NCBI RefSeq assembly: GCF_021442385.1
Contig: NZ_MUZA01000006.1
Location: forward strand, 62,001 to 126,000
DNA length: 64,000 nucleotides
DNA from: Micromonospora sp. MH99
GTDB taxonomy: Bacteria > Actinomycetota > Actinomycetes > Mycobacteriales > Micromonosporaceae
Direction: 5' to 3'
Shown: positions 1-64,000 of the stretch, in pieces
Position numbering within the stretch: the stretch's first letter is position 1
Layout: each line of letters starts with the position of its first letter
Translations under genes and position numbers: made by a program
Notes under the pieces: model-generated
Told to the model about the DNA's origin: nothing
What the model saw: only the letters and a program-made list of their open reading frames with translations
Database searches by the model: none

Positions 1-994
1 TGCCCGGGTGGCGGCCGTCTGCCTGCCGCACGACTGGTTGACCTGGCGGCTCGCGGGTGCGCCGGGGCTGGCGGGGCTGCGGACCGACCGGGGGGACGCC
101 AGCGGCACCGGCTACTGGTCCCCGTCCACCGGTTCCTATCGTCTGGACCTGCTGGAACGGGCCTTCGGCCGGCAGCTCGTGGTGCCCGAGGTGCTGGGCC
201 CGGCGGAGTCGGCCGGCACGCTGGCCGACGAGCTGGGTGGGGGTGGCGCGCTGCTCGGCGCGGGCACCGGCGACAACGCCGCCGCCGCGTTCGGCGTCGG
301 CGCGGGCCCCGGTGACGTGGTCGTCTCGATCGGCACCTCCGGCACGGTGTTCAGCGTGGCCGACGTGCCGGCCGCCGACGAGAGCGGCGCGGTGGCCGGC
401 TTCGCCGACGCGTCGGGCCGCTTCCTGCCGCTGGTCTGCACGCTCAACGCCGCCCGGGTGCTGGACGCCGCCGCCACGATGCTGGGCGTCGGTCTGGACG
501 AGCTGGCCGAGCTGGCGCTCTCCGCGCCGGCCGGCGCGGACGGGCTGGTCATGGTGCCCTACCTGGAGGGTGAGCGGACGCCCAACCGACCGCTCGCCAC
601 CGGCGCGGTGCACGGGCTGACCCTGCGCACGTCGACCCCCGCGCACCTGGCCCGGGCCGCGGTGGAGGGCATGCTCTGCGCGCTCGCCGACGGCCTGGAC
701 GCGCTGACCGCGCAGGGCGCCACCGTCCGCCGGGTCATCCTCGTCGGCGGCGGGGCACGCTCGGCCGCGGTCCGCCGGATCGCACCGCAGGTCTTCGGCT
801 GCCCGGTGGTCGTCCCGCCCGCGGGGGAGTACGTGGCCGACGGTGCCGCCCGCCAGGCCGCCTGGGTGGCCCTCGGCGGTCCGACGCCGCCGCAGTGGGA
901 GATCAAGGGCACCGAGGAGTACGCGGCGGAGCCCGTCCCCGCCGTCCGCGACCAGTACGCCGCGGCCCGCGGACTGGTCCTCGACCGCCGCTGA
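1..994 (+). CDS. xylB: Xylulokinase, 3' part (5' end outside window)
   Basis: FGGY-family carbohydrate kinase, probably the xylulokinase that phosphorylates D-xylulose with ATP in the cytoplasm. The frame is open from the first base, and residues before the GTG at 8 already fit the family ([17 protein letters not shown]), so the gene starts outside the window. Visible family features are IGTSGTVF (nucleotide-binding turn) near residue 118, a [11 protein letters not shown] stretch just before it, and the C-terminal ATP-binding motif ILVGGGARS near residue 240. The family is about 460-500 aa, so roughly a third is missing. Substrate is inferred from family resemblance; another FGGY pentulose kinase is possible. 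Confidence 0.85.
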
Positions 995-1078
995 TCCGTC
1001 GGAGTCGACGCGGGTGGGAGCCGACCGGCACCCACCCGCGTCGCGACGTGCGTACCGGAGTCTGGTTGGCTGCCCGTC

Positions 1079-2512
1079 ATGAGCGTGACCAGTGGCGGGC
1101 CCGGCCAGCGCCGGCCGGGCCGGGGCGGCGGCCGGGCGCACCGGCTGTACAGCGTCGCGGTGTTCGTGCTGCTCGCCTCGCTCGACAATGTGGCGATCGG
1201 GCTCGTCCCACCGCTCTACAAGCCGATCGCCGGCGCGTTCGACGTGTCGGGGCGGCTGCTCGGGCTGGTCACCGCCGTCAGCTTCCTGGTCAGCGCGGTG
1301 GCCGCGGTCGGCTGGGCGTACGTCGGGGACCGGAGCAACCGCAAACCGCTGCTCATGGTGGGCACACTGCTCTGGGCGGCGGGCACCGGCGGCAGCGCGT
1401 TCGCCGGCGGGTACCTCACGTTCCTGGCCGCCCAACTCGTCGCGGCGGTAGGTCTCGGCGCGGTCGGCTCGGTGGGCTTCTCGGTGGTCACCGACCTGAT
1501 CTCGCCGGCCCGGCGCGGGCTGGTGATGAGCTTCTGGGGGCTCTCCCAGGGCGTCGGCACGCTCGCCGGCACGCTGGTCGGCGGCCTGCTCGGCGCGGCG
1601 GACTGGCGGCGGCCGTTCCTGCTGCTGACCGGGGTGGGCCTGGCCGCCACCGTGGCGTACCTGTTCACCTACGACGTCCGGCGCGGCCAGAGCGAACCGG
1701 AGTTGGCCGACGCGCTGGACGCCGGCGCGGACTACGACTACCGGATCAGCCGGGCCGACGTGCCGAGAATCCTGGCCCGGCGGACGAACCGGTGGCTGAT
1801 CCTGCAGGGCCTGACCGCGCAGGCGGCGTTCGGCTCGCTGGTCTGGCTGCCGGTGCTGTTCGCCGAACGGGCCGAGGCCCAGGGCTACTCGGAGTCGACA
1901 GCAGTGGTGGTGGGCAGCGTCTTCGCCACGCTGTTCCAGCTCGGTGGTGTGCTCTCCATCGTGGGTGGGCTGGTCGGTGACGCGGTGCAGCGGCGTACCC
2001 CCCGGGGGCGGGCCCTGGTCGCGGCGGTCGGCATCCTCGCGGCACTGCCGTTCTACCTGGTGTTGTTCTTCGTGCCGGTGACCATCGACGTGCCCGACGG
2101 TGGCAGCGCCGGCGCGGTGATCGGCGCGGTGCTGTCCAGCGTGGCCACCGAGCCGTCGGTCGGCCTCAGCCTGCTCACCGCCGTGGTGGCGCTCGCGTTG
2201 ACCTCGGCCAACTCGCCGAACTGGTTCGCGCTGATCGCCGACGTGAACCCACCCGAGCACCGGGGGACCGTCTACAGCCTCGGCAACCTGGTCAACGGGG
2301 TCGGCCGGGCGGCCGGCAACGGGCTGGTCGGCGTGGCGTTCCAGGGACTGCGCGCGGCCTTCCCGCCACCGCTGAACTTCGCCGTCGGGCTGGCCGCGTT
2401 CCAGCTCTTCTTCATTCCCACCGGCGTCATGTACTGGCTCGCCTCGCGAACCTCACCACGGGACATCGACAACGTCCACAACCTGCTCCACACCCGCGCC
2501 AACCGCCTCTGA
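1079..2512 (+). CDS. MFS transporter (spinster-like)
   Basis: Predicted 12-helix major facilitator superfamily permease of 477 aa in the cytoplasmic membrane; substrate unknown. A polar, Gly/Arg-rich N-terminus of about 20 residues precedes helix 1. The A-like loop between helices 2 and 3 reads GWAYVGDRSNRKP, and a second-half equivalent reads GLVGDAVQRRTPRG. It lies 84 bp downstream of xylB on the same strand, so a sugar or polyol role is possible but is an inference from position only. No clear SD precedes the ATG; a TTGGCT hexamer sits 7 nt upstream, as in leaderless genes elsewhere in the window. Confidence 0.8.
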   Translation: MSVTSGGPGQRRPGRGGGRAHRLYSVAVFVLLASLDNVAIGLVPPLYKPIAGAFDVSGRLLGLVTAVSFLVSAVAAVGWAYVGDRSNRKPLLMVGTLLWAAGTGGSAFAGGYLTFLAAQLVAAVGLGAVGSVGFSVVTDLISPARRGLVMSFWGLSQGVGTLAGTLVGGLLGAADWRRPFLLLTGVGLAATVAYLFTYDVRRGQSEPELADALDAGADYDYRISRADVPRILARRTNRWLILQGLTAQAAFGSLVWLPVLFAERAEAQGYSESTAVVVGSVFATLFQLGGVLSIVGGLVGDAVQRRTPRGRALVAAVGILAALPFYLVLFFVPVTIDVPDGGSAGAVIGAVLSSVATEPSVGLSLLTAVVALALTSANSPNWFALIADVNPPEHRGTVYSLGNLVNGVGRAAGNGLVGVAFQGLRAAFPPPLNFAVGLAAFQLFFIPTGVMYWLASRTSPRDIDNVHNLLHTRANRL

Positions 2513-2626
2513 AGCCGCCGCCGCGTGCCCGCGCCGGCTCGCTGGCCGGTTGTCCGGAGGGCTTGGACCTCCTCCTCGTCACCCGACCATCGGGCACCCT
2601 CCAGGTCCGCGTAGTGCCAGCGCCAC

Positions 2627-2695
2627 CTTTGCTCTGCTTCAACCCAGGCGACAGTCGGCGGCCTTACGTGTTGCCTGGGTTGAAGCAGAGCAAAG
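2627..2695. repeat. Long perfect inverted repeat A
   Basis: Left arm 2627-2649 and right arm 2673-2695 are perfectly complementary over 23 bp, separated by a 23-nt loop. The arm carries TTTGCTCTGCTTCAACC. Same architecture as the inverted repeats at 28.84, 31.98, 47.89, 52.34 and 53.14 kb. It could act as a bidirectional terminator or be a copy of a dispersed palindromic element. Confidence 0.85.
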
Positions 2696-2716
2696 GGCGT
2701 GATGCACACACGCGCG

Positions 2717-2781
2717 CCCCCGGCGACCGCCCCACCGACCCGGCGCTGAAAGCGGTGGGGGGTCGGGGCGGTCGCCGGGGG
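2717..2781. terminator. GC-rich hairpin between converging genes
   Basis: Arms 2717-2733 and 2765-2781 are complementary over 17 bp, with a loop of about 31 nt that can pair further (CCGACCC/GGGTCGG). There is no T-tract, as is usual for actinobacterial terminators. It is placed to stop both the MFS gene and the glucosidase operon. Confidence 0.6.
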
Positions 2782-2829
2782 GGTCGGAGCGGCGGGGCGG
2801 TGCCGCGGTGCAGCGGCCGATCGGGAAGG

Positions 2830-4488
<1,659 letters not shown>

Positions 4489-4521
4489 GGTCGTCTCCTG
4501 TGTCGTGCTGTGGTTGATGTG

Positions 4522-5568
4522 TCAGTGTGCCCGCGGCGGCGCGGTGGACTCGCGGACCACCAGCCGAGTGGGCAGGATCACCGGCGTGTCGCCGTCGGCG
4601 GTCCGTTGACCGATGATCGGGCTCAGGTTGCGGGCGCCGAGCGGGTCGAGCAGCATCCGGGCGGCCAGCCGGCCCTGTTCGGCGGCGGGCTGGGCGACGG
4701 TGCTGAGCCCGAGCACGCCGGCGAGGTCGTGGTCGTCGATGCCGACCACGCTGACGTCCTGCGGTACGCGCAGCCCGGCGTCGCGCAGGGCGGTCATCGC
4801 GCCCATCGCCATCTCGTCGCAGGCGGCGACGATCGCGGTCGGCGGAACACCACGGGCCAGCAGTTCGGCGGCGGCCCGGTTGCCGCCGTCGATGGTGAAC
4901 GACGACTCGACGTCCAGGCTCGGATCGGGTCGCAGGCCGGCGGCCCGCAGCTCCGCCTGGTAGCCCCGGCGCCGGTCGAGGTGGGTGGTGAAGGCCAGCT
5001 CGTCGTCGGGATCCCCGGAGATGTGCGCGATCCGCCGGTGGCCGAGGTCGAGCAGGTGGCGGGTGGCCATCCGCGCGGCGGCCACGTCGTCGATCCGTAC
5101 GCACGGCCAGTTGGGCACCCGGCTACCCGAGCTGATGGTCACGCCGGGCAGGTCCAGGGTGGCCAGCGCGGTCAGGTCCGCCGGGCGCAGCGGTGTGGCG
5201 ACAAGCATCATGGCGTCGACCCGCTTGTGCAGGTTGGCGGTGCGCAGCACCCGCTGGCGGATCTGCTCCCGACCGCCCAGGTTGTAGAGCAGCAGGTCGT
5301 AGCCGGAGTGGTGCAGATACTCCTCGACGGCCTCGACGACCGTGCTGAAGAACCAGCGGGTGATCCGGGGTACGACCACCGCGACCGTGCCGGTGCGGCC
5401 ACCGGCGAGCCGGGACGCGCTCGGCGACACCGCGTAGTCGAGCTGCTCGGCGGCGGCGAGGACTCTGCGCCGGGTGGCGGCCGAGACCGTCGGCAGCCCG
5501 CGTAGGGCCCGCGAGACGGTGGCCGTGGAGACCCCGGCCAACCGAGCCACATCATCAATCTTCGTCAC
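4522..5568 (-). CDS. LacI-family transcriptional regulator
   Basis: 348-aa LacI/GalR repressor: N-terminal helix-turn-helix (KIDDVARLAGVSTATVSRAL) with hinge (residues about 5-60), followed by a periplasmic-binding-protein-like effector domain. The GTG at 5568 is chosen because it begins directly at the HTH and follows GGGGGAA; the frame continues upstream without family sequence. It is encoded between the permease and glucosidase genes and most likely represses the operon through the palindrome at 9136-9151, with a disaccharide or maltodextrin as inducer (inference). Confidence 0.92.
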   Translation of the reverse strand: MTKIDDVARLAGVSTATVSRALRGLPTVSAATRRRVLAAAEQLDYAVSPSASRLAGGRTGTVAVVVPRITRWFFSTVVEAVEEYLHHSGYDLLLYNLGGREQIRQRVLRTANLHKRVDAMMLVATPLRPADLTALATLDLPGVTISSGSRVPNWPCVRIDDVAAARMATRHLLDLGHRRIAHISGDPDDELAFTTHLDRRRGYQAELRAAGLRPDPSLDVESSFTIDGGNRAAAELLARGVPPTAIVAACDEMAMGAMTALRDAGLRVPQDVSVVGIDDHDLAGVLGLSTVAQPAAEQGRLAARMLLDPLGARNLSPIIGQRTADGDTPVILPTRLVVRESTAPPRAH

Positions 5569-5635
5569 GGTTCCCCCGCTCGATACCCCTCGCCCGCCGC
5601 CGCCTTCAGGGGCCGGGCGGCGGCGGGCAGACGGG

Positions 5636-6604
5636 TCAGCCCTTGACGCTGCCGGCGAGCAGACCTCGCACGAAGAAGCGCTGCAGGGACAGGAATACGA
5701 CGAGCGGAACAACGATCGAGACGAACGCTCCGGCGGTCAGTCGCTGCCACTCGTTGCCCCGCGTACCGGCCATCTCGGCCAGCCGGACCGTGAGCGGGGC
5801 GGTCTCATTGCCGCCACCGGCGAAGATCAGCGCGACCAGCAGGTCGTTCCAGACCCAGAGGAACTGGAAGATGCCGAACGCGGCCAGGGCCGGGGTGATC
5901 AGCGGCAGCACGATGGTCCGGAAGATCTTCGGGTGGGTGGCCCCGTCGACCCGGGCCGCCTCCATCAGGTCTCCGGGGAGTTGCGAGATGAAGTTGTGCA
6001 GCAGGAAGACCGCGAACGGAAGCGCGAAGCAGGTGTGCGCGAACCACACCTGGGCGAACTTCTGTTCGTCGACCAGGTCCCAGGCCGGCATCAGGGTGAC
6101 GCCGCCGAGGGTGACGCCTGTGGAGAAGAACTTCAGCAACGGCACCAGGGCCATCTGCAGCGGGACGATCTGCAACGCGAAGATCCCGATGTAGAGCCAG
6201 TCCCGTCCGCGGAAGTTGATCCACGCCAGCGCGTACGCGGCCAGGGATGCGAAGGCCAGGGGGAACAGCACCGACGGGATGGTGATCGCCAGCGAGTTGA
6301 TGAAGTAGCTGGCGAGCTGCCCCGACGACGAGGACCGCCCGAACAGGACCTGCTGGTAGTTCTCGAAGGTGAACTGCGGGTTGGTGAACGCCGTCCACCA
6401 GCCGGTCGTCTTGATCTCGTCCTCCGGGCGGAGGGAGGAGACGAACAGACCGAAGGTCGGGATGGTCCAGACCAACGCGATGACGATCGAGACGAGCGTC
6501 GCGGTGCGGCTGTTCAGGCGCTTGCGGACCCGGCCGGCAGTGGTGGTCGGAGTGCCCTCGGTCTGCTGTGTGCCGACGGCGACGGTGGGCGTTGCGGTGG
6601 TCAT
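5636..6604 (-). CDS. Sugar ABC transporter permease (MalG-like)
   Basis: 322-aa inner-membrane permease of the carbohydrate uptake 1 family. Six predicted helices follow a polar N-terminus of about 35 residues. The EAA loop that contacts the ATPase reads MEAARVDGATHPKIFRTIVL near residue 225. Its ATG (6604) overlaps the stop of the preceding permease gene (ATGA), giving translational coupling. No MsiK-type ATPase is encoded in the operon, so a shared ATPase from elsewhere must energise it. Confidence 0.92.
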   Translation of the reverse strand: MTTATPTVAVGTQQTEGTPTTTAGRVRKRLNSRTATLVSIVIALVWTIPTFGLFVSSLRPEDEIKTTGWWTAFTNPQFTFENYQQVLFGRSSSSGQLASYFINSLAITIPSVLFPLAFASLAAYALAWINFRGRDWLYIGIFALQIVPLQMALVPLLKFFSTGVTLGGVTLMPAWDLVDEQKFAQVWFAHTCFALPFAVFLLHNFISQLPGDLMEAARVDGATHPKIFRTIVLPLITPALAAFGIFQFLWVWNDLLVALIFAGGGNETAPLTVRLAEMAGTRGNEWQRLTAGAFVSIVVPLVVFLSLQRFFVRGLLAGSVKG

Positions 6605-7650
6605 CTGCCCTCCCGCTGTTGACGGAGGTTACGGATCTGGTAGATCACGACCGGGATGACCAGGATGAAGAGGAAGACCGCGAGCGCGGAACCTCGCCCG
6701 TTCTCGCCGTACCGGAACGCCTGGTTGTACATCTCGTTGGCGATCACACTCGTGTCGTAGTTGCCGTTCGTCGAGGTCCGGACGATGTCGAAGACCTTGA
6801 GCGTGGCGATCGTGAGGGTCACCACCACGACGATCAGCGCCGGCCGGATGCTCGGCAGGGTGATCTGCCAGAACATCTGCCACGGGCTGACCCCGTCCAG
6901 CCGGGCGGCTTCGACGATGTCGCCGGGGATGGCCTTGATCGCGGCGGAGAGCACCACCATGGCGAAGCCGGCCTGGATCCAGATCATGATGACGATCAGC
7001 AGCAGCGTGTTCAGGGGTGATTCGAGCAGCCACTGCTTGGGCTCACCACCGAGGCTGACGACGATCTGGTTGAGCAGGCCGATCTGGTCGCCGTCGCCGC
7101 GGTACGCGTAGATGAACTTCCAGATGATGCTCGCGCCGACGAAGGAGATGGCCATCGGCAGGAAGATCAGCGACTTGGCCACGGCCTCGAACCGGGCCTT
7201 GTCCACCAGCACGGCGTAGATCAGGCCGAACCCGGTCGCCACCAGGGGGACCAGGAGCACCCAGACCAGGGTGTTGATCAGGACTCGGACGATCGAGTCG
7301 TCGGAGAACATCCAGCCGAAGTTGTCCAGCCCCACCCACTCCGTGCTGGTCCTGTTCATCAGGGAGAGCAGCAGAGTGCGGATGGCCGGCACGACCAGGC
7401 CGATGGTGAGCAGCAACAGCGTGGGCAGCAGGAAGAAGAACGCGAAGATTCCTTCCCGTGGCCGCGTTCGGCGGGGGAGGGGAGCTCCACTCGCCGAGGC
7501 GGCGACGAGCTGCGCCTCCCGTCGCCGGGCGAACCAGGCCGGCACCGCGTCGAGCAGCAGGAGTAGACCACCCACCACCAGCACGAAGGCGACCAGCCCG
7601 TACATCAGCATGAGGAGCTTCGGCTGCTCGTCGGCGAAGTCGAACTCCAT
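6601..7650 (-). CDS. Sugar ABC transporter permease (MalF-like)
   Basis: 349-aa inner-membrane permease paired with the MalG-like protein. A first helix near residues 13-35 is followed by an Arg-rich cytoplasmic stretch of about 35 residues, then a six-helix core with the EAA motif VEAARLDGVSPWQMFWQITL near residue 255. The ATG at 7650 follows AAGGGAGGG; a TTG codon directly upstream is ignored. It sits 70 bp after the binding-protein gene. Confidence 0.92.
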   Translation of the reverse strand: MEFDFADEQPKLLMLMYGLVAFVLVVGGLLLLLDAVPAWFARRREAQLVAASASGAPLPRRTRPREGIFAFFFLLPTLLLLTIGLVVPAIRTLLLSLMNRTSTEWVGLDNFGWMFSDDSIVRVLINTLVWVLLVPLVATGFGLIYAVLVDKARFEAVAKSLIFLPMAISFVGASIIWKFIYAYRGDGDQIGLLNQIVVSLGGEPKQWLLESPLNTLLLIVIMIWIQAGFAMVVLSAAIKAIPGDIVEAARLDGVSPWQMFWQITLPSIRPALIVVVVTLTIATLKVFDIVRTSTNGNYDTSVIANEMYNQAFRYGENGRGSALAVFLFILVIPVVIYQIRNLRQQREGR

Positions 7651-7720
7651 CAACCCTCCCTTCCGGGTCCACCTCGGCCGGTGGCCCGGCCCGCGCTCGC
7701 GGACCGGGCCACCGCCGGGA

Positions 7721-9067
7721 TCACTTAGGCCAGCTGCTCTCGATGCCCTGGAGCACCGGGGCGGTCGCCTTGCCGTTCAGCCAGTCGACCATGCCCTTCC
7801 AGAACGTTCCCGCGCCGACGGCGGCCGGCATCAGGTCGGATCCGTCGAAGCGGAAGACGCCGGTCTTGTCCTGCAGGAGCTGGACGGAGAGCTTGTCGAT
7901 CGGGCTGGCGACGTTGGCGATGTCCAGCTTGTTGTTCGCCGTGACCCAGTTGCCGAGCTTCGCGCGGCTGTTCACGTACTCGGCGGAGGCCAGGTAGGTC
8001 TGCACCGCCTGCACCTCGGGACGGTCGGCGTAGGCGACGACGAACTCGCCCGCGCCCAGCACCGGCTTGCCCTTGGCCGCGTCGATGGCCGGGAAGTAGA
8101 AGGCGAACGCGTCGCCGTCCTCGGCCACCTTGGTGCCCTCAGGGAACTGGTTGGCGTAGAACGACGCCTGTCGGTGCATCGCGCACTTGCCGGTGGTCAC
8201 CGGCAGGCCCGCCTCCTGGAAGGCGGTGGTGGTGATGCTCTTGACGCCGCCGAAGCCGCCGTTGACGTACTTCTCGTTCTTGAGGATGCTGCCGGCGCGG
8301 TCGACCGCGTCGACGATCTTCGGGTCGTTGAACGGGATCTGGTGGGTGGTCCACTGGTCGTAGACCTCGGCGCCCGCCGTACGCAGGAGGACGTCCTCGA
8401 TCCAGTCGGTGGCCGGCCAGCCGGTGGCGTCGCCGGACTCGACGCCCGCGCACCACGGCTTCATGCCACTTGCGGCGATCTTGTCGCTCAGGGCGATGAG
8501 CTGGTCCCAGGTGGTCGGAACCTCCCAGCCCTTCTCCTTGAACGTCTTGGGCGAGTACCAGACGAAGGACTTGACGTTGGCGCCGAGCGGCACGCCGTAG
8601 AGCGTCCCGTTCACGGTGCCGTACTTCAGCCAGTCGGCCGGCATGTTCTGCTCGGCCAGGGCCTTGGTGTCGGCGCCGAGGGACTTCAGCTTGCCGGCGT
8701 CCGCGAACCGCTTCACGAGGCCCGGCTGGGGCACGAAGGCGATGTCGGGCGCGTTGCCGCCGTCGACCCGCACGGGGAGCTGGGCCTCGAACTCGCCGCT
8801 GCCCTCGTACGCGATCTCGATGCCGGTGCAGTCGGTGAACTGCGACCACGAGCGCTCGAGCAGGTCGGCCTCGGCGTCACGGATGGACGCGTAGATGGAG
8901 ACCTTCTTGCCGTCGTTGCCCTGGTACTTCTCGTATGGGGCGCACTCCGCGGAGCCCGCCTTGTCGCTCTTCTTGTCGTCACCGGTACCGCAAGCGGTGG
9001 CGCTGAGCGCCAGCCCGAGCACACCGGCGATCACGAAGGCCTGGCGTGGTCTGGTAAAGACCGCCAT
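7721..9067 (-). CDS. Sugar ABC transporter substrate-binding lipoprotein
   Basis: 448-aa extracellular solute-binding protein (family 1, AglE/ThuE-like). A short signal peptide ends in LSATAC, a plausible lipobox with Cys near residue 26, so the mature protein is probably anchored to the outer face of the membrane. The start at 9067 is supported by GGAGGAC just upstream; the frame extends further but without signal-peptide character. First gene of the operon, behind the LacI-type operator. Context suggests an alpha-glucoside or maltodextrin ligand, which is inferred. Confidence 0.93.
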   Translation of the reverse strand: MAVFTRPRQAFVIAGVLGLALSATACGTGDDKKSDKAGSAECAPYEKYQGNDGKKVSIYASIRDAEADLLERSWSQFTDCTGIEIAYEGSGEFEAQLPVRVDGGNAPDIAFVPQPGLVKRFADAGKLKSLGADTKALAEQNMPADWLKYGTVNGTLYGVPLGANVKSFVWYSPKTFKEKGWEVPTTWDQLIALSDKIAASGMKPWCAGVESGDATGWPATDWIEDVLLRTAGAEVYDQWTTHQIPFNDPKIVDAVDRAGSILKNEKYVNGGFGGVKSITTTAFQEAGLPVTTGKCAMHRQASFYANQFPEGTKVAEDGDAFAFYFPAIDAAKGKPVLGAGEFVVAYADRPEVQAVQTYLASAEYVNSRAKLGNWVTANNKLDIANVASPIDKLSVQLLQDKTGVFRFDGSDLMPAAVGAGTFWKGMVDWLNGKATAPVLQGIESSWPK

Positions 9068-9317
9068 GCCGTCCTCCTTCCTAGCCGGCGTGGTCTCCGC
9101 TGGTGACCCTCGCCGGTCCGATTGGGCGTGCACACATGTAAGCGCTTGCATCCGGTCTGGTCCACCCCCTGTCAGACACGAGCGAGTAACAATCCCGAAA
9201 CCTCGTGGCCGCTGGTTGGGCGCGCTCCCAGTCGGGAATCCCGCCTCTTTCGAAGATTGGCGATATCTGTCAGGCTGAGGCCACCTCATCGAAGGTTTTG
9301 AACATAGGAGGAGCTGG
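9068..9317. promoter_or_regulatory. Divergent regulatory region: sugar operon / M23 peptidase
   Basis: 250-bp divergent intergenic region. It carries the LacI-type operator (9136-9151). A tentative minus-strand promoter has TGGACC (9164-9159), an 18-bp spacer and TACATG (9140-9135), so the operator would cover the -10. The peptidase gene to the right has its own SD (AGGAGG, about 9306-9311). No promoter for the peptidase was recognised with confidence. Confidence 0.5.
9136..9151. promoter_or_regulatory. LacI-family operator (ATGTAAGCGCTTGCAT)
   Basis: A 16-bp palindrome with seven of eight complementary base pairs and the central CG step flanked by AAG/CTT that is typical of LacI-family operators. 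It lies 69 bp upstream of the binding-protein ATG and overlaps a possible -10. The obvious binder is the LacI protein encoded at 4522-5568. Confidence 0.8.
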
Positions 9318-10091
9318 ATGCGTAAGCGGTGGATCAGCCTGCTGGTGACGGGCCTGCTCGTCGGGGGAGTCCTCGCGCCGGCGAGCCCGGCGCTGGCCGC
9401 GCCGACCTTCAAGGTGCCGTTCCCGTGCGGCCAGTCCTGGTCGGGGCAGACCCGGTCGGATCACAGCCCGGCGAACGCGGTCGACTTCAACCGCACCGAC
9501 GATGTCGGCGACCCGGTGGTGGCCAGCGCCCCCGGCACGGTCGATCGGGTGACCGACCTCGGTGGCACCAGTTACGGCAAGTACGTCCGGATCGACCACG
9601 GTGGCGGCTACACGACCTACTACGCCCACCTCCAGGGCTTCAACGTCTCGGTGGGGCAGACCGTCGGCTACGGCAAGGTGATCGGCTGGGTGGGCAGCAC
9701 CGGCGGGTCCACCGGCCCGCACCTGCACTACGAGCAGCGCCTCAACGGCAGCGACATCAAGGTCAGGTTCAACGGCACCCTGGCCCTGTACTGGGGCACC
9801 AAGACCTACACCAGCAACAACGGCTGCTCGTCGGGCACCGGCAACGCCACGGTCGACACCAGTGGCACGCCGCTGACCGTCCGCTCCGGCCCGGGCACGG
9901 GCTACGCCTCGGTCGGCACCGTCGCCGACGGCACCCGGGTGACCATCGCCTGCCAGACCAGCGGCACCACGGTCACCGGCACGTACGGCACCAGCTCGAT
10001 CTGGGACCGCATCGGCAGCGGGCGCTTCATCGCCGACGCGTACGTCTACACCGGTTACGACGGCTACATCCCGGGCATCCCCCGCTGCTGA
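9318..10091 (+). CDS. Secreted M23 peptidase with C-terminal SH3-like region
   Basis: 257-aa secreted protein. A Sec signal peptide (MRKRW then a hydrophobic stretch ending ASPALAA) precedes a LytM/M23 zinc-peptidase domain at about residues 40-150, with HSPANAVD and GPHLHYE supplying the metal ligands. A bacterial SH3-like region (TPLTVRSGPGTGYASVGTVA) follows. Probably cleaves peptidoglycan cross-bridges or a peer's wall. ATG with AGGAGG spaced by 6 nt. The first metal motif is HSPANAVDFN rather than the common HxGxD, so substrate specificity is uncertain. Confidence 0.9.
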   Translation: MRKRWISLLVTGLLVGGVLAPASPALAAPTFKVPFPCGQSWSGQTRSDHSPANAVDFNRTDDVGDPVVASAPGTVDRVTDLGGTSYGKYVRIDHGGGYTTYYAHLQGFNVSVGQTVGYGKVIGWVGSTGGSTGPHLHYEQRLNGSDIKVRFNGTLALYWGTKTYTSNNGCSSGTGNATVDTSGTPLTVRSGPGTGYASVGTVADGTRVTIACQTSGTTVTGTYGTSSIWDRIGSGRFIADAYVYTGYDGYIPGIPRC

Positions 10092-10106
10092 GCGGAGGCG
10101 CACGGT

Positions 10107-10138
10107 GGTCCCCGGTAGGCACGCGCCTGCCGGGGGCC
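10107..10138. terminator. Bidirectional hairpin terminator
   Basis: Arms 10107-10120 and 10125-10138 pair around the loop ACGC (CCCCGG..AGGC with GCCT..CCGGGG), between converging genes. No T-tract. Confidence 0.65.
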
Positions 10139-10145
10139 TCGCCGG

Positions 10146-10640
10146 TCAGGTGTTCAGCCGCCAGATCGCCAGGTTGAGCGCGGCGGCGAACGTGACCCAC
10201 GCCCAGTACGGCAGCAGCAGCGCGGTCGCGACCCGGGACACCCGGGCGAAGAGCGCCACGGTGAGGCCGATCGCCAGCCACATCACCACGATCTCGGCGA
10301 ACGCCAGCCCGTACCGCCCCGCGCCGAAGAACAGCGGCGTCCAGATGGCGTTCAGGACGAGTTGCGCGGTCCACGCCCAGAGCGCGGGGGAGAAGCCGAC
10401 CCGACGCCACACCAGCCAGCCGGCCAGGGCGATCAGCGCGTAGAGCACCGTCCAGACCGGGCCGAAGAGCCAGGACGGCGGTGCCCAGCCCGGCTGTCGC
10501 AGGCTCGCGTACTCGTCGGTGGTGCCCTGCACACCCAGTCCGCCGATCGCGGCCGCGACGAAGACCGCCGTCGCGAAGCCGGCGAGCGCCCAGCGCGACC
10601 GTCGGCCGGACGTGGGCCGTGCCTCGCGAGATGTCTCCAT
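10146..10640 (-). CDS. tspO: TspO/MBR family membrane protein
   Basis: 164-aa protein with five predicted helices and TspO features: SLRQPGWAPPSWLFGPVWTV (conserved Pro/Trp-rich region near residue 50) and LNAIWTPLFF. The family binds tetrapyrroles and influences porphyrin and stress metabolism. The ATG at 10640 is preceded by CAATAT 7 nt upstream and no SD, compatible with a leaderless transcript; a GTG at 10679 is a less likely start. Confidence 0.88.
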   Translation of the reverse strand: METSREARPTSGRRSRWALAGFATAVFVAAAIGGLGVQGTTDEYASLRQPGWAPPSWLFGPVWTVLYALIALAGWLVWRRVGFSPALWAWTAQLVLNAIWTPLFFGAGRYGLAFAEIVVMWLAIGLTVALFARVSRVATALLLPYWAWVTFAAALNLAIWRLNT

Positions 10641-10791
10641 GGTCGAGATATTGCCGCTCGGCCGTCGGGTCAAACCCACAAAGCAGCGCCGGGGCCGCCG
10701 CGGCCGGTGCTTCTGTCGGGAGGACGAAGCTCCGGTCGCGGCGACCCCGACGGGTCCCGGTGTTCCGATGAGTTGTCAGAGGGTGCGAACG

Positions 10792-10935
10792 TCAATTGAA
10801 GATGCTGACACCACCCGGGCCGACCAACAGCCCGACGACGATGAGGACGATGCCCCACAGGATCTGCCGGCGGAACAGCGCGAGGATGCCGGCGACCACG
10901 AGTACGACTGCGAGAATCCAGAGAATCAGCTCCAT
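10792..10935 (-). CDS. GPGG-motif small membrane protein, 47 aa
   Basis: A 47-aa, almost wholly hydrophobic protein, starting MELILWILAVVLVVAGILAL and ending in LLVGPGGVSIFN. Two short membrane segments flank FRRQ. The GPGG motif near the C-terminus resembles a family of small actinobacterial membrane proteins of unknown function. The ATG at 10935 overlaps the end of the metallophosphoesterase gene by 10 bp and follows AGAGG, so it is probably translated from the same mRNA. Too short for ordinary ORF cut-offs. Confidence 0.8.
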   Translation of the reverse strand: MELILWILAVVLVVAGILALFRRQILWGIVLIVVGLLVGPGGVSIFN

Positions 10936-11702
10936 GACCTCTGACTACCCGACCCTCCGATCGGGGAAACCTGGTCGGTGTCGAGTTGATCCCCGACATG
11001 AAAGACGCTGTACGCCTGCTTGATCACCGGGTGCGCCACATTGCGGACGCGTACGCCTCCGGGGGTGGTGCCGCGCTCGGTGCCGGCGTGGGCGTGCCCG
11101 TGCACGGCCAGCGCCGTGGGCGCCGAGTCGATCGCCTGCCCGAGCTGGTACGACCCCAGGAACGGGTAGATCTCCAGCGGCTCGCCGACCAACGTGTCCG
11201 GGACTGGCGAATAGTGGGTCAGCGCGACGAGCATGTCGCAGTCCAGCGAGCGCAGGGCCGCACCGAGGCGCTCCGCGCTCTCGTTGGTGGTCCGGACGAA
11301 CGACTTCATCTCCGGCTCGCCGAAGTCGCTCGCGCACCGGCCGGCGAACCCTCCGCCGAAGCCCTTCACGCCGGCGATGCCGAGCCGGCCGCCCGCGCAG
11401 TCCAGCACCACGCCGTCGCCCTCCAGCACTGTGATGCCCGCGTCCTCGAGCACCTTCACTACCTGCGGCACCTGGTCACACTGGTGGTCGTGGTTGCCCA
11501 GCACGGTCACCACCGGCACGGCCAACCCGCCGAACTCCTGCGCCACGCAGCGCGCCTCGGCCTCGGTGCCGTGCCGGGTCAGGTCGCCGGCCAGCAGCAG
11601 CACGTCGGCGCACTCCGGCAGCTCCTCCAGTGCCGGGCGGAACCGGCCGACCACGTCCTCGTCCAGATGCACGTCGCCCACGGCGGCGATCCGGATCACC
11701 AT
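10926..11702 (-). CDS. Calcineurin-like metallophosphoesterase
   Basis: 258-aa metallophosphoesterase with the metal-site blocks in order: GDVHLD (residue about 8), GDLTRHG (about 40), LGNHDH (about 70), LTHYSP (about 163) and HGHAHAG (about 200). Substrate unknown. Starts at ATG 11702, 10 bp after the BON-protein gene, in a compact operon (nucleotidyltransferase, BON protein, phosphoesterase, small membrane protein). Confidence 0.9.
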   Translation of the reverse strand: MVIRIAAVGDVHLDEDVVGRFRPALEELPECADVLLLAGDLTRHGTEAEARCVAQEFGGLAVPVVTVLGNHDHQCDQVPQVVKVLEDAGITVLEGDGVVLDCAGGRLGIAGVKGFGGGFAGRCASDFGEPEMKSFVRTTNESAERLGAALRSLDCDMLVALTHYSPVPDTLVGEPLEIYPFLGSYQLGQAIDSAPTALAVHGHAHAGTERGTTPGGVRVRNVAHPVIKQAYSVFHVGDQLDTDQVSPIGGSGSQRSWS

Positions 11703-11712
11703 GAAACCTCCC

Positions 11713-11988
11713 TCAGGGCAGTTGCTCGATCTCCGTGGGCGCCTGGGCGCGGATCACACCGATGTCGCTGGAGATCGGCACGTCCGGGAAGCGCTCCGCC
11801 ACCCGGCGCAGGATCTCCTCCCGCCGGTGCGCACTCTCCACCTCGCCGTACAGCACGAGGGTGTCCTCCCGGCGGATGACGGTGATCCCCTGTTCGGCGA
11901 CAGCCGGATCCTCGGTGAGCAGCCGTTGGATCTCCGCTTCGACGTACTCGTCGGGTGGCGCCGCGCCACCGGCCTGATCGCTCGTCAC
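11713..11988 (-). CDS. BON-domain-like small protein
   Basis: 91-aa protein. Residues about 15-85 resemble a BON domain (conserved Gly in VLYGEVESAHRREEILRRV). No signal peptide, so a cytoplasmic location is likely. The GTG start overlaps the stop of the upstream nucleotidyltransferase gene by 4 bp (GTGA). Role unknown. Confidence 0.7.
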   Translation of the reverse strand: MTSDQAGGAAPPDEYVEAEIQRLLTEDPAVAEQGITVIRREDTLVLYGEVESAHRREEILRRVAERFPDVPISSDIGVIRAQAPTEIEQLP

Positions 11989-12569
11989 GGTGTCTCCTCT
12001 CCTGCCGTGGTGCCGGGCTCCGGCACCACCTCCAGCCGGTCCAGCAGCACCAGGAACGCCTCGGCGTACGGCGAGTGCTGCGTCTCCTTGCGTACCCGTT
12101 CCCAGTCGATCTGCTCCCGCAGCGATCGGGCCAGTGGCAGGCCGCGGGCGAAGTCGCAGTAGTGCTGGGAGAAGCTCAGCAGCTTGTGCACCATGAGCTG
12201 GGTGGCGGAGAGGACCGGCATGTGGATGGCGTCCACCGGCCGCACGACGGTGTCGGCGAACGTCTCCTCGGTCACCGGCGTCTCGATCGGCCGGTGGATC
12301 AGATCCACCATCCGCCCGTCGTCGAAGACCTTGACCAGCCAGTCCTCCGGCGGCCGCTCGGCGCGGAAGCCCGCTGCCACGAGCGCCTCCAGGGACCGCT
12401 CGACGTCGGCCTCGCGGATCAGGAAGTCGACGTCGTGGTCGCTCGAGTGGCCACCGTGGGCGTAGACGGCGAAGCTGCCGCCCAGGGCGAACGGGATCTC
12501 GGACTGCTTGAGCACGGCGGCGACCTTCTTGAGGGTGTGCACCAGACTCTCGTCCCCGCGCTCAGCCAT
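11985..12569 (-). CDS. Nucleotidyltransferase-fold protein
   Basis: 194-aa protein with an N-terminal nucleotidyltransferase core: GGSFAVYAHGGHSSDHDVDFLI contains the GGS and DxD metal-binding pattern (residues about 25-50). The C-terminal half is helical. This resembles single-domain nucleotidyltransferases of the MNT/AbiEii/kanamycin type, but no specific activity can be assigned. ATG 12569 follows GGGAGA; an upstream in-frame extension reads like non-coding sequence. First gene of the operon down to 10792. No partner HEPN gene is adjacent, which argues against a toxin-antitoxin role. Confidence 0.75.
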   Translation of the reverse strand: MAERGDESLVHTLKKVAAVLKQSEIPFALGGSFAVYAHGGHSSDHDVDFLIREADVERSLEALVAAGFRAERPPEDWLVKVFDDGRMVDLIHRPIETPVTEETFADTVVRPVDAIHMPVLSATQLMVHKLLSFSQHYCDFARGLPLARSLREQIDWERVRKETQHSPYAEAFLVLLDRLEVVPEPGTTAGEETP

Positions 12570-12720
12570 CTGGATCTCCCGTCGGTCGTGTTGGTGGACA
12601 GGCGGTTGGATTCGAACTCCCGTACCCGGCATTCCGGTCGCCCACACCTGCTGTCGTCGCGCTCGGGTGCCAACGGGGACAAATGGCTACAAACAGCGCG
12701 GCGCGCAAGCATCGGTCGGA

Positions 12721-12726
12721 TATTCT
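12721..12726 (+). promoter_or_regulatory. -10 TATTCT, leaderless start at 12734
   Basis: TATTCT lies 7 nt before the GTG at 12734. No SD is present, so the mRNA is probably leaderless. This decides the start of the kinase-like gene. Confidence 0.6.
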
Positions 12727-12733
12727 GTCGAGG

Positions 12734-13540
12734 GTGGCCAGATCATCGGGGAAGCGACACGGCCGAGCCCGATTGCGCACCGTCGCCCTGATCGGCATCG
12801 ACGGTTCGGGCAAGACCACGCAGGCACACCGGCTGGCCGACGCGCTGACCGCCGCCGGCCGCCCCGCGACGTACCGCCGCAACGCCAGCGGGCGTCGCTG
12901 GCTCGGCCGCGTCGCGCACCGGCTCGGCCTCCCGGACGCCCAGCGGCTCGTCGGGCGCGACGGCGTGCTCGCGGTGGAGTCCGTGCTGCGCTGGCTCGCC
13001 ATCGCCGTGGCCCTGCTCAGTTGCCTGCTCACCGGCCGCACGGCGGTGATGGACCGCTACTCGGCCTGCCAGTACGCCAGCATCCGCGCGCACGGCGGGC
13101 ACCGCTGGGAGCGTCTGGCCCGGGCCGGCTACCGGCTGTTTCCGACGCCCCAGGTGACCTTCCTGCTCGCCGTCGACCCGGCCGTGGCGTACCAACGCAT
13201 CGAGGAGCGCGGCACCGACCACGAGTCGATGGGTTGGCTCACGGCGGCGGACACCGCCTATCGGACCCTGCCCGAGTACCCGAGCTTCGTCCTCGTCGAC
13301 GCCGGCCGTTCGACCGAGGAGGTGACCGAGCAGATCCAGGCGCACCTGGCGACCTGGCTGCGCTCGGACGTCCGCCCGGATCCCACAGGTGCAGCGGCGG
13401 AGGGACCGCGGCCCCCCGACGAGCCGCACCCGGCGCCCCCGCCCGCGTCGGCGCAGCCGGCACCCCCGCCGGCCGCGCCGCCGCAGGAGCGCACCGGGCG
13501 CGGCGAGGTCGCGTCCCTGCTCGTTCAGGCGCGTCCGTAG
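12734..13540 (+). CDS. Thymidylate-kinase-like NTPase with Pro-rich tail
   Basis: 268-aa P-loop protein of the dTMP kinase-like group. Walker A is IGIDGSGKTTQ near residue 22, a DRY-type motif (VMDRYSACQY) lies near residue 110, and RIEERGTDHES resembles the lid. The last 60 residues are Pro/Ala-rich and probably disordered. GTG 12734 is preferred because TATTCT sits 7 nt upstream; an ATG at 12683 would add 17 residues. It is longer than housekeeping Tmk and has extra hydrophobic sequence (LAIAVALLSCLL), so it may be a paralogue with another nucleotide or sugar-linked role. It overlaps the converging SDR gene by 16 bp. Confidence 0.75.
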   Translation: MARSSGKRHGRARLRTVALIGIDGSGKTTQAHRLADALTAAGRPATYRRNASGRRWLGRVAHRLGLPDAQRLVGRDGVLAVESVLRWLAIAVALLSCLLTGRTAVMDRYSACQYASIRAHGGHRWERLARAGYRLFPTPQVTFLLAVDPAVAYQRIEERGTDHESMGWLTAADTAYRTLPEYPSFVLVDAGRSTEEVTEQIQAHLATWLRSDVRPDPTGAAAEGPRPPDEPHPAPPPASAQPAPPPAAPPQERTGRGEVASLLVQARP

Positions 13541-14217
13541 ACCGGAACGCTGGCCCCGGTGGTCGGCGCGGAGTCCGTCGAGGCGAGGAAGCGGATCACC
13601 GGCGCGATCTCGGCGGGCGTGACCCAGCGGGAGTGGTCGGCGTCGGGCTGCGCGGCCCGGTTCGCCGGGGTGTCGATGACGCTGGGCAGCACGGTGTTGC
13701 AGCGCACGTTGCGGGAGCGGTACTCGACCGCCACCGCGTTGGCGAACGCCAGCACCGCCGCCTTGGCCGTGACGTAGCCGGCCGCTCCGGCGAACGGGGT
13801 GAGGGCCGCACGGGCCGAGACGCACACCACCGCGCCGCCGCCGGCCGCGACCAGGTGCGGCAGCGCGGCCTGGGTGACCAGGTAGGTGGGTCGCAGGTTG
13901 ACGGTGAGCATCCGCTCGAACTCCTCGACAGGTGTCTCGTGCACCAGGCCACCGCTCGCGTACCCGCCGACGAGGTTGACCACCGCCCGCAGCGGCGCCG
14001 CGGGGTCGCCGACGGCGGCCTCGACGACGCGGGCCGCGCCGGCCGGATCGGTCAGGTCCGCGACGAGCGGGACCACCCCGTCCGCCGCCGGCTCCGACCC
14101 GGGCCGAGCGGCCCGCCGCGGTACGACCACCCGCCAGCCCGCCTCGACGAACGAGGCGACGACCGCCCCGCCGAGCCCACCCGTGCCTCCGGTCACCACC
14201 ACGCTGCGCTCCGCCAT
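13525..14217 (-). CDS. SDR family oxidoreductase
   Basis: 230-aa short-chain dehydrogenase. The Rossmann motif VTGGTGGLGGAV is at residues 7-18, NLVGG follows, and the catalytic Ser with YVTAK lies near residue 155. A small NAD(P)-dependent reductase with unknown substrate. ATG 14217 is directly preceded by TAGCGT and 7 nt, with no SD. The C-terminus overlaps the converging kinase-like gene. Confidence 0.88.
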   Translation of the reverse strand: MAERSVVVTGGTGGLGGAVVASFVEAGWRVVVPRRAARPGSEPAADGVVPLVADLTDPAGAARVVEAAVGDPAAPLRAVVNLVGGYASGGLVHETPVEEFERMLTVNLRPTYLVTQAALPHLVAAGGGAVVCVSARAALTPFAGAAGYVTAKAAVLAFANAVAVEYRSRNVRCNTVLPSVIDTPANRAAQPDADHSRWVTPAEIAPVIRFLASTDSAPTTGASVPVYGRA

Positions 14218-14224
14218 GCGCCAC

Positions 14225-14230
14225 ACGCTA
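14225..14230 (-). promoter_or_regulatory. -10 TAGCGT, leaderless SDR start
   Basis: On the minus strand TAGCGT is followed by exactly 7 nt and the ATG at 14217. No convincing -35 is visible. Confidence 0.6.
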
Positions 14231-14310
14231 ACGCGTCCACCGAGCGGGGTGCTGTCTGCCGAGAGCAGAGGGGTTGGTCTTTCTGGTCGGCCTCGGCGCA
14301 GGATCGGCGG

Positions 14311-15327
14311 ATGCGGATCCTGATTCTCGGTGGCACCCGGTTTCTCGGCCGGGCGGTGGCCCGGCTCGCCGTGGCGCAGGGCCACGACGTGACCTGCGCG
14401 GCTCGGGGCGTGTCAGGTGTCGTGCCGACCGGTGCCCGGTTCGTGCCGGTCGACCGCGACGACCCCGAGGCGCTGGTGCCGTTCGCCAGCGCCGGGTTCG
14501 ACGCGGTGGTGGACGTGACCCGCCAGGTCAGCCATGCCCGGCACGCGCTCGCCGCGCTTGCCGACCACGTCGGCCACTGGTCGTTCGTGTCCACGATCTC
14601 GGTGTACGCGGACAACACCACCCCGGGTCAGACCGCTGCTGACGCGCCGCTGCTGTCGCCCGCCCCGCCGGACGTGGACGCTCCGGTCGGCCCGGACCAC
14701 CGCTGGTACGGCGAGTGCAAGGTCAGCATCGAGCGGCTGGTCCGCGAACTGAGGGGCGCGCGGCCGTCGTTCATCTGCCGAGCGGGGCTGATCGTCGGCG
14801 CGGAGGACCCGAGCGACCGCTTCCCGTACTGGGTGCGCCGGTTGGCGCGCGGCGGGGAGGTTCTCGCGCCCGGACGGCCGACCGACCGGGTGCAGTTCGT
14901 GGACGTCGCCGACCTGGCCGACTGGCTGCTGCACGCCGCCGACTCCCGCCTCGCCGGCACGTACGACGGCATCGGCCCGGCGATGTCCCGCGCCGATCTG
15001 CTGACCGGTGTGGCGGCCGGTCTCGGTGCCACCGACGCGCGCCTCACCTGGATCGATCAGGACTTCCTGTCGGCCCACGACGTACGCGAGTGGTCGGGGG
15101 AGCGGGCGTTGCCGCTCTGGGTGCGACTGCCGGAGTGGGCCGGTCTGATGGACCGGGACGCCCGCCCGGCGCTGGACGCGGGTCTGACGGTCCGTCAGTT
15201 GTCCGACACCGTTCGGGCGACCGCGTCCTGGATGACAGCGCGACCCGACGACGTACGGCAGGGTGGACTGGACCCGGCGGATGAGGCGGCGCTCCTGAAG
15301 GAGTGGCAGGCTGTACGAAACGCGTGA
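14311..15327 (+). CDS. NAD(P)-dependent epimerase/reductase-like protein
   Basis: 338-aa extended-SDR protein. Rossmann motif ILGGTRFLGRAV is at residues 5-16, a Ser-rich strand (WSFVSTISVYAD) near 97, and an active-site-like YGECK replaces YxxxK near 134. Similar proteins are often called reductases or isoflavone-reductase-like epimerases. The ATG 14311 has no SD; CAGGAT 6 nt upstream suggests a leaderless transcript. Divergent from the SDR gene, with a 93-bp shared promoter region. A large open frame upstream is composition-driven and not part of the gene. Confidence 0.85.
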   Translation: MRILILGGTRFLGRAVARLAVAQGHDVTCAARGVSGVVPTGARFVPVDRDDPEALVPFASAGFDAVVDVTRQVSHARHALAALADHVGHWSFVSTISVYADNTTPGQTAADAPLLSPAPPDVDAPVGPDHRWYGECKVSIERLVRELRGARPSFICRAGLIVGAEDPSDRFPYWVRRLARGGEVLAPGRPTDRVQFVDVADLADWLLHAADSRLAGTYDGIGPAMSRADLLTGVAAGLGATDARLTWIDQDFLSAHDVREWSGERALPLWVRLPEWAGLMDRDARPALDAGLTVRQLSDTVRATASWMTARPDDVRQGGLDPADEAALLKEWQAVRNA

Positions 15328-15367
15328 TCCGGCTCGTCGACACTTTTCCCACCACATGTGGCCATGG

Positions 15368-15402
15368 TTGACGCTCACGCCCTGTGAAAGTAAGTTTCAC
15401 CC
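15368..15402 (+). promoter_or_regulatory. murR promoter with overlapping operator
   Basis: TTGACG (15368-15373), a 17-bp spacer and TAAGTT (15391-15396) place the transcription start at or next to the GTG at 15403, so the mRNA would be leaderless. The inverted repeat GTGAAA-N5-TTTCAC (15384-15400) covers the -10, a classic arrangement for autorepression by the RpiR/MurR protein encoded directly after it. Confidence 0.8.
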
Positions 15403-16317
15403 GTGGCGAAGAGTCCGAAGATTTCTGCGAGTCACGAGCCCGGTGGACTGATCGTCCACATCAGCGGGCTGTTGCCGTCGCTGTCGCCCGCCGAGCAGCG
15501 GGTCGCCCGGTTGGTCGTGTCCGATCCGGCCGCTGCCGCCCGGCGGACCATCACCGACCTCGCCACCGCAGCGGAGACGTCGGAGGCGACAGTCATCCGG
15601 TTCTGCCGGTCGGTGGGCATGGACGGCTATCCACAGCTGCGGATCCGGCTGGCAGCCGAGGCCGCCCGCCGCATCGAGCCGCCGGACGCCCGGGTCGTCG
15701 GCGGTGACATCCCGCCCGGCGCGGACCTCGCCCAGATCATCGCCACCATCGCGTTCAATGACGCCCGAGCCGTCGAGGAGACCGCCGAGCAGCTCGACCC
15801 GGCCGTCTGCGAGCAGGTGGTCGAGGCGATCGCGGGCGCGGGCCGGATCGACATCTACGGCGCCGGCGCCAGCGGCTTCGTCGCCTCCGACTTCCAGCAG
15901 AAGCTGCACCGCATCGGTCGGATCGCCTTCTACTTCCCGGACGTGCACACCGCGTTGACATCGGCCGCCCTGCTCGGCCGCGGTGACGTCGCGGTCGGCA
16001 TCTCGCACACCGGCAGCACCTCCGACGTCATCGAGGTGCTGGAGCAGGCCCGGACGCGGGGCGCGGTCACCGTGGCGCTCACCAACTTCCCGCGCTCGCC
16101 GATCACCGAGGTCGCGGACTTCGTGCTGACCACCGCGGCCCGCGAGACCACCTACCGCTCCGGAGCGACGGCCAGCCGGCTCGCCCAGCTCACCGTCGTC
16201 GACTGCCTCTTCGTCGGGGTGGCCGCCCGCAACCGGTCCCGGGCCCGCAAGGCCCTGGAGGCGACCGCCGAGGCGGTTCAGTCGCACCGGGTGGGTGCCA
16301 GTCGGAGGCGGGCATGA
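15403..16317 (+). CDS. murR: MurR/RpiR-family regulator
   Basis: 304-aa regulator: N-terminal RpiR HTH (SPAEQRVARLVVSDP through SEATVIRFCRSVGMDGYPQLR, residues about 27-85) and a C-terminal SIS domain (IDIYGAGASGFVASDF near residue 150) that would bind a sugar phosphate. MurNAc-6-phosphate is the likely effector because murQ follows with an ATGA overlap. Start GTG 15403 fits the leaderless promoter. Confidence 0.9.
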   Translation: MAKSPKISASHEPGGLIVHISGLLPSLSPAEQRVARLVVSDPAAAARRTITDLATAAETSEATVIRFCRSVGMDGYPQLRIRLAAEAARRIEPPDARVVGGDIPPGADLAQIIATIAFNDARAVEETAEQLDPAVCEQVVEAIAGAGRIDIYGAGASGFVASDFQQKLHRIGRIAFYFPDVHTALTSAALLGRGDVAVGISHTGSTSDVIEVLEQARTRGAVTVALTNFPRSPITEVADFVLTTAARETTYRSGATASRLAQLTVVDCLFVGVAARNRSRARKALEATAEAVQSHRVGASRRRA

Positions 16318-17270
16318 CGCCCGGTTCGGTGGAGCCGGACGAAGACATGTCAGCACCGCCAGCCCGCCCGACGGTCCGGGTGGGCGCACCCACCGAACGG
16401 CGCAATCCCCTCAGCGCGGACCTCGACCTGATGTCGACCCGGGACGTGCTCACCGTGATCAACGAGGCCGACCGGCGGGTGCCAGCGGCTGTCGCCGCGG
16501 TGCTCGACGAGATCGCCACCACAGTCGACCTGGCGGTGGCGGCGTTGCGTGGCGGGCACCGGGTGCACTACTTCGGGGCCGGCACCTCCGGCCGGCTGGG
16601 CGTGCTCGACGCGGCCGAGCTGGCTCCCACCTTCAACTCGCCCCGGCACTGGTTCTGTGCCCATCTGGCCGGCGGCCCGGACGCCATGTGGCGGGCCGTG
16701 GAGGACGCCGAGGACGACGACCGGAACGGGGCGGACGAGGCTGCCGGTTGTGTGCGCGCCGGTGACCTGGTGGTCGGTCTGGCGGCCAGCGGACGCACCC
16801 CGTACGTCCTCGGGGCGCTCGCCGCGTCCCGCGCCGCGGGCGCCTCGACGGTGCTGCTCTGCGCCAATCCGGAGGCGGAGGCCGCCCGGTCGGTCGACGT
16901 GTTCATCGGGGTGGACACCGGACCCGAGGTGGTCACCGGGTCGACCCGGATGAAGGCGGGCACCGCGCAGAAACTGGTGCTGAACACGTTCTCGACCGCC
17001 GTCATGGTGCGCCTGGGTCGGGTCTACTCGAACCTCATGATCGATATGGTGGCCACCAACGCGAAGCTCCGGGGACGAATGATCTCGATCCTGGTCGAGG
17101 CGACCGGCTGCTCGGAAGAGGTCTCCCGGCGGGCCCTCAACGAGGCCGACGGCGACCTGAAGACGGCGCTGGTCTCACTGGTCTCCGGAGCCGAGGTGGC
17201 GGCCGCCCGAGCCGCCCTGGCGCGCTCCGCCGACCAGGTTCGCGGGGCTCTCGCCCTGCTCGCCTCCTAG
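16314..17270 (+). CDS. murQ: N-acetylmuramic acid 6-phosphate etherase
   Basis: 318-aa SIS-domain lyase that removes D-lactate from MurNAc-6-P to give GlcNAc-6-P in cell-wall recycling. Signature GAGTSGRLGVLDAAELAPTF begins near residue 84, and GSTRMKAGTAQKLVLN near residue 205. It has about 20 extra N-terminal residues compared with the E. coli enzyme. Translationally coupled to murR (4-bp overlap). No MurP-type PTS gene or AnmK is adjacent. Confidence 0.95.
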   Translation: MTPGSVEPDEDMSAPPARPTVRVGAPTERRNPLSADLDLMSTRDVLTVINEADRRVPAAVAAVLDEIATTVDLAVAALRGGHRVHYFGAGTSGRLGVLDAAELAPTFNSPRHWFCAHLAGGPDAMWRAVEDAEDDDRNGADEAAGCVRAGDLVVGLAASGRTPYVLGALAASRAAGASTVLLCANPEAEAARSVDVFIGVDTGPEVVTGSTRMKAGTAQKLVLNTFSTAVMVRLGRVYSNLMIDMVATNAKLRGRMISILVEATGCSEEVSRRALNEADGDLKTALVSLVSGAEVAAARAALARSADQVRGALALLAS

Positions 17271-17670
17271 CCCGTACCGCCCGGGAAGCGAACGGGGCTC
17301 CGGATTGTTCATCGGGGCGGGGGGTAATAACACCCCCGTGGATGAACCGACGGCTCCATCGCTGCGTATCTGGCAGTGACCAGGATCGCAGCACGGAGGT
17401 GACCCGGGTCGCTGTGCGGGCACAGCGGGCGGTGTTGCCATGGTGCGGGCGATCGGCGATTCGTCGACCCACCAACCCGTTCGAGGTGCCCAGCGGCGAG
17501 CCACCCGACGGGTGCTGACAGCAAACATGGACCGTGCTCTCAGCAACTACTCAGGCATTCGTGACACTTTCGACTCACGACATGGAATCCCCGACACGTC
17601 TCATCTGTTGTGTAGGTGTCAGCGACGGTGGGCACAGCAGAAGTTACCAGGGGCTGACCGGACGTGGGGA
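17271..17670. other. Long leader region before the sigma factor
   Basis: 400 bp without a convincing gene. It starts with the hairpin at 17308-17346, which may end murQ transcription. The remainder is somewhat less GC-rich near 17500-17640. No promoter was recognised with confidence. A reading frame in phase with the sigma factor stays open back to 17440, but residues before 17671 do not look like sigma-factor sequence. Confidence 0.5.
17308..17346. terminator. Hairpin downstream of murQ
   Basis: TTCATC (17308-17313) pairs with GATGAA (17341-17346), and an inner CGGGGG(G)T pairs with ACCCCCG around AATAAC. It lies 37 bp after the murQ stop. Terminator or leader structure. Confidence 0.5.
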
Positions 17671-18660
17671 ATGGCAAGGAACCGGGCAACCGGCGCGAGC
17701 GAGGGGACCGTGGGCAACGTGGACAAGAACATCGGCATGCGCACCGACGAGGTTGCCGAGGAGCGCGACCTGGTCGGCGTCTACCTGCACGAGATCTCCC
17801 GGACGCCACTGCTGGACGCCGCCAAGGAGGTCGATCTCTCCAAGGCGATCGAGGCCGGCCTCTACGCGGAGCACCTGCTCGGCGAGGACGCCGTCCCCGA
17901 CGGTGTCGACCGGGCCGACCTGGAGCGGCTGGTCGTCGAGGGTGAGCGCGCGAAGGACCTCTTCATCCGCGCCAACCTGCGGCTGGTCGTGTCGATCGCG
18001 CGTCGTTACGTGCGCTCGGGCATGCCCATGCTGGACCTGATCCAGGAGGGCAACACCGGCCTCGTCCGGGCGGTCGAGAAGTTCGACTACGAGCGTGGCT
18101 ACAAGTTCTCCACCTACGCCACCTGGTGGATCCGCCAGGCCATCAGCCGGGCGATCGCCCAGCAGGAGCGCACCGTCCGTCTGCCGGTGCACCTGGTGGA
18201 GGACGTCAACCGGATGCGCAACGTGACCCGGCAGCTCACCCGTGAGCTGGGCAGCGACCCGGAGCCGGAGCAGATCGCGGCGTCGCTCGGCGTCACCGTC
18301 GAGCGGGTCAACGAGTTGCGCCGCTGGTCGCAGGACACCGTCTCGCTGGACACCCCGGTGGGCGACGACGGCGACACGAACCTCGGCGACCTGGTCGCCG
18401 ACAGCGACGCGCCGTCGCCGGAGGACATCGTCCTCAGCGGGCTGGAGCGGCAGCGCATCGAGGGGTTGCTCAACCACCTCGACGACCGGTCCGCGGGCAT
18501 CATGCGGGCCCGCTACGGGCTGGAGGACGGCCGCGAGCACTCGCTGACCGAGGTCGCGTCCCGCTTCTCGCTGTCCCGCGAGCGGATCCGGCAGCTGGAG
18601 ATCCAGGCCCTCGGCCGGCTCCGCGAGCTGGCCCGGGCAGAGGGGCTGCAGGCAGCCTGA
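17671..18660 (+). CDS. RNA polymerase sigma-70 family group 2 factor (SigB/HrdD-like)
   Basis: 329-aa primary-like sigma factor. Region 1.2 is RDLVGVYLHEISRTPLLDA, region 2 is RYVRSGMPMLDLIQEGNTGL to KFSTYATWWIRQAI (about residues 105-165), region 3 follows, and region 4 ends SLTEVASRFSLSRERIRQLE (about 295-315). It lacks the long N-terminal region 1.1 of the principal factor, so it is probably a stress or stationary-phase alternative. Start ambiguous: ATG 17671 or GTG 17710, the latter preceded by GAGGGG at better SD spacing. Confidence 0.92.
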   Translation: MARNRATGASEGTVGNVDKNIGMRTDEVAEERDLVGVYLHEISRTPLLDAAKEVDLSKAIEAGLYAEHLLGEDAVPDGVDRADLERLVVEGERAKDLFIRANLRLVVSIARRYVRSGMPMLDLIQEGNTGLVRAVEKFDYERGYKFSTYATWWIRQAISRAIAQQERTVRLPVHLVEDVNRMRNVTRQLTRELGSDPEPEQIAASLGVTVERVNELRRWSQDTVSLDTPVGDDGDTNLGDLVADSDAPSPEDIVLSGLERQRIEGLLNHLDDRSAGIMRARYGLEDGREHSLTEVASRFSLSRERIRQLEIQALGRLRELARAEGLQAA

Positions 18661-18671
18661 CCTGGTAGTAA

Positions 18672-18722
18672 TGACGGCGAACGGCCGGCGTCCGATAGGG
18701 GGACGCCGGCCGTTCGCCGTCA
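18672..18722. terminator. 22-bp perfect hairpin between converging genes
   Basis: Arms 18672-18693 and 18701-18722 are perfectly complementary with loop GATAGGG, between the sigma-factor and NlpC/P60 genes. Strong bidirectional terminator. Confidence 0.85.
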
Positions 18723-18732
18723 CTGGGTCGGG

Positions 18733-19710
18733 CTAGCGGACCCGGCCGTAGCCGTGGATGGACATCATGTTCATGCCGCGTTTGAGCACGTTGCGACCGG
18801 CGCTCGGCGCGTCGATGACCTGACCGTCGCCCACGTACAGAGCGACGTGCCCGAGCCCGCTGTAGAAGATCAGGTCTCCCGGCCGCAGGTCACCCCGACC
18901 GATGTGGGCGACCGCTCCCCACTGCAGCCGGGCGCTGTGCGGCAGCGACCTGCCGGCCGCCCGCCAGGCCGCGAGGGTCAGCCCGGAACAGTCGTAGCCG
19001 TTCGGCCCGTCGCCGGCCCAGACGTATGGCTTGCCGATCGCCCCGAAGGCGTAGCGCACCGCCGCGCCGGCGTCGCCGGCCACTGCCGGCACGTTCCTGG
19101 CCTCGGCCTCCGCCGCCTTGGGCGCGGGTCGCTCGGTGGCGGCCCCGTACGCCTGCCGGCGCAGCTCGTACAGGTCGGCCAGGTCACTCTCGATGCGCTT
19201 CTTGCCCGCCGCCAGCTCGCGGGCCTGGGCGGCCTGCCGGGCCAGCGTGGCGTCCAGGCGTGTCTTCTCGTCGAGCAGCCGCCGCTGGTTCGCGGTGAAG
19301 CCGGAGATGCGCTCCTGGCGCTGGCGGGTCAGCTGATCGAGGGTGCCGAGCCGGTCGAGCAGAGCGACGGAGCCGCCGGGACGCAGCAGCGCGTCCGCCG
19401 TACTCAGGCCACCGCTCTTGTACGCGGTGTTGGCGAGTGCCGCGACGTCGGCGCGGCTCTGCTCGGCCTGCTGTTCCAGAGGGCCGATGCGGGCCTGTAA
19501 TCGGGCCACCGCGGTCTTGTTGACCTTGATGTCCTCGGTGAGCTTGTTGTAGGACTCCACGATCCGTTCCAACTCGGCCGAGGAGGTCTCGATCCGGTGG
19601 GTCAGGTCGGCGGGGGACGGCTCGGCGTGGGCCACCGCCGTCGGGGCGATCAGTGCGGCCGACATGCCGGCCAGCACCGCGGTACGCAGCAGGGTTCTCA
19701 GGGATGACAA
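18733..19710 (-). CDS. Secreted NlpC/P60 peptidoglycan endopeptidase with coiled coil
   Basis: 325-aa RipA/IipB-like protein: signal peptide (to about residue 30, AHAEPS), a long coiled coil (about 35-190), and a C-terminal NlpC/P60 domain. Catalytic residues are Cys in YDCSGLTL (about 245) and His in LGHVALYVGD (about 293). It would cleave D-iGlu-mDAP stems at the cell surface. A TTG start at 19710 is chosen because the signal peptide begins there and GAGAGGGG lies about 12 nt upstream; the open frame continues 200 codons further without protein-like sequence. Confidence 0.88.
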   Translation of the reverse strand: MSSLRTLLRTAVLAGMSAALIAPTAVAHAEPSPADLTHRIETSSAELERIVESYNKLTEDIKVNKTAVARLQARIGPLEQQAEQSRADVAALANTAYKSGGLSTADALLRPGGSVALLDRLGTLDQLTRQRQERISGFTANQRRLLDEKTRLDATLARQAAQARELAAGKKRIESDLADLYELRRQAYGAATERPAPKAAEAEARNVPAVAGDAGAAVRYAFGAIGKPYVWAGDGPNGYDCSGLTLAAWRAAGRSLPHSARLQWGAVAHIGRGDLRPGDLIFYSGLGHVALYVGDGQVIDAPSAGRNVLKRGMNMMSIHGYGRVR

Positions 19711-20209
19711 GAGCGAAGGGCCCCTCTCCCACGGTCGCCGACGGGGCTGCTGACGCCCTCGGCGACACCGGCCGGGGCCACCCGGGTGGACGGCACTGGG
19801 CCGGACCGGCTCGCCCAACCTAACCCGGGACGGTTGTGCCGCGCAGTTGAAGCAGGGGCGAATGTTGGCGAAGTGGCGGGAAGTGCCGCTGCTGTCGGTG
19901 ACACCAGCGGGGCTGCTGACGCGGAACGGGGGGATCGTCGCGAGTCCCTTTTCGCATTCACTGACCGATATCTGACTTTCGTCGTTCCGGGCGTATGCCG
20001 TCGGATGACCTCCGCCAATATCCGATAAAAGCTGAAATGGATGCTGTTTCGCGACGATGTCCCCCGGTCGGGTGAGCAGGTCGGAATCGTAAATGCCCAG
20101 GTGGAGTGGCGGTGCCCCAACACAATGGAGCCGCAGCCGGGAATCCCGTCCCCGGGCAGCGATGCCCGGCCACGGACCGAACCCGGCAGACCGCCCCACG
20201 GGAGGAACC
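19711..20209. other. 500-bp region upstream of NlpC/P60 and DUF6232 genes
   Basis: Divergent non-coding region with no gene. A minus-strand hairpin lies just before the NlpC/P60 SD (19734-19766), and the motif GTCAGCAGCCCCG occurs twice on the minus strand (about 19920-19908 and 19754-19742). Its length suggests a structured 5' leader for the wall hydrolase, but the conserved c-di-AMP (ydaO) riboswitch core was not found. Confidence 0.5.
19734..19766 (-). promoter_or_regulatory. Leader hairpin of NlpC/P60 gene
   Basis: GTCGCCGA pairs perfectly with TCGGCGAC (8 bp), with an inner GGGC/GCCC. It lies directly 5' of the GAGAGGGG SD on the minus strand and could control ribosome access. Function is inferred. 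Confidence 0.4.
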
Positions 20210-20731
20210 GTGAATCGTGAAGGCGCAAAGACGCGACCGCAACGAACGGTGCCCGGAGCCAGGTCCACGCTGCTGTACGCGCGACCCGGCATCATCGTCA
20301 CCGTCGACCGGTTCACCGTCGGCCGCACCAGCTATCGCATCGTCGACCTGACCCACCTACGCACCACCCGGGGCCCGCACGACCGCATCGCCGTCCGGGC
20401 CGTCGTGATCACCGCATCCATGATCGGCGTGGTCGGCCTGCTCCTCGGCTTCAGCGGCGGCCTGCAACGGTTGACCGCCGAGGCGTACCTCATCCTCGGG
20501 GCGGTGCTCCTGCTGCCGGCGGCACTCGCCCTGGTCGGCGACCGCTGGCGCCCGCCGCCGTACGAGCTGTGGGGATGGCATCGGGGCGCCGAGGTGCTGC
20601 TGTTCACCGCGGACGACGAGAGGCAGTTCGGCCAGGTCACCCGGGCTCTGCTGCGCGCCCGGGAGGTCAACCGGTACGGCGGCTGGGTGGACCCGCTCGC
20701 CTCAACCGACCCCTGGCGGCCGAACCGCTGA
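20210..20731 (+). CDS. DUF6232-like membrane protein
   Basis: 173-aa protein. The N-terminal strand-rich segment (IIVTVDRFTVGRTSYRIVDL, then THLRTTRGP) and two adjoining hydrophobic helices (about residues 65-110) resemble DUF6232 proteins of actinobacteria; the C-terminal half is soluble. GTG 20210 follows GGAGG with a 4-nt gap. Function unknown. Confidence 0.7.
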   Translation: MNREGAKTRPQRTVPGARSTLLYARPGIIVTVDRFTVGRTSYRIVDLTHLRTTRGPHDRIAVRAVVITASMIGVVGLLLGFSGGLQRLTAEAYLILGAVLLLPAALALVGDRWRPPPYELWGWHRGAEVLLFTADDERQFGQVTRALLRAREVNRYGGWVDPLASTDPWRPNR

Positions 20732-20780
20732 CCAGACCCGCCGGTGGTGTGCCTGGCCCTGCTCGGCTCCCGCCGGCCGG

Positions 20781-21107
20781 TCAGCTGGCGACCGGCTCCG
20801 GCGTACGGGTCGCGGGCCGGTCCAGCCAGGCGGTGACGCGACGCTCGGCGTAGAACGAGACGAACGGCACGGTGCCGGCGAGCATCACCAGGAGCATCCG
20901 CTTCAGCGGCCAGTCGGCCCGGCGGCTCAGGTCGAACGCGGCCACCAGGTAGATCATGTAGAGGAAGCCGTGCGCCGGCCCGACCGTCTCCACCACCACC
21001 GGGTTGTCGAACGCGTACTTCAGTGGCATGCCGACAACCACCAGCAGGATCAGCACCACGCCCACGATCCAGGCGATCACGCGGTACCGGGTAAGGGCTG
21101 CGCCCAC
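20781..21107 (-). CDS. DUF3817-like membrane protein
   Basis: 108-aa protein with three predicted helices and the motif VGPAHGFLYMIYL, typical of DUF3817 (YdzA-like) proteins. Function unknown. The GTG start follows GGAAGG about 12 nt upstream. Probably co-transcribed with the membrane protein at 21134-21556 (26-bp gap). Confidence 0.8.
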   Translation of the reverse strand: MGAALTRYRVIAWIVGVVLILLVVVGMPLKYAFDNPVVVETVGPAHGFLYMIYLVAAFDLSRRADWPLKRMLLVMLAGTVPFVSFYAERRVTAWLDRPATRTPEPVAS

Positions 21108-21133
21108 CTTCGTCCGTCCTTCCGAGCCCCGGC

Positions 21134-21556
21134 TCAGCCGGGATAGTCACCGGGCCGGGCGCCCGGATTGGCGTTCAACCATGACAGGTAGTCGTTGTAG
21201 GCGGCCAGGTCGGCGTCGTCACCAGGCGTCGAGACGGCCGGCACCCTGGCCACCCGCACCGGTCGGCGTACCGCCGGGCGGGAGCCGACGGTCGTCGCCG
21301 GCGGCGCCTCGGCGGCGGGGTCTGCCGGCGGCTCGTCGGCCCCGTGCGCGGCGCGGCGGGCCAGCCGCACCTCCCGCCACCAGACGTACACCACGAAGCC
21401 GGCGAAGATCGGCCACTCGACGGCGTACCCCCAGCTGAGGTTGTTGCCGGCCGTGGCCCGGCTGATCTGCCACCAGCCCAGCCCGAGGAAGCCCACGACC
21501 AGCATGACCATGGCCACGTGACGTGCGATCCACGCCGGGGTCCAGAGCCTCCTCAT
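21134..21556 (-). CDS. Two-helix membrane protein of unknown function
   Basis: 140-aa protein. Helix 1 is at about residues 12-30 (GWWQISRA at its end), helix 2 at about 45-62, followed by an Ala/Pro-rich cytoplasmic tail ending [21 protein letters not shown]. The first 30 residues resemble the membrane anchor of SURF1-type proteins, but the rest does not. It lacks an SD; TACCCT lies 7 nt before the ATG. Confidence 0.7.
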
Positions 21557-21563
21557 GGCGTCG

Positions 21564-21569
21564 AGGGTA
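21564..21569 (-). promoter_or_regulatory. -10 TACCCT, leaderless start at 21556
   Basis: Minus-strand TACCCT followed by 7 nt and ATG; no SD. Confidence 0.55.
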
Positions 21570-21686
21570 CCGGGAACGACTGCGGTCTCCGACACGGTGT
21601 CGTAGGTGCCACGCGGGTCCGATGGTTTGGCGTCACCCGGTGTGGGCATCCGTCTAGACGCCAGCCCAAACGAGACCAGGGGGGCG

Positions 21687-22025
21687 ATGATGACCGGATC
21701 GGTACGCGAGGACGGCTTTGGGTCCAGCGGCAGCACGGAGATGAGCCCGGAGCAGCGGGTGCCCGAGTGGGGCGGCGACCACCTCGCCGACTCCGGTGGC
21801 GCCGATCTCGACGGCGACGCGCTCGGCGTCGACCCGACGGAGCTGACCGACGACGATCTGATCCGCGAGATGCACAGCCTGCACCGCACCCGGCTGGACA
21901 CCCTCCGGCACGCGGCGGACTCCGCGCTCGCCAACCACCTGCGGCGCACTGCCGAGCTGGAGACCGAGTACCTCGCCCGTCACCCGGGCCGGGAGGTCGA
22001 CCCGAGCCGCCTGCGGGACGCCTGA
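21687..22025 (+). CDS. DUF6158-like small protein
   Basis: 112-aa acidic protein (111 aa if the second ATG at 21690 is used). An N-terminal low-complexity segment is followed by a helical core ([20 protein letters not shown], then an [16 protein letters not shown] stretch) typical of DUF6158. SD AGGGGGG upstream. The stop shares one base with the next start (TGATG), so the two genes are coupled. Function unknown. Confidence 0.7.
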
Positions 22026-22351
22026 TGCCGGCGCGAGCCGTGCGCGGCGTGTCCGCGCCACCCGAGGTGGTCTTCAACACGGCCACCGACCCGGCTCGGG
22101 CCTCGGCCTGGTTGCCGGCGCCACTGCGCTCCGACGGGAGCCCACCCGCCGAGATCAGCGGCGAGGAAATGCGGGCCCGCTGGGGCGACGCCGACTGGGC
22201 CGCCGAGATCCGGGTGGCTCCGGCCGACTCCGGTGGCGCCCGGGTCCAGCTCGACCTGACCGACGGCTCGGACGCCGACCCGGACCAGTTGGCCGACGAG
22301 GCGCTGACCAACCTCGCCCGCGAGGTCGCCGACAACCTCCAGGCCGGCTGA
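22025..22351 (+). CDS. Hypothetical protein, possible SRPBCC-type
   Basis: 108-aa protein starting [30 protein letters not shown], which is like the first strand and helix of START/SRPBCC polyketide-cyclase-like proteins but shorter than usual (about 140 aa). Coupled to the DUF6158-like gene. Function unknown. Confidence 0.65.
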   Translation: MPARAVRGVSAPPEVVFNTATDPARASAWLPAPLRSDGSPPAEISGEEMRARWGDADWAAEIRVAPADSGGARVQLDLTDGSDADPDQLADEALTNLAREVADNLQAG

Positions 22352-22401
22352 CACCGGCACCGACGGCCGCTTTCGCACCACGACGACATGTGAGGAGAAC
22401 G

Positions 22402-22944
22402 GTGAGCGACACTGGCCTGCGACAGAAGGCGGCGCGGCTGCGCCGGGCGTACGCGCCGCACGAGCACCGGCCGCTCGGCGGCTACCTGGTGGCGATGGGC
22501 ACCTACGCCGGGGTGACCGGGGCGCTGGCCGGCCTGGTCAAGGTGACCGGCCGCCCGGTGCCCGAACGTCCCGCAGCCGCCGACGTCGTGTTGCTCTCCA
22601 TCGCCACGCACAAGCTCAGCCGGCTGCTGTCCAAGGACGCGGTCACCAGCCCGCTGCGGGCACCGTTCACCCGCTATGACCGGCCGATCGGCAGCGGTGA
22701 GGTGATGGAGCAGGTCCGCGACTCGGGCAGCTCCACCCGGCACGCCATCGGCGAGCTGCTCAGCTGCCCGTTCTGCCTGGCGGTCTGGGTCGCCACGGGG
22801 CTGACCGGGGGCCTGGTGCTCGCCCCCCGGCTCACGCGTCTGGTGGCCACCGCGCTGACGGCGGTGGCCGCGTCGGATTTCCTCCAGATGGCGTACGCCA
22901 CGGCGCAGCAGGCCGCCGAGGGTGGGCACGACGACGAGGACTGA
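22402..22944 (+). CDS. DUF1360 family membrane protein
   Basis: 180-aa protein with DUF1360 features: DVVLLSIATHKLSRLLSKDAVTSPLRAPFT and LLSCPFCLAVW (Cys-x-x-Cys), with helices near residues 25-45 and 125-160. GTG 22402 after GAGGAG. Function unknown; members occur in spore-forming bacteria and actinobacteria. Confidence 0.8.
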   Translation: MSDTGLRQKAARLRRAYAPHEHRPLGGYLVAMGTYAGVTGALAGLVKVTGRPVPERPAAADVVLLSIATHKLSRLLSKDAVTSPLRAPFTRYDRPIGSGEVMEQVRDSGSSTRHAIGELLSCPFCLAVWVATGLTGGLVLAPRLTRLVATALTAVAASDFLQMAYATAQQAAEGGHDDED

Positions 22945-22964
22945 ACCGACCTGACGAGCGCAGC

Positions 22965-23000
22965 ACAGCGGGGGCCGGCGGATTCGCCGGCCCCCGCTGT
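22965..23000. terminator. 16-bp hairpin terminator
   Basis: Arms 22965-22980 and 22985-23000 are perfectly complementary with tetraloop GATT, between converging genes. Confidence 0.8.
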
Positions 23001-23008
23001 CGTACGCG

Positions 23009-23203
23009 TCAGCGCTGCATGCCGGACCAGCCGTGCGGCGACTCCGGCTCCCGTTCGTCCTCGTCCTCGCCGGTGATGATGTCCCGGTCCACCGCCGTGC
23101 GGTCGTGCTCGTTGGCGAAGTCCGGCTCGGGCGTGGTGTCCCGGCCCTTCGGCGGCTGACCCAGCGCCGGGACCTTCTCGTCATGGTCCTCGTGGTGCGT
23201 CAT
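23009..23203 (-). CDS. Small acidic hypothetical protein
   Basis: 64-aa, highly charged, probably disordered protein (MTHHEDHDEKVPALGQPPKG start). No recognised domain. Kept because of its position behind a strong terminator and GC3 consistent with coding. Function unknown. Confidence 0.5.
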   Translation of the reverse strand: MTHHEDHDEKVPALGQPPKGRDTTPEPDFANEHDRTAVDRDIITGEDEDEREPESPHGWSGMQR

Positions 23204-23251
23204 GGTGGTGTCCCTTCGGGTCGCTGGCTTCGCTTGTTGCGCTGGCGCGGC

Positions 23252-23476
23252 TCAGGCGACGGTGCCGCCCAGCAGGTCGCTGGCCTCGTCCACCGCGTAC
23301 TCGCCCTCGGGCAGCGCGTCGATGCGCGCGAGCAGCTCCGCGGGAAGATCGGCGGCCACCGCCCGGCGATAGATGTCCGCCTGGGTGACCCGCTCCTGAC
23401 CTCGGAAGATGTCGTCGAGCAGGTCGTCGAGGGCGCGGGTGTCCGGCTCGTCGGCCACAGATGCGTCGTCGGTCAC
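23252..23476 (-). CDS. Small hypothetical protein, 74 aa
   Basis: 74-aa acidic, helical protein (DDLLDDIFRGQERVTQADIYRRAVAADLPAEL). It resembles short actinobacterial proteins of unknown function. GTG start; TAGCTG lies 6 nt upstream without an SD. Confidence 0.6.
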   Translation of the reverse strand: MTDDASVADEPDTRALDDLLDDIFRGQERVTQADIYRRAVAADLPAELLARIDALPEGEYAVDEASDLLGGTVA

Positions 23477-23789
23477 GCCGATCAGCTACCCGGGGCGGAA
23501 TCGGTCAAACGTCGCGCCGGTGGCCCGCGTTCCGGGCAGCGGCACAGCCCGCGCTCCGGGCAGCGGCACCGCAACAGACAGCGCCGCCCCCGAGCCTTGT
23601 GGGCCGGGGGCGGCGCTGGTGTCGGTGTGTAGGTCGCCTCTCGGCGAGTGGCGCGACGCGGCTCCAGCCGAACGGTATTCCGCGAGGGCTATTTAGGTGA
23701 GGCCCGGGGACACTGAGCACACCGACACCTCAGTTAACCAGGCCCCGCCGTTCCGTGTTCCGCGCACCGCAGTGCCGACGGTCACACAG
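23477..23789. other. Intergenic region with direct repeat and hairpins
   Basis: No gene seen in 313 bp. It holds two copies of TCCGGGCAGCGGCAC (23531-23545 and 23555-23569), a 14-bp hairpin (23579-23618) and a weaker hairpin ACTGAG/CTCAGT (23712-23734) that may terminate aroG transcription. Confidence 0.6.
23579..23618. terminator. 14-bp GC hairpin
   Basis: CAGCGCCGCCCCCG (23579-23592) pairs with 23605-23618. Lies downstream of aroG on the minus strand. Confidence 0.55.
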
Positions 23790-24884
23790 TCACGCCCGCG
23801 TCGGCAGCGTGGCCCGGCGGGCCCGTACGGCGGTGGCCAGGTGGTCGAGCACCTCGGCGGTGTCGTCCCACCCGAGGCAGGCGTCGGTGACCGAACGGCC
23901 GTACACCAGCTCACGGGTCGGGTCGAGGTCCTGCCGGCCGGGCAGCAGGAACGACTCCAGCATCACACCGGTGATCCCGCGCTGGCCGGCGGCCATCTGC
24001 GCCGCCACGTCCGCGGCGACCAGCGGCTGGTTGCGGTGGTCCTTGCCGCTGTTGGCGTGGCTGGCGTCGATCACCAGGCGCTCCGGCAACCCGGCCGCCC
24101 GGAGCAGGTCGAGTGCGCCCGCCACCGACTCCGCGTCGTAGTTGGGCCGACCGCCACCGCCGCGCAGCACCAGGTGCCCGTCGGTGTTGCCGCGGGTGTG
24201 CATGATCGCCGGCGTGCCGGAGAAGTCGATGCCCGGGAAGACGTGCGGCACTCCGGCGGCGCGGATCGCGTCCACGGCGGTGCCGATGCTGCCGTCGGGG
24301 CGGTTCTTCATGCCGATCGGCATCGACAGGCCGGAGGCGAGCTGCCGGTGCACCTGGCTCTCCACGGTGCGGGCGCCGATCGCACCCCAGGCCACCGTGT
24401 CCGCGATGTACTGCGGGGTGATCGGGTCGAGGAACTCGCAGCCCACCGGGAGGCCGAGGCGCAGGACGTCGAGCAGCAGCGCCCGTGCCCGGCGCAGGCC
24501 GGTGTTGACGTCGCCGCTGCCGTCCAGCCCCGGGTCGTTGATCAGGCCCTTCCACCCCACGGTGGAGCGCGGCTTCTCGAAGTAGACCCGCATGACGATC
24601 AGCAGGTCGTCGGAGACCCGGTCGGCGGCGGCGCGCAGACGCTCGGCGTAGTCGAGGGCGGCGGCCGGGTCGTGCACCGAGCACGGGCCGACCACCACCA
24701 GCAGGCGGTCGTCCTCGCGGTCCAGCACGCGGCCCACCGCGCGTCGGCCGGTCAGCACGGCGGCGGCGAGCGGGGCGTCCAGGGGCAGCTCGTGGTGCAG
24801 GAGGGCGGGTGTGGTCAGCGGCACGACACGGTCGATCCGCTGATCGCTGACCCGATCGGTCTCCGGGGTCGTCACGGTGGGCAT
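23790..24884 (-). CDS. aroG: 3-deoxy-7-phosphoheptulonate synthase (DAHP synthase, type I)
   Basis: 364-aa first enzyme of the shikimate pathway, condensing PEP and erythrose-4-phosphate. Conserved blocks: VVGPCSVHDP (about residue 65), MRVYFEKPRSTVGWKGLINDP (about 97, cut here for reading), GCEFLDPITPQY (about 148), SFLLPGRQD near the C-terminus. E. coli AroF/G/H-like rather than the plant-like type II. The ATG 24884 is preceded by GGAAGG. A transcription terminator-like hairpin in the leader suggests attenuation. Confidence 0.95.
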   Translation of the reverse strand: MPTVTTPETDRVSDQRIDRVVPLTTPALLHHELPLDAPLAAAVLTGRRAVGRVLDREDDRLLVVVGPCSVHDPAAALDYAERLRAAADRVSDDLLIVMRVYFEKPRSTVGWKGLINDPGLDGSGDVNTGLRRARALLLDVLRLGLPVGCEFLDPITPQYIADTVAWGAIGARTVESQVHRQLASGLSMPIGMKNRPDGSIGTAVDAIRAAGVPHVFPGIDFSGTPAIMHTRGNTDGHLVLRGGGGRPNYDAESVAGALDLLRAAGLPERLVIDASHANSGKDHRNQPLVAADVAAQMAAGQRGITGVMLESFLLPGRQDLDPTRELVYGRSVTDACLGWDDTAEVLDHLATAVRARRATLPTRA

Positions 24885-24944
24885 CCTTCCGCCGACCGTG
24901 CCCGGGGCCGGTGCCCGGGACGAGCCGGCTGCTCGTACGCAAAA

Positions 24945-25028
24945 GGGCAGGAACGACAGCTCCTGCCCAGCCGGCTCGGTCCGTGGTGACGTCAGTTCAT
25001 GGTGAAGTCACCGGCGTGGGAGCCGGCT
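24945..25028 (-). promoter_or_regulatory. Attenuator-like leader of aroG
   Basis: On the minus strand a hairpin with arms AGCCGGCT (25028-25021 and 24976-24969) and inner GGTGAC/GTCACC (25012-25007 and 24990-24985) is followed directly by an intrinsic terminator: GGGCAGGA and TCCTGCCC (24968-24945) plus TTTT. The terminator ends about 57 nt before the aroG start. A minimal ATG-AAC-stop reading frame (25000-24992) lies in the loop. No run of Trp, Phe or Tyr codons is visible. Confidence 0.65.
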
Positions 25029-25158
25029 GCCTAAACCATCGATAGGAACGCGTCACGGGGGCCAGCGTACCCGACCGGGCGGGGATGCCCGGGGCATCGT
25101 CCCAAGATGCGGGGTGAACATCGCGTGCCGAGGCCGGGCCCGGGGTAACAGCTGTGCC

Positions 25159-25377
25159 ATGAATCATGAGCAGAGCGATCAGGAGCGGGTGGAGTCCCGC
25201 GCGCACCACCTCCTTCCCGAGGAGGCGGCCGTGGGCAGCGACGACCCCCAGGCGCAGGCGGAGGCCATCCTCGCCGAGTCGGACATCCGCGAGGAGGACC
25301 AGAACGCGGCCCCGGACACGGTGCTGGAACGTCGTACCTCGGATCAGACGGTCGTCGCCGTCGAACCGCCGGACTGA
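25159..25377 (+). CDS. Conserved small acidic protein, 72 aa
   Basis: 72-aa soluble protein with the helical core DDPQAQAEAILAESDIREED, a pattern seen in a short actinobacterial family of unknown function. TAACAG lies 7 nt before the ATG, suggesting a leaderless message. Its 3' end overlaps the converging gene by 34 bp. Confidence 0.65.
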   Translation: MNHEQSDQERVESRAHHLLPEEAAVGSDDPQAQAEAILAESDIREEDQNAAPDTVLERRTSDQTVVAVEPPD

Positions 25378-26105
25378 GCCCGCGCGCCGCGGGCCCGGCG
25401 TGACCCCCGGTAGGTCTGCTCGCGCAGCCAGGTGAGTGGGCCGGCCGCCCGCAGTTCGGGTGGCAGGTTGCCCACCGGGTCGAACGCGAGCGCGGCGTCC
25501 TCCCCGGGGTCGAGCGGGGCACCGATGCTGACCTGGCCGACCGGCCGCCACGGCCCGACGGCGGACGCGACCGCGAGCACCACGCGCGGCGCGTCCGCCC
25601 GGGCCGCGGCGGCGACGGAGGCCAGCGTGCGGCCGAGGTCCACCGAGTCCGGGTCGGCCAACGCGGCCAGCCAGAGACGACGCCGGCCCACGCGGTAACA
25701 CATGATCGTGCTGTACGTCCCGGTGAAGCCGCGGCGGGGCAGCGGCAGGTTCCGCAGCACCGGAGCGGCGCCGCTGGAGCTGACCAGCAGGTCGAACGGG
25801 CGGTCGGTCCGGGAGTGCACGCGCACCGCCAGGCCCAGCACGTCCGGCCAACCGCCCGGCGTGGGCGTACCCCTGGAGAACCGGACCGTGGCCGCGTACC
25901 GGCCGGGGTCGTCCAGCAGGGCGACCCCGGTGGGCGGTCCGGGCGTACCCCAGATCGTCACCTCGCCGGCGAACGACAGGCCGGCCGGATGCAGCAGCCG
26001 CCGGCCGTGGCGCAGCCGGCCGAGCGCGGCGGTGGCGCGTTCGACGGCCCTGGCCGCCTGTCCGACGGTGCGGCGCGCGGGCGGGGCGGGGGTCGGTGGG
26101 GTCAT
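25344..26105 (-). CDS. Catalase-superfamily-like protein of unknown activity
   Basis: 253-aa protein: HPAGLSFAGEVTIWG, VRFSRGTPTPGGWPDVLGLAVRV and SYRGSRRARG resemble a heme-free branch of the catalase-like fold found in actinobacteria and sometimes annotated as phosphodiesterase. The catalytic His/Asn and proximal Tyr of true catalases are not evident. The long frame upstream of 26105 is antisense to the M16 protease gene and is not coding. Confidence 0.55.
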   Translation of the reverse strand: MTPPTPAPPARRTVGQAARAVERATAALGRLRHGRRLLHPAGLSFAGEVTIWGTPGPPTGVALLDDPGRYAATVRFSRGTPTPGGWPDVLGLAVRVHSRTDRPFDLLVSSSGAAPVLRNLPLPRRGFTGTYSTIMCYRVGRRRLWLAALADPDSVDLGRTLASVAAAARADAPRVVLAVASAVGPWRPVGQVSIGAPLDPGEDAALAFDPVGNLPPELRAAGPLTWLREQTYRGSRRARGARAQSGGSTATTV

Positions 26106-26186
26106 TGCTCTGCGGTACCCCGACCGGCGGCGTCGATGCCGGCTCGCCGACCGGCGGCACGTCACCTTTCCGCCCACGAGATCGGA

Positions 26187-26192
26187 TAGCGT
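26187..26192 (+). promoter_or_regulatory. -10 TAGCGT, leaderless M16 protease start
   Basis: TAGCGT, 6 nt, then ATG 26199; no SD. Confidence 0.6.
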
Positions 26193-26198
26193 CGTGCC

Positions 26199-27491
26199 AT
26201 GCCCGACAGTGGTTACCCCTGGCCCATCGAGACGTCCCGACTGGACAACGGCCTGCGCGTGGTGGTGAGCGAGGACCGCACCGCACCCGCGGTGGCCGTC
26301 AATCTCTGGTACGACGTCGGATCCCGGCACGAGCCGGCCGGGCAGACCGGTTTCGCACACCTCTTCGAGCACCTGATGTTCGAGGGCTCGGTGAACGTGG
26401 CGAAGACCGAGCACATGAAGCTGATCCAGGGCTCCGGCGGCTCGCTCAACGCCACCACCAACCCGGACCGGACGAACTACTTCGAGACGGTCCCGGCCGA
26501 GCACCTGGAGCTGGCGCTCTGGCTGGAGGCCGACCGGATGGGTGGGCTGGTCCCGGCGCTCACCCAGGAGACGCTCGACAACCAGCGCGACGTGGTGAAG
26601 AACGAGCGGCGGCAGCGCTACGAGAACGTCCCGTACGGGGACGCCTGGCTGCGGTTGCTTCCGCTGCTCTACCCGCCGGGGCACCCGTACCATCACTCGA
26701 CGATCGGCTCGATGGCCGACCTGAACGCCGCCGACCTCGCCACCTTCCAGGCGTTCCACGAGACGTACTACGCGCCGAACAACGCGGTGCTCACCGTCGT
26801 CGGCGACGCCCCGGCAGCCGAGGTGTTCGCGCTGGCCGAGAAGTACTTCGGGGCGTTGCCCGCCCGCGACGACATCCCGCCAGCGCCGGACGGCCGCAGC
26901 GTCCCGGCGACCGGTGAGCCCGCCGTGGAGATCGTGACCGCCGACGTGCCGGCGCCCCGCGTCTACATCGCCCACCGGGGCCACCCGTTCGGCAGCCCCG
27001 GCTACGACGTGCTCACCGTGCTCGCCACCGTGCTCGGCAGCGGCCGGGGCAGCCGGCTCTACCAGCGGCTCGCCGACGGCGAGCGGATCGCGCAACCCGA
27101 CCTGGTCGGCGCGTACGGGGTGGACCTCGCGCACGCCCCGGCGCCGCTGATCGCCACCGCCACCGCCCGCCCCGGCATCAGCGGCGAGCGGCTGGCCGAA
27201 GGGCTGGCCGAGGTCGTCGACGAACTGGCCACCGTGCCGGTGACCGCCGCCGAGCTGGACCGGGCGAAGGCGTTGCTGAGCACCGCGTGGTGGCGGCAGA
27301 TGTCGACAGTGGACGGCCGCGCGGACACGCTCGGCCGGTACACCACCCAGTTCGGCGACCCGGCCCGGGCCGCCGACCGGCTGCCCGCCTGGCTCGCGGT
27401 GACCGCCGAGCAGATCGCCGAGACCGCCGCCGAGGTGCTCGGCGCCGCCGACCGGGTGACCCTGACCTACCTGCCCGAGGAGACCGCATGA
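26199..27491 (+). CDS. M16 family zinc protease (catalytic subunit)
   Basis: 430-aa pitrilysin-type protease. The inverted zinc motif HLFEHLMFEG (HxxEH) lies near residue 55, with a downstream Glu (LDNQRDVVKNERRQRYEN) near residue 130. A second M16 domain fills the C-terminal half. No signal peptide, so cytoplasmic. It overlaps the next gene by 4 bp (ATGA), and the two products probably form a heterodimer like other split M16 enzymes. Confidence 0.92.
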   Translation: MPDSGYPWPIETSRLDNGLRVVVSEDRTAPAVAVNLWYDVGSRHEPAGQTGFAHLFEHLMFEGSVNVAKTEHMKLIQGSGGSLNATTNPDRTNYFETVPAEHLELALWLEADRMGGLVPALTQETLDNQRDVVKNERRQRYENVPYGDAWLRLLPLLYPPGHPYHHSTIGSMADLNAADLATFQAFHETYYAPNNAVLTVVGDAPAAEVFALAEKYFGALPARDDIPPAPDGRSVPATGEPAVEIVTADVPAPRVYIAHRGHPFGSPGYDVLTVLATVLGSGRGSRLYQRLADGERIAQPDLVGAYGVDLAHAPAPLIATATARPGISGERLAEGLAEVVDELATVPVTAAELDRAKALLSTAWWRQMSTVDGRADTLGRYTTQFGDPARAADRLPAWLAVTAEQIAETAAEVLGAADRVTLTYLPEETA

Positions 27492-28825
27492 CGCTGATCG
27501 CCGACCGTCCCGGCCCGGGCGCCGCTCGCCCGTACCGGTTCCCGCCGGTGGTCCGCCGCGCGGCGGGTGGCGGCCAGGTGGTCGCCGCGCACCTGCCCGG
27601 GCAGAACCTCGCCGTCGCGCTGCTGCTGCTCGACGCCGGCGCCGGCCGGGAACTGACCGGCAAGGAAGGGCTGGGCGGCGTGCTCGCCAAGGCCCTGGAG
27701 GAGGGCACCGCGCAGCGGGACGCCACGGCGTACGCGCTGGCCATCGAGGCGCTGGGCACCGAGCTGGTGACCGGGCTGGACTGGGACTCGTTCCAGATCA
27801 GCGTCCAGGTCCCGGTGGACCGGCTGACCGCCGCGGTGCAGCTCCTCGCCGAGGCCGTCCGGACGCCCCGGCTGGACCCGGCCGACGTCCGGCGCGTCCG
27901 CGACGACGAGGCCACCGCGTTGCGGATGGACTGGGCCAACCCCGGCCCGCGCGCCGATGCCGCGCTGCGCGCGGACCTGTTCGGCGCCGACACCCGCTGG
28001 GGCCGACCCATGTACGGCGATCCGGACTCGGTGGCCGCCCTGGACGTGGAGGACATCACCGTCTTTCACTCCGAGTGGTTCCTGCGCCCCGGCACGCTGA
28101 TCGTCGCCGGTGACCTGGACCGGATCGACCTGGACGCGTTGGCCGGCGCGGCGTTCGCCGGCACCGGCGGCGGTCCGGCCGAGCGGGGCGGCCCGATCGA
28201 GGTCCCGCTGCACACCAACCGCCGGATCATCCTGGTGGACCGGCCCGGCTCGGTGCAGTCCACGCTGCGGCTGGGCCACCCGTCGCCGCACCGGGCGCAC
28301 CCCGACCACGTGCCGATGACGCTCGCGGGCACGGTGCTCGGTGGGGCGTTCACCTCCCGGCTCAACCACCTGATCCGTGAGGTGCGCGGCTACACGTACG
28401 GCATCCGGGGCGAATTCGCCTCGTCCCGCCGGTTCGGGCGGTTCGCGGTCAGCTCGGGCGTGCAGACCGCCGTCACCGCGCCGGCCCTGGTCGAGGCGGT
28501 GGGCGAGATCACCCGTACGCAGGCGGGCGGCGTGACCGAGGACGAGCTGGCGGTGGCCCGTTCCTGGCGGGCCGGGCAGCTGTCGGTCGAGTTGCAGAGC
28601 CCCCGGGCGATCGCGTCCGCGCTGACCACGCTCGTGGTGCACGACCTGCCGGACGACTACCACGCCCGGCTGCGCGAGGAACTGCTCACCGCCGACGTGG
28701 ACCAGGTCTCCGCGGCGGCGGCCACCCACCTGCACCCGGAAGCGCTGACCCTGGTCATCGAAGGCGACGCCGCGGTAATCCGCAACGACCTGGAAGCCGC
28801 CGCCCTGGGAGACCTCCTCCCCTGA
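27488..28825 (+). CDS. M16 family protein lacking zinc motif (partner subunit)
   Basis: 445-aa M16-fold protein. Where the partner has HxxEH this one reads GLGGVLAKALEEGT, so it cannot bind the catalytic zinc. The C-terminal half keeps the conserved SRLNHLIREVRGYTYGIRGE (R/Y) motif used in substrate binding. Translationally coupled to the catalytic subunit. Role as a non-catalytic partner follows established M16 heterodimers. Confidence 0.9.
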   Translation: MTLIADRPGPGAARPYRFPPVVRRAAGGGQVVAAHLPGQNLAVALLLLDAGAGRELTGKEGLGGVLAKALEEGTAQRDATAYALAIEALGTELVTGLDWDSFQISVQVPVDRLTAAVQLLAEAVRTPRLDPADVRRVRDDEATALRMDWANPGPRADAALRADLFGADTRWGRPMYGDPDSVAALDVEDITVFHSEWFLRPGTLIVAGDLDRIDLDALAGAAFAGTGGGPAERGGPIEVPLHTNRRIILVDRPGSVQSTLRLGHPSPHRAHPDHVPMTLAGTVLGGAFTSRLNHLIREVRGYTYGIRGEFASSRRFGRFAVSSGVQTAVTAPALVEAVGEITRTQAGGVTEDELAVARSWRAGQLSVELQSPRAIASALTTLVVHDLPDDYHARLREELLTADVDQVSAAAATHLHPEALTLVIEGDAAVIRNDLEAAALGDLLP

Positions 28826-28837
28826 CCCCCAGTCGCT

Positions 28838-28898
28838 GTTGATCATGAAGTTGTTGTCACTCGTCACGGCGTGTCGCGGCAACAACTTCATGATCGAC
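28838..28898. repeat. Long inverted repeat B
   Basis: Arms 28838-28856 and 28880-28898 match at 18 of 19 positions (GTTGATCATGAAGTTGTTG type) with a 23-nt loop. The loop contains, on the minus strand, CGACACGCCG, shared with inverted repeat C. It lies between an M16 gene and asd. Confidence 0.85.
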
Positions 28899-28970
28899 GG
28901 GGGAGGGGGTCGGGTGTGAGGTGGGACCCGGGGGGTGGGAAAGGGGTCCCGGTTTCGGGGGTGGGGTGGG

Positions 28971-30008
<1,038 letters not shown>

Positions 30009-30019
30009 CAGTTGCGACA

Positions 30020-30059
30020 ACTGCGGGCTCCCGGCCGGTCTCGGTGGGGGGCCCGCAGT
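30020..30059. terminator. Hairpin after asd
   Basis: ACTGCGGGC (30020-30028) pairs with GCCCGCAGT (30051-30059) over a 22-nt GC-rich loop, just past the asd stop. Weak candidate. Confidence 0.4.
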
Positions 30060-30145
30060 CCGTGGCGGGCGGCGGCTCATCGGGGGCGGGAGCACGCCGG
30101 TCATGTTTGGATGGACGTAGCCAACCGTGCCACCTGGAGGAAGCC

Positions 30146-30586
30146 GTGCCGGAGGACCCCACCCAGCAGGCGTTGACCGACCTGATCGCCAGCCGCTCGA
30201 TGGGCGTGCTGGCCACAGTCAAACGCGACGGGCGACCCCAGCTGTCCACAGTGGTCTACTCGTTCGACCGGGCGGCCGGCCTGATCCGGGTGTCCGTCAC
30301 CGACGGCCGGGCCAAGACCGCCAACCTTCGCCGGGACCCGCGGGCCAGCTTCCACGTCAGCAGCGAGGACGGTTGGGCGTACGCGGTGGTCGAGGCTCGG
30401 GCCGAGCTGACCGCTCCGGCAGCCGGCGTCGACGACGCCACGGTCGAGGAGCTGGTGGGGCTCTACCGAGTGCTCCGGGGCGAGCACCCGGACTGGGCCG
30501 AATACCGCAACGCGATGGTCGCCGAACGGCGGCTGGTGCTGCGCCTGCACGTGGAGCGCGTCTACGGGATCCCGCCCCGCGCCTGA
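30146..30586 (+). CDS. PPOX-class F420/FMN-dependent oxidoreductase
   Basis: 146-aa split-barrel flavin/deazaflavin protein. The strands GVLATVKRDGRPQLSTVVYSF and KTANLRRDPRASFHV and the C-terminal VLRLHVERVYG match the F420-dependent pyridoxamine-5'-phosphate-oxidase-like family of actinobacteria. Substrate unknown. GTG 30146 after TGGAGG. Confidence 0.85.
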   Translation: MPEDPTQQALTDLIASRSMGVLATVKRDGRPQLSTVVYSFDRAAGLIRVSVTDGRAKTANLRRDPRASFHVSSEDGWAYAVVEARAELTAPAAGVDDATVEELVGLYRVLRGEHPDWAEYRNAMVAERRLVLRLHVERVYGIPPRA

Positions 30587-30660
30587 GAGGGTCGGGAACC
30601 ACGCCCGTGCCTGAGCGGCCGCAGACCGCGCTTCGCGACTGACGACCGCCCCCGCCCGGC

Positions 30661-31242
30661 TCAGCCGGGCTCGATCACTGTCACGCCGGGCCAGCGTTGC
30701 GCGGGCCGGTGGCGAGCCAGTCGCTGCCGGGACAGCGGGACGCCGACCCGGGCCGGGTTGTGCCGCCACACTCCGCCCAGCAGATCCGCCAGGCCGTACG
30801 GGGCGCACACCTCCAGCCCACCGCTCGGGCGCAGCCGCACGGCCACGGCTGTCGCGTACTCCGGCCAGGTAGCCACCGCCTCGGCGACGCTGCGGTACGG
30901 GGCGATGGGATCGCCGCCGAACTTCGACGCGTACCAGGTGTGCACCGCCGCCTGGTTCCGTGCCTCCCACGGCGGCACCGCCCACGCCGCGGCCAGTCGG
31001 GCGGTGGCCCGGCGGTCGTCGTCGCGGGACAGTCTCGTCGGGTCGAAGAAGACCACGTCCACGTCGCGGACCGTCGCCGGGTCGAACCCGTCGCCGTACC
31101 GCTCGCCCCACACCAGGTCGCGGAGGGCGCCCGCGCCGATCCAGGCGTCCGGCAGGCCGGAGTCGCGGACCACGGTCAGCGCCCGGGTCAGCCAGGCGTT
31201 GCCGCCGACGAGGTCCCTCAGCTCCCGCTCGCCCGTCAGCAC
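30661..31242 (-). CDS. Nucleotidyltransferase family protein (NTP_transf_6-like)
   Basis: 193-aa protein matching the NTP_transf_6 pattern: PDAWIGAGALRDLVWGERYG, DVDVVFFD (metal-binding Asp pair, about residue 62), ARNQAAVHTWY, EVCAPYGLADLLGGVWRHNP. Substrate unknown. GTG 31242 lies 6 nt after TAGCGT without an SD. Confidence 0.8.
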   Translation of the reverse strand: MLTGERELRDLVGGNAWLTRALTVVRDSGLPDAWIGAGALRDLVWGERYGDGFDPATVRDVDVVFFDPTRLSRDDDRRATARLAAAWAVPPWEARNQAAVHTWYASKFGGDPIAPYRSVAEAVATWPEYATAVAVRLRPSGGLEVCAPYGLADLLGGVWRHNPARVGVPLSRQRLARHRPAQRWPGVTVIEPG

Positions 31243-31248
31243 CCCACC

Positions 31249-31254
31249 ACGCTA
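31249..31254 (-). promoter_or_regulatory. -10 TAGCGT, leaderless start at 31242
   Basis: Minus-strand TAGCGT, 6 nt, then GTG. Confidence 0.6.
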
Positions 31255-31468
31255 GGCGGTGCCGCCCTCGGCGAGTTGGTGGGGTCTGTGCCACTAACTC
31301 GCCCGGCGTCACAACGGTTGTCGATCGGGCGGGTCGCGAGGGTTCTTCCCGCCGCCCCACGCGGATGGCGGCCCGCACCGCACCGCACCGCCGCCGGCGC
31401 GGCCGTCGGCGTTACCCCCTCCCGGGCGGCGGGTAGACGGGGCGTGCCGACACCGAGAGGGGAGCACC

Positions 31469-31885
31469 ATGACAACGGTCGGAGAGTTCATGACGACCCG
31501 GTTGGTGACGATGGACGGCAACGACACGCTCATCGCCGCCGCGCAGGAGATGCGCGACAGCGCGATAGGTGACGTGGTGGTGACCGATGGCGACAGTGTC
31601 GTCGGTATCGTCACGGACCGGGACATCACGGTCCGTGGTGTCGCGGAGAACATGGACCCGGGCTCGACCCGGCTGAACGAGATCACCAGCCGCGACGTGA
31701 TCACCGTGAGCCAGTACGACGACGCGGTGTCCGCCGCGGACCTGATGCGCACGTACGCCGTACGCCGGCTGCCGGTGATCGACGACGGGCGCCTGGTCGG
31801 CCTCGTCTCGATGGGCGACCTCGCGGTCGAGCGCGAACCGCAGTCGGTGCTGGCCGACATCAGCGCGGACGATCCGAACAACTGA
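31469..31885 (+). CDS. CBS-domain protein
   Basis: 138-aa protein made of two CBS motifs (VGEFMTTRLVTMDGNDTL and ITSRDVITVSQYDDAVSAADLM) forming one Bateman module, which typically binds adenine nucleotides. SD GAGAGGGGAG before ATG. Related single-module proteins are induced by hypoxia or dormancy in mycobacteria; such a role here is only analogy. Confidence 0.9.
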   Translation: MTTVGEFMTTRLVTMDGNDTLIAAAQEMRDSAIGDVVVTDGDSVVGIVTDRDITVRGVAENMDPGSTRLNEITSRDVITVSQYDDAVSAADLMRTYAVRRLPVIDDGRLVGLVSMGDLAVEREPQSVLADISADDPNN

Positions 31886-31902
31886 CGACCCGCAGCCCAC
31901 AC

Positions 31903-31934
31903 GCCGGCCCTCTCCCTTCGGGGGGAGGGCCGGC
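31903..31934. terminator. Terminator hairpin with UUCG loop
   Basis: GCCGGCCCTC pairs with GAGGGCCGGC, and the inner CCC-TTCG-GGG gives a stable tetraloop. Directly after the CBS gene. Confidence 0.75.
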
Positions 31935-31983
31935 GCCGCCCTGCCCCCAGCCCTCGGCGCCCCGCCCCACCTCGCCTTGCCTC

Positions 31984-32044
31984 GGTGATCAAGAGGTTCG
32001 CGTCACGACACGCCGGGAGCGGTGACGCAAACCTCTTGATCACC
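31984..32044. repeat. Long inverted repeat C
   Basis: Arms 31984-32005 and 32023-32044 match at 21 of 22 positions (GGTGATCAAGAGGTT...), loop of 17 nt beginning CGACACGCCGGG, which shares ten bases with the loop of repeat B. Confidence 0.85.
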
Positions 32045-32050
32045 GGAACG

Positions 32051-32089
32051 GGGCGGAGCGGGGCGGAGCGGGGCGGAGCGGGGCGGGGG
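32051..32089. repeat. Decamer tandem repeat
   Basis: GGGCGGAGCG occurs three times in tandem from 32051, followed by a degenerate copy GGGCGGGGGT. Confidence 0.85.
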
Positions 32090-32225
32090 TGGGGTCACCC
32101 GATGTGGGCGAGGTTGGGCGTGCGCGGCTCGGGGACCCGTGCGGGGACGTGCAACGCCGGCCGTGCGCGCGACGCGAGCGCGCCGGGTGGGATCCCGGGC
32201 CCGGCCAACTGGGAGGAGTGACCCG

Positions 32226-32597
32226 ATGGTGGACGCGACCACGAGGTTCTTTGAGGACCTGGACCGGCGGGGGTACGAGCCTCTGCTGGCGAAGACCTCC
32301 GGGACACTGCGGATCGACCTGCACGAGGGGGCGCAGACCCGGCACTGGCTGCTCGCGATCGACCACGGGCGACTCAACGTCAGTCAGGAGGACCGGGAGG
32401 CCGACACGGTGATCGGCGCCAGCCCAATGCTGTTCGACGAGATCGCGGCCGGCCGTGAGCACGGTCTGGCCGCCCTGTTGCGCGGGGACATGACGGTGTC
32501 CGGCGACGCTCGGCTGGTGGTGCTGGTGGAGCGGATCTTCCCCGGGTCGCCGGACGCCCGTGGGCCGCGTCGCCGTTTCGCGGGGGAGGTGCGCTGA
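32226..32597 (+). CDS. SCP2-like sterol/lipid-binding domain protein
   Basis: 123-aa single-domain protein with an SCP2-like pattern (TLRIDLHEGAQTRHWLLAID, ADTVIGASPMLFDEIAAG, MTVSGDARL). Such domains bind hydrophobic ligands. SD GGGAGGAG before ATG. The stop overlaps the debranching-enzyme start (TGATG), so the two are made together. Why a lipid-binding fold is coupled to glycogen debranching is unclear. Confidence 0.75.
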   Translation: MVDATTRFFEDLDRRGYEPLLAKTSGTLRIDLHEGAQTRHWLLAIDHGRLNVSQEDREADTVIGASPMLFDEIAAGREHGLAALLRGDMTVSGDARLVVLVERIFPGSPDARGPRRRFAGEVR

Positions 32598-34657
32598 TGG
32601 GCCAGAGCAACACGATCCGGATCCTGGACGGCAACACGTTCGTCGTCTGTGAGGACACCGGTGACATCGAGGCGACACCGAGTGAGCCGACCGGCCTCTT
32701 CTCCATCGACACCCGGTTCCTGTCCACGTGGGTCCTGAGCGTGAACGGTGAACGACTCAACTCGCTGTCGTACGACGACCTGCAGTACTTCGAGTCGCGG
32801 TTCTTCCTGGTGCCGGGAATGGCCACGCACTACGTGGACGCGAAGTTGTCGATCATCCGGGAGCGTGCGGTCGGCGGCAGCTTCCGGGAGCAGCTCACCA
32901 TCCTGAACCACGACGAGAAGGCTGTCGACCTGGAAATACGGATGGACGCGGCGTCCGACTTCGCCGACCTGTTCCAGGTCAAGGACGAGATCCTGAACAA
33001 GAAGGGCGAGATCTACACCGAGGTCGAGGCCGACAAACTGCGTCTGGGCTACCGCCGGGGCAACTTCCGGCGCGAGACGATCATCTCCTCGTCGATGGCG
33101 GCCCGGTACGACAGTCGGGGCTTCGCGTACACCGTGCACCTGGAGCCGAACGAGCAGTGGGAGGCGGCGATCGACGTGCAGACGCGCGCGGTCGGGCCCG
33201 GCGACCGGGACCTGCGGATGGGGCTGCGGGTGCACGGCGGTGAGCGGCTGGCCCTGCAACACGACCTGGAGCAGTGGATCGCGGACGCGCCGAAGGTCAA
33301 CAGCGAGCACGGCCGGGTGGCCAGCACGTACCGGCGCAGCCTGATCGACCTGGCGGCGCTGCGCTTCTCGCCCCTCTCGCTCGGTGGCGCCACGCTGCCC
33401 GCCGCCGGCCTGCCCTGGTTCATGACCATGTTCGGCCGGGACAGCATCCTCACCTGCCTGCAGACGCTGCCGTTCACCCCGCAGTTGTCGAAGACGACCC
33501 TGCGCATCCTGGCGTCGCTGCAGGGCAGCCGGTTCGACGACTTCCGGGACGAGGACCCGGGGCGGATCCTGCATGAGATGCGCTACGGCGAGACCGCCGC
33601 GTTCGAGGAGCAGCCGCACTCGCCGTACTACGGGTCGGTGGACGCCACGCCGCTGTTCGTCGTGCTGCTCGACGAGTACGAGCGGTGGACCGGGGACGTC
33701 GCGCTGGTCAAGGAGTTGGAGCAGGAGTCCCGGGCCGCGCTGAAGTGGATCGACAGCTATGCCGACCTGGTCGGCAACGGCTACATCTGGTACGAGCGGC
33801 GCAACACCGAGACCGGCCTGGAGAACCAGTGCTGGAAGGACTCCTGGGACTCGATCTCCTACTCCGACGGCACCCTGCCGCCCTTCCCGCGGGCGACCTG
33901 CGAGGTGCAGGGCTACGCGTACGACGCGAAGGTCCGCGCGGCGCGGATGGCCCGCGAGTTCTGGGGTGACCCGGAGTTCGCCGACCAGTTGGAGCGGGAG
34001 GCGGCGGAGCTGAAGGAGCGGTTCAACCGGGACTGGTGGGTTGCCGACGGCGAGTACTACGCGCTGGCCCTCGACCCGGACGGCCGGCAGTGCGACGTTC
34101 TCAGCTCCAACATCGGCCACCTGCTCTGGAGTGGGATCGTCCTGCCCGAGCGCGCGGAGAAGCTGGCGGCGCACCTGGTCGGGCCGCGACTGTTCTCCGG
34201 CTGGGGGGTGCGGACCCTCGCCGAGGGGGAGACGCGGTACAACCCGATCGGCTACCACAACGGCACGATCTGGCCGTTCGACAACTCCTTCATCGCCTGG
34301 GGCCTGCGCCGGTACGGCTTCGCCGAGGAGGCCGCCACCCTCGCCAACGGCATCCTGGACGCGGCCACCTACTTCGACGGGCGGCTACCTGAGGCGTTCG
34401 GCGGCTACCCGCGGGAGCTGACGAAGTTCCCGGTGGAGTATCCGACGGCGTGCAGCCCGCAGGCCTGGTCGACGGGCACACCCCTGCTGTTGCTGCGCAC
34501 CATGCTCGGCCTCGAACCGCACGAGGGGCACCTGGCGGTGGAACCGCGGTTGCCGGTCGGGATGGGCCGGATCGAGGTGCTGGACATCCCGGGCCGCTGG
34601 GGCCGGGTGGACGCCTTCGCCCGGGGTCGGCTCGATCTGAACAGTCTCGCCGACTGA
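32597..34657 (+). CDS. Amylo-alpha-1,6-glucosidase / glycogen debranching enzyme
   Basis: 686-aa cytoplasmic enzyme: N-terminal GDE_N-like beta domain (FVVCEDTGDIEATPSEPTGL onward, about 15-205) and C-terminal alpha/alpha toroid (about 270-640). PWFMTMFGRDSILT is a hallmark of the toroid, and ENQCWKDSWDSI and NIGHLLWSGI are also conserved. Predicted to hydrolyse alpha-1,6 branch points of glycogen or limit dextrins. Confidence 0.88.
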   Translation: MGQSNTIRILDGNTFVVCEDTGDIEATPSEPTGLFSIDTRFLSTWVLSVNGERLNSLSYDDLQYFESRFFLVPGMATHYVDAKLSIIRERAVGGSFREQLTILNHDEKAVDLEIRMDAASDFADLFQVKDEILNKKGEIYTEVEADKLRLGYRRGNFRRETIISSSMAARYDSRGFAYTVHLEPNEQWEAAIDVQTRAVGPGDRDLRMGLRVHGGERLALQHDLEQWIADAPKVNSEHGRVASTYRRSLIDLAALRFSPLSLGGATLPAAGLPWFMTMFGRDSILTCLQTLPFTPQLSKTTLRILASLQGSRFDDFRDEDPGRILHEMRYGETAAFEEQPHSPYYGSVDATPLFVVLLDEYERWTGDVALVKELEQESRAALKWIDSYADLVGNGYIWYERRNTETGLENQCWKDSWDSISYSDGTLPPFPRATCEVQGYAYDAKVRAARMAREFWGDPEFADQLEREAAELKERFNRDWWVADGEYYALALDPDGRQCDVLSSNIGHLLWSGIVLPERAEKLAAHLVGPRLFSGWGVRTLAEGETRYNPIGYHNGTIWPFDNSFIAWGLRRYGFAEEAATLANGILDAATYFDGRLPEAFGGYPRELTKFPVEYPTACSPQAWSTGTPLLLLRTMLGLEPHEGHLAVEPRLPVGMGRIEVLDIPGRWGRVDAFARGRLDLNSLAD

Positions 34658-34672
34658 GCCATTGCCGGCGTA

Positions 34673-34705
34673 CCGGCGGCGGGGCGCCATCCGCGTCGCC
34701 GCCGG
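34673..34705. terminator. Hairpin after debranching-enzyme gene
   Basis: CCGGCGGCG (34673-34681) pairs with CGCCGCCGG (34697-34705), 16 bp past the stop. Confidence 0.55.
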
Positions 34706-34738
34706 GCCGCCACCCAGGCGATCCCCAGCCGGGCAGGG

Positions 34739-34744
34739 TAGATT
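34739..34744 (+). promoter_or_regulatory. -10 TAGATT, leaderless plsC start
   Basis: TAGATT, 6 nt, then ATG 34751; no SD. Confidence 0.6.
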
Positions 34745-34750
34745 CTGCGG

Positions 34751-35503
34751 ATGCCGGAGCTCGTGTACCCGCCCGTTATCGCCGCCGCCAAGACGATGTT
34801 CCGGGTCCTCGACCTGAAGATCACCATCGAGGGCGCCCACCACGTACCCCGCACCGGCGGGGCGGTGTTGGCCAGCAACCACGTCAGCTACCTCGACTTC
34901 ATCTTCGCCGGACTGGGTGCCAACGCGTCGGGTCGGCTGGTGCGGTTCATGGCCAAGCAGTCGGTCTTCACGCACCGGATCTCCGGCCCGCTGATGCGCG
35001 GCATGCGCCACATCCCGGTGGACCGGGAGGCCGGCGCCGCCTCGTTCCGCTCGGCCGTCGCCGCGCTCAAGCGCGGCGAGGTGGTGGGCGTCTTCCCGGA
35101 GGCCACGATCAGCCGGTCGTTCACGGTCAAGGAACTCAAGAGCGGCACCGTGCGGATGGCCCGTTCGGCGAAGGTGCCGGTGCTGCCGGTCGCGCTGTGG
35201 GGCACCCAGCGGCTCTGGACCAAGGGCCGGCCCCGCACCCTCACCCGTCGGCACACGCCCATCACCATCCTGATCGGCGAGCCGATCCAGCCGGCGGACT
35301 TCCCGGACCCGAACCTGCTGGCCGCCGAGCTGACCACCCGGTTGAGCGCGCTCGTCGAGCGGGCCCAGCGCGACTACCCGGACGCGCCGGCCGGCCCGGA
35401 GGACACCTGGTGGCTTCCGGCGCACCTCGGTGGCACCGCGCCGACGCCGGAGGAGGCCGCCGCGCTGGACGCCGTCGGCGAGGAGCGCACCCCGAGCGTC
35501 TGA
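34751..35503 (+). CDS. plsC: 1-acyl-sn-glycerol-3-phosphate acyltransferase family protein
   Basis: 250-aa PlsC-type acyltransferase, which would make phosphatidic acid at the membrane. Block I is NHVSYLDF (HX4D, about residue 39), block III is VGVFPEATISRS (about 115; FPEA in place of FPEG), block IV VLPVALWGTQRLW. Full length for the family. Leaderless. Confidence 0.9.
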   Translation: MPELVYPPVIAAAKTMFRVLDLKITIEGAHHVPRTGGAVLASNHVSYLDFIFAGLGANASGRLVRFMAKQSVFTHRISGPLMRGMRHIPVDREAGAASFRSAVAALKRGEVVGVFPEATISRSFTVKELKSGTVRMARSAKVPVLPVALWGTQRLWTKGRPRTLTRRHTPITILIGEPIQPADFPDPNLLAAELTTRLSALVERAQRDYPDAPAGPEDTWWLPAHLGGTAPTPEEAAALDAVGEERTPSV

Positions 35504-35533
35504 GGACGATCAGACCTGTCGTGGGGCGCGGCC

Positions 35534-36247
35534 TCACCAACGCCCGGACGCCGCGCCGCCTGCGAAACCGTCCCAGGAGGTCGGCTCCGGTCCCGAGCGG
35601 TAGTAGTCGTCGCGGGAGCGGAATTCCACCGGCAGCGAGCCGGGCAGGGTGATCCGGGTTTCCCCGGCGGGCAGCGCGGGACCGGCCCGCAGCAGCAGAA
35701 CGTCGCGCTCCTGCGCGGAGAGGTCCACGAGTTGCGGGCGGGTGAGCCGGAACATGGCCACCGCCCGGCGCACCTGCCGGGCCAGGGCGATGATTTCACC
35801 AGGTGACCCGCCGAGGGCCAGCGCCGGCTGCTGAATGGTCCGCAACGCGTCACAGACGATCATCAGCTGTGCCGGATCGGTGGGGGGAAGCTCCAGCCGG
35901 GACGGCCACTGCCAGCGGATCTGGCCGGTCATCAGCCCGGTCAACCGTCCCGCCGGCCGGGGCCGCGGCGCGTCGTCGGCGACCAGGGACAACTGCGAGC
36001 CGGTGCCCACCCAGCAGATCCGCTGGTCGGTGACGGTCACCGAGACCGGCCCCGGAAGCTGCCAGCCGCGTCGTGTCTCGGTCGGCCCGAGCAGGTAGCC
36101 CGCGACGAGCAGCCGGTGTCTGCCGAGCACCTTCTCGCCGGGCAGCGGGCGCATGTCGTAACGCCGGTCGAGGGTCGGGCCCACATCGTCGTCCGGCGCG
36201 TCGAACCGGTGTGGGCCGATGAAAAAGGGGGACGCGTCGGCGTGCAT
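35534..36247 (-). CDS. Conserved hypothetical protein
   Basis: 237-aa soluble protein without recognised domain. A central strand pair VSVTVTDQRICWVGTGSQLSLV resembles a PH-like/GRAM strand pattern, and a helical segment IVCDALRTIQQPALALGG follows. ATG 36247 is the first start that gives protein-like sequence (MHADASPFFIGPHRFDAP); the SD is weak. Separate from the response regulator downstream on the same strand. Confidence 0.6.
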   Translation of the reverse strand: MHADASPFFIGPHRFDAPDDDVGPTLDRRYDMRPLPGEKVLGRHRLLVAGYLLGPTETRRGWQLPGPVSVTVTDQRICWVGTGSQLSLVADDAPRPRPAGRLTGLMTGQIRWQWPSRLELPPTDPAQLMIVCDALRTIQQPALALGGSPGEIIALARQVRRAVAMFRLTRPQLVDLSAQERDVLLLRAGPALPAGETRITLPGSLPVEFRSRDDYYRSGPEPTSWDGFAGGAASGRW

Positions 36248-36318
36248 CGTCACGACCTCCCGGTCAGCTGGCTGTGGGTTGAGCCTCGCCGATCCGCCGG
36301 CCACTGTCATGACGCCCG

Positions 36319-37032
36319 TTAGGGGGTCGGCCGGTCGTGCGTCGCCTGTGACCGGTAGATGCCGATCTCCTCCGGGCGGACGAGCCCGTCCTCGATCGCA
36401 CGGGCGAGCAGCGCCGCCTTTGTGGCTGCCGGCCGCCCCGCCCGGGTGTACTTGATCCGCGCACGGTCCACATACTGCTTCACCGTGTGCTCGCTGATCC
36501 GCATGCGACGGGCCACCGACGCCTTGGACATCGACTGGAACCACAGCAGCAGCGCCTCACGCTCCTTGTCGGACAGCATCGGCCGGTCCGGCCTCGGATC
36601 GCCGACCATCGCGCCGGCCAGCGCCGGTGGCACGTACGGGCGGTCGCTCGCCGCCGCCAACACGGTCGCCACGCAGTGCTCCCGACCTTCGTGCTTGGCC
36701 AGGAAGGCAACGGCTCCGGCGTCCAGCGCGGCGAGCATCGTCCCCGGGTCGGTGTGCTCCGAGTAGACCACCACCCGCCGCCCGGTGGCGCTCAACTCGG
36801 CCAGCTTGTCCAGCGCCATCCGGCCGTGCAGCCGCAGGTCGAGCAGGACGACGTCGGCGTCCGGTGCCGCGCGCAGCACCTCGTCCGGGTCGTCCCCGGT
36901 GGCCAGCACGGTCAGTCGTGGCTCGCTGGCGAGCCAGGCGCGCACCCCCTCGACGACCACCGGGTGGTCGTCGACGATCGCCACCCCGACCAGCCGGTCA
37001 CCGGTCACCCCAACCACCGGGTCTGCGCCCAT
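36319..37032 (-). CDS. NarL/LuxR-type response regulator
   Basis: 237-aa response regulator. Receiver domain: acidic pair VDDH (about residue 19), phospho-acceptor Asp in VLLDLRLHG (about 62), Lys in FLAKHE. C-terminal LuxR-type HTH (SDKEREALLLWFQSMSKASVARRMRISEHTVKQYVDRA), longer and more divergent than NarL. Its start overlaps the preceding kinase-like gene by 28 bp. Forms a three-gene system with the two upstream proteins. Confidence 0.9.
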   Translation of the reverse strand: MGADPVVGVTGDRLVGVAIVDDHPVVVEGVRAWLASEPRLTVLATGDDPDEVLRAAPDADVVLLDLRLHGRMALDKLAELSATGRRVVVYSEHTDPGTMLAALDAGAVAFLAKHEGREHCVATVLAAASDRPYVPPALAGAMVGDPRPDRPMLSDKEREALLLWFQSMSKASVARRMRISEHTVKQYVDRARIKYTRAGRPAATKAALLARAIEDGLVRPEEIGIYRSQATHDRPTP

Positions 37033-38219
37033 CTGATGTCCCCGTCCCGTTCGTAGAGGTGCTGCACCGGCCCGTCGTCGTGCTCCCCGGGTGGAGGGCC
37101 GGTCGCGTCCGGTCCCTCCCGGTCCGGCGTGACCAGACTGACCACCACCTCGTCGGGACCGGACACCACGGTCAGACGCGCCCACCCCCGGGCGTCGGCG
37201 AGCAGGCCGGTGAGCGGGTCGGCCAGCCGGCGGCGGATCTGCACCGGCAGCGGCGGTGGGGTGCCGATGGCGATCAGGTCGATCGGCAGTCCGTTGCGTT
37301 CGGCCAAGTCGGCGGCGGCCCGCAGCTCGTGCAGCAACGGGTCGGGCACGTCGTCGGACTCGGCGATCAGGCGACGCAGCCGAGCCGCGGCCAGCACGCA
37401 GCGGCGCTGCGCCTCCGGGTCGTCCGGGTCGACCTCGCCGGCGGCCAGCTCGCCGAGCACCCGTCCGGCCGCCGCGCCGACCAGAGCGAGCCGGTCCCGG
37501 CGTTCCTGCCGGCTCCGCTCGGCGGCCGCCCGCTCGGCGGCGAGCGTGTGCATCGCGGCAGCCGCGGCGGCCCGCTCCCGGGCCAGGCCGACGATCACCG
37601 CGCTGCCGACGAAGACCGCCACCGGCAGCGAGAAGGTGCCGTAGACGTACATGGTGTAGCGGGCCAGGTCGGCCGCGCCGGGGCCGTGCGCGAGGACGGC
37701 GGCGAGCGCGATCAGCGCGTGCGTGGTCAGCAGCGCGACCAGACCGCTGACCCGCCGACCCCACAGCGCCAGCACGAAGAACCAGCCGAGCGTGCCCCAC
37801 ACCCAGTTCGCGGCGGCGAAGAGCTGCCGTTCGCCGACCGCCGCGAAGACGGCCGCGTCGACGGCGAGCAGCAGCCCGGCGAGCGGCCAGGGCGGCAGCG
37901 GCGCTCCCCGCAGCAGCCGGACGCCGGCCACCGCGCCGGTCACGGCGACCAGGATCCAACCGCCGAGCACCACCGTCGGCGCGGTGAACTGCGTCCGCAT
38001 CGCCAGCACCGCCGGCAGTCCGATCGCGACATGCCAGGCCAGCGCGATGGCGACGGCGACGATCCGGGCCCCCCGGTCGGAGGCGTGCGCCACCGCGGCC
38101 GGCGCGGCGAGCACCGCGGGCTCGGGCGGCGTGGACCCGTCGGCCGGGCCGGGCGGCCCCGGAATGCGTACCTTGCGGGTGCGGATGCGCTCCGCCGAGG
38201 CGCCGAGGTCAGCCGACAC
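37005..38219 (-). CDS. Histidine-kinase-like membrane protein without H box
   Basis: 404-aa protein with about six predicted helices (residues about 45-205), a coiled coil (RERAAAAAAMHTLAAERAAAERSRQ) and a C-terminal region that aligns by position with kinase DHp/CA domains. The DHp-like segment RRDRLALVGAAAGRVLGEL has no His, and no clear N or G box is seen. GTG 38219 is chosen because it overlaps the previous stop by 11 bp with GGAG upstream; GTG 38252 is an alternative. Possibly a pseudokinase or sensor partner of the kinase encoded upstream. Confidence 0.75.
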   Translation of the reverse strand: MSADLGASAERIRTRKVRIPGPPGPADGSTPPEPAVLAAPAAVAHASDRGARIVAVAIALAWHVAIGLPAVLAMRTQFTAPTVVLGGWILVAVTGAVAGVRLLRGAPLPPWPLAGLLLAVDAAVFAAVGERQLFAAANWVWGTLGWFFVLALWGRRVSGLVALLTTHALIALAAVLAHGPGAADLARYTMYVYGTFSLPVAVFVGSAVIVGLARERAAAAAAMHTLAAERAAAERSRQERRDRLALVGAAAGRVLGELAAGEVDPDDPEAQRRCVLAAARLRRLIAESDDVPDPLLHELRAAADLAERNGLPIDLIAIGTPPPLPVQIRRRLADPLTGLLADARGWARLTVVSGPDEVVVSLVTPDREGPDATGPPPGEHDDGPVQHLYERDGDIRWAQTRWLG

Positions 38220-39387
38220 CGGGCCACTCCAGTCGGATCCGGGTGCCCGCACCGGGCGCGGAGCGCACCTCGGCCCGCCCGCCGACCGCAGCCATCCGCC
38301 CGCGGATCGACTCCCGCAGCCCGTACCGGTGCGCCGGGACGGTGCCCGGGTCGAACCCGGGGCCGTCGTCGACCACCTCGACCACGACGGCGACCGCGTC
38401 GCGGGTCAGCCGCACGGTGGCCTGCGCGCCCGGCGCGTGCCGGACCACGTTGGACAGTGCCGCGTAGGCGCTCTCGGTGATCGCGTCGGCCACCCCGGCG
38501 GGCACCGCGCAGGAGGCCAGCTCCAGGCCCACCGACAGTTCGGGCAGCCGGTCGGGCACCGTCCGCAACCGAGCGTCGAGAGGAACCGGGCCGTCGCCGG
38601 GCGCCGGACCCAGGTCGGTCAACGCGACGAGAGTACGCAGGTCAGTGGCGCAGCGATCGCGGAACGCGGCCGACGGGCCAGCCACCGCGCCGAGCCCCAC
38701 CATGGTGAGCGTCCCGAGCACTGTGTCGTGCAGGTCCCGATTCTGCTGGCGCTCCGCCTCCCGGGCGGCGCGGGCGACCAACGCCTCCCGGCTCAACCGC
38801 TGGTGCTCGGCGAATGCCCGGTCGGCCCGCCCGATCCGGCGGCGCATCACCCCCGTCATCATCGCGGTGCAGGCCGTCTGCACCAGCAGGGTGGCGGCGT
38901 GCGCCCGGGATTCAGCGGGGTTGCCGGCCGCCTGCGCGCCGACCACGTACGTCGCGGTGACCAGCAGCCCGGCCGGGACCGACCAGCGGGCCGGGGCGGT
39001 GGCCTGCGCGTTGATCACCGTGGTGCTGGCGAGCACCGCGATCCAACTGCCCTCGCCGGGCAGCACCTCGGGCGCCACCAGGCGAGGGATGAGCAGGCAG
39101 GCCAGAGCGGTGATCCCGACGTCACCGGCGACCAGTGCCGGGGTGATCCCGTGGCGCAGCGCGCGGCCGGCATACCAGAGCGACCATCCGGTGAGCGCGG
39201 CCACGCCGGGCCACAGCAGGACCGGTTCGACCGGCGGGGTACGCACCGACAGCGCCACCGCGGCGCCGACCAGCCCGCACGTCAGCCGCAGCAGCGCCGG
39301 CAGCGTGGTGAAGATGAGGCTGAACGCCCCGCCGGCCGGACTGTCCAGGACGGGCGGTGGCACGGTCGGGGCGGCAGTCGCCGGCAT
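38209..39387 (-). CDS. Sensor histidine kinase (HisKA_3 type)
   Basis: 392-aa membrane sensor kinase. Helices span about residues 20-170. The DHp motif QQNRDLHDTVLGTLTMVG carries the phospho-acceptor His (about 230), the N box is SAYAALSNVVRHA (about 317), and the G box DDGPGFDPG (about 345). The ATG at 39387 has GGAAGGA about 10 nt upstream; ATG 39444 would add 19 residues. First gene of the kinase/pseudokinase/regulator operon; signal unknown. Confidence 0.88.
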   Translation of the reverse strand: MPATAAPTVPPPVLDSPAGGAFSLIFTTLPALLRLTCGLVGAAVALSVRTPPVEPVLLWPGVAALTGWSLWYAGRALRHGITPALVAGDVGITALACLLIPRLVAPEVLPGEGSWIAVLASTTVINAQATAPARWSVPAGLLVTATYVVGAQAAGNPAESRAHAATLLVQTACTAMMTGVMRRRIGRADRAFAEHQRLSREALVARAAREAERQQNRDLHDTVLGTLTMVGLGAVAGPSAAFRDRCATDLRTLVALTDLGPAPGDGPVPLDARLRTVPDRLPELSVGLELASCAVPAGVADAITESAYAALSNVVRHAPGAQATVRLTRDAVAVVVEVVDDGPGFDPGTVPAHRYGLRESIRGRMAAVGGRAEVRSAPGAGTRIRLEWPGVG

Positions 39388-39505
39388 CGGGAGCTGTCCT
39401 TCCGACAACGACCCGGTCCGGGTCCGCGCTGCAGAGATCGACATCGGAGAATAGCATGGCGTACGGTGAGCGTTCACCCACCGTACGCATGGTGTCGCCT
39501 TGTCG

Positions 39506-39901
39506 TCACTCTGCGCTGCGAGGCTGGATCAGGTCCCACCGATTGCCGTACAGGTCGACGAATACCGCCACCGAGCCGTACGCCTCGTGCCGGGGCTCCT
39601 CCAGGAACCGCACCCCGGCCGCGACCATCCGGGCGTGGTCCCGGGCGAAGTCCTCGGTGTGCAGGAACAGGCCGACCCGGCCGCCGGTCTGGTCACCCAC
39701 CCGCGCCTGCTGCTCGGCGCTGCTCGGCCGGGCCAGCAGCAGCGCCGTCTCCCGAGCCCCCGGGGGCCGCACCACCACCCAGCGCGAGCCGTCCGGGCGG
39801 GCCGTGTCCTCCACCAGATCGAAGCCGAGGCCGCCCACGTAGAAGTCGATCGCCTCGTCGTACTCGCGTACCAGTACCGCGACCAGTCCCAGATGTGCCA
39901 T
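39506..39901 (-). CDS. VOC family protein (glyoxalase-like)
   Basis: 131-aa vicinal-oxygen-chelate protein: paired beta-alpha-beta modules, LGLVAVLVREYDEAIDFYVGGLGF at the start and VAVFVDLYGNRWDLIQP at the end with metal-site residues. Substrate unknown. CATGAT lies 6 nt before the ATG, no SD. Confidence 0.85.
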   Translation of the reverse strand: MAHLGLVAVLVREYDEAIDFYVGGLGFDLVEDTARPDGSRWVVVRPPGARETALLLARPSSAEQQARVGDQTGGRVGLFLHTEDFARDHARMVAAGVRFLEEPRHEAYGSVAVFVDLYGNRWDLIQPRSAE

Positions 39902-39999
39902 CGGGCCATCATGCCGACGGGCGAGGTGGTCCGACCGGCGGCGCCGCCCAGGGTCGGCGACATCACTCTCGGCCAGCTCGGCGGGCATGGCTGGCACGT

Positions 40000-40521
40000 C
40001 TACTGGAAGGCGACCGGGTGGGACTGGACGAGCCAACTCAGCTGACGATTGTCTCGGCCCGGCTCGGTCCAGTAGCTGAGCACGGCGTACCGGCGTCCCT
40101 GCTCGGGCACGGTGAGCCGCTGGTGTGTCTCGGCGCCCGTCGGCGAGGTGGCGGTCACCTCGTGGCTGCCCGGCGGGAGCTTGATGGGGAACAGGATCCA
40201 GTTGTGCTGGCTCTGCACGTCGAAGGGCTGATCGACGAGCCGGGTGCCGTCGATGCTGACCACGACGGTGACCCGGTCGTCCTCGAACGACTGATTGCTC
40301 ACCCACAGGTGCAGGTCGGCCGAGTCCTCGTCGACGAGGCGGATGGCGGCTGGTGTCGCGCTGGGCGGCGGGTGCGAGACCACGGACCCTGGCGTTGCGC
40401 TGCGCGGCACCGGGGGAGGCGGGTTCGTTGACGTGGCGAACCCTGCGCAGCCTGCCGCGGCCAGCAGCGGCGCAACGGTGAGAGCGACCATCCGGGCGAG
40501 GGTCTTCGCATCCATTCCCAT
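40000..40521 (-). CDS. Hypothetical lipoprotein
   Basis: 173-aa predicted lipoprotein (signal peptide then LLAAAGC, Cys near residue 24), a Pro-rich linker, and a beta-rich C-terminal domain (LHLWVSNQSFEDDRVTVVVSIDG, IKLPPGSHEVTATS). The latter looks like an Ig-like or extracellular carrier-type fold. Divergent from the lipoprotein gene at 40661. Function unknown. Confidence 0.7.
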   Translation of the reverse strand: MGMDAKTLARMVALTVAPLLAAAGCAGFATSTNPPPPVPRSATPGSVVSHPPPSATPAAIRLVDEDSADLHLWVSNQSFEDDRVTVVVSIDGTRLVDQPFDVQSQHNWILFPIKLPPGSHEVTATSPTGAETHQRLTVPEQGRRYAVLSYWTEPGRDNRQLSWLVQSHPVAFQ

Positions 40522-40660
40522 GCGACGCGGCAGGACCGGCACGCGTTCCCGGAGGGGTCGGACTCGCCCGTCGGGGTGAGCATCGCGCCGGTCGTCTCGA
40601 CGGCCGGAACCGGGGAGCGGCACCGGCCGTCTCATCTCCTGGCGAGAGGTGGTGAGCCGG

Positions 40661-41680
40661 ATGCGCTCGGGCGGAACGACACTTGCGGCGGCGCTGCTCG
40701 GCGTGGGGCTGTGCGGCCTGGTACTGAGCGGCTGCGCGGGCCCGGTCAACACGCCCAACGATCCCGGCCCGGCCGAGATCGTCGGGAAGTGGACCTCCTG
40801 CGCCGAGGTCGCGCCGCAGGCCGGCGTCGTGCTGCCTGTACCGCCGGGGTCGGGCGGACCCGCGGCGCCGACGCCCGCCGGGACCGAGCCAAAGATCGGG
40901 CGGATCGACGCCGCGTTCGTTCCGGTCGCCGCGGTGCTCTGCGGTCGCGAGGTCCGGCCACGTGCCGGTGGCGGCCGGGAACAGGTGGCCACCGAGCGCC
41001 GCGCCGACGAGATCGGAGCGCTGGTGACCGCGCTGCGCCTGCCCGACCAGGGCCGGGGTCGAGGGGAGGTCGCCTGCACCCTCGACCTGCTCATCCCACC
41101 CTGGCTGGCGCTGCTCGACGACCGGGGCCGCTGGCTGCGGCCGTACCTGCCGACGGACTCGTGCGGCAAGCCGCGCCCCCAGGTGCGTGCGGCGTTGGAC
41201 GGGCTGCGCCTGACCACTGTCGACACCCGTACGGTCGGGCTTGTCGAATCGTCGGCGGCCGAGACCGCCGGCTGCGAGCAGCGGTGGTCCGACATGGTGT
41301 GGGTGGAGACCCACCTCGGACGTCCCGGACGTGTCGTGCCCGGCGCGAGTCCGACGGCCGGGCCGCTGCGCCTCTGCGTCTACGAGGTGCCCCCGTCCGA
41401 GCGCGGCGGCGGCAAACCGGCAGGTGACTTCGTGTACGGCGGGCCGCTGCCACCGCAGCGGCAGGCGAAGGCGCTCCAAGCGCTGGCCACGACTCGACCG
41501 GCGGCCGACTGTGCCACCCCGGCGTCCCGCTTCGCGGTGCTCCGGTCCCTGGACGGGGGTGGGCCCGAGTGGTACGTCGAGCTCGACGCCTGCCGGCGCT
41601 TTTTGGTCGTGGCCTCACCCGGTGGAACGCAACTCGCGCAGGGTGACGCCACGTTGGCGGCGCTGCTGGGACCGATCTGA
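40661..41680 (+). CDS. Hypothetical lipoprotein
   Basis: 339-aa predicted lipoprotein: MRSGGTTLAAALLGVGLCGLVLSGC ends in a canonical lipobox (LSGC, Cys about residue 25). Several Cys (CAEV, CGRE, CTLD, CGKP, CEQR, CVYE, CATP, CRRF) suggest disulfides in the extracellular domain. No domain recognised. In-frame GTG codons at 40649 and 40652 are alternative starts; AGAGGTGG fits ATG 40661. Confidence 0.7.
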   Translation: MRSGGTTLAAALLGVGLCGLVLSGCAGPVNTPNDPGPAEIVGKWTSCAEVAPQAGVVLPVPPGSGGPAAPTPAGTEPKIGRIDAAFVPVAAVLCGREVRPRAGGGREQVATERRADEIGALVTALRLPDQGRGRGEVACTLDLLIPPWLALLDDRGRWLRPYLPTDSCGKPRPQVRAALDGLRLTTVDTRTVGLVESSAAETAGCEQRWSDMVWVETHLGRPGRVVPGASPTAGPLRLCVYEVPPSERGGGKPAGDFVYGGPLPPQRQAKALQALATTRPAADCATPASRFAVLRSLDGGGPEWYVELDACRRFLVVASPGGTQLAQGDATLAALLGPI

Positions 41681-41686
41681 CCCGCC

Positions 41687-42580
41687 TCAGCGGATCGGCA
41701 GCGCCTTCGTGCCGCCGCCGGCGATCGAACGCTTGATCATGGGGCCGCCGGACCAGTAGTAGCAGCGCACGCCACGATCACCGCGTTCCCACAGCAGGCG
41801 GTTCGGGAAGCGGTACGAGGTCCCGGTGCGGTATTGCAGGTTGCTGTCCACGGGCACCTTCGCGTACCGGGCGATGACCGTCCGGCATGCCGAGTGGATG
41901 GAGGCTTCGTCCCGGGTCGCGTCCGCCCAGGAGCGATCCGGCGCGGTCCAGGCGCCGGCGTACTCGAACTGATGCCCGGCAGTGCACGCGACCGGACGCA
42001 GCATCCCCCACTTGTCCTCGTTCATGCACCCGTAGTGCAGCGGGGAACTGCTGGCCAGGGCGTTGCGTAGCGAGCCGGACCGCTGGATCGCCGCATCGCT
42101 CTCGCCGTTCGGGCCGTTGATCTCGTCCAACTCGAAGATGTCGCACCGGTACCAGCGCGCGCCACCCGCCCAGGCGGCTGGCGACGTCGGCGCGACCTGC
42201 ACCGATAGTCGGGCATCGCGCCATTCGCCGCCCACGAACTTCTTGGCGCGGCTGTCACAGTCGGCAAAGGTCGACCGCATCGACGCCGACTCCGTCTTGG
42301 GCGGCGCGGTCCGGGCGGCCAGAGCTCCGGTGAAGGTGCCGACGTAGAAGGTTTCCACCTTGTGGGTCTGGACGCAGTTGACGGGGGAGTAGCTGCTCAG
42401 GTACGACGTGGCCTCGTCGATCACGTGGCACTCGTCGGCCTTCGGGGTGAACTGCTGCGCCGCAGCCATCGGTCGCCAGTCGTCGGACAGGTCACCGTCC
42501 GTGCCGGCCGGCGTGCCGCAGCCCGCCAGCGCCACAGTGAGGAACGCAGCCGTGAGCGCTGCCGTGCCGTACCGTCGCAT
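41687..42580 (-). CDS. Septum-formation-domain lipoprotein
   Basis: 297-aa lipoprotein (lipobox LAGC, Cys about residue 21). The pattern of four conserved Cys and CHVIDEATSYLSSYSPVNCVQTHKVETFYVGT / CMNEDKWGMLRPVACTAGHQFEYAG is that of the Septum_form family, duplicated here. ATG after GGGGAGAATCAC. Ends 6 bp from the converging lipoprotein gene. Confidence 0.8.
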   Translation of the reverse strand: MRRYGTAALTAAFLTVALAGCGTPAGTDGDLSDDWRPMAAAQQFTPKADECHVIDEATSYLSSYSPVNCVQTHKVETFYVGTFTGALAARTAPPKTESASMRSTFADCDSRAKKFVGGEWRDARLSVQVAPTSPAAWAGGARWYRCDIFELDEINGPNGESDAAIQRSGSLRNALASSSPLHYGCMNEDKWGMLRPVACTAGHQFEYAGAWTAPDRSWADATRDEASIHSACRTVIARYAKVPVDSNLQYRTGTSYRFPNRLLWERGDRGVRCYYWSGGPMIKRSIAGGGTKALPIR

Positions 42581-42672
42581 GTGATTCTCCCCGTGGCCCC
42601 CGTGTGGACGCGCGCAGCATATGGCACCGGCGCGACGGGTCCGCACCCGCTTCCGGTGGGGCCGAGCCGGCC

Positions 42673-43200
42673 TTATCGCCACTGTTCGTCCCTCGTGCGG
42701 ACGACAAGCACCAGCAGGATGGTGCCGACGGCGGCGAGGAGGAGCCCGACCGGAGGGATCGTCCAGGACATCAGGAACGACAGCGAGCCATCGGTGTGCC
42801 CGTTTGCCGCCACGAACGTGCCAGGTGCGTCCGGGTCCACCCACACGTCCATCCTCGGACCGGGAGTCCGGTGGCAGCCGGTGCCGCCTGCGCAGGGGAT
42901 CCAGGTGCTGTACGACCTCGACTCGTAGAGGTAGGAGACCTCGATCCGGTCGACACCGCTGCCCCGTCCCTGGCCGCCGGCCCGATCGGAGACGTAGGCC
43001 GTGACCCGAACGCCCTCGGCCCGCAGACGGTCCGCCTCCGACGACACGCGCCAGCGGTAGGCGACCGCGCCGACAACGAGGCCCACACCTACTAGCAGCA
43101 CGGGCAGCGCGGTCAGCAGCACGCGCGTGCGCGGACGCAGACCGGTCGGAGCGGGTGGCGGCGACTGACGCCGTCGTCTGGTCATCCGGCCATCGTCCAT
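42673..43200 (-). CDS. DUF3592-like membrane protein
   Basis: 175-aa protein with one N-terminal helix (about 30-50) and one C-terminal helix (about 145-168) flanking an extracellular beta domain (GVRVTAYVSDRAGG, VDRIEVSYLYESRSYSTWIPC, MDVWVDPDAPGTFVA), matching DUF3592. Start ATG 43200 or ATG 43185. Confidence 0.75.
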   Translation of the reverse strand: MDDGRMTRRRRQSPPPAPTGLRPRTRVLLTALPVLLVGVGLVVGAVAYRWRVSSEADRLRAEGVRVTAYVSDRAGGQGRGSGVDRIEVSYLYESRSYSTWIPCAGGTGCHRTPGPRMDVWVDPDAPGTFVAANGHTDGSLSFLMSWTIPPVGLLLAAVGTILLVLVVRTRDEQWR

Positions 43201-43262
43201 CGCACGCGCAACAGTCGACGTCTCCAGGAGTCGGGGTGGTCGACGTCGCCTGTCGGCCGCTG

Positions 43263-43766
43263 CTACAGGCAGATCCAGCAGTAGAGGTGCTTCCCGTTCG
43301 TGCGCGCTCGTCGGGCCAGTCCAACGAACTCCCGCAAGCGCGACAGCATGACCTCCGGTCCCGTGTCGCTGTAGTGGGACAGCTCCTCGATGCGTGACCA
43401 CTGCTCGGCCAGGCTCGGCAAGCGGTCATCCGGAATCTCCGCAAGCACGTCCCGGGTGCGATCGCTCAACGCGACGACCCACGGTCCTTCGTACTCACGG
43501 TCCTCGGCAGCACCGCTCGGCCAGATGAGCCGCTCCCCGACAAGGTTGGGCTCCCACGGCACGTCGAGGGCGAACGAGACGACCTGGCCGAGGACGACGG
43601 GCGGATCGATCCCCTTGCCGTCCACCGCATCCTCGACGGAAGAATCTCCCTCGCACACCACCGGGCCGCCGTCGGTGACGGCCATCAGCTTCGCGACGGC
43701 CTCGTCGTCAGAAGCGCGGAAGTAGTCGTACAGCACACCCACGAACGCCTCCCGATCGGCTGACAC
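43263..43766 (-). CDS. Hypothetical protein
   Basis: 167-aa acidic cytoplasmic protein (EAFVGVLYDYFRASDDEAVAKLM near the N-terminus, HLYCWICL at the very end). No family recognised with confidence; composition and length are like small accessory or immunity-type proteins. The GTG start at 43766 is uncertain. Lies just outside the tRNA-bounded segment. Confidence 0.55.
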   Translation of the reverse strand: MSADREAFVGVLYDYFRASDDEAVAKLMAVTDGGPVVCEGDSSVEDAVDGKGIDPPVVLGQVVSFALDVPWEPNLVGERLIWPSGAAEDREYEGPWVVALSDRTRDVLAEIPDDRLPSLAEQWSRIEELSHYSDTGPEVMLSRLREFVGLARRARTNGKHLYCWICL

Positions 43767-43933
43767 GTCACCATCTGTGGGGCGACCGGGAGAACGTACA
43801 CGCGGGCTACGCCAATGTGCCGACTGACCGAGTCGACGCTGCCGCCCCGCGCTGAAGACCACATCGCTCGCCGGACGTGACCTGAACGGCCCATCGTCCG
43901 AACCCACCAAGACCACGGGCAGCATGATGGCTC

Positions 43934-43979
43934 GGGTGCGCCCGGCAGGATTCGAACCTGCGGCGTTGTCATGAGAAGG
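43934..43979 (-). repeat. Partial duplicate of tRNA-Arg 3' end (putative att site)
   Basis: 43934-43964 is identical over 31 bp to 45836-45866, covering the T arm, acceptor 3' strand and three bases beyond the tRNA-Arg gene. Similarity continues imperfectly through the anticodon region to about 43979. The 5' half of the tRNA is missing. Same orientation as the intact tRNA, as expected for attL/attR of an element inserted at the tRNA 3' end. Confidence 0.85.
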
Positions 43980-44018
43980 ACATCGCGGATGGTGGTGCGG
44001 CATGCAGGAGGGGCGGCA

Positions 44019-44279
44019 ATGACCGAGGACGACAACCGCCCGCTGAAGCGGGTCGACAGCCTGGACGACCTGGTTACCTGGCTGCGGTGGATAGCTGACG
44101 ATGTCGCTCGCGATCCGGACACGGTCGAGAACATGACCACAGACCGCTACCTGGAGGCCTGCGCGGCGTACCTCCAGGACCGAAGCCGCCTGCAGAAGCG
44201 TGCCGGCCAACCTCTCCCGGCGCAACCGACCTGGCAACTCCTCGCGGACGCCCTGCACGCTGGATGCTTCTACGAGTAG
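44019..44279 (+). CDS. DUF7660-like small protein
   Basis: 86-aa protein. VENMTTDRYLEACAAYLQD and PTWQLLADALHAGCFYE match the pattern of DUF7660 (ENxTLxxYLEA...W, ending YE). ATG 44019 after AGGAGGGG. Function unknown. First gene inside the tRNA-bounded segment. Confidence 0.7.
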   Translation: MTEDDNRPLKRVDSLDDLVTWLRWIADDVARDPDTVENMTTDRYLEACAAYLQDRSRLQKRAGQPLPAQPTWQLLADALHAGCFYE

Positions 44280-44314
44280 GCCGCTACGCCTTTCGCCGCA
44301 GACGAACGGAGTCG

Positions 44315-44701
44315 TCAGAGCTGCTGGACGATCTGGATCGGGTTGCCGTCCGGGTCGGCCGTCCACGCGATCAGCAGGCGGTCGAGCCACCGGTGCGGTG
44401 CGGCCAGGGCGGGGGCGCCGTTCGCCGTGAGGGCCGCGTACGCGCCAGCGGTGTCGTCGGTCCAGAGGATCACCGCGGCCCGCTGCCCCTGTGGTACGGG
44501 GTCGAGTCCGTGATCGTCGCGAGTGGAGGCCACCGAGGCGATACCGATCTTGTAGCCGTCGAGCGCCAGGTCGATGTGGATCGGCTCGCCCTCGGTCGGC
44601 ACCCGGAAGGTCTCGGTGAAACCGAGGCCGGCGTAGAATTCGGCGGCGCGAGGGACGTCCTCGCTGAAGAGGATCACCTGCGGAGTCCGGAACATCGACA
44701 C
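44315..44701 (-). CDS. VOC family protein
   Basis: 128-aa glyoxalase/bleomycin-resistance-like protein (VILFSEDVPRAAEFYAGLGF, DPDGNPIQIVQQL). Substrate unknown. GTG 44701 preceded by TAGCGT and 6 nt; an ATG two codons on is the alternative. Within the tRNA-bounded segment. Confidence 0.85.
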   Translation of the reverse strand: MSMFRTPQVILFSEDVPRAAEFYAGLGFTETFRVPTEGEPIHIDLALDGYKIGIASVASTRDDHGLDPVPQGQRAAVILWTDDTAGAYAALTANGAPALAAPHRWLDRLLIAWTADPDGNPIQIVQQL

Positions 44702-44707
44702 GCGACG

Positions 44708-44713
44708 ACGCTA
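44708..44713 (-). promoter_or_regulatory. -10 TAGCGT, leaderless start at 44701
   Basis: Minus-strand TAGCGT, 6 nt, then GTG. Confidence 0.6.
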
Positions 44714-44881
44714 TCAGCGTGGGTTTCGGCCGATCCGCGTCAGCGCCCCGTCCTGGTCGGGTCGAGCAGATCAGCCAGTCGGTACCGCGACGCCGCAGGG
44801 GTGGCGGATCGCATATCGGAAGGTGAAACCGCTGCATTCGTGACTTCACCCCGTCGTTCTCGGTGGCAGCGCCGTACGTCC

Positions 44882-45766
44882 TCAGCGCGTCATGTGCGGA
44901 CGCCGTGCGCGAAGGAACGCCGTGGCCATCGTGCGCCGCGTTGGCGTGCCGGCCGCAGCCAGAGCGGTCATGTACGTGTCGAGACGCTCGCGTTCGTCGT
45001 CGGTCAGGGCGGCGGCGATCGCTTCGCCGTACGTGGGGACCAGCGGGTTGGGCGCCACGCGCTTGAGTGTTTCCCAGTCCCCGATCGGGTCGGCGGGCAC
45101 GTCGACCTGGGCGCGGTAGTCCAGTTCCACCGCCTCGAAGCCGGCCGCCAACGCCCAGTCGACGAGATTCCGCTCGTCGAAGTCCATCATCGGTCGGGTG
45201 GTTTCCGCGGTGGTGCTCCGGTGGAAATCGCTGACCTTGGCGACCACGTCGTTGACGGGCGAGTCGCCCAAGCCGAACAGATCATCGGGCCGGAGCCGCT
45301 CCGCGAAGCCGTTGATCGGCTCGAACAGGGAGATCCGTCCGCCCGGCCGCAGGACCCGGAAGAACTCCGCGAAGGCGGCGGCCTTGCGATCGGAGTAGAT
45401 GAGCACCGACCGAAGGGTCACGACGTCGACAGAGGCGTCAGCGATTCCGACGAGATCATCGGCCGACGCGACCACGAAGCTGCACCGCCCGTCCCCACCG
45501 GCGGTACGCCGGCACTCGTCGAGCACATCCAGCGAGACATCGCTGAAGATGACGTGACCGTCCGGGCCGAGCCGATCCAGCGCGCCGAAACCGATCAGCC
45601 CCGTCCCGCAGCCCACGTCGAGGACCACGTCGTCGGCCGCCAGGCCAGCTCCCTCAAGGACGCCGTCCCGGAACGCCGCCAGATCCAGGGCGTTGCGGGC
45701 GCGCAGGCCTGCGCTGTCGCCGTCCCGGCGGGTCAAGAGCCACTGGGCCCACTTGTCCCTCGCCAC
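44882..45766 (-). CDS. Class I SAM-dependent methyltransferase
   Basis: 294-aa methyltransferase: motif I VVLDVGCGTGLIGFGA (about residue 48), motif II acidic VIFSDVS (about 72), VVTLRSVLIYSDRK, FFRVLRPGGRISLFEP (post-motif III). Substrate unknown; similar to small-molecule or quinone-type methyltransferases. GTG 45766 leaderless with TACGCT. Last gene before the tRNA. Confidence 0.88.
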   Translation of the reverse strand: MARDKWAQWLLTRRDGDSAGLRARNALDLAAFRDGVLEGAGLAADDVVLDVGCGTGLIGFGALDRLGPDGHVIFSDVSLDVLDECRRTAGGDGRCSFVVASADDLVGIADASVDVVTLRSVLIYSDRKAAAFAEFFRVLRPGGRISLFEPINGFAERLRPDDLFGLGDSPVNDVVAKVSDFHRSTTAETTRPMMDFDERNLVDWALAAGFEAVELDYRAQVDVPADPIGDWETLKRVAPNPLVPTYGEAIAAALTDDERERLDTYMTALAAAGTPTRRTMATAFLRARRPHMTR

Positions 45767-45772
45767 CGGGTC

Positions 45773-45778
45773 AGCGTA
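45773..45778 (-). promoter_or_regulatory. -10 TACGCT, leaderless methyltransferase start
   Basis: Minus-strand TACGCT, 6 nt, then GTG 45766. Confidence 0.55.
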
Positions 45779-45838
45779 ACCCCCGATGCATTGTGGCCCG
45801 ATCGGCGCAGGCGAGCCGCTGACCTGTGGTGGTAAGGG

Positions 45839-45911
45839 TGCGCCCGGCAGGATTCGAACCTGCGGCCTTGGGATTAGAAGTCCCCTGCTCTATCCGCTGA
45901 GCTACGGGCGC
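45839..45911 (-). tRNA. tRNA-Arg (anticodon TCT)
   Basis: 73-nt tRNA on the minus strand. Acceptor GCGCCCG pairs with CGGGCGC, D arm GCTC/GAGC, anticodon loop CTTCTAA (TCT, reads AGA), T arm GCAGG-TTCGAAT-CCTGC, discriminator A. CCA is not encoded (CCC follows). Its 3' end is the boundary of the duplicated segment. Confidence 0.97.
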
Positions 45912-46057
45912 GCGGTGTGGATGTCGCGCCCAGAGGGTACCGCCGTCCGGCTGCCCGACGACGAAAAGGGTGCCCGCGTCCACGTTGCCGAGCAGGGTCT
46001 CACGGAGCCTCCCCGCCTGGCATCCGGGTTCCCGCCGAATGGCCATGCGTCGGCCCG

Positions 46058-46063
46058 TACCCT
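46058..46063 (+). promoter_or_regulatory. -10 TACCCT, leaderless start at 46070
   Basis: TACCCT, 6 nt, then GTG. Confidence 0.5.
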
Positions 46064-46069
46064 CGGCTG

Positions 46070-46765
46070 GTGTTGCTGGACCCCGACGCCGAGAGCGGCG
46101 TCGCCTACGAGCTGTGCCAGGTCGTCGGCCGCGCCATCCTGCCGTACCGGACGGCCGACGCCTACGGCACCGCCTTCTTCTTCCAGGACGGCGACGACCC
46201 GGTGGGGGAGGCGCTGCTGACGGCGGCCGACCTCGTCGGCCCTGCGGGCGGGGAGCTGGGCCTGCGGGGAAGCGTCACCGAGCCGGCCGGCGTCGCCCCG
46301 GACGTCATCGCGGAGGGCGCGATCGTGCCCGGTTGGGCGCGCTTTCCGAGCGACGGCGTCGCGGTGCTGCCGACCGCTGGCCTGCACCGGTACGCCGGCG
46401 ACGGCGGCTGGCGGTGGCGCGTGCAGCCGGTGCCGGCGGGGATCGCCGCCGGGCCCGAGGCCGTCGCCCGCCTCGGCGCCGACGGCAGTTCCGCTTTCGT
46501 GCTGGCCCATGGGGTACGCGAGGACGCCTCGCGCCCCCTGGAGGTGGGGATCGAGCGCGTGGTCCGCGACGGGGACGACGTGCGGATCACCACGGAACTG
46601 CCGTCGGGGTACGTCGGTGCGCCCGTCTTCGTCGTGCAGGCCGACGCCACCGGCGACGTCTCGCTGTACTGCCTGGGCCTGGTGCTGCCCGGCGTCGACG
46701 GTCACCCGGTGGCGACCTTCGACCGGATCCGGGCCGTCCTCCCGGCCACGCCCGGCGACGCCTGA
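46070..46765 (+). CDS. Trypsin-like-fold protein, apparently inactive
   Basis: 231-aa soluble protein. Beta-rich; GRAILPYRTADAYGTAFFFQDG resembles the first barrel of S1-like peptidases, and ELPSGYVGAPVFVVQA occupies the place of the GxSGxP active-site segment, with Val where the Ser would be. No signal peptide. If the reading is right, it is a non-catalytic relative of cytoplasmic trypsin-like proteins. GTG 46070 with TACCCT is preferred; the open frame continues upstream into the tRNA region. Confidence 0.55.
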   Translation: MLLDPDAESGVAYELCQVVGRAILPYRTADAYGTAFFFQDGDDPVGEALLTAADLVGPAGGELGLRGSVTEPAGVAPDVIAEGAIVPGWARFPSDGVAVLPTAGLHRYAGDGGWRWRVQPVPAGIAAGPEAVARLGADGSSAFVLAHGVREDASRPLEVGIERVVRDGDDVRITTELPSGYVGAPVFVVQADATGDVSLYCLGLVLPGVDGHPVATFDRIRAVLPATPGDA

Positions 46766-46772
46766 ACCCGGG

Positions 46773-47834
46773 TCAGTCGCCGATCGCCGTCGTCTCGGCG
46801 TGACCGGTCGACGGGCGTCGGCTCTGCGGCAGCGTGGGTGCATCGGCGGGATCGTCGGCGGTGGGGTCGGTGGCCGGGGCGGTGGGGCCGGCGGCCAGGA
46901 ACGCCTCGGCCCAGCGGCCGACCTCGTCGAAGACCTTGGCGCGTACGGCGGGGCCGGAGAGCGTGAGATCGTGCAACCCGCCGTCGAAGCGGGCCACTGT
47001 GACGTGCCGGCCGAGGCGGGGCGCGTACCGCACCATGTGTTCGACGTCCAGCACGGCGTCGGCCACTGTCGCGTTGTCGTGCCACCTGGTGCCCCGGAAG
47101 GAGCGGGTCGAGCAGGCCAGCAGCACCGGGACCGGGATGTCCAGGCCGGCGCGCAGCCGGCGTTGACCGGTGCGGATCGCGTTCAGCCAGCCGGCCCGCA
47201 CCGGGAACCCGGCCAGCGGCTTCCACGCCAGGTCGTAGGTCCACTCGCCGCGGTGGTCGGCGTGCAGGCTCTCGCCGTACACCGTGCCCAGGCCGAACGG
47301 CAGGATGCGGTGCGGCGTCCTGCGGCCCAGCCGGGAGACGGCGGCCGCGAGGGGTCGACGGACCGCCCAGGGGGCGTTGATGTCGAAGAAGGGGCTGTTG
47401 AGGACCAGGCCGTCGACGACGCCGGTGTCGCGGCGGGCGTCCGCCCAGAGCGAGATGATCAGGCCGCCGGTGGAGTGGCCCATCACCAGCAGGGTGTCGT
47501 GCCCGTCGTCGGAGCGGATGATCTCGGCAGCGGCGTCCAGATCGGGGAAGTAGTCGCTGATGTCGCGGCAGAAGTTCGGCGTCTGGTGCGCGAGCAGGCT
47601 ACGACCGTATTTACGCAGGTCGAGCGCGTAGAAGTCCCAACCGCGCTCAGCGAAGAAGTCGGCCAGGTGGGTCTGGAAGAAGTAGTCGACGAAGCCGTGC
47701 ACGTAGAGCACCGCCCGCCCGGTCGGGCGCTCGGCCCGCCGCCGGACCAGTGTCGCGACAACGGGGCCTTCGTCGTCGGTGCCCAGGTCGATCGTCTGCC
47801 GCTCGTACGGCGGCCCCAACACGTCCGGTTCCAC
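46773..47834 (-). CDS. Alpha/beta hydrolase (monoglyceride-lipase-like)
   Basis: 353-aa hydrolase: oxyanion region LYVHGFVDYFFQTHLADFF, nucleophile elbow MGHSTGGLIISLW (Ser about residue 119), late His in GGLHDLTLSG. An Ala/Pro-rich C-terminal tail of about 35 residues is probably disordered. Resembles serine aminopeptidase S33/monoacylglycerol lipases. Leaderless GTG. Confidence 0.88.
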   Translation of the reverse strand: MEPDVLGPPYERQTIDLGTDDEGPVVATLVRRRAERPTGRAVLYVHGFVDYFFQTHLADFFAERGWDFYALDLRKYGRSLLAHQTPNFCRDISDYFPDLDAAAEIIRSDDGHDTLLVMGHSTGGLIISLWADARRDTGVVDGLVLNSPFFDINAPWAVRRPLAAAVSRLGRRTPHRILPFGLGTVYGESLHADHRGEWTYDLAWKPLAGFPVRAGWLNAIRTGQRRLRAGLDIPVPVLLACSTRSFRGTRWHDNATVADAVLDVEHMVRYAPRLGRHVTVARFDGGLHDLTLSGPAVRAKVFDEVGRWAEAFLAAGPTAPATDPTADDPADAPTLPQSRRPSTGHAETTAIGD

Positions 47835-47841
47835 GAACGCG

Positions 47842-47847
47842 ACGCTA
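47842..47847 (-). promoter_or_regulatory. -10 TAGCGT, leaderless hydrolase start
   Basis: Minus-strand TAGCGT, 7 nt, then GTG 47834. Confidence 0.6.
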
Positions 47848-47885
47848 CGCCGACCGACCTACCCGGCGGTAGCCCCCGCCCTCTT

Positions 47886-47965
47886 CCCCGCGATCTTGCC
47901 CTTTCTGCCCCGACAGAACTGGGCAACAGCCTCGATTCGCCGTCCGAAAGTGCAAGATCGCGGGG
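47886..47965. repeat. Inverted repeat D
   Basis: CCCCGCGATCTTGC (47886-47899) and GCAAGATCGCGGGG (47952-47965) are perfectly complementary. The 52-nt interior holds a smaller GCCC/GGGC hairpin. Between two minus-strand genes. The CAAGATCG core recurs in inverted repeat E. Confidence 0.8.
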
Positions 47966-47977
47966 GCGGGGCGTGGG

Positions 47978-48394
47978 CTATGCCGTTTCCGCGTCGACGC
48001 GGGCCGGGTCCTCGGACTCGTCGACCTCGCCCTGCGGCTGGGGGATGTCCCGCAGGTGCTTGTTGTGTCGGGGCTCCTGGCGGGTCTTGGCGTCGTTGAG
48101 CCGCCGGCGCAGGTCGTCGCGGACGTCGTTGAGGGCGGCGTGCAGGTCCTCCTCCGAGGAGGTGGTGACGATCTTCTGACGGCCGGCGATCCAGCACTCC
48201 AGGGTGACCTTCTGGCCCCGGGCCTCCCGGTCCTTCACCGAAACCTCAAGCTCGGTGGCGTCGGCGTGGAAACCGGCCAGCCGGGCGTCGAGGGTGGCGA
48301 ACTGCTCGGCGATCCAGTTGCGGTCGCCCTGGGAGAACCCCGCACCCACCCGCAGGCACTCGCCCACGGTCGCCGGGTTCGCCACGGCGCTCAT
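47978..48394 (-). CDS. HPF/RaiA-family ribosome-associated protein
   Basis: 138-aa protein with an S30AE-like fold (RNWIAEQFATLDARLAGF, ELEVSVKDREARGQKVTLECWIAG, EEDLHAALNDVRDDLRRRLNDAK), which binds the decoding centre and inactivates ribosomes in stasis. It lacks the C-terminal dimerisation domain of long HPF, so it is a short form. ATG 48394 after GAGGT. Confidence 0.8.
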   Translation of the reverse strand: MSAVANPATVGECLRVGAGFSQGDRNWIAEQFATLDARLAGFHADATELEVSVKDREARGQKVTLECWIAGRQKIVTTSSEEDLHAALNDVRDDLRRRLNDAKTRQEPRHNKHLRDIPQPQGEVDESEDPARVDAETA

Positions 48395-48552
48395 CGCCGC
48401 ACCTCGGAGACGGTTGCGGAGCCGAAAGTAGTGATCATCATGGCGCTGACCTCTCGTCGACGTGGAGCTTGTCGGTGGTGCGTTGATCAAATCCATACCC
48501 AGTTCGGGCGGCTCCGGAACCGTCGGCGCCCGGACAGATGGGTCGGGCGTAC

Positions 48553-48567
48553 CACACCGGGGGTGTG
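48553..48567. promoter_or_regulatory. Operator-like palindrome
   Basis: CACACC and GGTGTG flank GGG in perfect symmetry. Binder unknown. Confidence 0.5.
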
Positions 48568-48576
48568 ATCAGGGCG

Positions 48577-48604
48577 TTGTCCACAGGTGGCCTCGTCATC
48601 CACA
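48577..48604 (+). promoter_or_regulatory. Pair of DnaA-box-like sequences
   Basis: TTGTCCACA equals the high-GC actinobacterial DnaA-box consensus; TCATCCACA, 19 bp further in the same orientation, differs by two bases. They may allow DnaA to modulate ssb expression. Confidence 0.45.
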
Positions 48605-48699
48605 GGTCGGGGTGGTGGCGCTGGCGGCGGCCGACGAGAACGCACAGGCTCGGTGCCGAGTCGACTCGCTGGCAAACCCCGGATCCCCCTGGAGGGACG

Positions 48700-49476
48700 A
48701 TGTTCGACACGTACGTGACGATTGTCGGCAACATTCTGACGGCGCCCGAGTGGCGGCGTACGACCCAGAGCAACACCCTGGTGGCCAACTTCAAGGTCGC
48801 CTCCACCGCCCGCCGGCTCGACCGCGACAGCGGTCGGTGGGTCGACGGCAACTCACTGCGCGTCCGCGTCAACTGCTGGCGCAAGCTCGCCGAGGGCGTG
48901 GCCGCCTCGGTGATGGTCGGCGACCCCGTGGTGGTGTGCGGCCGGCTCTACACCCGCGACTGGACCGACGACGCGGGCAACCACCGCACCCTCTACGAGC
49001 TGGAGGCGGTCGCCGTCGGCCACGACCTGTCCCGGGGGCGGGCCCGCTTCCTGCGCAACCGGCCGACCATGACCACCAGCACCGTCGAGGACGCGGCCGC
49101 CGAGAGCCGCGTGCACGGCGAGCCCACCGAGCCGGTGCCCGACGAGCAGGCGCCGGTGCTGCGCGACGACCGCCCGCTCGACGACGACTTCGAGTTGCCC
49201 GAGTACGGCTCGCCGCGCACCAGTCCGCTGCGCCACGGCGCGCTCGACGACGTCTCCCTCGGCGATGGCGACTCTTTCGACGACGGCTTCCCGGGCGGCG
49301 GCGATGGGCGCGCGGCCCTCGACGACGAGCTGGCCCTCGCGGTGGGCGCGGGCGACTCCGACCCGGAGGTCGACCCCGACGACGAGTTGGGGCCGGTGCC
49401 GGAGGAGGGCCGGCCGGAGGTTCCGCCGTCCGGTCGGGGCCGGCGGGGCCGGGGGCGGGTTCCGCAGCCGGCGTGA
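48700..49476 (+). CDS. ssb: Single-stranded DNA-binding protein
   Basis: 258-aa SSB. N-terminal OB fold (TYVTIVGNILTAPEWRRTTQSNT to GRLYTRDWTDDAGNHRTLYELEAVAVG, about 1-110), then a long acidic, Gly/Asp-rich linker. The C-terminus ends basic (SGRGRRGRGRVPQPA) instead of the acidic DDDIPF-like tip that recruits repair and replication proteins. This is therefore probably a paralogue (SSB2 type), not the housekeeping copy, which would be expected near rpsF. SD GGAGG. Confidence 0.88.
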   Translation: MFDTYVTIVGNILTAPEWRRTTQSNTLVANFKVASTARRLDRDSGRWVDGNSLRVRVNCWRKLAEGVAASVMVGDPVVVCGRLYTRDWTDDAGNHRTLYELEAVAVGHDLSRGRARFLRNRPTMTTSTVEDAAAESRVHGEPTEPVPDEQAPVLRDDRPLDDDFELPEYGSPRTSPLRHGALDDVSLGDGDSFDDGFPGGGDGRAALDDELALAVGAGDSDPEVDPDDELGPVPEEGRPEVPPSGRGRRGRGRVPQPA

Positions 49477-49683
49477 CGGACCGCGTCCGGCGCCTTCACC
49501 GTACGGCCAGGCCGCCTGAGGCCGGTGTCGACGACGGTGCGCGCCGGTGGCACGACGGGGGCGGGGTGGCGACGCGATCGGCGTCGTCACCCCGCGTGAC
49601 GGAAGTGGGGTTCGATGGAGCGCGGCGGCCGCGGCTGGCGCACGGCGTGCTCGTCTAGGCTGGCCGGCCGGGGGGTGGTACGC

Positions 49684-50760
49684 GTGCGACGGACAGCGCC
49701 GGTGGCGAACGCGGTGGGCCTGGTGGCCGGTTACGCGCTGGACAGGCTGTTCGGCGACCCTCGCCGGTGGCATCCGGTCGCCGGGTTCGGGCAGGTGGCG
49801 GGCGCTCTGGAGAGTCGCCTGCACCGACCGGACCGGACGGCCGGCGCGGTGTTCACGGCACTGGCCGTCGGCGGGCCCGTGGTGCTCGGGGCGGTCGCCG
49901 CGGCGGCCACCCGGCACCGCCCGGTGAGCCGCGCGGTGCTCGTCGCCGCCGGCACCTGGACCGTGCTGGGCGGCCGTACGCTCCGACACGAGGCCGCCGT
50001 CATGGGCCGAACGCTTCGTGACGGTGACCTGCCCGCCGCCCGACAGCGCCTCGGCAACCTCTGCGGCCGGGACCCCTCGACGCTGGACGAGTCGGAGCTG
50101 GCCCGGGCCACAGTCGAGTCGGTCGCGGAGAACACCTCCGACGCGGTGGTGGCCCCGCTGCTCTGGGGCGCGGTCGCCGGCCTGCCCGGGCTGCTGGGCT
50201 ACCGCGCCGCCAACACCCTCGACGCCATGGTCGGGCACCGATCGGAGCGCTACGCGCGGTTCGGCACCCCGGCCGCCCGGCTGGACGACCTGCTCAACCT
50301 GGTGCCGTCCCGGCTGACCGGGCTCCTCACCATCGCCGTCGCGCCGGTCGCGAACGGTGACCGGGAGCGGGCCTGGCGGGTGTGGCGACGGGACCGCAAC
50401 GATCACCCGAGCCCCAACGCCGGCCAGTGCGAAGCGGCGATGGCCGGCGCGCTCGGCGTCCGCCTCGGTGGCCGCAACATGTACTTCGGGCGCTCCGAGG
50501 TCCGCCCGTTCCTGGGCGACGGACCCCGTCCCGAGGCACGACACCTCAAGCGGGCAGCCCGCATCTCCGGCGCCGTCGGCCTTGCCGCGCTCGGGCTGGC
50601 GGCCCTGTACCCGGTGACCGTCGGCCGCCTGGCCGGCGTGGTCGCTCGTCGGAGCCTGCGAGCCGTCGGAGCCAGGCCCGGGAGCGGCCTGCTGTCCGAC
50701 GGGGTCGGGTCGGAGCGCGGCCTGTTCCGCGGTACGGCGCGGCGGGTGAGCGGGCGGTGA
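49684..50760 (+). CDS. cobD: Adenosylcobinamide-phosphate synthase
   Basis: 358-aa CbiB/CobD membrane protein that attaches the aminopropanol arm to adenosylcobyric acid. Family motifs: [20 protein letters not shown] (about residue 17), [26 protein letters not shown] (about 145), [39 protein letters not shown] 49684 follows a GGGGGTGG; GTG 49675 is an alternative. Overlaps cobQ by 4 bp. Confidence 0.93.
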
Positions 50761-52298
50761 CCGGCGGGTTGCTGGTCGCCGGCACCACCTCGGACGCTGG
50801 CAAGAGCGTGCTCACCGCCGGCATCTGCCGATGGCTGCACCGGCAGGGCGTGAAGGTGGCGCCGTTCAAGGCGCAGAACATGTCGAACAACTCGGCCGTC
50901 GTGGTCGGGCCGGACGGGCGCGGCGGCGAGATCGGCCGCGCACAGGCCATGCAGGCCGCCGCCTGCGGCCTCGCCCCGGACCTGCGCTTCAACCCCGTTC
51001 TGCTCAAGCCCGGTAGCGACCTGGCCAGCCAGGTGGTTCTCCTCGGCACGGCTGTCGACACGATCACCGCCGGCACCTTCCGACAGTTGCGGCCCCGGCT
51101 CGCCGAGACCGCGTACGCGGCGCTGGCCGAGCTGCGGGCCGCGTACGACGTGGTGATCTGTGAGGGCGCCGGGAGCCCGGCGGAGATCAACCTGCGGGCC
51201 GGGGACTACGTGAACATGGGCCTCGCGCGGCACGCCAACCTGCCCGCCATCGTGGTCGGCGACATCGACCGGGGCGGCGTCTTCGCCTCGATGTTCGGCA
51301 CGGTGGCCCTGCTCGACCCGGCGGACCAGGCGCTCATCGCCGGCTTCGTGATCAACAAGTTCCGTGGCGACCTCGGCCTGCTCCAGCCCGGGCTGGACAT
51401 GCTGGGTCAGGTGACCGGCCGTCCCACGTACGGGGTGCTGCCCTGGTCGCTCGACCTCTGGCTGGACGCGGAGGACTCGCTCGCCTACGGCCGGGTGCTC
51501 GGCCGCCCCGCCGCTCCGCACGGCACCGACTGGCTGGACGTGGCAGTCGTCCGGCTACCCCGGATCAGCAACGCCACCGACGTGGAAGCGCTCGCCACCG
51601 AACCGGGCGTGCGCGTACGCCTGACCGTCGAACCGGCCGAACTGGCCGCCGCCGACCTGATCGTCCTGCCCGGCTCGAAGTCGACAGTCGCGGACCTCAC
51701 CTGGCTACGCGAGACCGGCCTCGCCGACGCGGTGACCAGACACGTGGCAGCCGGCAAGCCGGTGCTCGGCCTCTGTGGCGGCTTCCAGATGCTCGGTCGG
51801 GCCATCCACGACCCGGTCGAGAGCCGGCAGGGCAGCGTGCCCGGGCTCGGTCTGCTGCCCATCGAGATCACCTTCGATCCGCGCAAGACCGTCCGGCAGT
51901 CGGTAGGCACCGGCCCCGGCGACGTGGCGGTCCGCGGCTACGAGATCCACCACGGGTACGTCTCGCAGACCGACCCCGCCCTGACTCCGTTGCTGACCGG
52001 AGCCGACGGCAGCGGTGAGGGCGCGGTGCTCGGCGCGGTGCACGGCACGCACTGGCACGGGGCGTTCGAGTCCGACGGATTCCGCCGCTGGTTCCTCACC
52101 GAGGCCGCCCGGCTGGCAGGGCGTACCGGGTTCCGGGTCGCGCCCGGCACCAGCTTCGCCGCAGCCCGGGAAGGCTCGCTCGACCTGCTCGGCGACCTCG
52201 TCGAGGAGCACCTGGACACCGACGCCCTCTGGCGCCTCATCGAGAACGGCGCACCCGCCGACCTCCCCTTCATCCCACCCGGCGCCCCGGCGAGCTGA
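50757..52298 (+). CDS. cobQ: Cobyric acid synthase
   Basis: 513-aa ATP- and glutamine-dependent amidotransferase that amidates side chains b, d, e and g of adenosylcobyrinate a,c-diamide. P-loop-like GTTSDAGKS (about residue 9), [22 protein letters not shown]; GATase domain with Cys in [12 protein letters not shown] (about 340) and His in YEIHHGY (about 400). GTG 50757 overlaps the cobD stop. Full length. Confidence 0.95.
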
Positions 52299-52336
52299 GC
52301 CCGACCCAGCGCCGGCCGACCTGAGCCCACCCGGGC

Positions 52337-52425
52337 GCCGCAAGATCGTGCTCGATCCATGAAGTAGTGGTGTCGACGACGCCGGCATGCCACTACATCC
52401 ATGTTCCAGCGCGATCTTCAGCGGC
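52337..52425. repeat. Inverted repeat E
   Basis: GCCGCAAGATCG (left) pairs with CGATCTTCAGCGGC (right, two-base bulge), and CATGAAGTAGTGG pairs imperfectly with CCACTACATCCATG; the loop GTCGACGACGCCGGCATG is GC-rich. Lies after cobQ. Confidence 0.75.
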
Positions 52426-52480
52426 GGGGGCGGACGGTGTCGTGCAGGCCCGCGGTCCCAGGGCCGCCTCCAGCGGCGCG

Positions 52481-52553
52481 GGCGCGGCCGACGTGGCGCG
52501 GGCGGGGCCGACGTGGCGCGGGCGGGGCCGACGTGGCGCGGGCGGGGCCGACG
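52481..52553. repeat. 20-bp tandem repeat
   Basis: About 3.7 copies of the unit GGCGGGGCCGACGTGGCGCG: first copy with one mismatch at 52481, perfect copies at 52501 and 52521, partial from 52541. Non-coding as far as can be seen. Confidence 0.9.
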
Positions 52554-52583
52554 CGGGCGTGGTGGACGCGGCGCGGGCGCGGT

Positions 52584-53003
52584 TCAGGGCCGGATGTCGG
52601 CGGGGCGGTCAGTGGTGGGCAGGCCGGCGGCCAGCCACGCGTCGACGCCGCCGATCATGTCGGTGGCCCGGCGCAGGCCGAGGGTCTGGAGACTGGCGGC
52701 GGCCAGGCTGGAGCTGTAGCCCTGGCGGCACACCACCACGATCTCCCGGTCGTACGCGGTGGCCTCCGGGATGCGCCAGGCGCTTGCCGGATCGAGCCGC
52801 CACTCCAGCACCGTGCGGTCGATGACGACCGCCCCGGGCAGGTCGCCCTGTTCGCGGCGCTGGGTGTCGGTGCGGGTGTCGACCAGCAGGGCGCCACCGC
52901 GGACCGCCTCGACGGTCTGCTGTGGAGTCAATCGGTGCAGCCCGGCGCGGGCCTGTTCGAGCAGGGCGTCAATGCCGGGGCTCATCACGTCTCGGAGCAC
53001 CAC
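52584..53003 (-). CDS. Rhodanese-like domain protein
   Basis: 139-aa single rhodanese domain: ALLVDTRTDTQRREQGDLPGAVVIDRTVLEWR, and the active-site loop CRQGYSSSLAA with the catalytic Cys near residue 93. Likely sulfurtransferase or persulfide carrier. GTG 53003 has CATGAT 6 nt upstream; ATG 52985 is an alternative. Confidence 0.88.
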   Translation of the reverse strand: MVLRDVMSPGIDALLEQARAGLHRLTPQQTVEAVRGGALLVDTRTDTQRREQGDLPGAVVIDRTVLEWRLDPASAWRIPEATAYDREIVVVCRQGYSSSLAAASLQTLGLRRATDMIGGVDAWLAAGLPTTDRPADIRP

Positions 53004-53140
53004 CCGATCATGCCGACTCGGGTACCAAGCCGCGCGCCGAACGGGCCGCCCGTCACCCGTCGCCGCCCCAATTCCCCCGGTCGTGAGAGTGACCGGTCCA
53101 GGGCCGTCAGCCGGACGTGTCAGGCTGGCGAAACCGGGGT

Positions 53141-53215
53141 GATCGACTCGGTTTCCGTGATGTCGGGGTGTCCTGGCCGACGGGATACCCCGACATCAAT
53201 GATGCCGAGTTGATC
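53141..53215. repeat. Inverted repeat F
   Basis: GATCGACTCGG pairs with CCGAGTTGATC (one mismatch) and TGATGTCGGGGT (53158-53169) with ACCCCGACATCA (53187-53198) around an internal loop. Located between divergent genes. Confidence 0.8.
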
Positions 53216-53264
53216 TGGGCGGTGAACCGCCGGCGCGGGGGCTTGCGCGAGGCATACTTCGGTC

Positions 53265-54062
53265 GTGCACGGACTCGTCACCAGGGAGCCTGCCCGCAGG
53301 GGCCCACAGCGGCGCAGCCCCGACGGCACGGGCCGGAACGGGGATGAGGGCGTGGGCGAGGGCGGGTCGCAGGGCGGAAACGAGGACGGGCACGGGGGCG
53401 TGGACGTCGGCGGGCCGACCGGGCGATCCGCCGGGCAGGTGCCGCCGGTGGTGGTCGTCGAGGCGTACGCCGAATTGGCGCGTCGGGTGCTCGCGGGCCC
53501 GGCGCGGTTGGGGCGGACCCGGCTCGTCGCGGTCGACGGGCCGAGCGGCGCGGGCAAGAGCCGGTTCGCCGCGCACCTCGCGGACGCCCTGGCGGCGCTG
53601 CCCGGCGGGCGTCCCCCGGTGGTGCACACCGACGACCTGCTCGACGGCTGGGACGATCAGCTCACCTTCTGGCCTCGTCTCGACAGCGAGGTGCTGGCCC
53701 CGTTGCGCCAGGGGGAGCCGGGGTCCTACCGGCGCTACAGCTGGGTGCGGCGGTGCTTCCTGCCCCGCCCGGTGCCGGTGCCGGTGACGCCGGTGCTGAT
53801 CGTGGAGGGGGTCAGCGCGGCACGTGCCGTCGTCCGGCCGGAGCTGACCCTCGCCGTCTTCGTCACCGCGCCCGCGCCGCTGCGGCTGGCCCGGGCGGTC
53901 GAGCGGGACGGGCCGGAGATCCTGCCCGAGCTGCGCCGCTGGCATGCCGGGGAGCGGGCGCACTTCGCCGCCGACGACACCGTCACCCGCGTCGACCTGG
54001 TGGTCGACGGTGCGCCGACGGTGCCGCTGGACGCGTCCCGCTACTACGTGCGGGTTCGCTGA
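53265..54062 (+). CDS. Uridine-kinase-like P-loop protein
   Basis: 265-aa protein. Walker A VDGPSGAGKSRFA is near residue 90, TDDLLDGWDDQ near 122, and LIVEGVSAARAVVRPEL near 180; these match uridine kinase-like ATPases of actinobacteria. The first 60 residues are Gly/Arg-rich and probably disordered, so a later start is possible, but CATACT 6 nt before GTG 53265 supports a leaderless start there. Confidence 0.78.
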   Translation: MHGLVTREPARRGPQRRSPDGTGRNGDEGVGEGGSQGGNEDGHGGVDVGGPTGRSAGQVPPVVVVEAYAELARRVLAGPARLGRTRLVAVDGPSGAGKSRFAAHLADALAALPGGRPPVVHTDDLLDGWDDQLTFWPRLDSEVLAPLRQGEPGSYRRYSWVRRCFLPRPVPVPVTPVLIVEGVSAARAVVRPELTLAVFVTAPAPLRLARAVERDGPEILPELRRWHAGERAHFAADDTVTRVDLVVDGAPTVPLDASRYYVRVR

Positions 54063-54128
54063 ACGGGCATGGACGTCGGCCACCCGCTGGGGCACGATGC
54101 GAGGACTCACGGCGAACGGGGACCCATC

Positions 54129-55274
54129 ATGACGGCAGCGGACGCGCCAGCGCGGCGCCGGATCACCCTCACCGGCATCAGCTCGCGGGCCTGGGAGCAT
54201 CCGGCCGACCGGGGCGCCCTGGTCGCGTTGCGCGAGTTGCGTGGTTTCGACGACGTGGTGCGGGCGTTCTTCGGCATGTGGAACGAGCGGGGTTTCCGGC
54301 TGTCCGTGCTGGCGTCCGGCATCCGCGTCGATCACCGGCAGTATCCGGCGGTGTGGCAGCGCTACACCGAGGCTGCGGCGGCGCTGGACGTCGCCGAGCT
54401 GCCCGAGCTGTACGTGACGCAGTCGCCCTGGCTGGGCGCCGAGGCGGTCGGTCTGGACCGGCCGTTCATCGTGCTGAACTCGGCGTGCGTGCAACAGCTC
54501 GACGAGGACGAGCTGCGCTGCCTGCTCGGCCACGAGTTGGGGCACGTGGGCAGCGGGCACGCGGTCTACAAGACCATGCTCATGATCCTCACCCGGTGGG
54601 CGGCCAACCTGAGCTGGTTGCCGGTGGGCGCGTTCGCGCTGCGGGCGATCATCGCGGCGATGCTGGAGTGGTGGCGCAAGGCGGAGCTGTCCGCCGACCG
54701 GGCCGGCCTGCTCGCCGGGCAGGACCCGGCCGCCGCGCTGCGGCTGCTGATGAAGCTCGCGGGCGGCGGCGACCTGTCGCAGATCGACACGACAGCCTTC
54801 CTGGAGCAGGCCGCCGAGTACGCCGGCGGCGGCGACCTGCGCGACAGCCTGCACAAGATCCGGATGACGGCGTGGAGCACCCACCCCACGCCCGTGGCGC
54901 GGGCCGCGCAGTTGCGGCAGTGGATCGACTCCGGGGCGTACGGGCGGGTGCTGGCCGGGGACTATCCGCGCCGCGACGACGACGCCTCGACAAGCGTCTC
55001 GGAGGAGATCAAGGCTGCCGCCGAGTCGTACCGGGAGGAGTTCAGCAGTTCCACCGACCCGCTGGTCGGGTTGCTGCGCCGCCTCGGCGACGGGGCCAGC
55101 GACGTCGGCGAGTGGGTGGGCGGCACGGCCGGCCGGGCCCGCTCCTGGATGGATGCCGCCACCGACGCGGCCGCCCGCGCGCACCGCGCCGGCCGGGCCG
55201 CCCCGGGCGCGCGGGCGGGCTCCGGCCCAGCGAGCGGCGGTGACGGTACGGGCTCGGCCCGCATGCCTGAGTAA
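54129..55274 (+). CDS. M48 family metallopeptidase
   Basis: 381-aa HtpX/M48-type zinc protease. LLGHELGHVGSGH (HExxH, about residue 138), third ligand Glu in AELSADRAGLL (about 183), and membrane-associated segments between them (about 155-178). An N-terminal domain of about 100 residues and an Ala/Gly-rich tail flank the protease core. Role probably membrane-protein quality control. Confidence 0.88.
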   Translation: MTAADAPARRRITLTGISSRAWEHPADRGALVALRELRGFDDVVRAFFGMWNERGFRLSVLASGIRVDHRQYPAVWQRYTEAAAALDVAELPELYVTQSPWLGAEAVGLDRPFIVLNSACVQQLDEDELRCLLGHELGHVGSGHAVYKTMLMILTRWAANLSWLPVGAFALRAIIAAMLEWWRKAELSADRAGLLAGQDPAAALRLLMKLAGGGDLSQIDTTAFLEQAAEYAGGGDLRDSLHKIRMTAWSTHPTPVARAAQLRQWIDSGAYGRVLAGDYPRRDDDASTSVSEEIKAAAESYREEFSSSTDPLVGLLRRLGDGASDVGEWVGGTAGRARSWMDAATDAAARAHRAGRAAPGARAGSGPASGGDGTGSARMPE

Positions 55275-55282
55275 GGCCAGCA

Positions 55283-55288
55283 TACGAT
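55283..55288 (+). promoter_or_regulatory. -10 TACGAT, leaderless dipeptidase start
   Basis: TACGAT, 7 nt, then ATG 55296; no SD. Confidence 0.6.
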
Positions 55289-55295
55289 TCCGGTC

Positions 55296-56654
55296 ATGAC
55301 CTCACCGATCATGTCCGAGTCCGAGGTACGGGCCGCCGTCGAGCGGGAGATGCCCGGCGTCCGCGCTGACCTGGAACGCCTCGTCCGCATCCCCGGCATC
55401 GCCTTCGAGGGCTTCGACCACTCACACGTGGAGCGTTCCGCCGAGGCGGTCGCCGAACTGCTGCGCGGCTGCGGCCTGGACGTCGACATCGTGCGCTCCG
55501 GCGGGCAGCCCGCCGTGATCGGCCGTCGGGCGGCCCCACCCGGTGCGCCCACCGTGCTGCTCTACGCCCACCACGACGTGCAGCCGGTCGGTGACCGGTC
55601 GCTGTGGGAGTCCGACCCGTTCGAGCCGGTCGAGCGCGACGGCCGCCTGTACGCCCGGGGCGCGGCCGACGACAAGGCCGGCATCATGGCGCACGTCGCG
55701 GCACTGCGGGCGTACGGGGACGCGCTGCCGGTCGGTGTGGTGCTGTTCATCGAGGGCGAGGAGGAGTACGGCTCCGACTCGCTGGAGCGGCTGCTCGTCG
55801 AGCACCGCGACGAGATCGCCTCGGATGTCATCGTGATCGCCGACTCCGCGAACTGGGACATCGGCGTACCGGCGTTGACGACCTCGCTGCGCGGCATCGT
55901 GAACTGCTTCGTCGAGGTGCGCACGCTGGACCACGCCGTGCACAGCGGCATGTTCGGCGGGGCGGTCCCGGACGCGCTCACCACGCTGGTGCGGCTGCTG
56001 GCCACGCTGCACGACGACGCCGGTGACGTGGCGGTCGACGGGCTGATTGGCCGGGTGGGCGCCACCGTCGACTACCCGGAGGACCGGTTCCGGGCCGAGG
56101 CAGGGCTGGCCGAGGGCGTGCGGTTGATCGGCACCGGCCGGATCACCGACCGGATCTGGACCAAGCCGGCGCTGGCCGTGCTCGGCGTGGACGCGCCGTC
56201 CACCGGCGAGGCGCCGAACGCCCTGGTCCCGGCCGCGAAGGCGAAGCTCAGCGTCCGCCTCGCCCCGGGTGACGACCCCAAGCGGGCGTACGAGGCGGTG
56301 CGCGCGCACCTGGAGAAGCACGCGCCGTGGGGCGCGCAGGTGACGGTCAGCTTCGAGCACGACGGCGACCCGTGTGTGATCGACGCGTCCGGGCCGATGT
56401 TCGACGCCGCGCGGTCGGCGTTCCGGGCCGCCTGGGACGGCACCGATCCGGTGGACGTCGGCATCGGCGGGTCGATCCCGTTCATCGCCACGTTCCAGGA
56501 GATGTTCCCGCAGGCGGCGATCCTGGTGACCGGCGTCGAGGATCCGCACGCCCGCGCGCACGGCCCGAACGAGAGCCTGCACCTCGGGGAGTTCGCCCGG
56601 GTCTGCCTCGCCGAGGCGCTGCTGCTGGGCAAGGTGGCGGCTGCCGCCGCCTGA
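55296..56654 (+). CDS. M20 family dipeptidase
   Basis: 452-aa metallopeptidase (PepV/CNDP-like). YAHHDVQPVG (metal His and catalytic Asp, about residue 92), GAADDKAGIMAH (bridging Asp), FIEGEEEYGSDS (catalytic Glu, about 155), DSANWD, and a late His in GPNESLHLGEF. Predicted cytoplasmic di-zinc dipeptidase. Leaderless. Confidence 0.92.
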   Translation: MTSPIMSESEVRAAVEREMPGVRADLERLVRIPGIAFEGFDHSHVERSAEAVAELLRGCGLDVDIVRSGGQPAVIGRRAAPPGAPTVLLYAHHDVQPVGDRSLWESDPFEPVERDGRLYARGAADDKAGIMAHVAALRAYGDALPVGVVLFIEGEEEYGSDSLERLLVEHRDEIASDVIVIADSANWDIGVPALTTSLRGIVNCFVEVRTLDHAVHSGMFGGAVPDALTTLVRLLATLHDDAGDVAVDGLIGRVGATVDYPEDRFRAEAGLAEGVRLIGTGRITDRIWTKPALAVLGVDAPSTGEAPNALVPAAKAKLSVRLAPGDDPKRAYEAVRAHLEKHAPWGAQVTVSFEHDGDPCVIDASGPMFDAARSAFRAAWDGTDPVDVGIGGSIPFIATFQEMFPQAAILVTGVEDPHARAHGPNESLHLGEFARVCLAEALLLGKVAAAAA

Positions 56655-56712
56655 CAACGGAGAGTTTGCGTCTGATCTGCCCGTATGCGGCGTGTCGCCG
56701 TTGGGATTGCTA

Positions 56713-56718
56713 TAGGCT
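56713..56718 (+). promoter_or_regulatory. -10 TAGGCT, leaderless start at 56726
   Basis: TAGGCT, 7 nt, then ATG. An overlapping TATAGG begins two bases earlier. Confidence 0.55.
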
Positions 56719-56725
56719 TTCGAAC

Positions 56726-56932
56726 ATGAGTACGAACGAGGTGATGGCCCGGTTGGGGGCCGCCGTCAGCGCACTGGGGGACGTCGACGTCTCCGCGTGG
56801 TCCGAGGACACGCTCAACGACCAGCTCGGTGAGCTGTCCGCCGCCCTGGTCGCCCTCGACTCGGTGCTCTCCCGGGTCGCCGGCGAGGTCCGCGCCCGAG
56901 GGTTGCGCATCGAGGAACCCGTCTCCGCCTGA
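56726..56932 (+). CDS. Small helical protein, 68 aa
   Basis: 68-aa protein of two amphipathic helices (LGAAVSALGDVDVSAWSEDT, LGELSAALVALDSVLSRVAGEVRARG). The layout resembles the first 60 residues of DUF222/HNH proteins, but nothing of the rest follows, so it is either a stand-alone small protein or a relic. The promoter and hairpin around it favour a real gene. Confidence 0.6.
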   Translation: MSTNEVMARLGAAVSALGDVDVSAWSEDTLNDQLGELSAALVALDSVLSRVAGEVRARGLRIEEPVSA

Positions 56933-56965
56933 TTCCCGCCGCCCCCCGTGGGCTGCGGCACCGCG

Positions 56966-57005
56966 CCGACACCGCCCGGGCACGGCAATGCCCGGGCGGT
57001 GTCGG
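56966..57005. terminator. 17-bp perfect hairpin
   Basis: Arms 56966-56982 and 56989-57005 are perfectly complementary with loop CGGCAA, between the small gene and the ligase gene. Confidence 0.8.
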
Positions 57006-57028
57006 AGGTGGCTGGCAGGATGGGCTTC

Positions 57029-58612
57029 GTGCGGTTCATCGACTTGGCGGCCACCTCCGCCGCCGTGGGCGCCACCAGCGGCCGGCGGGCCAAGGTGGAG
57101 CTGCTCGCCGACGCGCTGCGCCGGCTCGACCCGGCCGAGGTGGAGCCCGGCGCCGGCTATCTCGCCGGTGAGCTGCGCCAGCGACAGACCGGCGTGGGCT
57201 ACGCGAGCCTGCGTGACCTGCCGCCACCGGCGACCGAGCCGACGCTGACCGTGGCAGCCGTCGACGCGGCCATCGCGCAGATCGCCGCCGTGCAGGGCGC
57301 CGGGTCGCAGGCCCGCCGCCGGGCTCTGCTCGGCAGCCTCTACGCGGCGGCCACCGCCGACGAGCAACGGCTGCTCACCGGCCTGTTCGGCGGTGAGCTG
57401 CGCCAGGGCGCCCAGGCCGGGCTGCTCGCCGACGCCGTGGCCCGGGCCGCTGAGGTGCCGGTGGCCACCGTCCGTCGGGCCCTGCTGCTCGCCGGTGACC
57501 TGCGTGCCGTGGCGGTGGCTGCGCTGGCCGGCGGCGAGGCCGAGCTGGCCGGGTTCGGCCTGCAGGTCGGCCGGCCGCTGGCGCCGATGCTCGCGCAGAG
57601 CGCCCCCTCGGTCGACGAGGCGCTGGCCGCGACCGGCACGCCGGCGGTGGTGGACGTGAAACTCGACGGCATCCGCATCCAGGTGCACCGCTCCGGCGCC
57701 GACATCGCCGTGTTCACCCGCAGCCTCGACGAGATCACCCGCCGGGTGCCCGAGGTGGTCGCGGCGGTCCGCGCCCTGCCCGGCCGGGAGTTGGTGCTCG
57801 ACGGCGAGGCGATCGGCCTGGACGAGACGGGCCGCCCGTTGCCGTTCCAGCAGACCTCCAGCCGGGCTGCCCGGCGCACCACCCCGAGCACCACCGGGCG
57901 CACTCCGGTCGCCCCGGCGGTGCTCGCGGCCGCCGCCAGCACCGGCGCGACGGTGCTCACCCCGTACTTCTTCGACCTGCTGCACCTCGACGGTGAGGAT
58001 CTGATCGACCTGCCCGGTCGGGAGCGGTGGGCCGCGCTCGCCGGCGCGGTGGACGCGTCACTGCTGGTGGGGCGCATGGAGGTCGACGGTCCGGAGCAGG
58101 CCGGCGCGGCGTTCGCCGCCGCGCTCGACGCCGGCCAGGAGGGCGTGGTGGTCAAGGACCCGGACGCCCCCTACGACGCTGGCCGGCGCGGGGCCGCCTG
58201 GGTCAAGGTCAAACCGCGGCACACCCTCGACCTGGTGGTGCTCGCCGTCGAGTGGGGCAGCGGCCGGCGCAAGGGCTGGTTGTCCAACCTGCATCTGGGC
58301 GCCCGCGACCCGGGCACCGGCGACTTCGTGATGCTCGGCAAGACGTTCAAGGGGCTCACCGACGAGCTGCTGCGCTGGCAGACCGAGCGGTTCCTCGACC
58401 TTGCCGTGGAACGCGGCGACTGGGTGGTCCGGGTCCGCCCGGAGCAGGTGGTGGAGATCGCTTTCGACGGGGTGCAGACGAGCACCCGTTACCCGGGTGG
58501 GATGGCCCTGCGCTTCGCTCGGGTGGTGCGCTACCGGGACGACAAGTCCGCCGCCGAGGCGGACACGATCGACGCGGTCCGCGCCATCCACGCCGGCCGC
58601 CCCGGCGGGTGA
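57029..58612 (+). CDS. lig: ATP-dependent DNA ligase (LigB type)
   Basis: 527-aa ATP-dependent ligase. N-terminal DNA-binding domain (about 1-190), adenylation domain with active-site Lys in VKLDGIR (about residue 212) and GREL..DGEAIG, GVVVKDPDAPYDAGRRG (motif IV/V), C-terminal OB domain with KVKPRHTLDLVV and VRPEQVVEIAFDGVQ. Accessory to the NAD-dependent LigA. GTG 57029 is preceded by CAGGAT and 7 nt; an ATG at 57020 lies inside that hexamer region. Confidence 0.93.
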   Translation: MRFIDLAATSAAVGATSGRRAKVELLADALRRLDPAEVEPGAGYLAGELRQRQTGVGYASLRDLPPPATEPTLTVAAVDAAIAQIAAVQGAGSQARRRALLGSLYAAATADEQRLLTGLFGGELRQGAQAGLLADAVARAAEVPVATVRRALLLAGDLRAVAVAALAGGEAELAGFGLQVGRPLAPMLAQSAPSVDEALAATGTPAVVDVKLDGIRIQVHRSGADIAVFTRSLDEITRRVPEVVAAVRALPGRELVLDGEAIGLDETGRPLPFQQTSSRAARRTTPSTTGRTPVAPAVLAAAASTGATVLTPYFFDLLHLDGEDLIDLPGRERWAALAGAVDASLLVGRMEVDGPEQAGAAFAAALDAGQEGVVVKDPDAPYDAGRRGAAWVKVKPRHTLDLVVLAVEWGSGRRKGWLSNLHLGARDPGTGDFVMLGKTFKGLTDELLRWQTERFLDLAVERGDWVVRVRPEQVVEIAFDGVQTSTRYPGGMALRFARVVRYRDDKSAAEADTIDAVRAIHAGRPGG

Positions 58613-58643
58613 CGGGCCACGCCGACCCGGGCCGGCCGCCCGG

Positions 58644-59465
58644 TCAGGCGGACGCGCTCGGCGTCGGCTCGGCCGCCCGGTCCAGTGGGGCGCTCGTGCT
58701 GCCGAGCCCGGCGGCCCGCCGTGCCTCGCGTCGGGCCACCCAGCCGTAGCCGAAGATCGCCATCGCGGCGAAGAGCCACCACTGCACGACGTAACCGAAG
58801 TTCTGCCAGTTGTTGGTGTGCCCGACCGGCACGGCCTTGAACACCGGGTCGGCGGCCGGGGTCTGGTCGTCCAGCAGCAGGTAGCCGCCGTAGACCGGGT
58901 AGGGCAGCTCGCGGGCCAGCCGCGGTACGGCGATCCGCCGCGTCTCCAGCCGGCCGTCGCGGCGGTCCACCGCGCCGCCGCCGCTCTCGGTCTCGTGCAC
59001 CCGGCCGCTGACCGTCACGTCGCCGCCCGGCGGGGTGGGCACCGACGGCTGGGCGGTCGCCCCGCCCGGCGCGGGCGGGATCCAGCCCCGGTCCACCAGC
59101 AGCGCGCTGCCGTCGGCGAGCACCAGCGGGGTGAGCACCTCGAAGCCGACCCGGCTGTCGACAGTCCGACCGCGGACCAGGACGGTGTTCGACGTGTCGT
59201 ACCGGCCGGTGGCGGTGATCCGGGTCCAGACCTTGTCCTTCGCGGGAGCCGGGCCGGCGGTCCCCGGACCGTCGGTGGGCGCGCGGAACGCGTCGGCCAG
59301 AGGCCCCGGGGCCATCCGCTCGCCCGCGTCGATCCGCTCGTTGATCTCGGTGCGGCCCCGGTAGCGGTCCAGCTGCCAGTTGCCCAGCCACACCATGACG
59401 GCGGCGGCGACCAGGGTCAGCGCGAGGGCGCCCAACCAGCGTGGGCTCAGCAGGAACCGGTACAC
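58644..59465 (-). CDS. SURF1 family protein
   Basis: 273-aa SURF1-type protein for cytochrome c oxidase assembly. Helix 1 near residues 10-28 with LGNWQLDRYRGR, LVDRGWIPP in the extracytoplasmic domain, and helix 2 (VVQWWLFAAMAIFGYGW) near 230. The C-terminal tail is Ser/Pro/Ala-rich. Leaderless GTG. Confidence 0.9.
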   Translation of the reverse strand: MYRFLLSPRWLGALALTLVAAAVMVWLGNWQLDRYRGRTEINERIDAGERMAPGPLADAFRAPTDGPGTAGPAPAKDKVWTRITATGRYDTSNTVLVRGRTVDSRVGFEVLTPLVLADGSALLVDRGWIPPAPGGATAQPSVPTPPGGDVTVSGRVHETESGGGAVDRRDGRLETRRIAVPRLARELPYPVYGGYLLLDDQTPAADPVFKAVPVGHTNNWQNFGYVVQWWLFAAMAIFGYGWVARREARRAAGLGSTSAPLDRAAEPTPSASA

Positions 59466-59472
59466 GGCACCG

Positions 59473-59478
59473 AGGCTA
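59473..59478 (-). promoter_or_regulatory. -10 TAGCCT, leaderless SURF1 start
   Basis: Minus-strand TAGCCT, 7 nt, then GTG 59465. Confidence 0.6.
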
Positions 59479-59635
59479 CCCGTATGACCGGGGCCACTCA
59501 CCGCGACCGGGCCGGGACGGTCCGCCGACCCCCGGTTGGCGGTGCTCGCCCGCCGGATCGGACGGGTATCGTCACGCCGACGGATCGACCTTTCCGGTTG
59601 TCCGTCGCGTACCCGCCGCCGCCCGCGAGGAGTCG

Positions 59636-60885
59636 ATGATGACCGTCGTGCCGCGCCTGGTGCTCAGCGCACCGTCCTCCGGGCACGGAAAGAACGCGCT
59701 GGCGATCGGGCTGCTCGCCGCACTGGCCGAGCGGGGTGTCGACGTCGCCGGGTTCAAGCTCGGCCCGGACCATGTCGACGCCGCGTACCTCGGTCTCGCC
59801 GCCGGTCGGCCCGGTCGGGTGATCGATCCCCGGCTGGTCGGCGTCGACCGGCTCGCCCCGCTCGTCGCACACGGCGCCGCGGGCGCCGCGCTCGCCGTGG
59901 TGCAGGGCAGCATGGGCCTGTACGACTCCGTCGGTGGCCGCCCGGAGCAGGAGTCCACGGCCGCCGCGGCCACCGCGCTGCGCAGTCCGGTGGTGCTGGT
60001 GGTCGACGTGGCCGCGATGGGCCAGTCGGTGGCCGCCCTGGTGCACGGTTTCCGCTCGTACGACGAGCAGTTGTGGCTGGGCGGGGTGATCCTCAACCGG
60101 GTGGCGTCGTCGCGGCACGAGGCGATGCTGCGGGAGGCGCTGGACGACGTCGGCGTGCCGGTCTACGGCGCGTTGCGTCGCCAGGACCTGCCGGCCGTGC
60201 TGCCGTCACGCCGGCACGGGGTGGCGCCGGTGGTCGACTCCTCGGCCGACGCGGGCCGTGCGGTGCGCCGGCTGGGCGAGGCGGTCGCCGCCACTGTCGA
60301 CCTGGAGCGGCTGCTCGGCCTGGCCCGTTCCGCCCCGCCGCTGTCGATCCGCTGCGCGACGAGGCGCTGCCGGTGGGCACCCGCGCGCTGGTCGTCGGGG
60401 GTGCGCTGCCCGAGTCGTACGCCGAGCAGTTGTCGGCCAACCGGCGGCTCTGCATCGCGGTGGCCGAGCTGGCCCGCACCGGGCGGCCGGTGGTCGCCGA
60501 GGGCGCCGGCCTGCTGTGGCTGGCCCGGGAGCTGGACGGACTGCCGATGTGCGGTGTGCTGGACGCGGTGGGCGTGAGCCGCGACGGCCTCGTGGTGGGC
60601 TACCGGGAGGCGACCGCACAGACCGACAGCGTGGTCGCCGCGAGCGGCACTGTCGTCGTCGGGCACAAGGAGCACCGGGCGGTCCTCACCCCGCGCGCCG
60701 GTCAGCGGCCGGCCTGGAGCTGGGATGGCGGCACGCCGGAGGGTTTCGTGTGGCGCAACGTGCACGCCTCGCAGCTCACCCTGCACTGGGCGGGGCACCC
60801 GGCGACCGCCGCCCGGGTGGTGGCGGCGGCCAGCGAGCCGGCTGTCGAGGCGGTGCCCGCGCAGACTCCCGTGGTGCCCGCGTGA
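59636..60885 (+). pseudogene. cobB: CobB/CbiA-like a,c-diamide synthase, frameshifted with internal gap
   Basis: Two reading frames together give a CobB-like protein. The first (59636 to about 60342) covers the ATPase domain; the second (about 60343-60885) resumes at VDPLRDEALPVG and runs to the end. At the junction the frame changes, and about 40 residues expected from the family (the first strand and helix of the GATase domain, with its F-x-Y-x-E type motif) are absent. The P-loop reads GHGKN instead of GHGKT/S, and the GATase nucleophile Cys position reads AEGAGL rather than AECxGL. The start has GAGGAG upstream. Either a decayed gene, a divergent paralogue with an assembly error, or both. 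Confidence 0.75.
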
Positions 60886-61451
60886 TCGGTGAGTTGGCGG
60901 TCCGCCGGTTTCCGGCGTTGACCGTCTCCACCCCGCGCACCGAGGTGCGTCGGCTCACGGCGGCGGACGCGTCGGCGGCCGGGGAGATCTTCGCCGACAA
61001 GTTGACCCGCCGGTGGCTGCCGCTAGCCGACGACTCCGGCCCGATCGACGGGCACGCCTGGTGCACGGATCTGGCCCGGCAGCGACGCGACAGCGGCGAG
61101 GGCGACCACTACGCGGTGGTCCGCCGGGAGGACGACCAGGTGGTCGGCTCCCTCTGGACACGGCGCACCGACTGGGGCGCCCGGCTCACCGAGATCTCCT
61201 ACGCGATGGCCCCCCACGCGCGGGGCTTCGGCCTGGCCGCCGAGGCGGTGGACGCGGTGGCCATCGCGTTGATCCTGGAGCACGGCTTCCAGCGGGTCGA
61301 GCTGCGGGTGGCGCCGGGCAACCTGGCGTCCCGCCGGGTCGCCGAGAAGGCCGGCTTCAGCTACGAGGGGCTGCTGCGCAACGCCGGTTTCGTCGGCGGT
61401 GGCCGGGTCGACCTCGAACTGTGGTCGTTCGTGGCGGCGGATCTGCGCTGA
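60882..61451 (+). CDS. GNAT family acetyltransferase
   Basis: 189-aa RimJ/RimL-type N-acetyltransferase: YAMAPHARGFGLAAEAV acetyl-CoA binding loop (about residue 105), LRVAPGNLASRRVAEKAGFSYEG near the end. GTG 60882 overlaps the CobB-like stop by 4 bp, so translation depends on the upstream frame. Acceptor unknown. Confidence 0.88.
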   Translation: MIGELAVRRFPALTVSTPRTEVRRLTAADASAAGEIFADKLTRRWLPLADDSGPIDGHAWCTDLARQRRDSGEGDHYAVVRREDDQVVGSLWTRRTDWGARLTEISYAMAPHARGFGLAAEAVDAVAIALILEHGFQRVELRVAPGNLASRRVAEKAGFSYEGLLRNAGFVGGGRVDLELWSFVAADLR

Positions 61452-61460
61452 TCCGCGCCG

Positions 61461-63590
61461 TCATCCGACGATGGCGTCCGACGGTGGCGTGAACTGTCGG
61501 GTCGGTGTGCCCTTCAGGCCGTCGCGCAGTGTCTCGGCCACCGCCGCGATCGGGATCTGGGACTGCCCGTCACCGACGGCGTTGAACGGGTTGTCCGGGT
61601 CGGAGATGAAGCTCGCCGCGGCCAGCTCCGGGGTGTAGCCGACGAACCAGGCGGACCGGGTGCTGTCGGTGGTGCCGGTCTTGCCGGCGACCGGGCGGCC
61701 GACCGTGCCCCGGACGCTGTCGGCGGTTGACCAGCCGCCGCAGCCGCCGCGTGCCGGAGTGTCCCCGGTCGGGCAGCGGGCGGCGTCGGTGGCCGCCCTC
61801 GCCGCGTCGGCGCTGACCACCTGCCGGCAGCGCGGCTTGGCGACCTCGCGGTGCAGACCGCCCGGGGTGGCGTACGTGGCCGGGGTGCCGTCCCGGTTCA
61901 TGATCGCCTGTACCGGGATCGCCTCGCAGTAGCGGCCGTCGGCCGCCACTGCGGCGTAGGCGTTCGCCATCTCCAGCGGTGTGGCGTCGGAGACGCCCAG
62001 GGTGAACGCGCCCCACTTCTTGGCCTTGCCCGGGGACGCCTGTTCCCGGTCGACGTCGGTGCGCCAGCGCAGCCCGAGCTGTTCGGCCAGCCGGACCGCC
62101 CGGTCCGCGCCGACCTTCTCCTCCAGCCACACGAAGTACGTGTTGACGGACTTGCCGAAGCCGGACCACATGGTCTGCTGTCCGGTCATCGCGCCGCTGG
62201 CGTTGGAGGGCGCCCAGCCGTCGTAGACCGACGACTTGTAGCGGTACGGGGCGTTGAACGAGGTGGACAGCGTCATCCCCGAGTCCAGCGCGGCCAGCAT
62301 CGGGAACATCTTGAACGTCGACCCGGCCTGGTAGCCCGGCAGGTCGCCGCCGCCGAGCAGCGGCGCCACGGTGTTCGGATAGTTGGCCTTCACCTTGGGT
62401 CCGGCCTCGGGGTTGGAGCTGGGTGGGTTGTCGGCCAGGTCCAGGGAGTAGTTCCGGTTCACCGCCATCGCCTTCACGCGCCCGGTCCCCGGCTCGGAGA
62501 CCACGATCCCGTTGGCGAACGGGCTGCCGGTGCCCTCCTTGGCGCCGACGTTCTTCTCCGCCGCCTCCTGGATCTTGGGGTCGAGGCTGAGCACGATGCG
62601 GTAGCCGCCCCGACGCAGCTTGTCCATCCGTTCCAGCCGGTTGGCCCCGAACGCGGGCTGCGAGCTCCACCAGTTCTTCAGGTAGTCGCAGGCGAAGCCC
62701 CAGCTCCGGTACTTCTCGATGAGCGAGGCGCAGTCGCTCGGCGGGGTGGTGAGCTTCAGCCGGATCGGCTCGGTCTTCGCGGCGGCGGCCGAGTCGGGGG
62801 AGAGGTAGCCGAGCTGACTCATTCGGTCCAGCACGTAGTTGCGCCGCCCGGTGGCGTCCTTCTGGTCGGTGTCGGCCGGGTCGTACTCGGAGGGGGACTT
62901 GACCAGCCCGGCGAGGGTGGCCGCCTCGACCGGGGTGAGGTCCTTCGGGGTCTTGGAGAAGAAGATCTCGCTGGCGGCGTAGATGCCGTACGCCCGGTGG
63001 CCGAAGTACGCGGAGTTCAGGTAGCGCTCGAGGATCTGCTCCTTGCTCATCTCCTTCTCCAGGTCCAGCGCCATGCGCATCTCCTTGACCTTGCGCAGGC
63101 TGGTCTGCTGGGTGGCCTCCTGGACCTCCTTGGGGGTGGTCGCGCTGTCCCGCAGGGCCATCCGGACGTACTGCATGGTCAGCGTCGAGGCGCCCTGGGA
63201 GCCGCCGGAGCGGGCGTTGGACACGAAGGCGCGGGCCACGCCCTTCGGGTCGACGCCGTGGTGCTGGTAGAAGCGGTTGTCCTCGGCGGCGACGATCGCC
63301 TGCTGGATGTTCGGCGACATGTCCGACAGCTTCGTGTACTGCCGGTACTCCTCGTAGAACATGGTCAGCACGGTCTTGCCGTCCGGGGCGTAGAGGTAGG
63401 AGGTCTCGGCGGGCAGGGCGGTGGTCAGCAGTCTGGTCTTCTGCTCCGTGGCGTGCGCGGTGGCCTTCGCGCCGAGCCCGGTGAAGGCGACCACCGGGTA
63501 CGCGACGGCGGCGATCACGATGCCGGCGATGAGCCCGGCGCGGAGAAGAGGGACGAGTCGACCAGCGGCAGCAAGGGGTCGGGTGCTCAC
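61461..63590 (-). CDS. Bifunctional class A penicillin-binding protein
   Basis: 709-aa membrane enzyme: N-terminal helix (about 18-38), GT51 glycosyltransferase domain (EDNRFYQHHGVD about residue 100, GGSQGASTLTMQY), and transpeptidase domain with SxxK in AGSTFKMF (about 430), SxN in SVNTYF (about 495) and KTGTT (about 645). Polymerises and cross-links peptidoglycan outside the membrane. The GTG start is leaderless (TAACTT 6 nt upstream). Confidence 0.94.
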   Translation of the reverse strand: MSTRPLAAAGRLVPLLRAGLIAGIVIAAVAYPVVAFTGLGAKATAHATEQKTRLLTTALPAETSYLYAPDGKTVLTMFYEEYRQYTKLSDMSPNIQQAIVAAEDNRFYQHHGVDPKGVARAFVSNARSGGSQGASTLTMQYVRMALRDSATTPKEVQEATQQTSLRKVKEMRMALDLEKEMSKEQILERYLNSAYFGHRAYGIYAASEIFFSKTPKDLTPVEAATLAGLVKSPSEYDPADTDQKDATGRRNYVLDRMSQLGYLSPDSAAAAKTEPIRLKLTTPPSDCASLIEKYRSWGFACDYLKNWWSSQPAFGANRLERMDKLRRGGYRIVLSLDPKIQEAAEKNVGAKEGTGSPFANGIVVSEPGTGRVKAMAVNRNYSLDLADNPPSSNPEAGPKVKANYPNTVAPLLGGGDLPGYQAGSTFKMFPMLAALDSGMTLSTSFNAPYRYKSSVYDGWAPSNASGAMTGQQTMWSGFGKSVNTYFVWLEEKVGADRAVRLAEQLGLRWRTDVDREQASPGKAKKWGAFTLGVSDATPLEMANAYAAVAADGRYCEAIPVQAIMNRDGTPATYATPGGLHREVAKPRCRQVVSADAARAATDAARCPTGDTPARGGCGGWSTADSVRGTVGRPVAGKTGTTDSTRSAWFVGYTPELAAASFISDPDNPFNAVGDGQSQIPIAAVAETLRDGLKGTPTRQFTPPSDAIVG

Positions 63591-63596
63591 GTGGCC

Positions 63597-63602
63597 AAGT
63601 TA
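63597..63602 (-). promoter_or_regulatory. -10 TAACTT, leaderless PBP start
   Basis: Minus-strand TAACTT, 6 nt, then GTG 63590. Confidence 0.6.
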
Positions 63603-63655
63603 TGACATTTCCGATTCGTACATGAGAAGAACTCATAAACCCGTGAGGTGGTGAC

Positions 63656-64000
63656 ATGGCTTACGCCGACAGTGACTGTCCCGCCGGCCACCTTCCCGGC
63701 AGGATCGCGGACATGCGTGATCAGTTCGAGGCCGTCGCCCCGCCCACCGGGGCCGAGCCGGACCTCGCGCACCACGGCGACGCCGAGGTGGGCGCCGGTC
63801 TGATCGACCTCGCCGTCAACGTCCGCCAGGCGCCGCCGCCGGCCTGGCTGGCCGATCCGATCGCCGCCACCCTCACCGACCTGGCCCGCTACCCCGACCC
63901 GGCGCCGGCCCGCGCCGCCGTCGCCGCCCGGCACCGGCGTCACCCGGACGAGGTACTGCTCACCGCCGGCGCCGCCGAGGGCTTCGTGCTGATCGCCCAG
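63656..64000 (+). CDS. cobC: CobC-like aminotransferase (threonine-phosphate decarboxylase), 5' part
   Basis: Start of a PLP-dependent class I/II aminotransferase running off the window. HHGDAEVGAGLIDLAVNVRQAPPPAWLADPI, then LARYPDPAPARAAVAARH and DEVLLTAGAAEGFVLIA, match the CobC/Rv2231c-like proteins that supply aminopropanol phosphate in cobalamin synthesis. ATG 63656 follows GAGGTGG; ATG 63713 is an alternative closer to the conserved region. Only 115 codons are visible. Confidence 0.8.
   Translation, partial: MAYADSDCPAGHLPGRIADMRDQFEAVAPPTGAEPDLAHHGDAEVGAGLIDLAVNVRQAPPPAWLADPIAATLTDLARYPDPAPARAAVAARHRRHPDEVLLTAGAAEGFVLIAQ

Follow-up and report, generated by a model that had tools for sequence, protein, structure and literature searches.

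Probable decayed remains of an AICE at the tRNA-Arg(TCT) gene of Micromonospora sp. MH99

A partial copy of a tRNA gene that lies in the same orientation as the intact gene, with three protein genes and no integrase between the two, raises the question of whether the segment is what an integrative element left behind or was assembled in some other way. Such a segment is found in Micromonospora sp. MH99, in the 64,000-nucleotide stretch of contig NZ_MUZA01000006.1 that was analysed here as a whole (the window). At a probability of about 0.87, the segment is considered to be the decayed remains of an actinomycete integrative and conjugative element (AICE) inserted at tRNA-Arg(TCT) (Table 1). An AICE with a tyrosine integrase would have inserted at the anticodon loop of this gene, restoring the 3' half of the tRNA from its own attP and leaving a 44-bp copy at the far end. 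Later deletions would have taken the integrase together with the replication and transfer genes, and the attR with its arm, the adjacent DUF7660 gene, and ∼26 bp of integrase-side arm beside the tRNA would have remained. The genes for a VOC protein and a methyltransferase, both seen elsewhere without these ends, would then have come to lie in the gap. We infer this order of integration with an anticodon-loop crossover, internal deletion, and arrival of the last two genes from the comparisons described below.

Table 1. Coordinates of the features of the segment (window positions) and of a prophage-like run in a relative.
Feature	Position	Strand	Evidence or remark
attR-like repeat of the first 44 bases of tRNA-Arg(TCT), numbered from its 3' end	43935-43978	minus	40/44 identical
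Left arm adjoining the copy	43979-43992	plus	12/14 vs family arm seen in 16/87 relatives
DUF7660 protein, 86 aa	44019-44279	plus	PF24693, E 1.6e-13
VOC/glyoxalase-like protein, 128 aa	44315-44701	minus	PF00903, E 1.7e-9
Class-I methyltransferase, 294 aa	44882-45766	minus	PF13649, E 3.6e-17
Right (integrase-side) arm adjoining the tRNA	45811-45836	plus	first 20 bases 17/20 vs family consensus
tRNA-Arg(TCT)	45837-45911	minus	ARAGORN; target gene, with the putative attL side in its 3' part
Prophage-like run parts, G024	contig C6: 164049-164092, 168169-168242, 168286-169623, 198327-198365

The tRNA gene, its partial copy, and the locus across the genus

The tRNA-Arg(TCT) gene is the only tRNA gene found in the window by ARAGORN, and its 3' end is, as had been originally predicted, duplicated exactly over 31 bp at 43934-43964 in the same orientation; the distance is 1902 bp. 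Compared with tRNA positions 45837-45880, the copy carries mismatches at bases 31, 35, 36, and 39 from the 3' end, and the similarity ends at base 44, the edge of the anticodon loop. The two 3' ends flank the segment as direct repeats. When the genome itself was searched with the tRNA (E ≤ 1e-8), more than 81% identity was reached by tRNA-Arg(TCT) (100%) and the copy (91%) alone. One mismatch (base 39) falls within the anticodon loop and the other three lie near it, which makes present-day excision doubtful and suggests that the relic is now immobile.

For comparison, the locus was oriented by the gene to the right of the tRNA (45917-46765, labelled RF1 here), and up to 20 kb around RF1 was taken from 87 genomes of the genus, comprising 37 near relatives, 40 more found by RF1 match, and 10 chosen for att-like matches. 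Places fetched for the methyltransferase (L076-L078) or for DUF7660 (L110 and L127) were left out of the 87, as were L118 and L120-L126, which lack an RF1 gene match and so either represent another locus or cannot be oriented. On the left side, most of the 37 near regions remain syntenic as far as ∼41.69 kb of the window, and the two relatives closest to it, G119 and G044, as far as 42.66 kb; from there to the tRNA the sequence varies. In 30 of the 87 regions, the 3' part of the tRNA recurs at least once to the left of the gene, in the same orientation and 542-17280 bp away (20/77 for att copies once the ten regions preselected for att-like matches are removed); no copy was found in 57/87 within the stretch fetched, which in some cases was ended by the end of a contig. 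Such copies in relatives stop at base 44 or 45 in 28 of 34 cases.

As the alternative, the original prediction had named an old tandem tRNA duplication in which one 5' half has decayed, since weak similarity extends into the anticodon arm. The similarity nevertheless stops at the anticodon loop, both here and in most relatives' copies, without continuing into the tRNA 5' half, and what comes next is a family-specific arm followed by the DUF7660 gene rather than the remains of a decaying 5' half. A tandem duplication was accordingly rejected and retains almost no probability.

Element arms, intact AICEs, and a series of truncated integrases

The AICE remnant reading is carried further by the sequences that adjoin the copy and the tRNA. 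An arm common to one element family, AAGATCGCGGATGGCTG, stands behind the att copy in 16/87 regions (at least 13/17 matching), and the window sequence in the same place is GACATCGCGGATGG, for which no equally good place exists on the plus strand of the window. On the other side, a consensus for the integrase-side arm was built from 19 regions with an integrase of this AICE family, and no plus-strand position of the window other than 45811 scores as well against it. Both arms match those of the intact AICEs of the family that occupy the same tRNA in G124 (L057) and G085 (L113).

The right arm, taken alone, is the weaker evidence, because scores of 17-19/20 were also obtained in 7 of the 54 remaining regions without listed integrase evidence, and part of the arm could thus be ordinary tRNA trailer; short integrase scraps are nevertheless found in L042 and L048, which belong to these seven. 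The segment might then combine two scars of independent origin: on the left an attR relic with DUF7660, on the right a tRNA trailer that only resembles an arm, and in the middle VOC and methyltransferase as ordinary genes of the chromosome. Relatives do have a VOC gene to the left of the tRNA where no att-bounded element is present. However, unrelated sequence occupies the right-arm place in the 14 relatives whose tRNA-side integrase belongs to other families (4-9/20) and in many other regions, which argues that the trailer is not simply conserved, and two independent scars are regarded as unlikely.

Against the reading as an AICE remnant, the left-arm motif is also present far from tRNA-Arg in several genomes. 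Half of the core followed by the arm motif (GGGATTAGAAGAAGATCGCGGATGGCTGG, up to two mismatches) was found in 24/300 genomes of the bacterial family, at loci (L110, L123, L126, and L170-L188) that are often distant from tRNA-Arg(TCT) and lack the T-arm part of the core; this may be an end common to elements with other targets, or these may be secondary-site insertions. L186 belongs to another genus (G267); there, 11.5 kb separate the arm motif, in matching orientation, from a tRNA-Arg(TCT), with integrase-like similarity between the two, an arrangement that may reflect a hot spot reaching beyond the genus.

Larger islands with a tyrosine integrase at the same tRNA, which the original prediction had proposed to look for, were found in relatives. 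The elements of G124 and G085 measure 10.8 and 10.9 kb, are each bounded by a tRNA copy and the tRNA, and encode a 378-aa tyrosine integrase (PF00589) next to the tRNA, RepSA (PF20199, E ∼1e-103), and a protein with an FtsK/SpoIIIE domain (PF01580); judged by sequence, both are AICES of one family. The end of the copy at base 44, the two arms, and these intact elements together support the predicted attL/attR geometry of a tRNA-targeted element.

Between the intact elements and the window lies a graded series of truncated integrases. Pieces of the family integrase (at least 70% identity and within 260 bp of the tRNA) adjoin the tRNA in 23/87 regions, and all but two are incomplete: one starts at residue 25 (L111, open frame of 332 aa), and the others begin at residues 135, 171, 187, 188, 222, and so on, down to the last 20 residues. 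The copy and its arm are also retained in 14 of these 23 regions. The tRNA-proximal end of the integrase outlasts the rest of the gene, as would be expected if the tRNA must be kept; similarly, in another family with the integrase on the other strand, only the tRNA-proximal N-terminal part is left in L040, L044, and L063. The window, with both arms and no integrase, would represent one step further in this series. A longer form of this very element was absent from all 87 regions.

The segment was predicted to contain no integrase, and none of the tested families has left one there. When the segment was compared with proteins from relatives, ten from AICEs and five further integrases, nothing matched at E ≤ 1e-3 except the repeated core read as protein, and remnants of integrases of four other families did not rise above chance in the window. 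A G124 ORF (p6991) that matched the window at E 7.7e-4 was discarded as a gene remnant, as the match is the repeated core. An AICE is marked by one att-bounded element with a site-specific integrase, a replication initiator, and an FtsK-type transfer protein; the segment contains no counterpart to this combination. Relatives keep remnants of int, rep, or tra genes belonging to the element, and the window has none.

A separate arrangement was seen at L124 (G087 contig C4), where a full 44-bp tRNA-Arg copy and the family arm precede Tra and Rep genes that belong to the AICE family, and an integrase that is only 50-63% like the family integrase; this may be an AICE whose integrase has been exchanged.

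Genes within and beside the segment

The three genes of the segment were confirmed by their domains as the DUF7660-like, VOC, and methyltransferase genes originally predicted, and they differ in their links to the element. The DUF7660 gene probably starts at 44019, where it is preceded by AGGAGG (the mechanical ORF start is 43971), and matches covering the gene occur in at least 5 of 159 other genomes (93, 90, 72, 71, and 69% DNA identity among the matches listed). In G084, the gene with 93% identity stands elsewhere in the genome behind the same arm motif (24/27, versus 15-17 in shuffles), and DUF7660 was for this reason probably original cargo of the element. No arm above chance was found beside DUF7660 in G078 and three other genomes within the loci examined.

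The VOC gene lies left of the tRNA in 12/87 relatives, and in all four regions that hold both VOC and an att copy (L052, L053, L062, and L063) it is outside the att-bounded part, to the left of the copy. The methyltransferase, whose homologous stretch covers 44861-45791, is found at this site in one region of 87 (G122, inverted) and otherwise at different places in the genome. No linkage of the methyltransferase to the inside of the same AICE family was found in L076-L078, where it occupies other chromosomal places and AICE genes appear only in L077, ∼5 kb off. The inverted methyltransferase of G122 (L075, 16837-17719) adjoins the same tRNA, and its flank sequence also occurs at the methyltransferase place in G134.

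Joint travel of VOC and DUF7660 was rejected by their distributions. The outcome that would have spoken against an insertion, three genes shared by all relatives, was not seen: DUF7660, VOC, and methyltransferase occur together in none of the 87 fetched regions. With the distributions of VOC and methyltransferase separate and unlinked to the AICE family, the cargo is not one unit, and these two genes probably joined later than the element. The segment would then be composed of an attR with DUF7660, a VOC gene, a methyltransferase gene, and an arm with the tRNA, pieces that differ in origin and whose order of arrival we infer. The original prediction of an integrase-less element remnant is thus supported with two amendments: of the deletion relic and the element mobilised in trans that it offered, the deletion relic is the best supported, mobilisation in trans being at most hypothetical, and the cargo as a single unit was not upheld, only DUF7660 being linked to the element family elsewhere.

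The proteins encoded at 43263-43883 and 42673-43200, to the left of the segment, belong to no family in Pfam or NCBIfam. The former, left of the att copy, also has homologues in the variable zone of L052, L053, and L068, and in two of these three relatives the homologue directly adjoins VOC, with the order reversed relative to the window.

Known systems and other elements at this tRNA

The segment resembles pSAM2-type AICEs (integrase, RepSA, and FtsK-type Tra, at tRNA genes) in its type of target and in the direct repeats of the tRNA 3' end, and differs from them in having no integrase, replication, or transfer genes. Integration of AICEs at tRNA-Arg is mentioned in parts of one report for Streptomyces avermitilis (tandem AICEs) and for a Frankia element with three repeats (PMC3218068). 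Sections of a study of a Streptomyces population describe AICEs of several families accreted at one tRNA-Arg, a trace element without traB between direct repeats at the same tRNA-Arg, and, at another site, partial integrases and cargo between repeats along with an empty site (PMC9513070). From the decayed AICEs in those sections, the window differs in genus and in having no integrase piece left (PMC9513070). Accretion and decay of AICEs, including at tRNA-Arg, are therefore already published for Streptomyces, and the window is a clear further example; no description of this Micromonospora site was recognised in the open-licence literature searched. The window segment alone changes no concept; its value is as a further well-bounded case in the long series of AICE decay at a single tRNA in ∼ninety species of one genus, and this series could serve to measure which parts of an AICE go first and whether leftover att sites get reused.

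In its sequence, the segment also fits the definition of a CIME (cis-mobilisable element) as worded in part of the source that describes decay followed by accretion (PMC5704250), in that attL and attR are both retained and the genes for integration and transfer are lost; it shares this with the CIMEs in excerpts of a further source (PMC8369830). A CIME would still move, or would have moved without an integrase, carried along by a related AICE that inserts beside it and takes both out on excision, and tandem copies at this tRNA do occur in L057, L112, L128, and L142 (two att copies each). The two cores of the window nevertheless differ at 4/44 positions, one within the anticodon loop, one core having decayed, which makes mobilisation in cis by a related ICE doubtful, and the cargo genes travel together in none of the 87 regions; movement as a CIME is thus considered very unlikely. 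A more speculative idea, to which only a small probability is given, is that the ends of decaying AICEs act as a gene trap, where local genes such as VOC and methyltransferase gather between recognisable att sites after the integrase is lost and a later AICE carries them off in cis.

The comparison with an empty site that the original prediction had proposed came out in its favour. G044 carries a 2.3-kb element between two 44-45-bp repeats that G119 lacks, and the alignment of the two genomes is interrupted and picked up again at the tRNA, with 44 bp of overlap and 92-93% identity on both sides. The pair shows insertion at this tRNA, but by another family than that of the window element.

In G024 (L197/L071, contig C6), the 5' side of the same tRNA-Arg is occupied by a prophage-like run of ∼30 kb, with terminase, portal/head, tape measure, and integrase genes according to PHROGs. 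The intact tRNA is followed by the integrase and the phage genes, and next to RF1 stand 39 bp (bases 37-75) duplicated from the tRNA 5' half. This element thus duplicates the 5' half of the tRNA, with a polarity opposite to that of the AICEs and a break at the same anticodon loop; duplication of the 5' half is the uncommon polarity.
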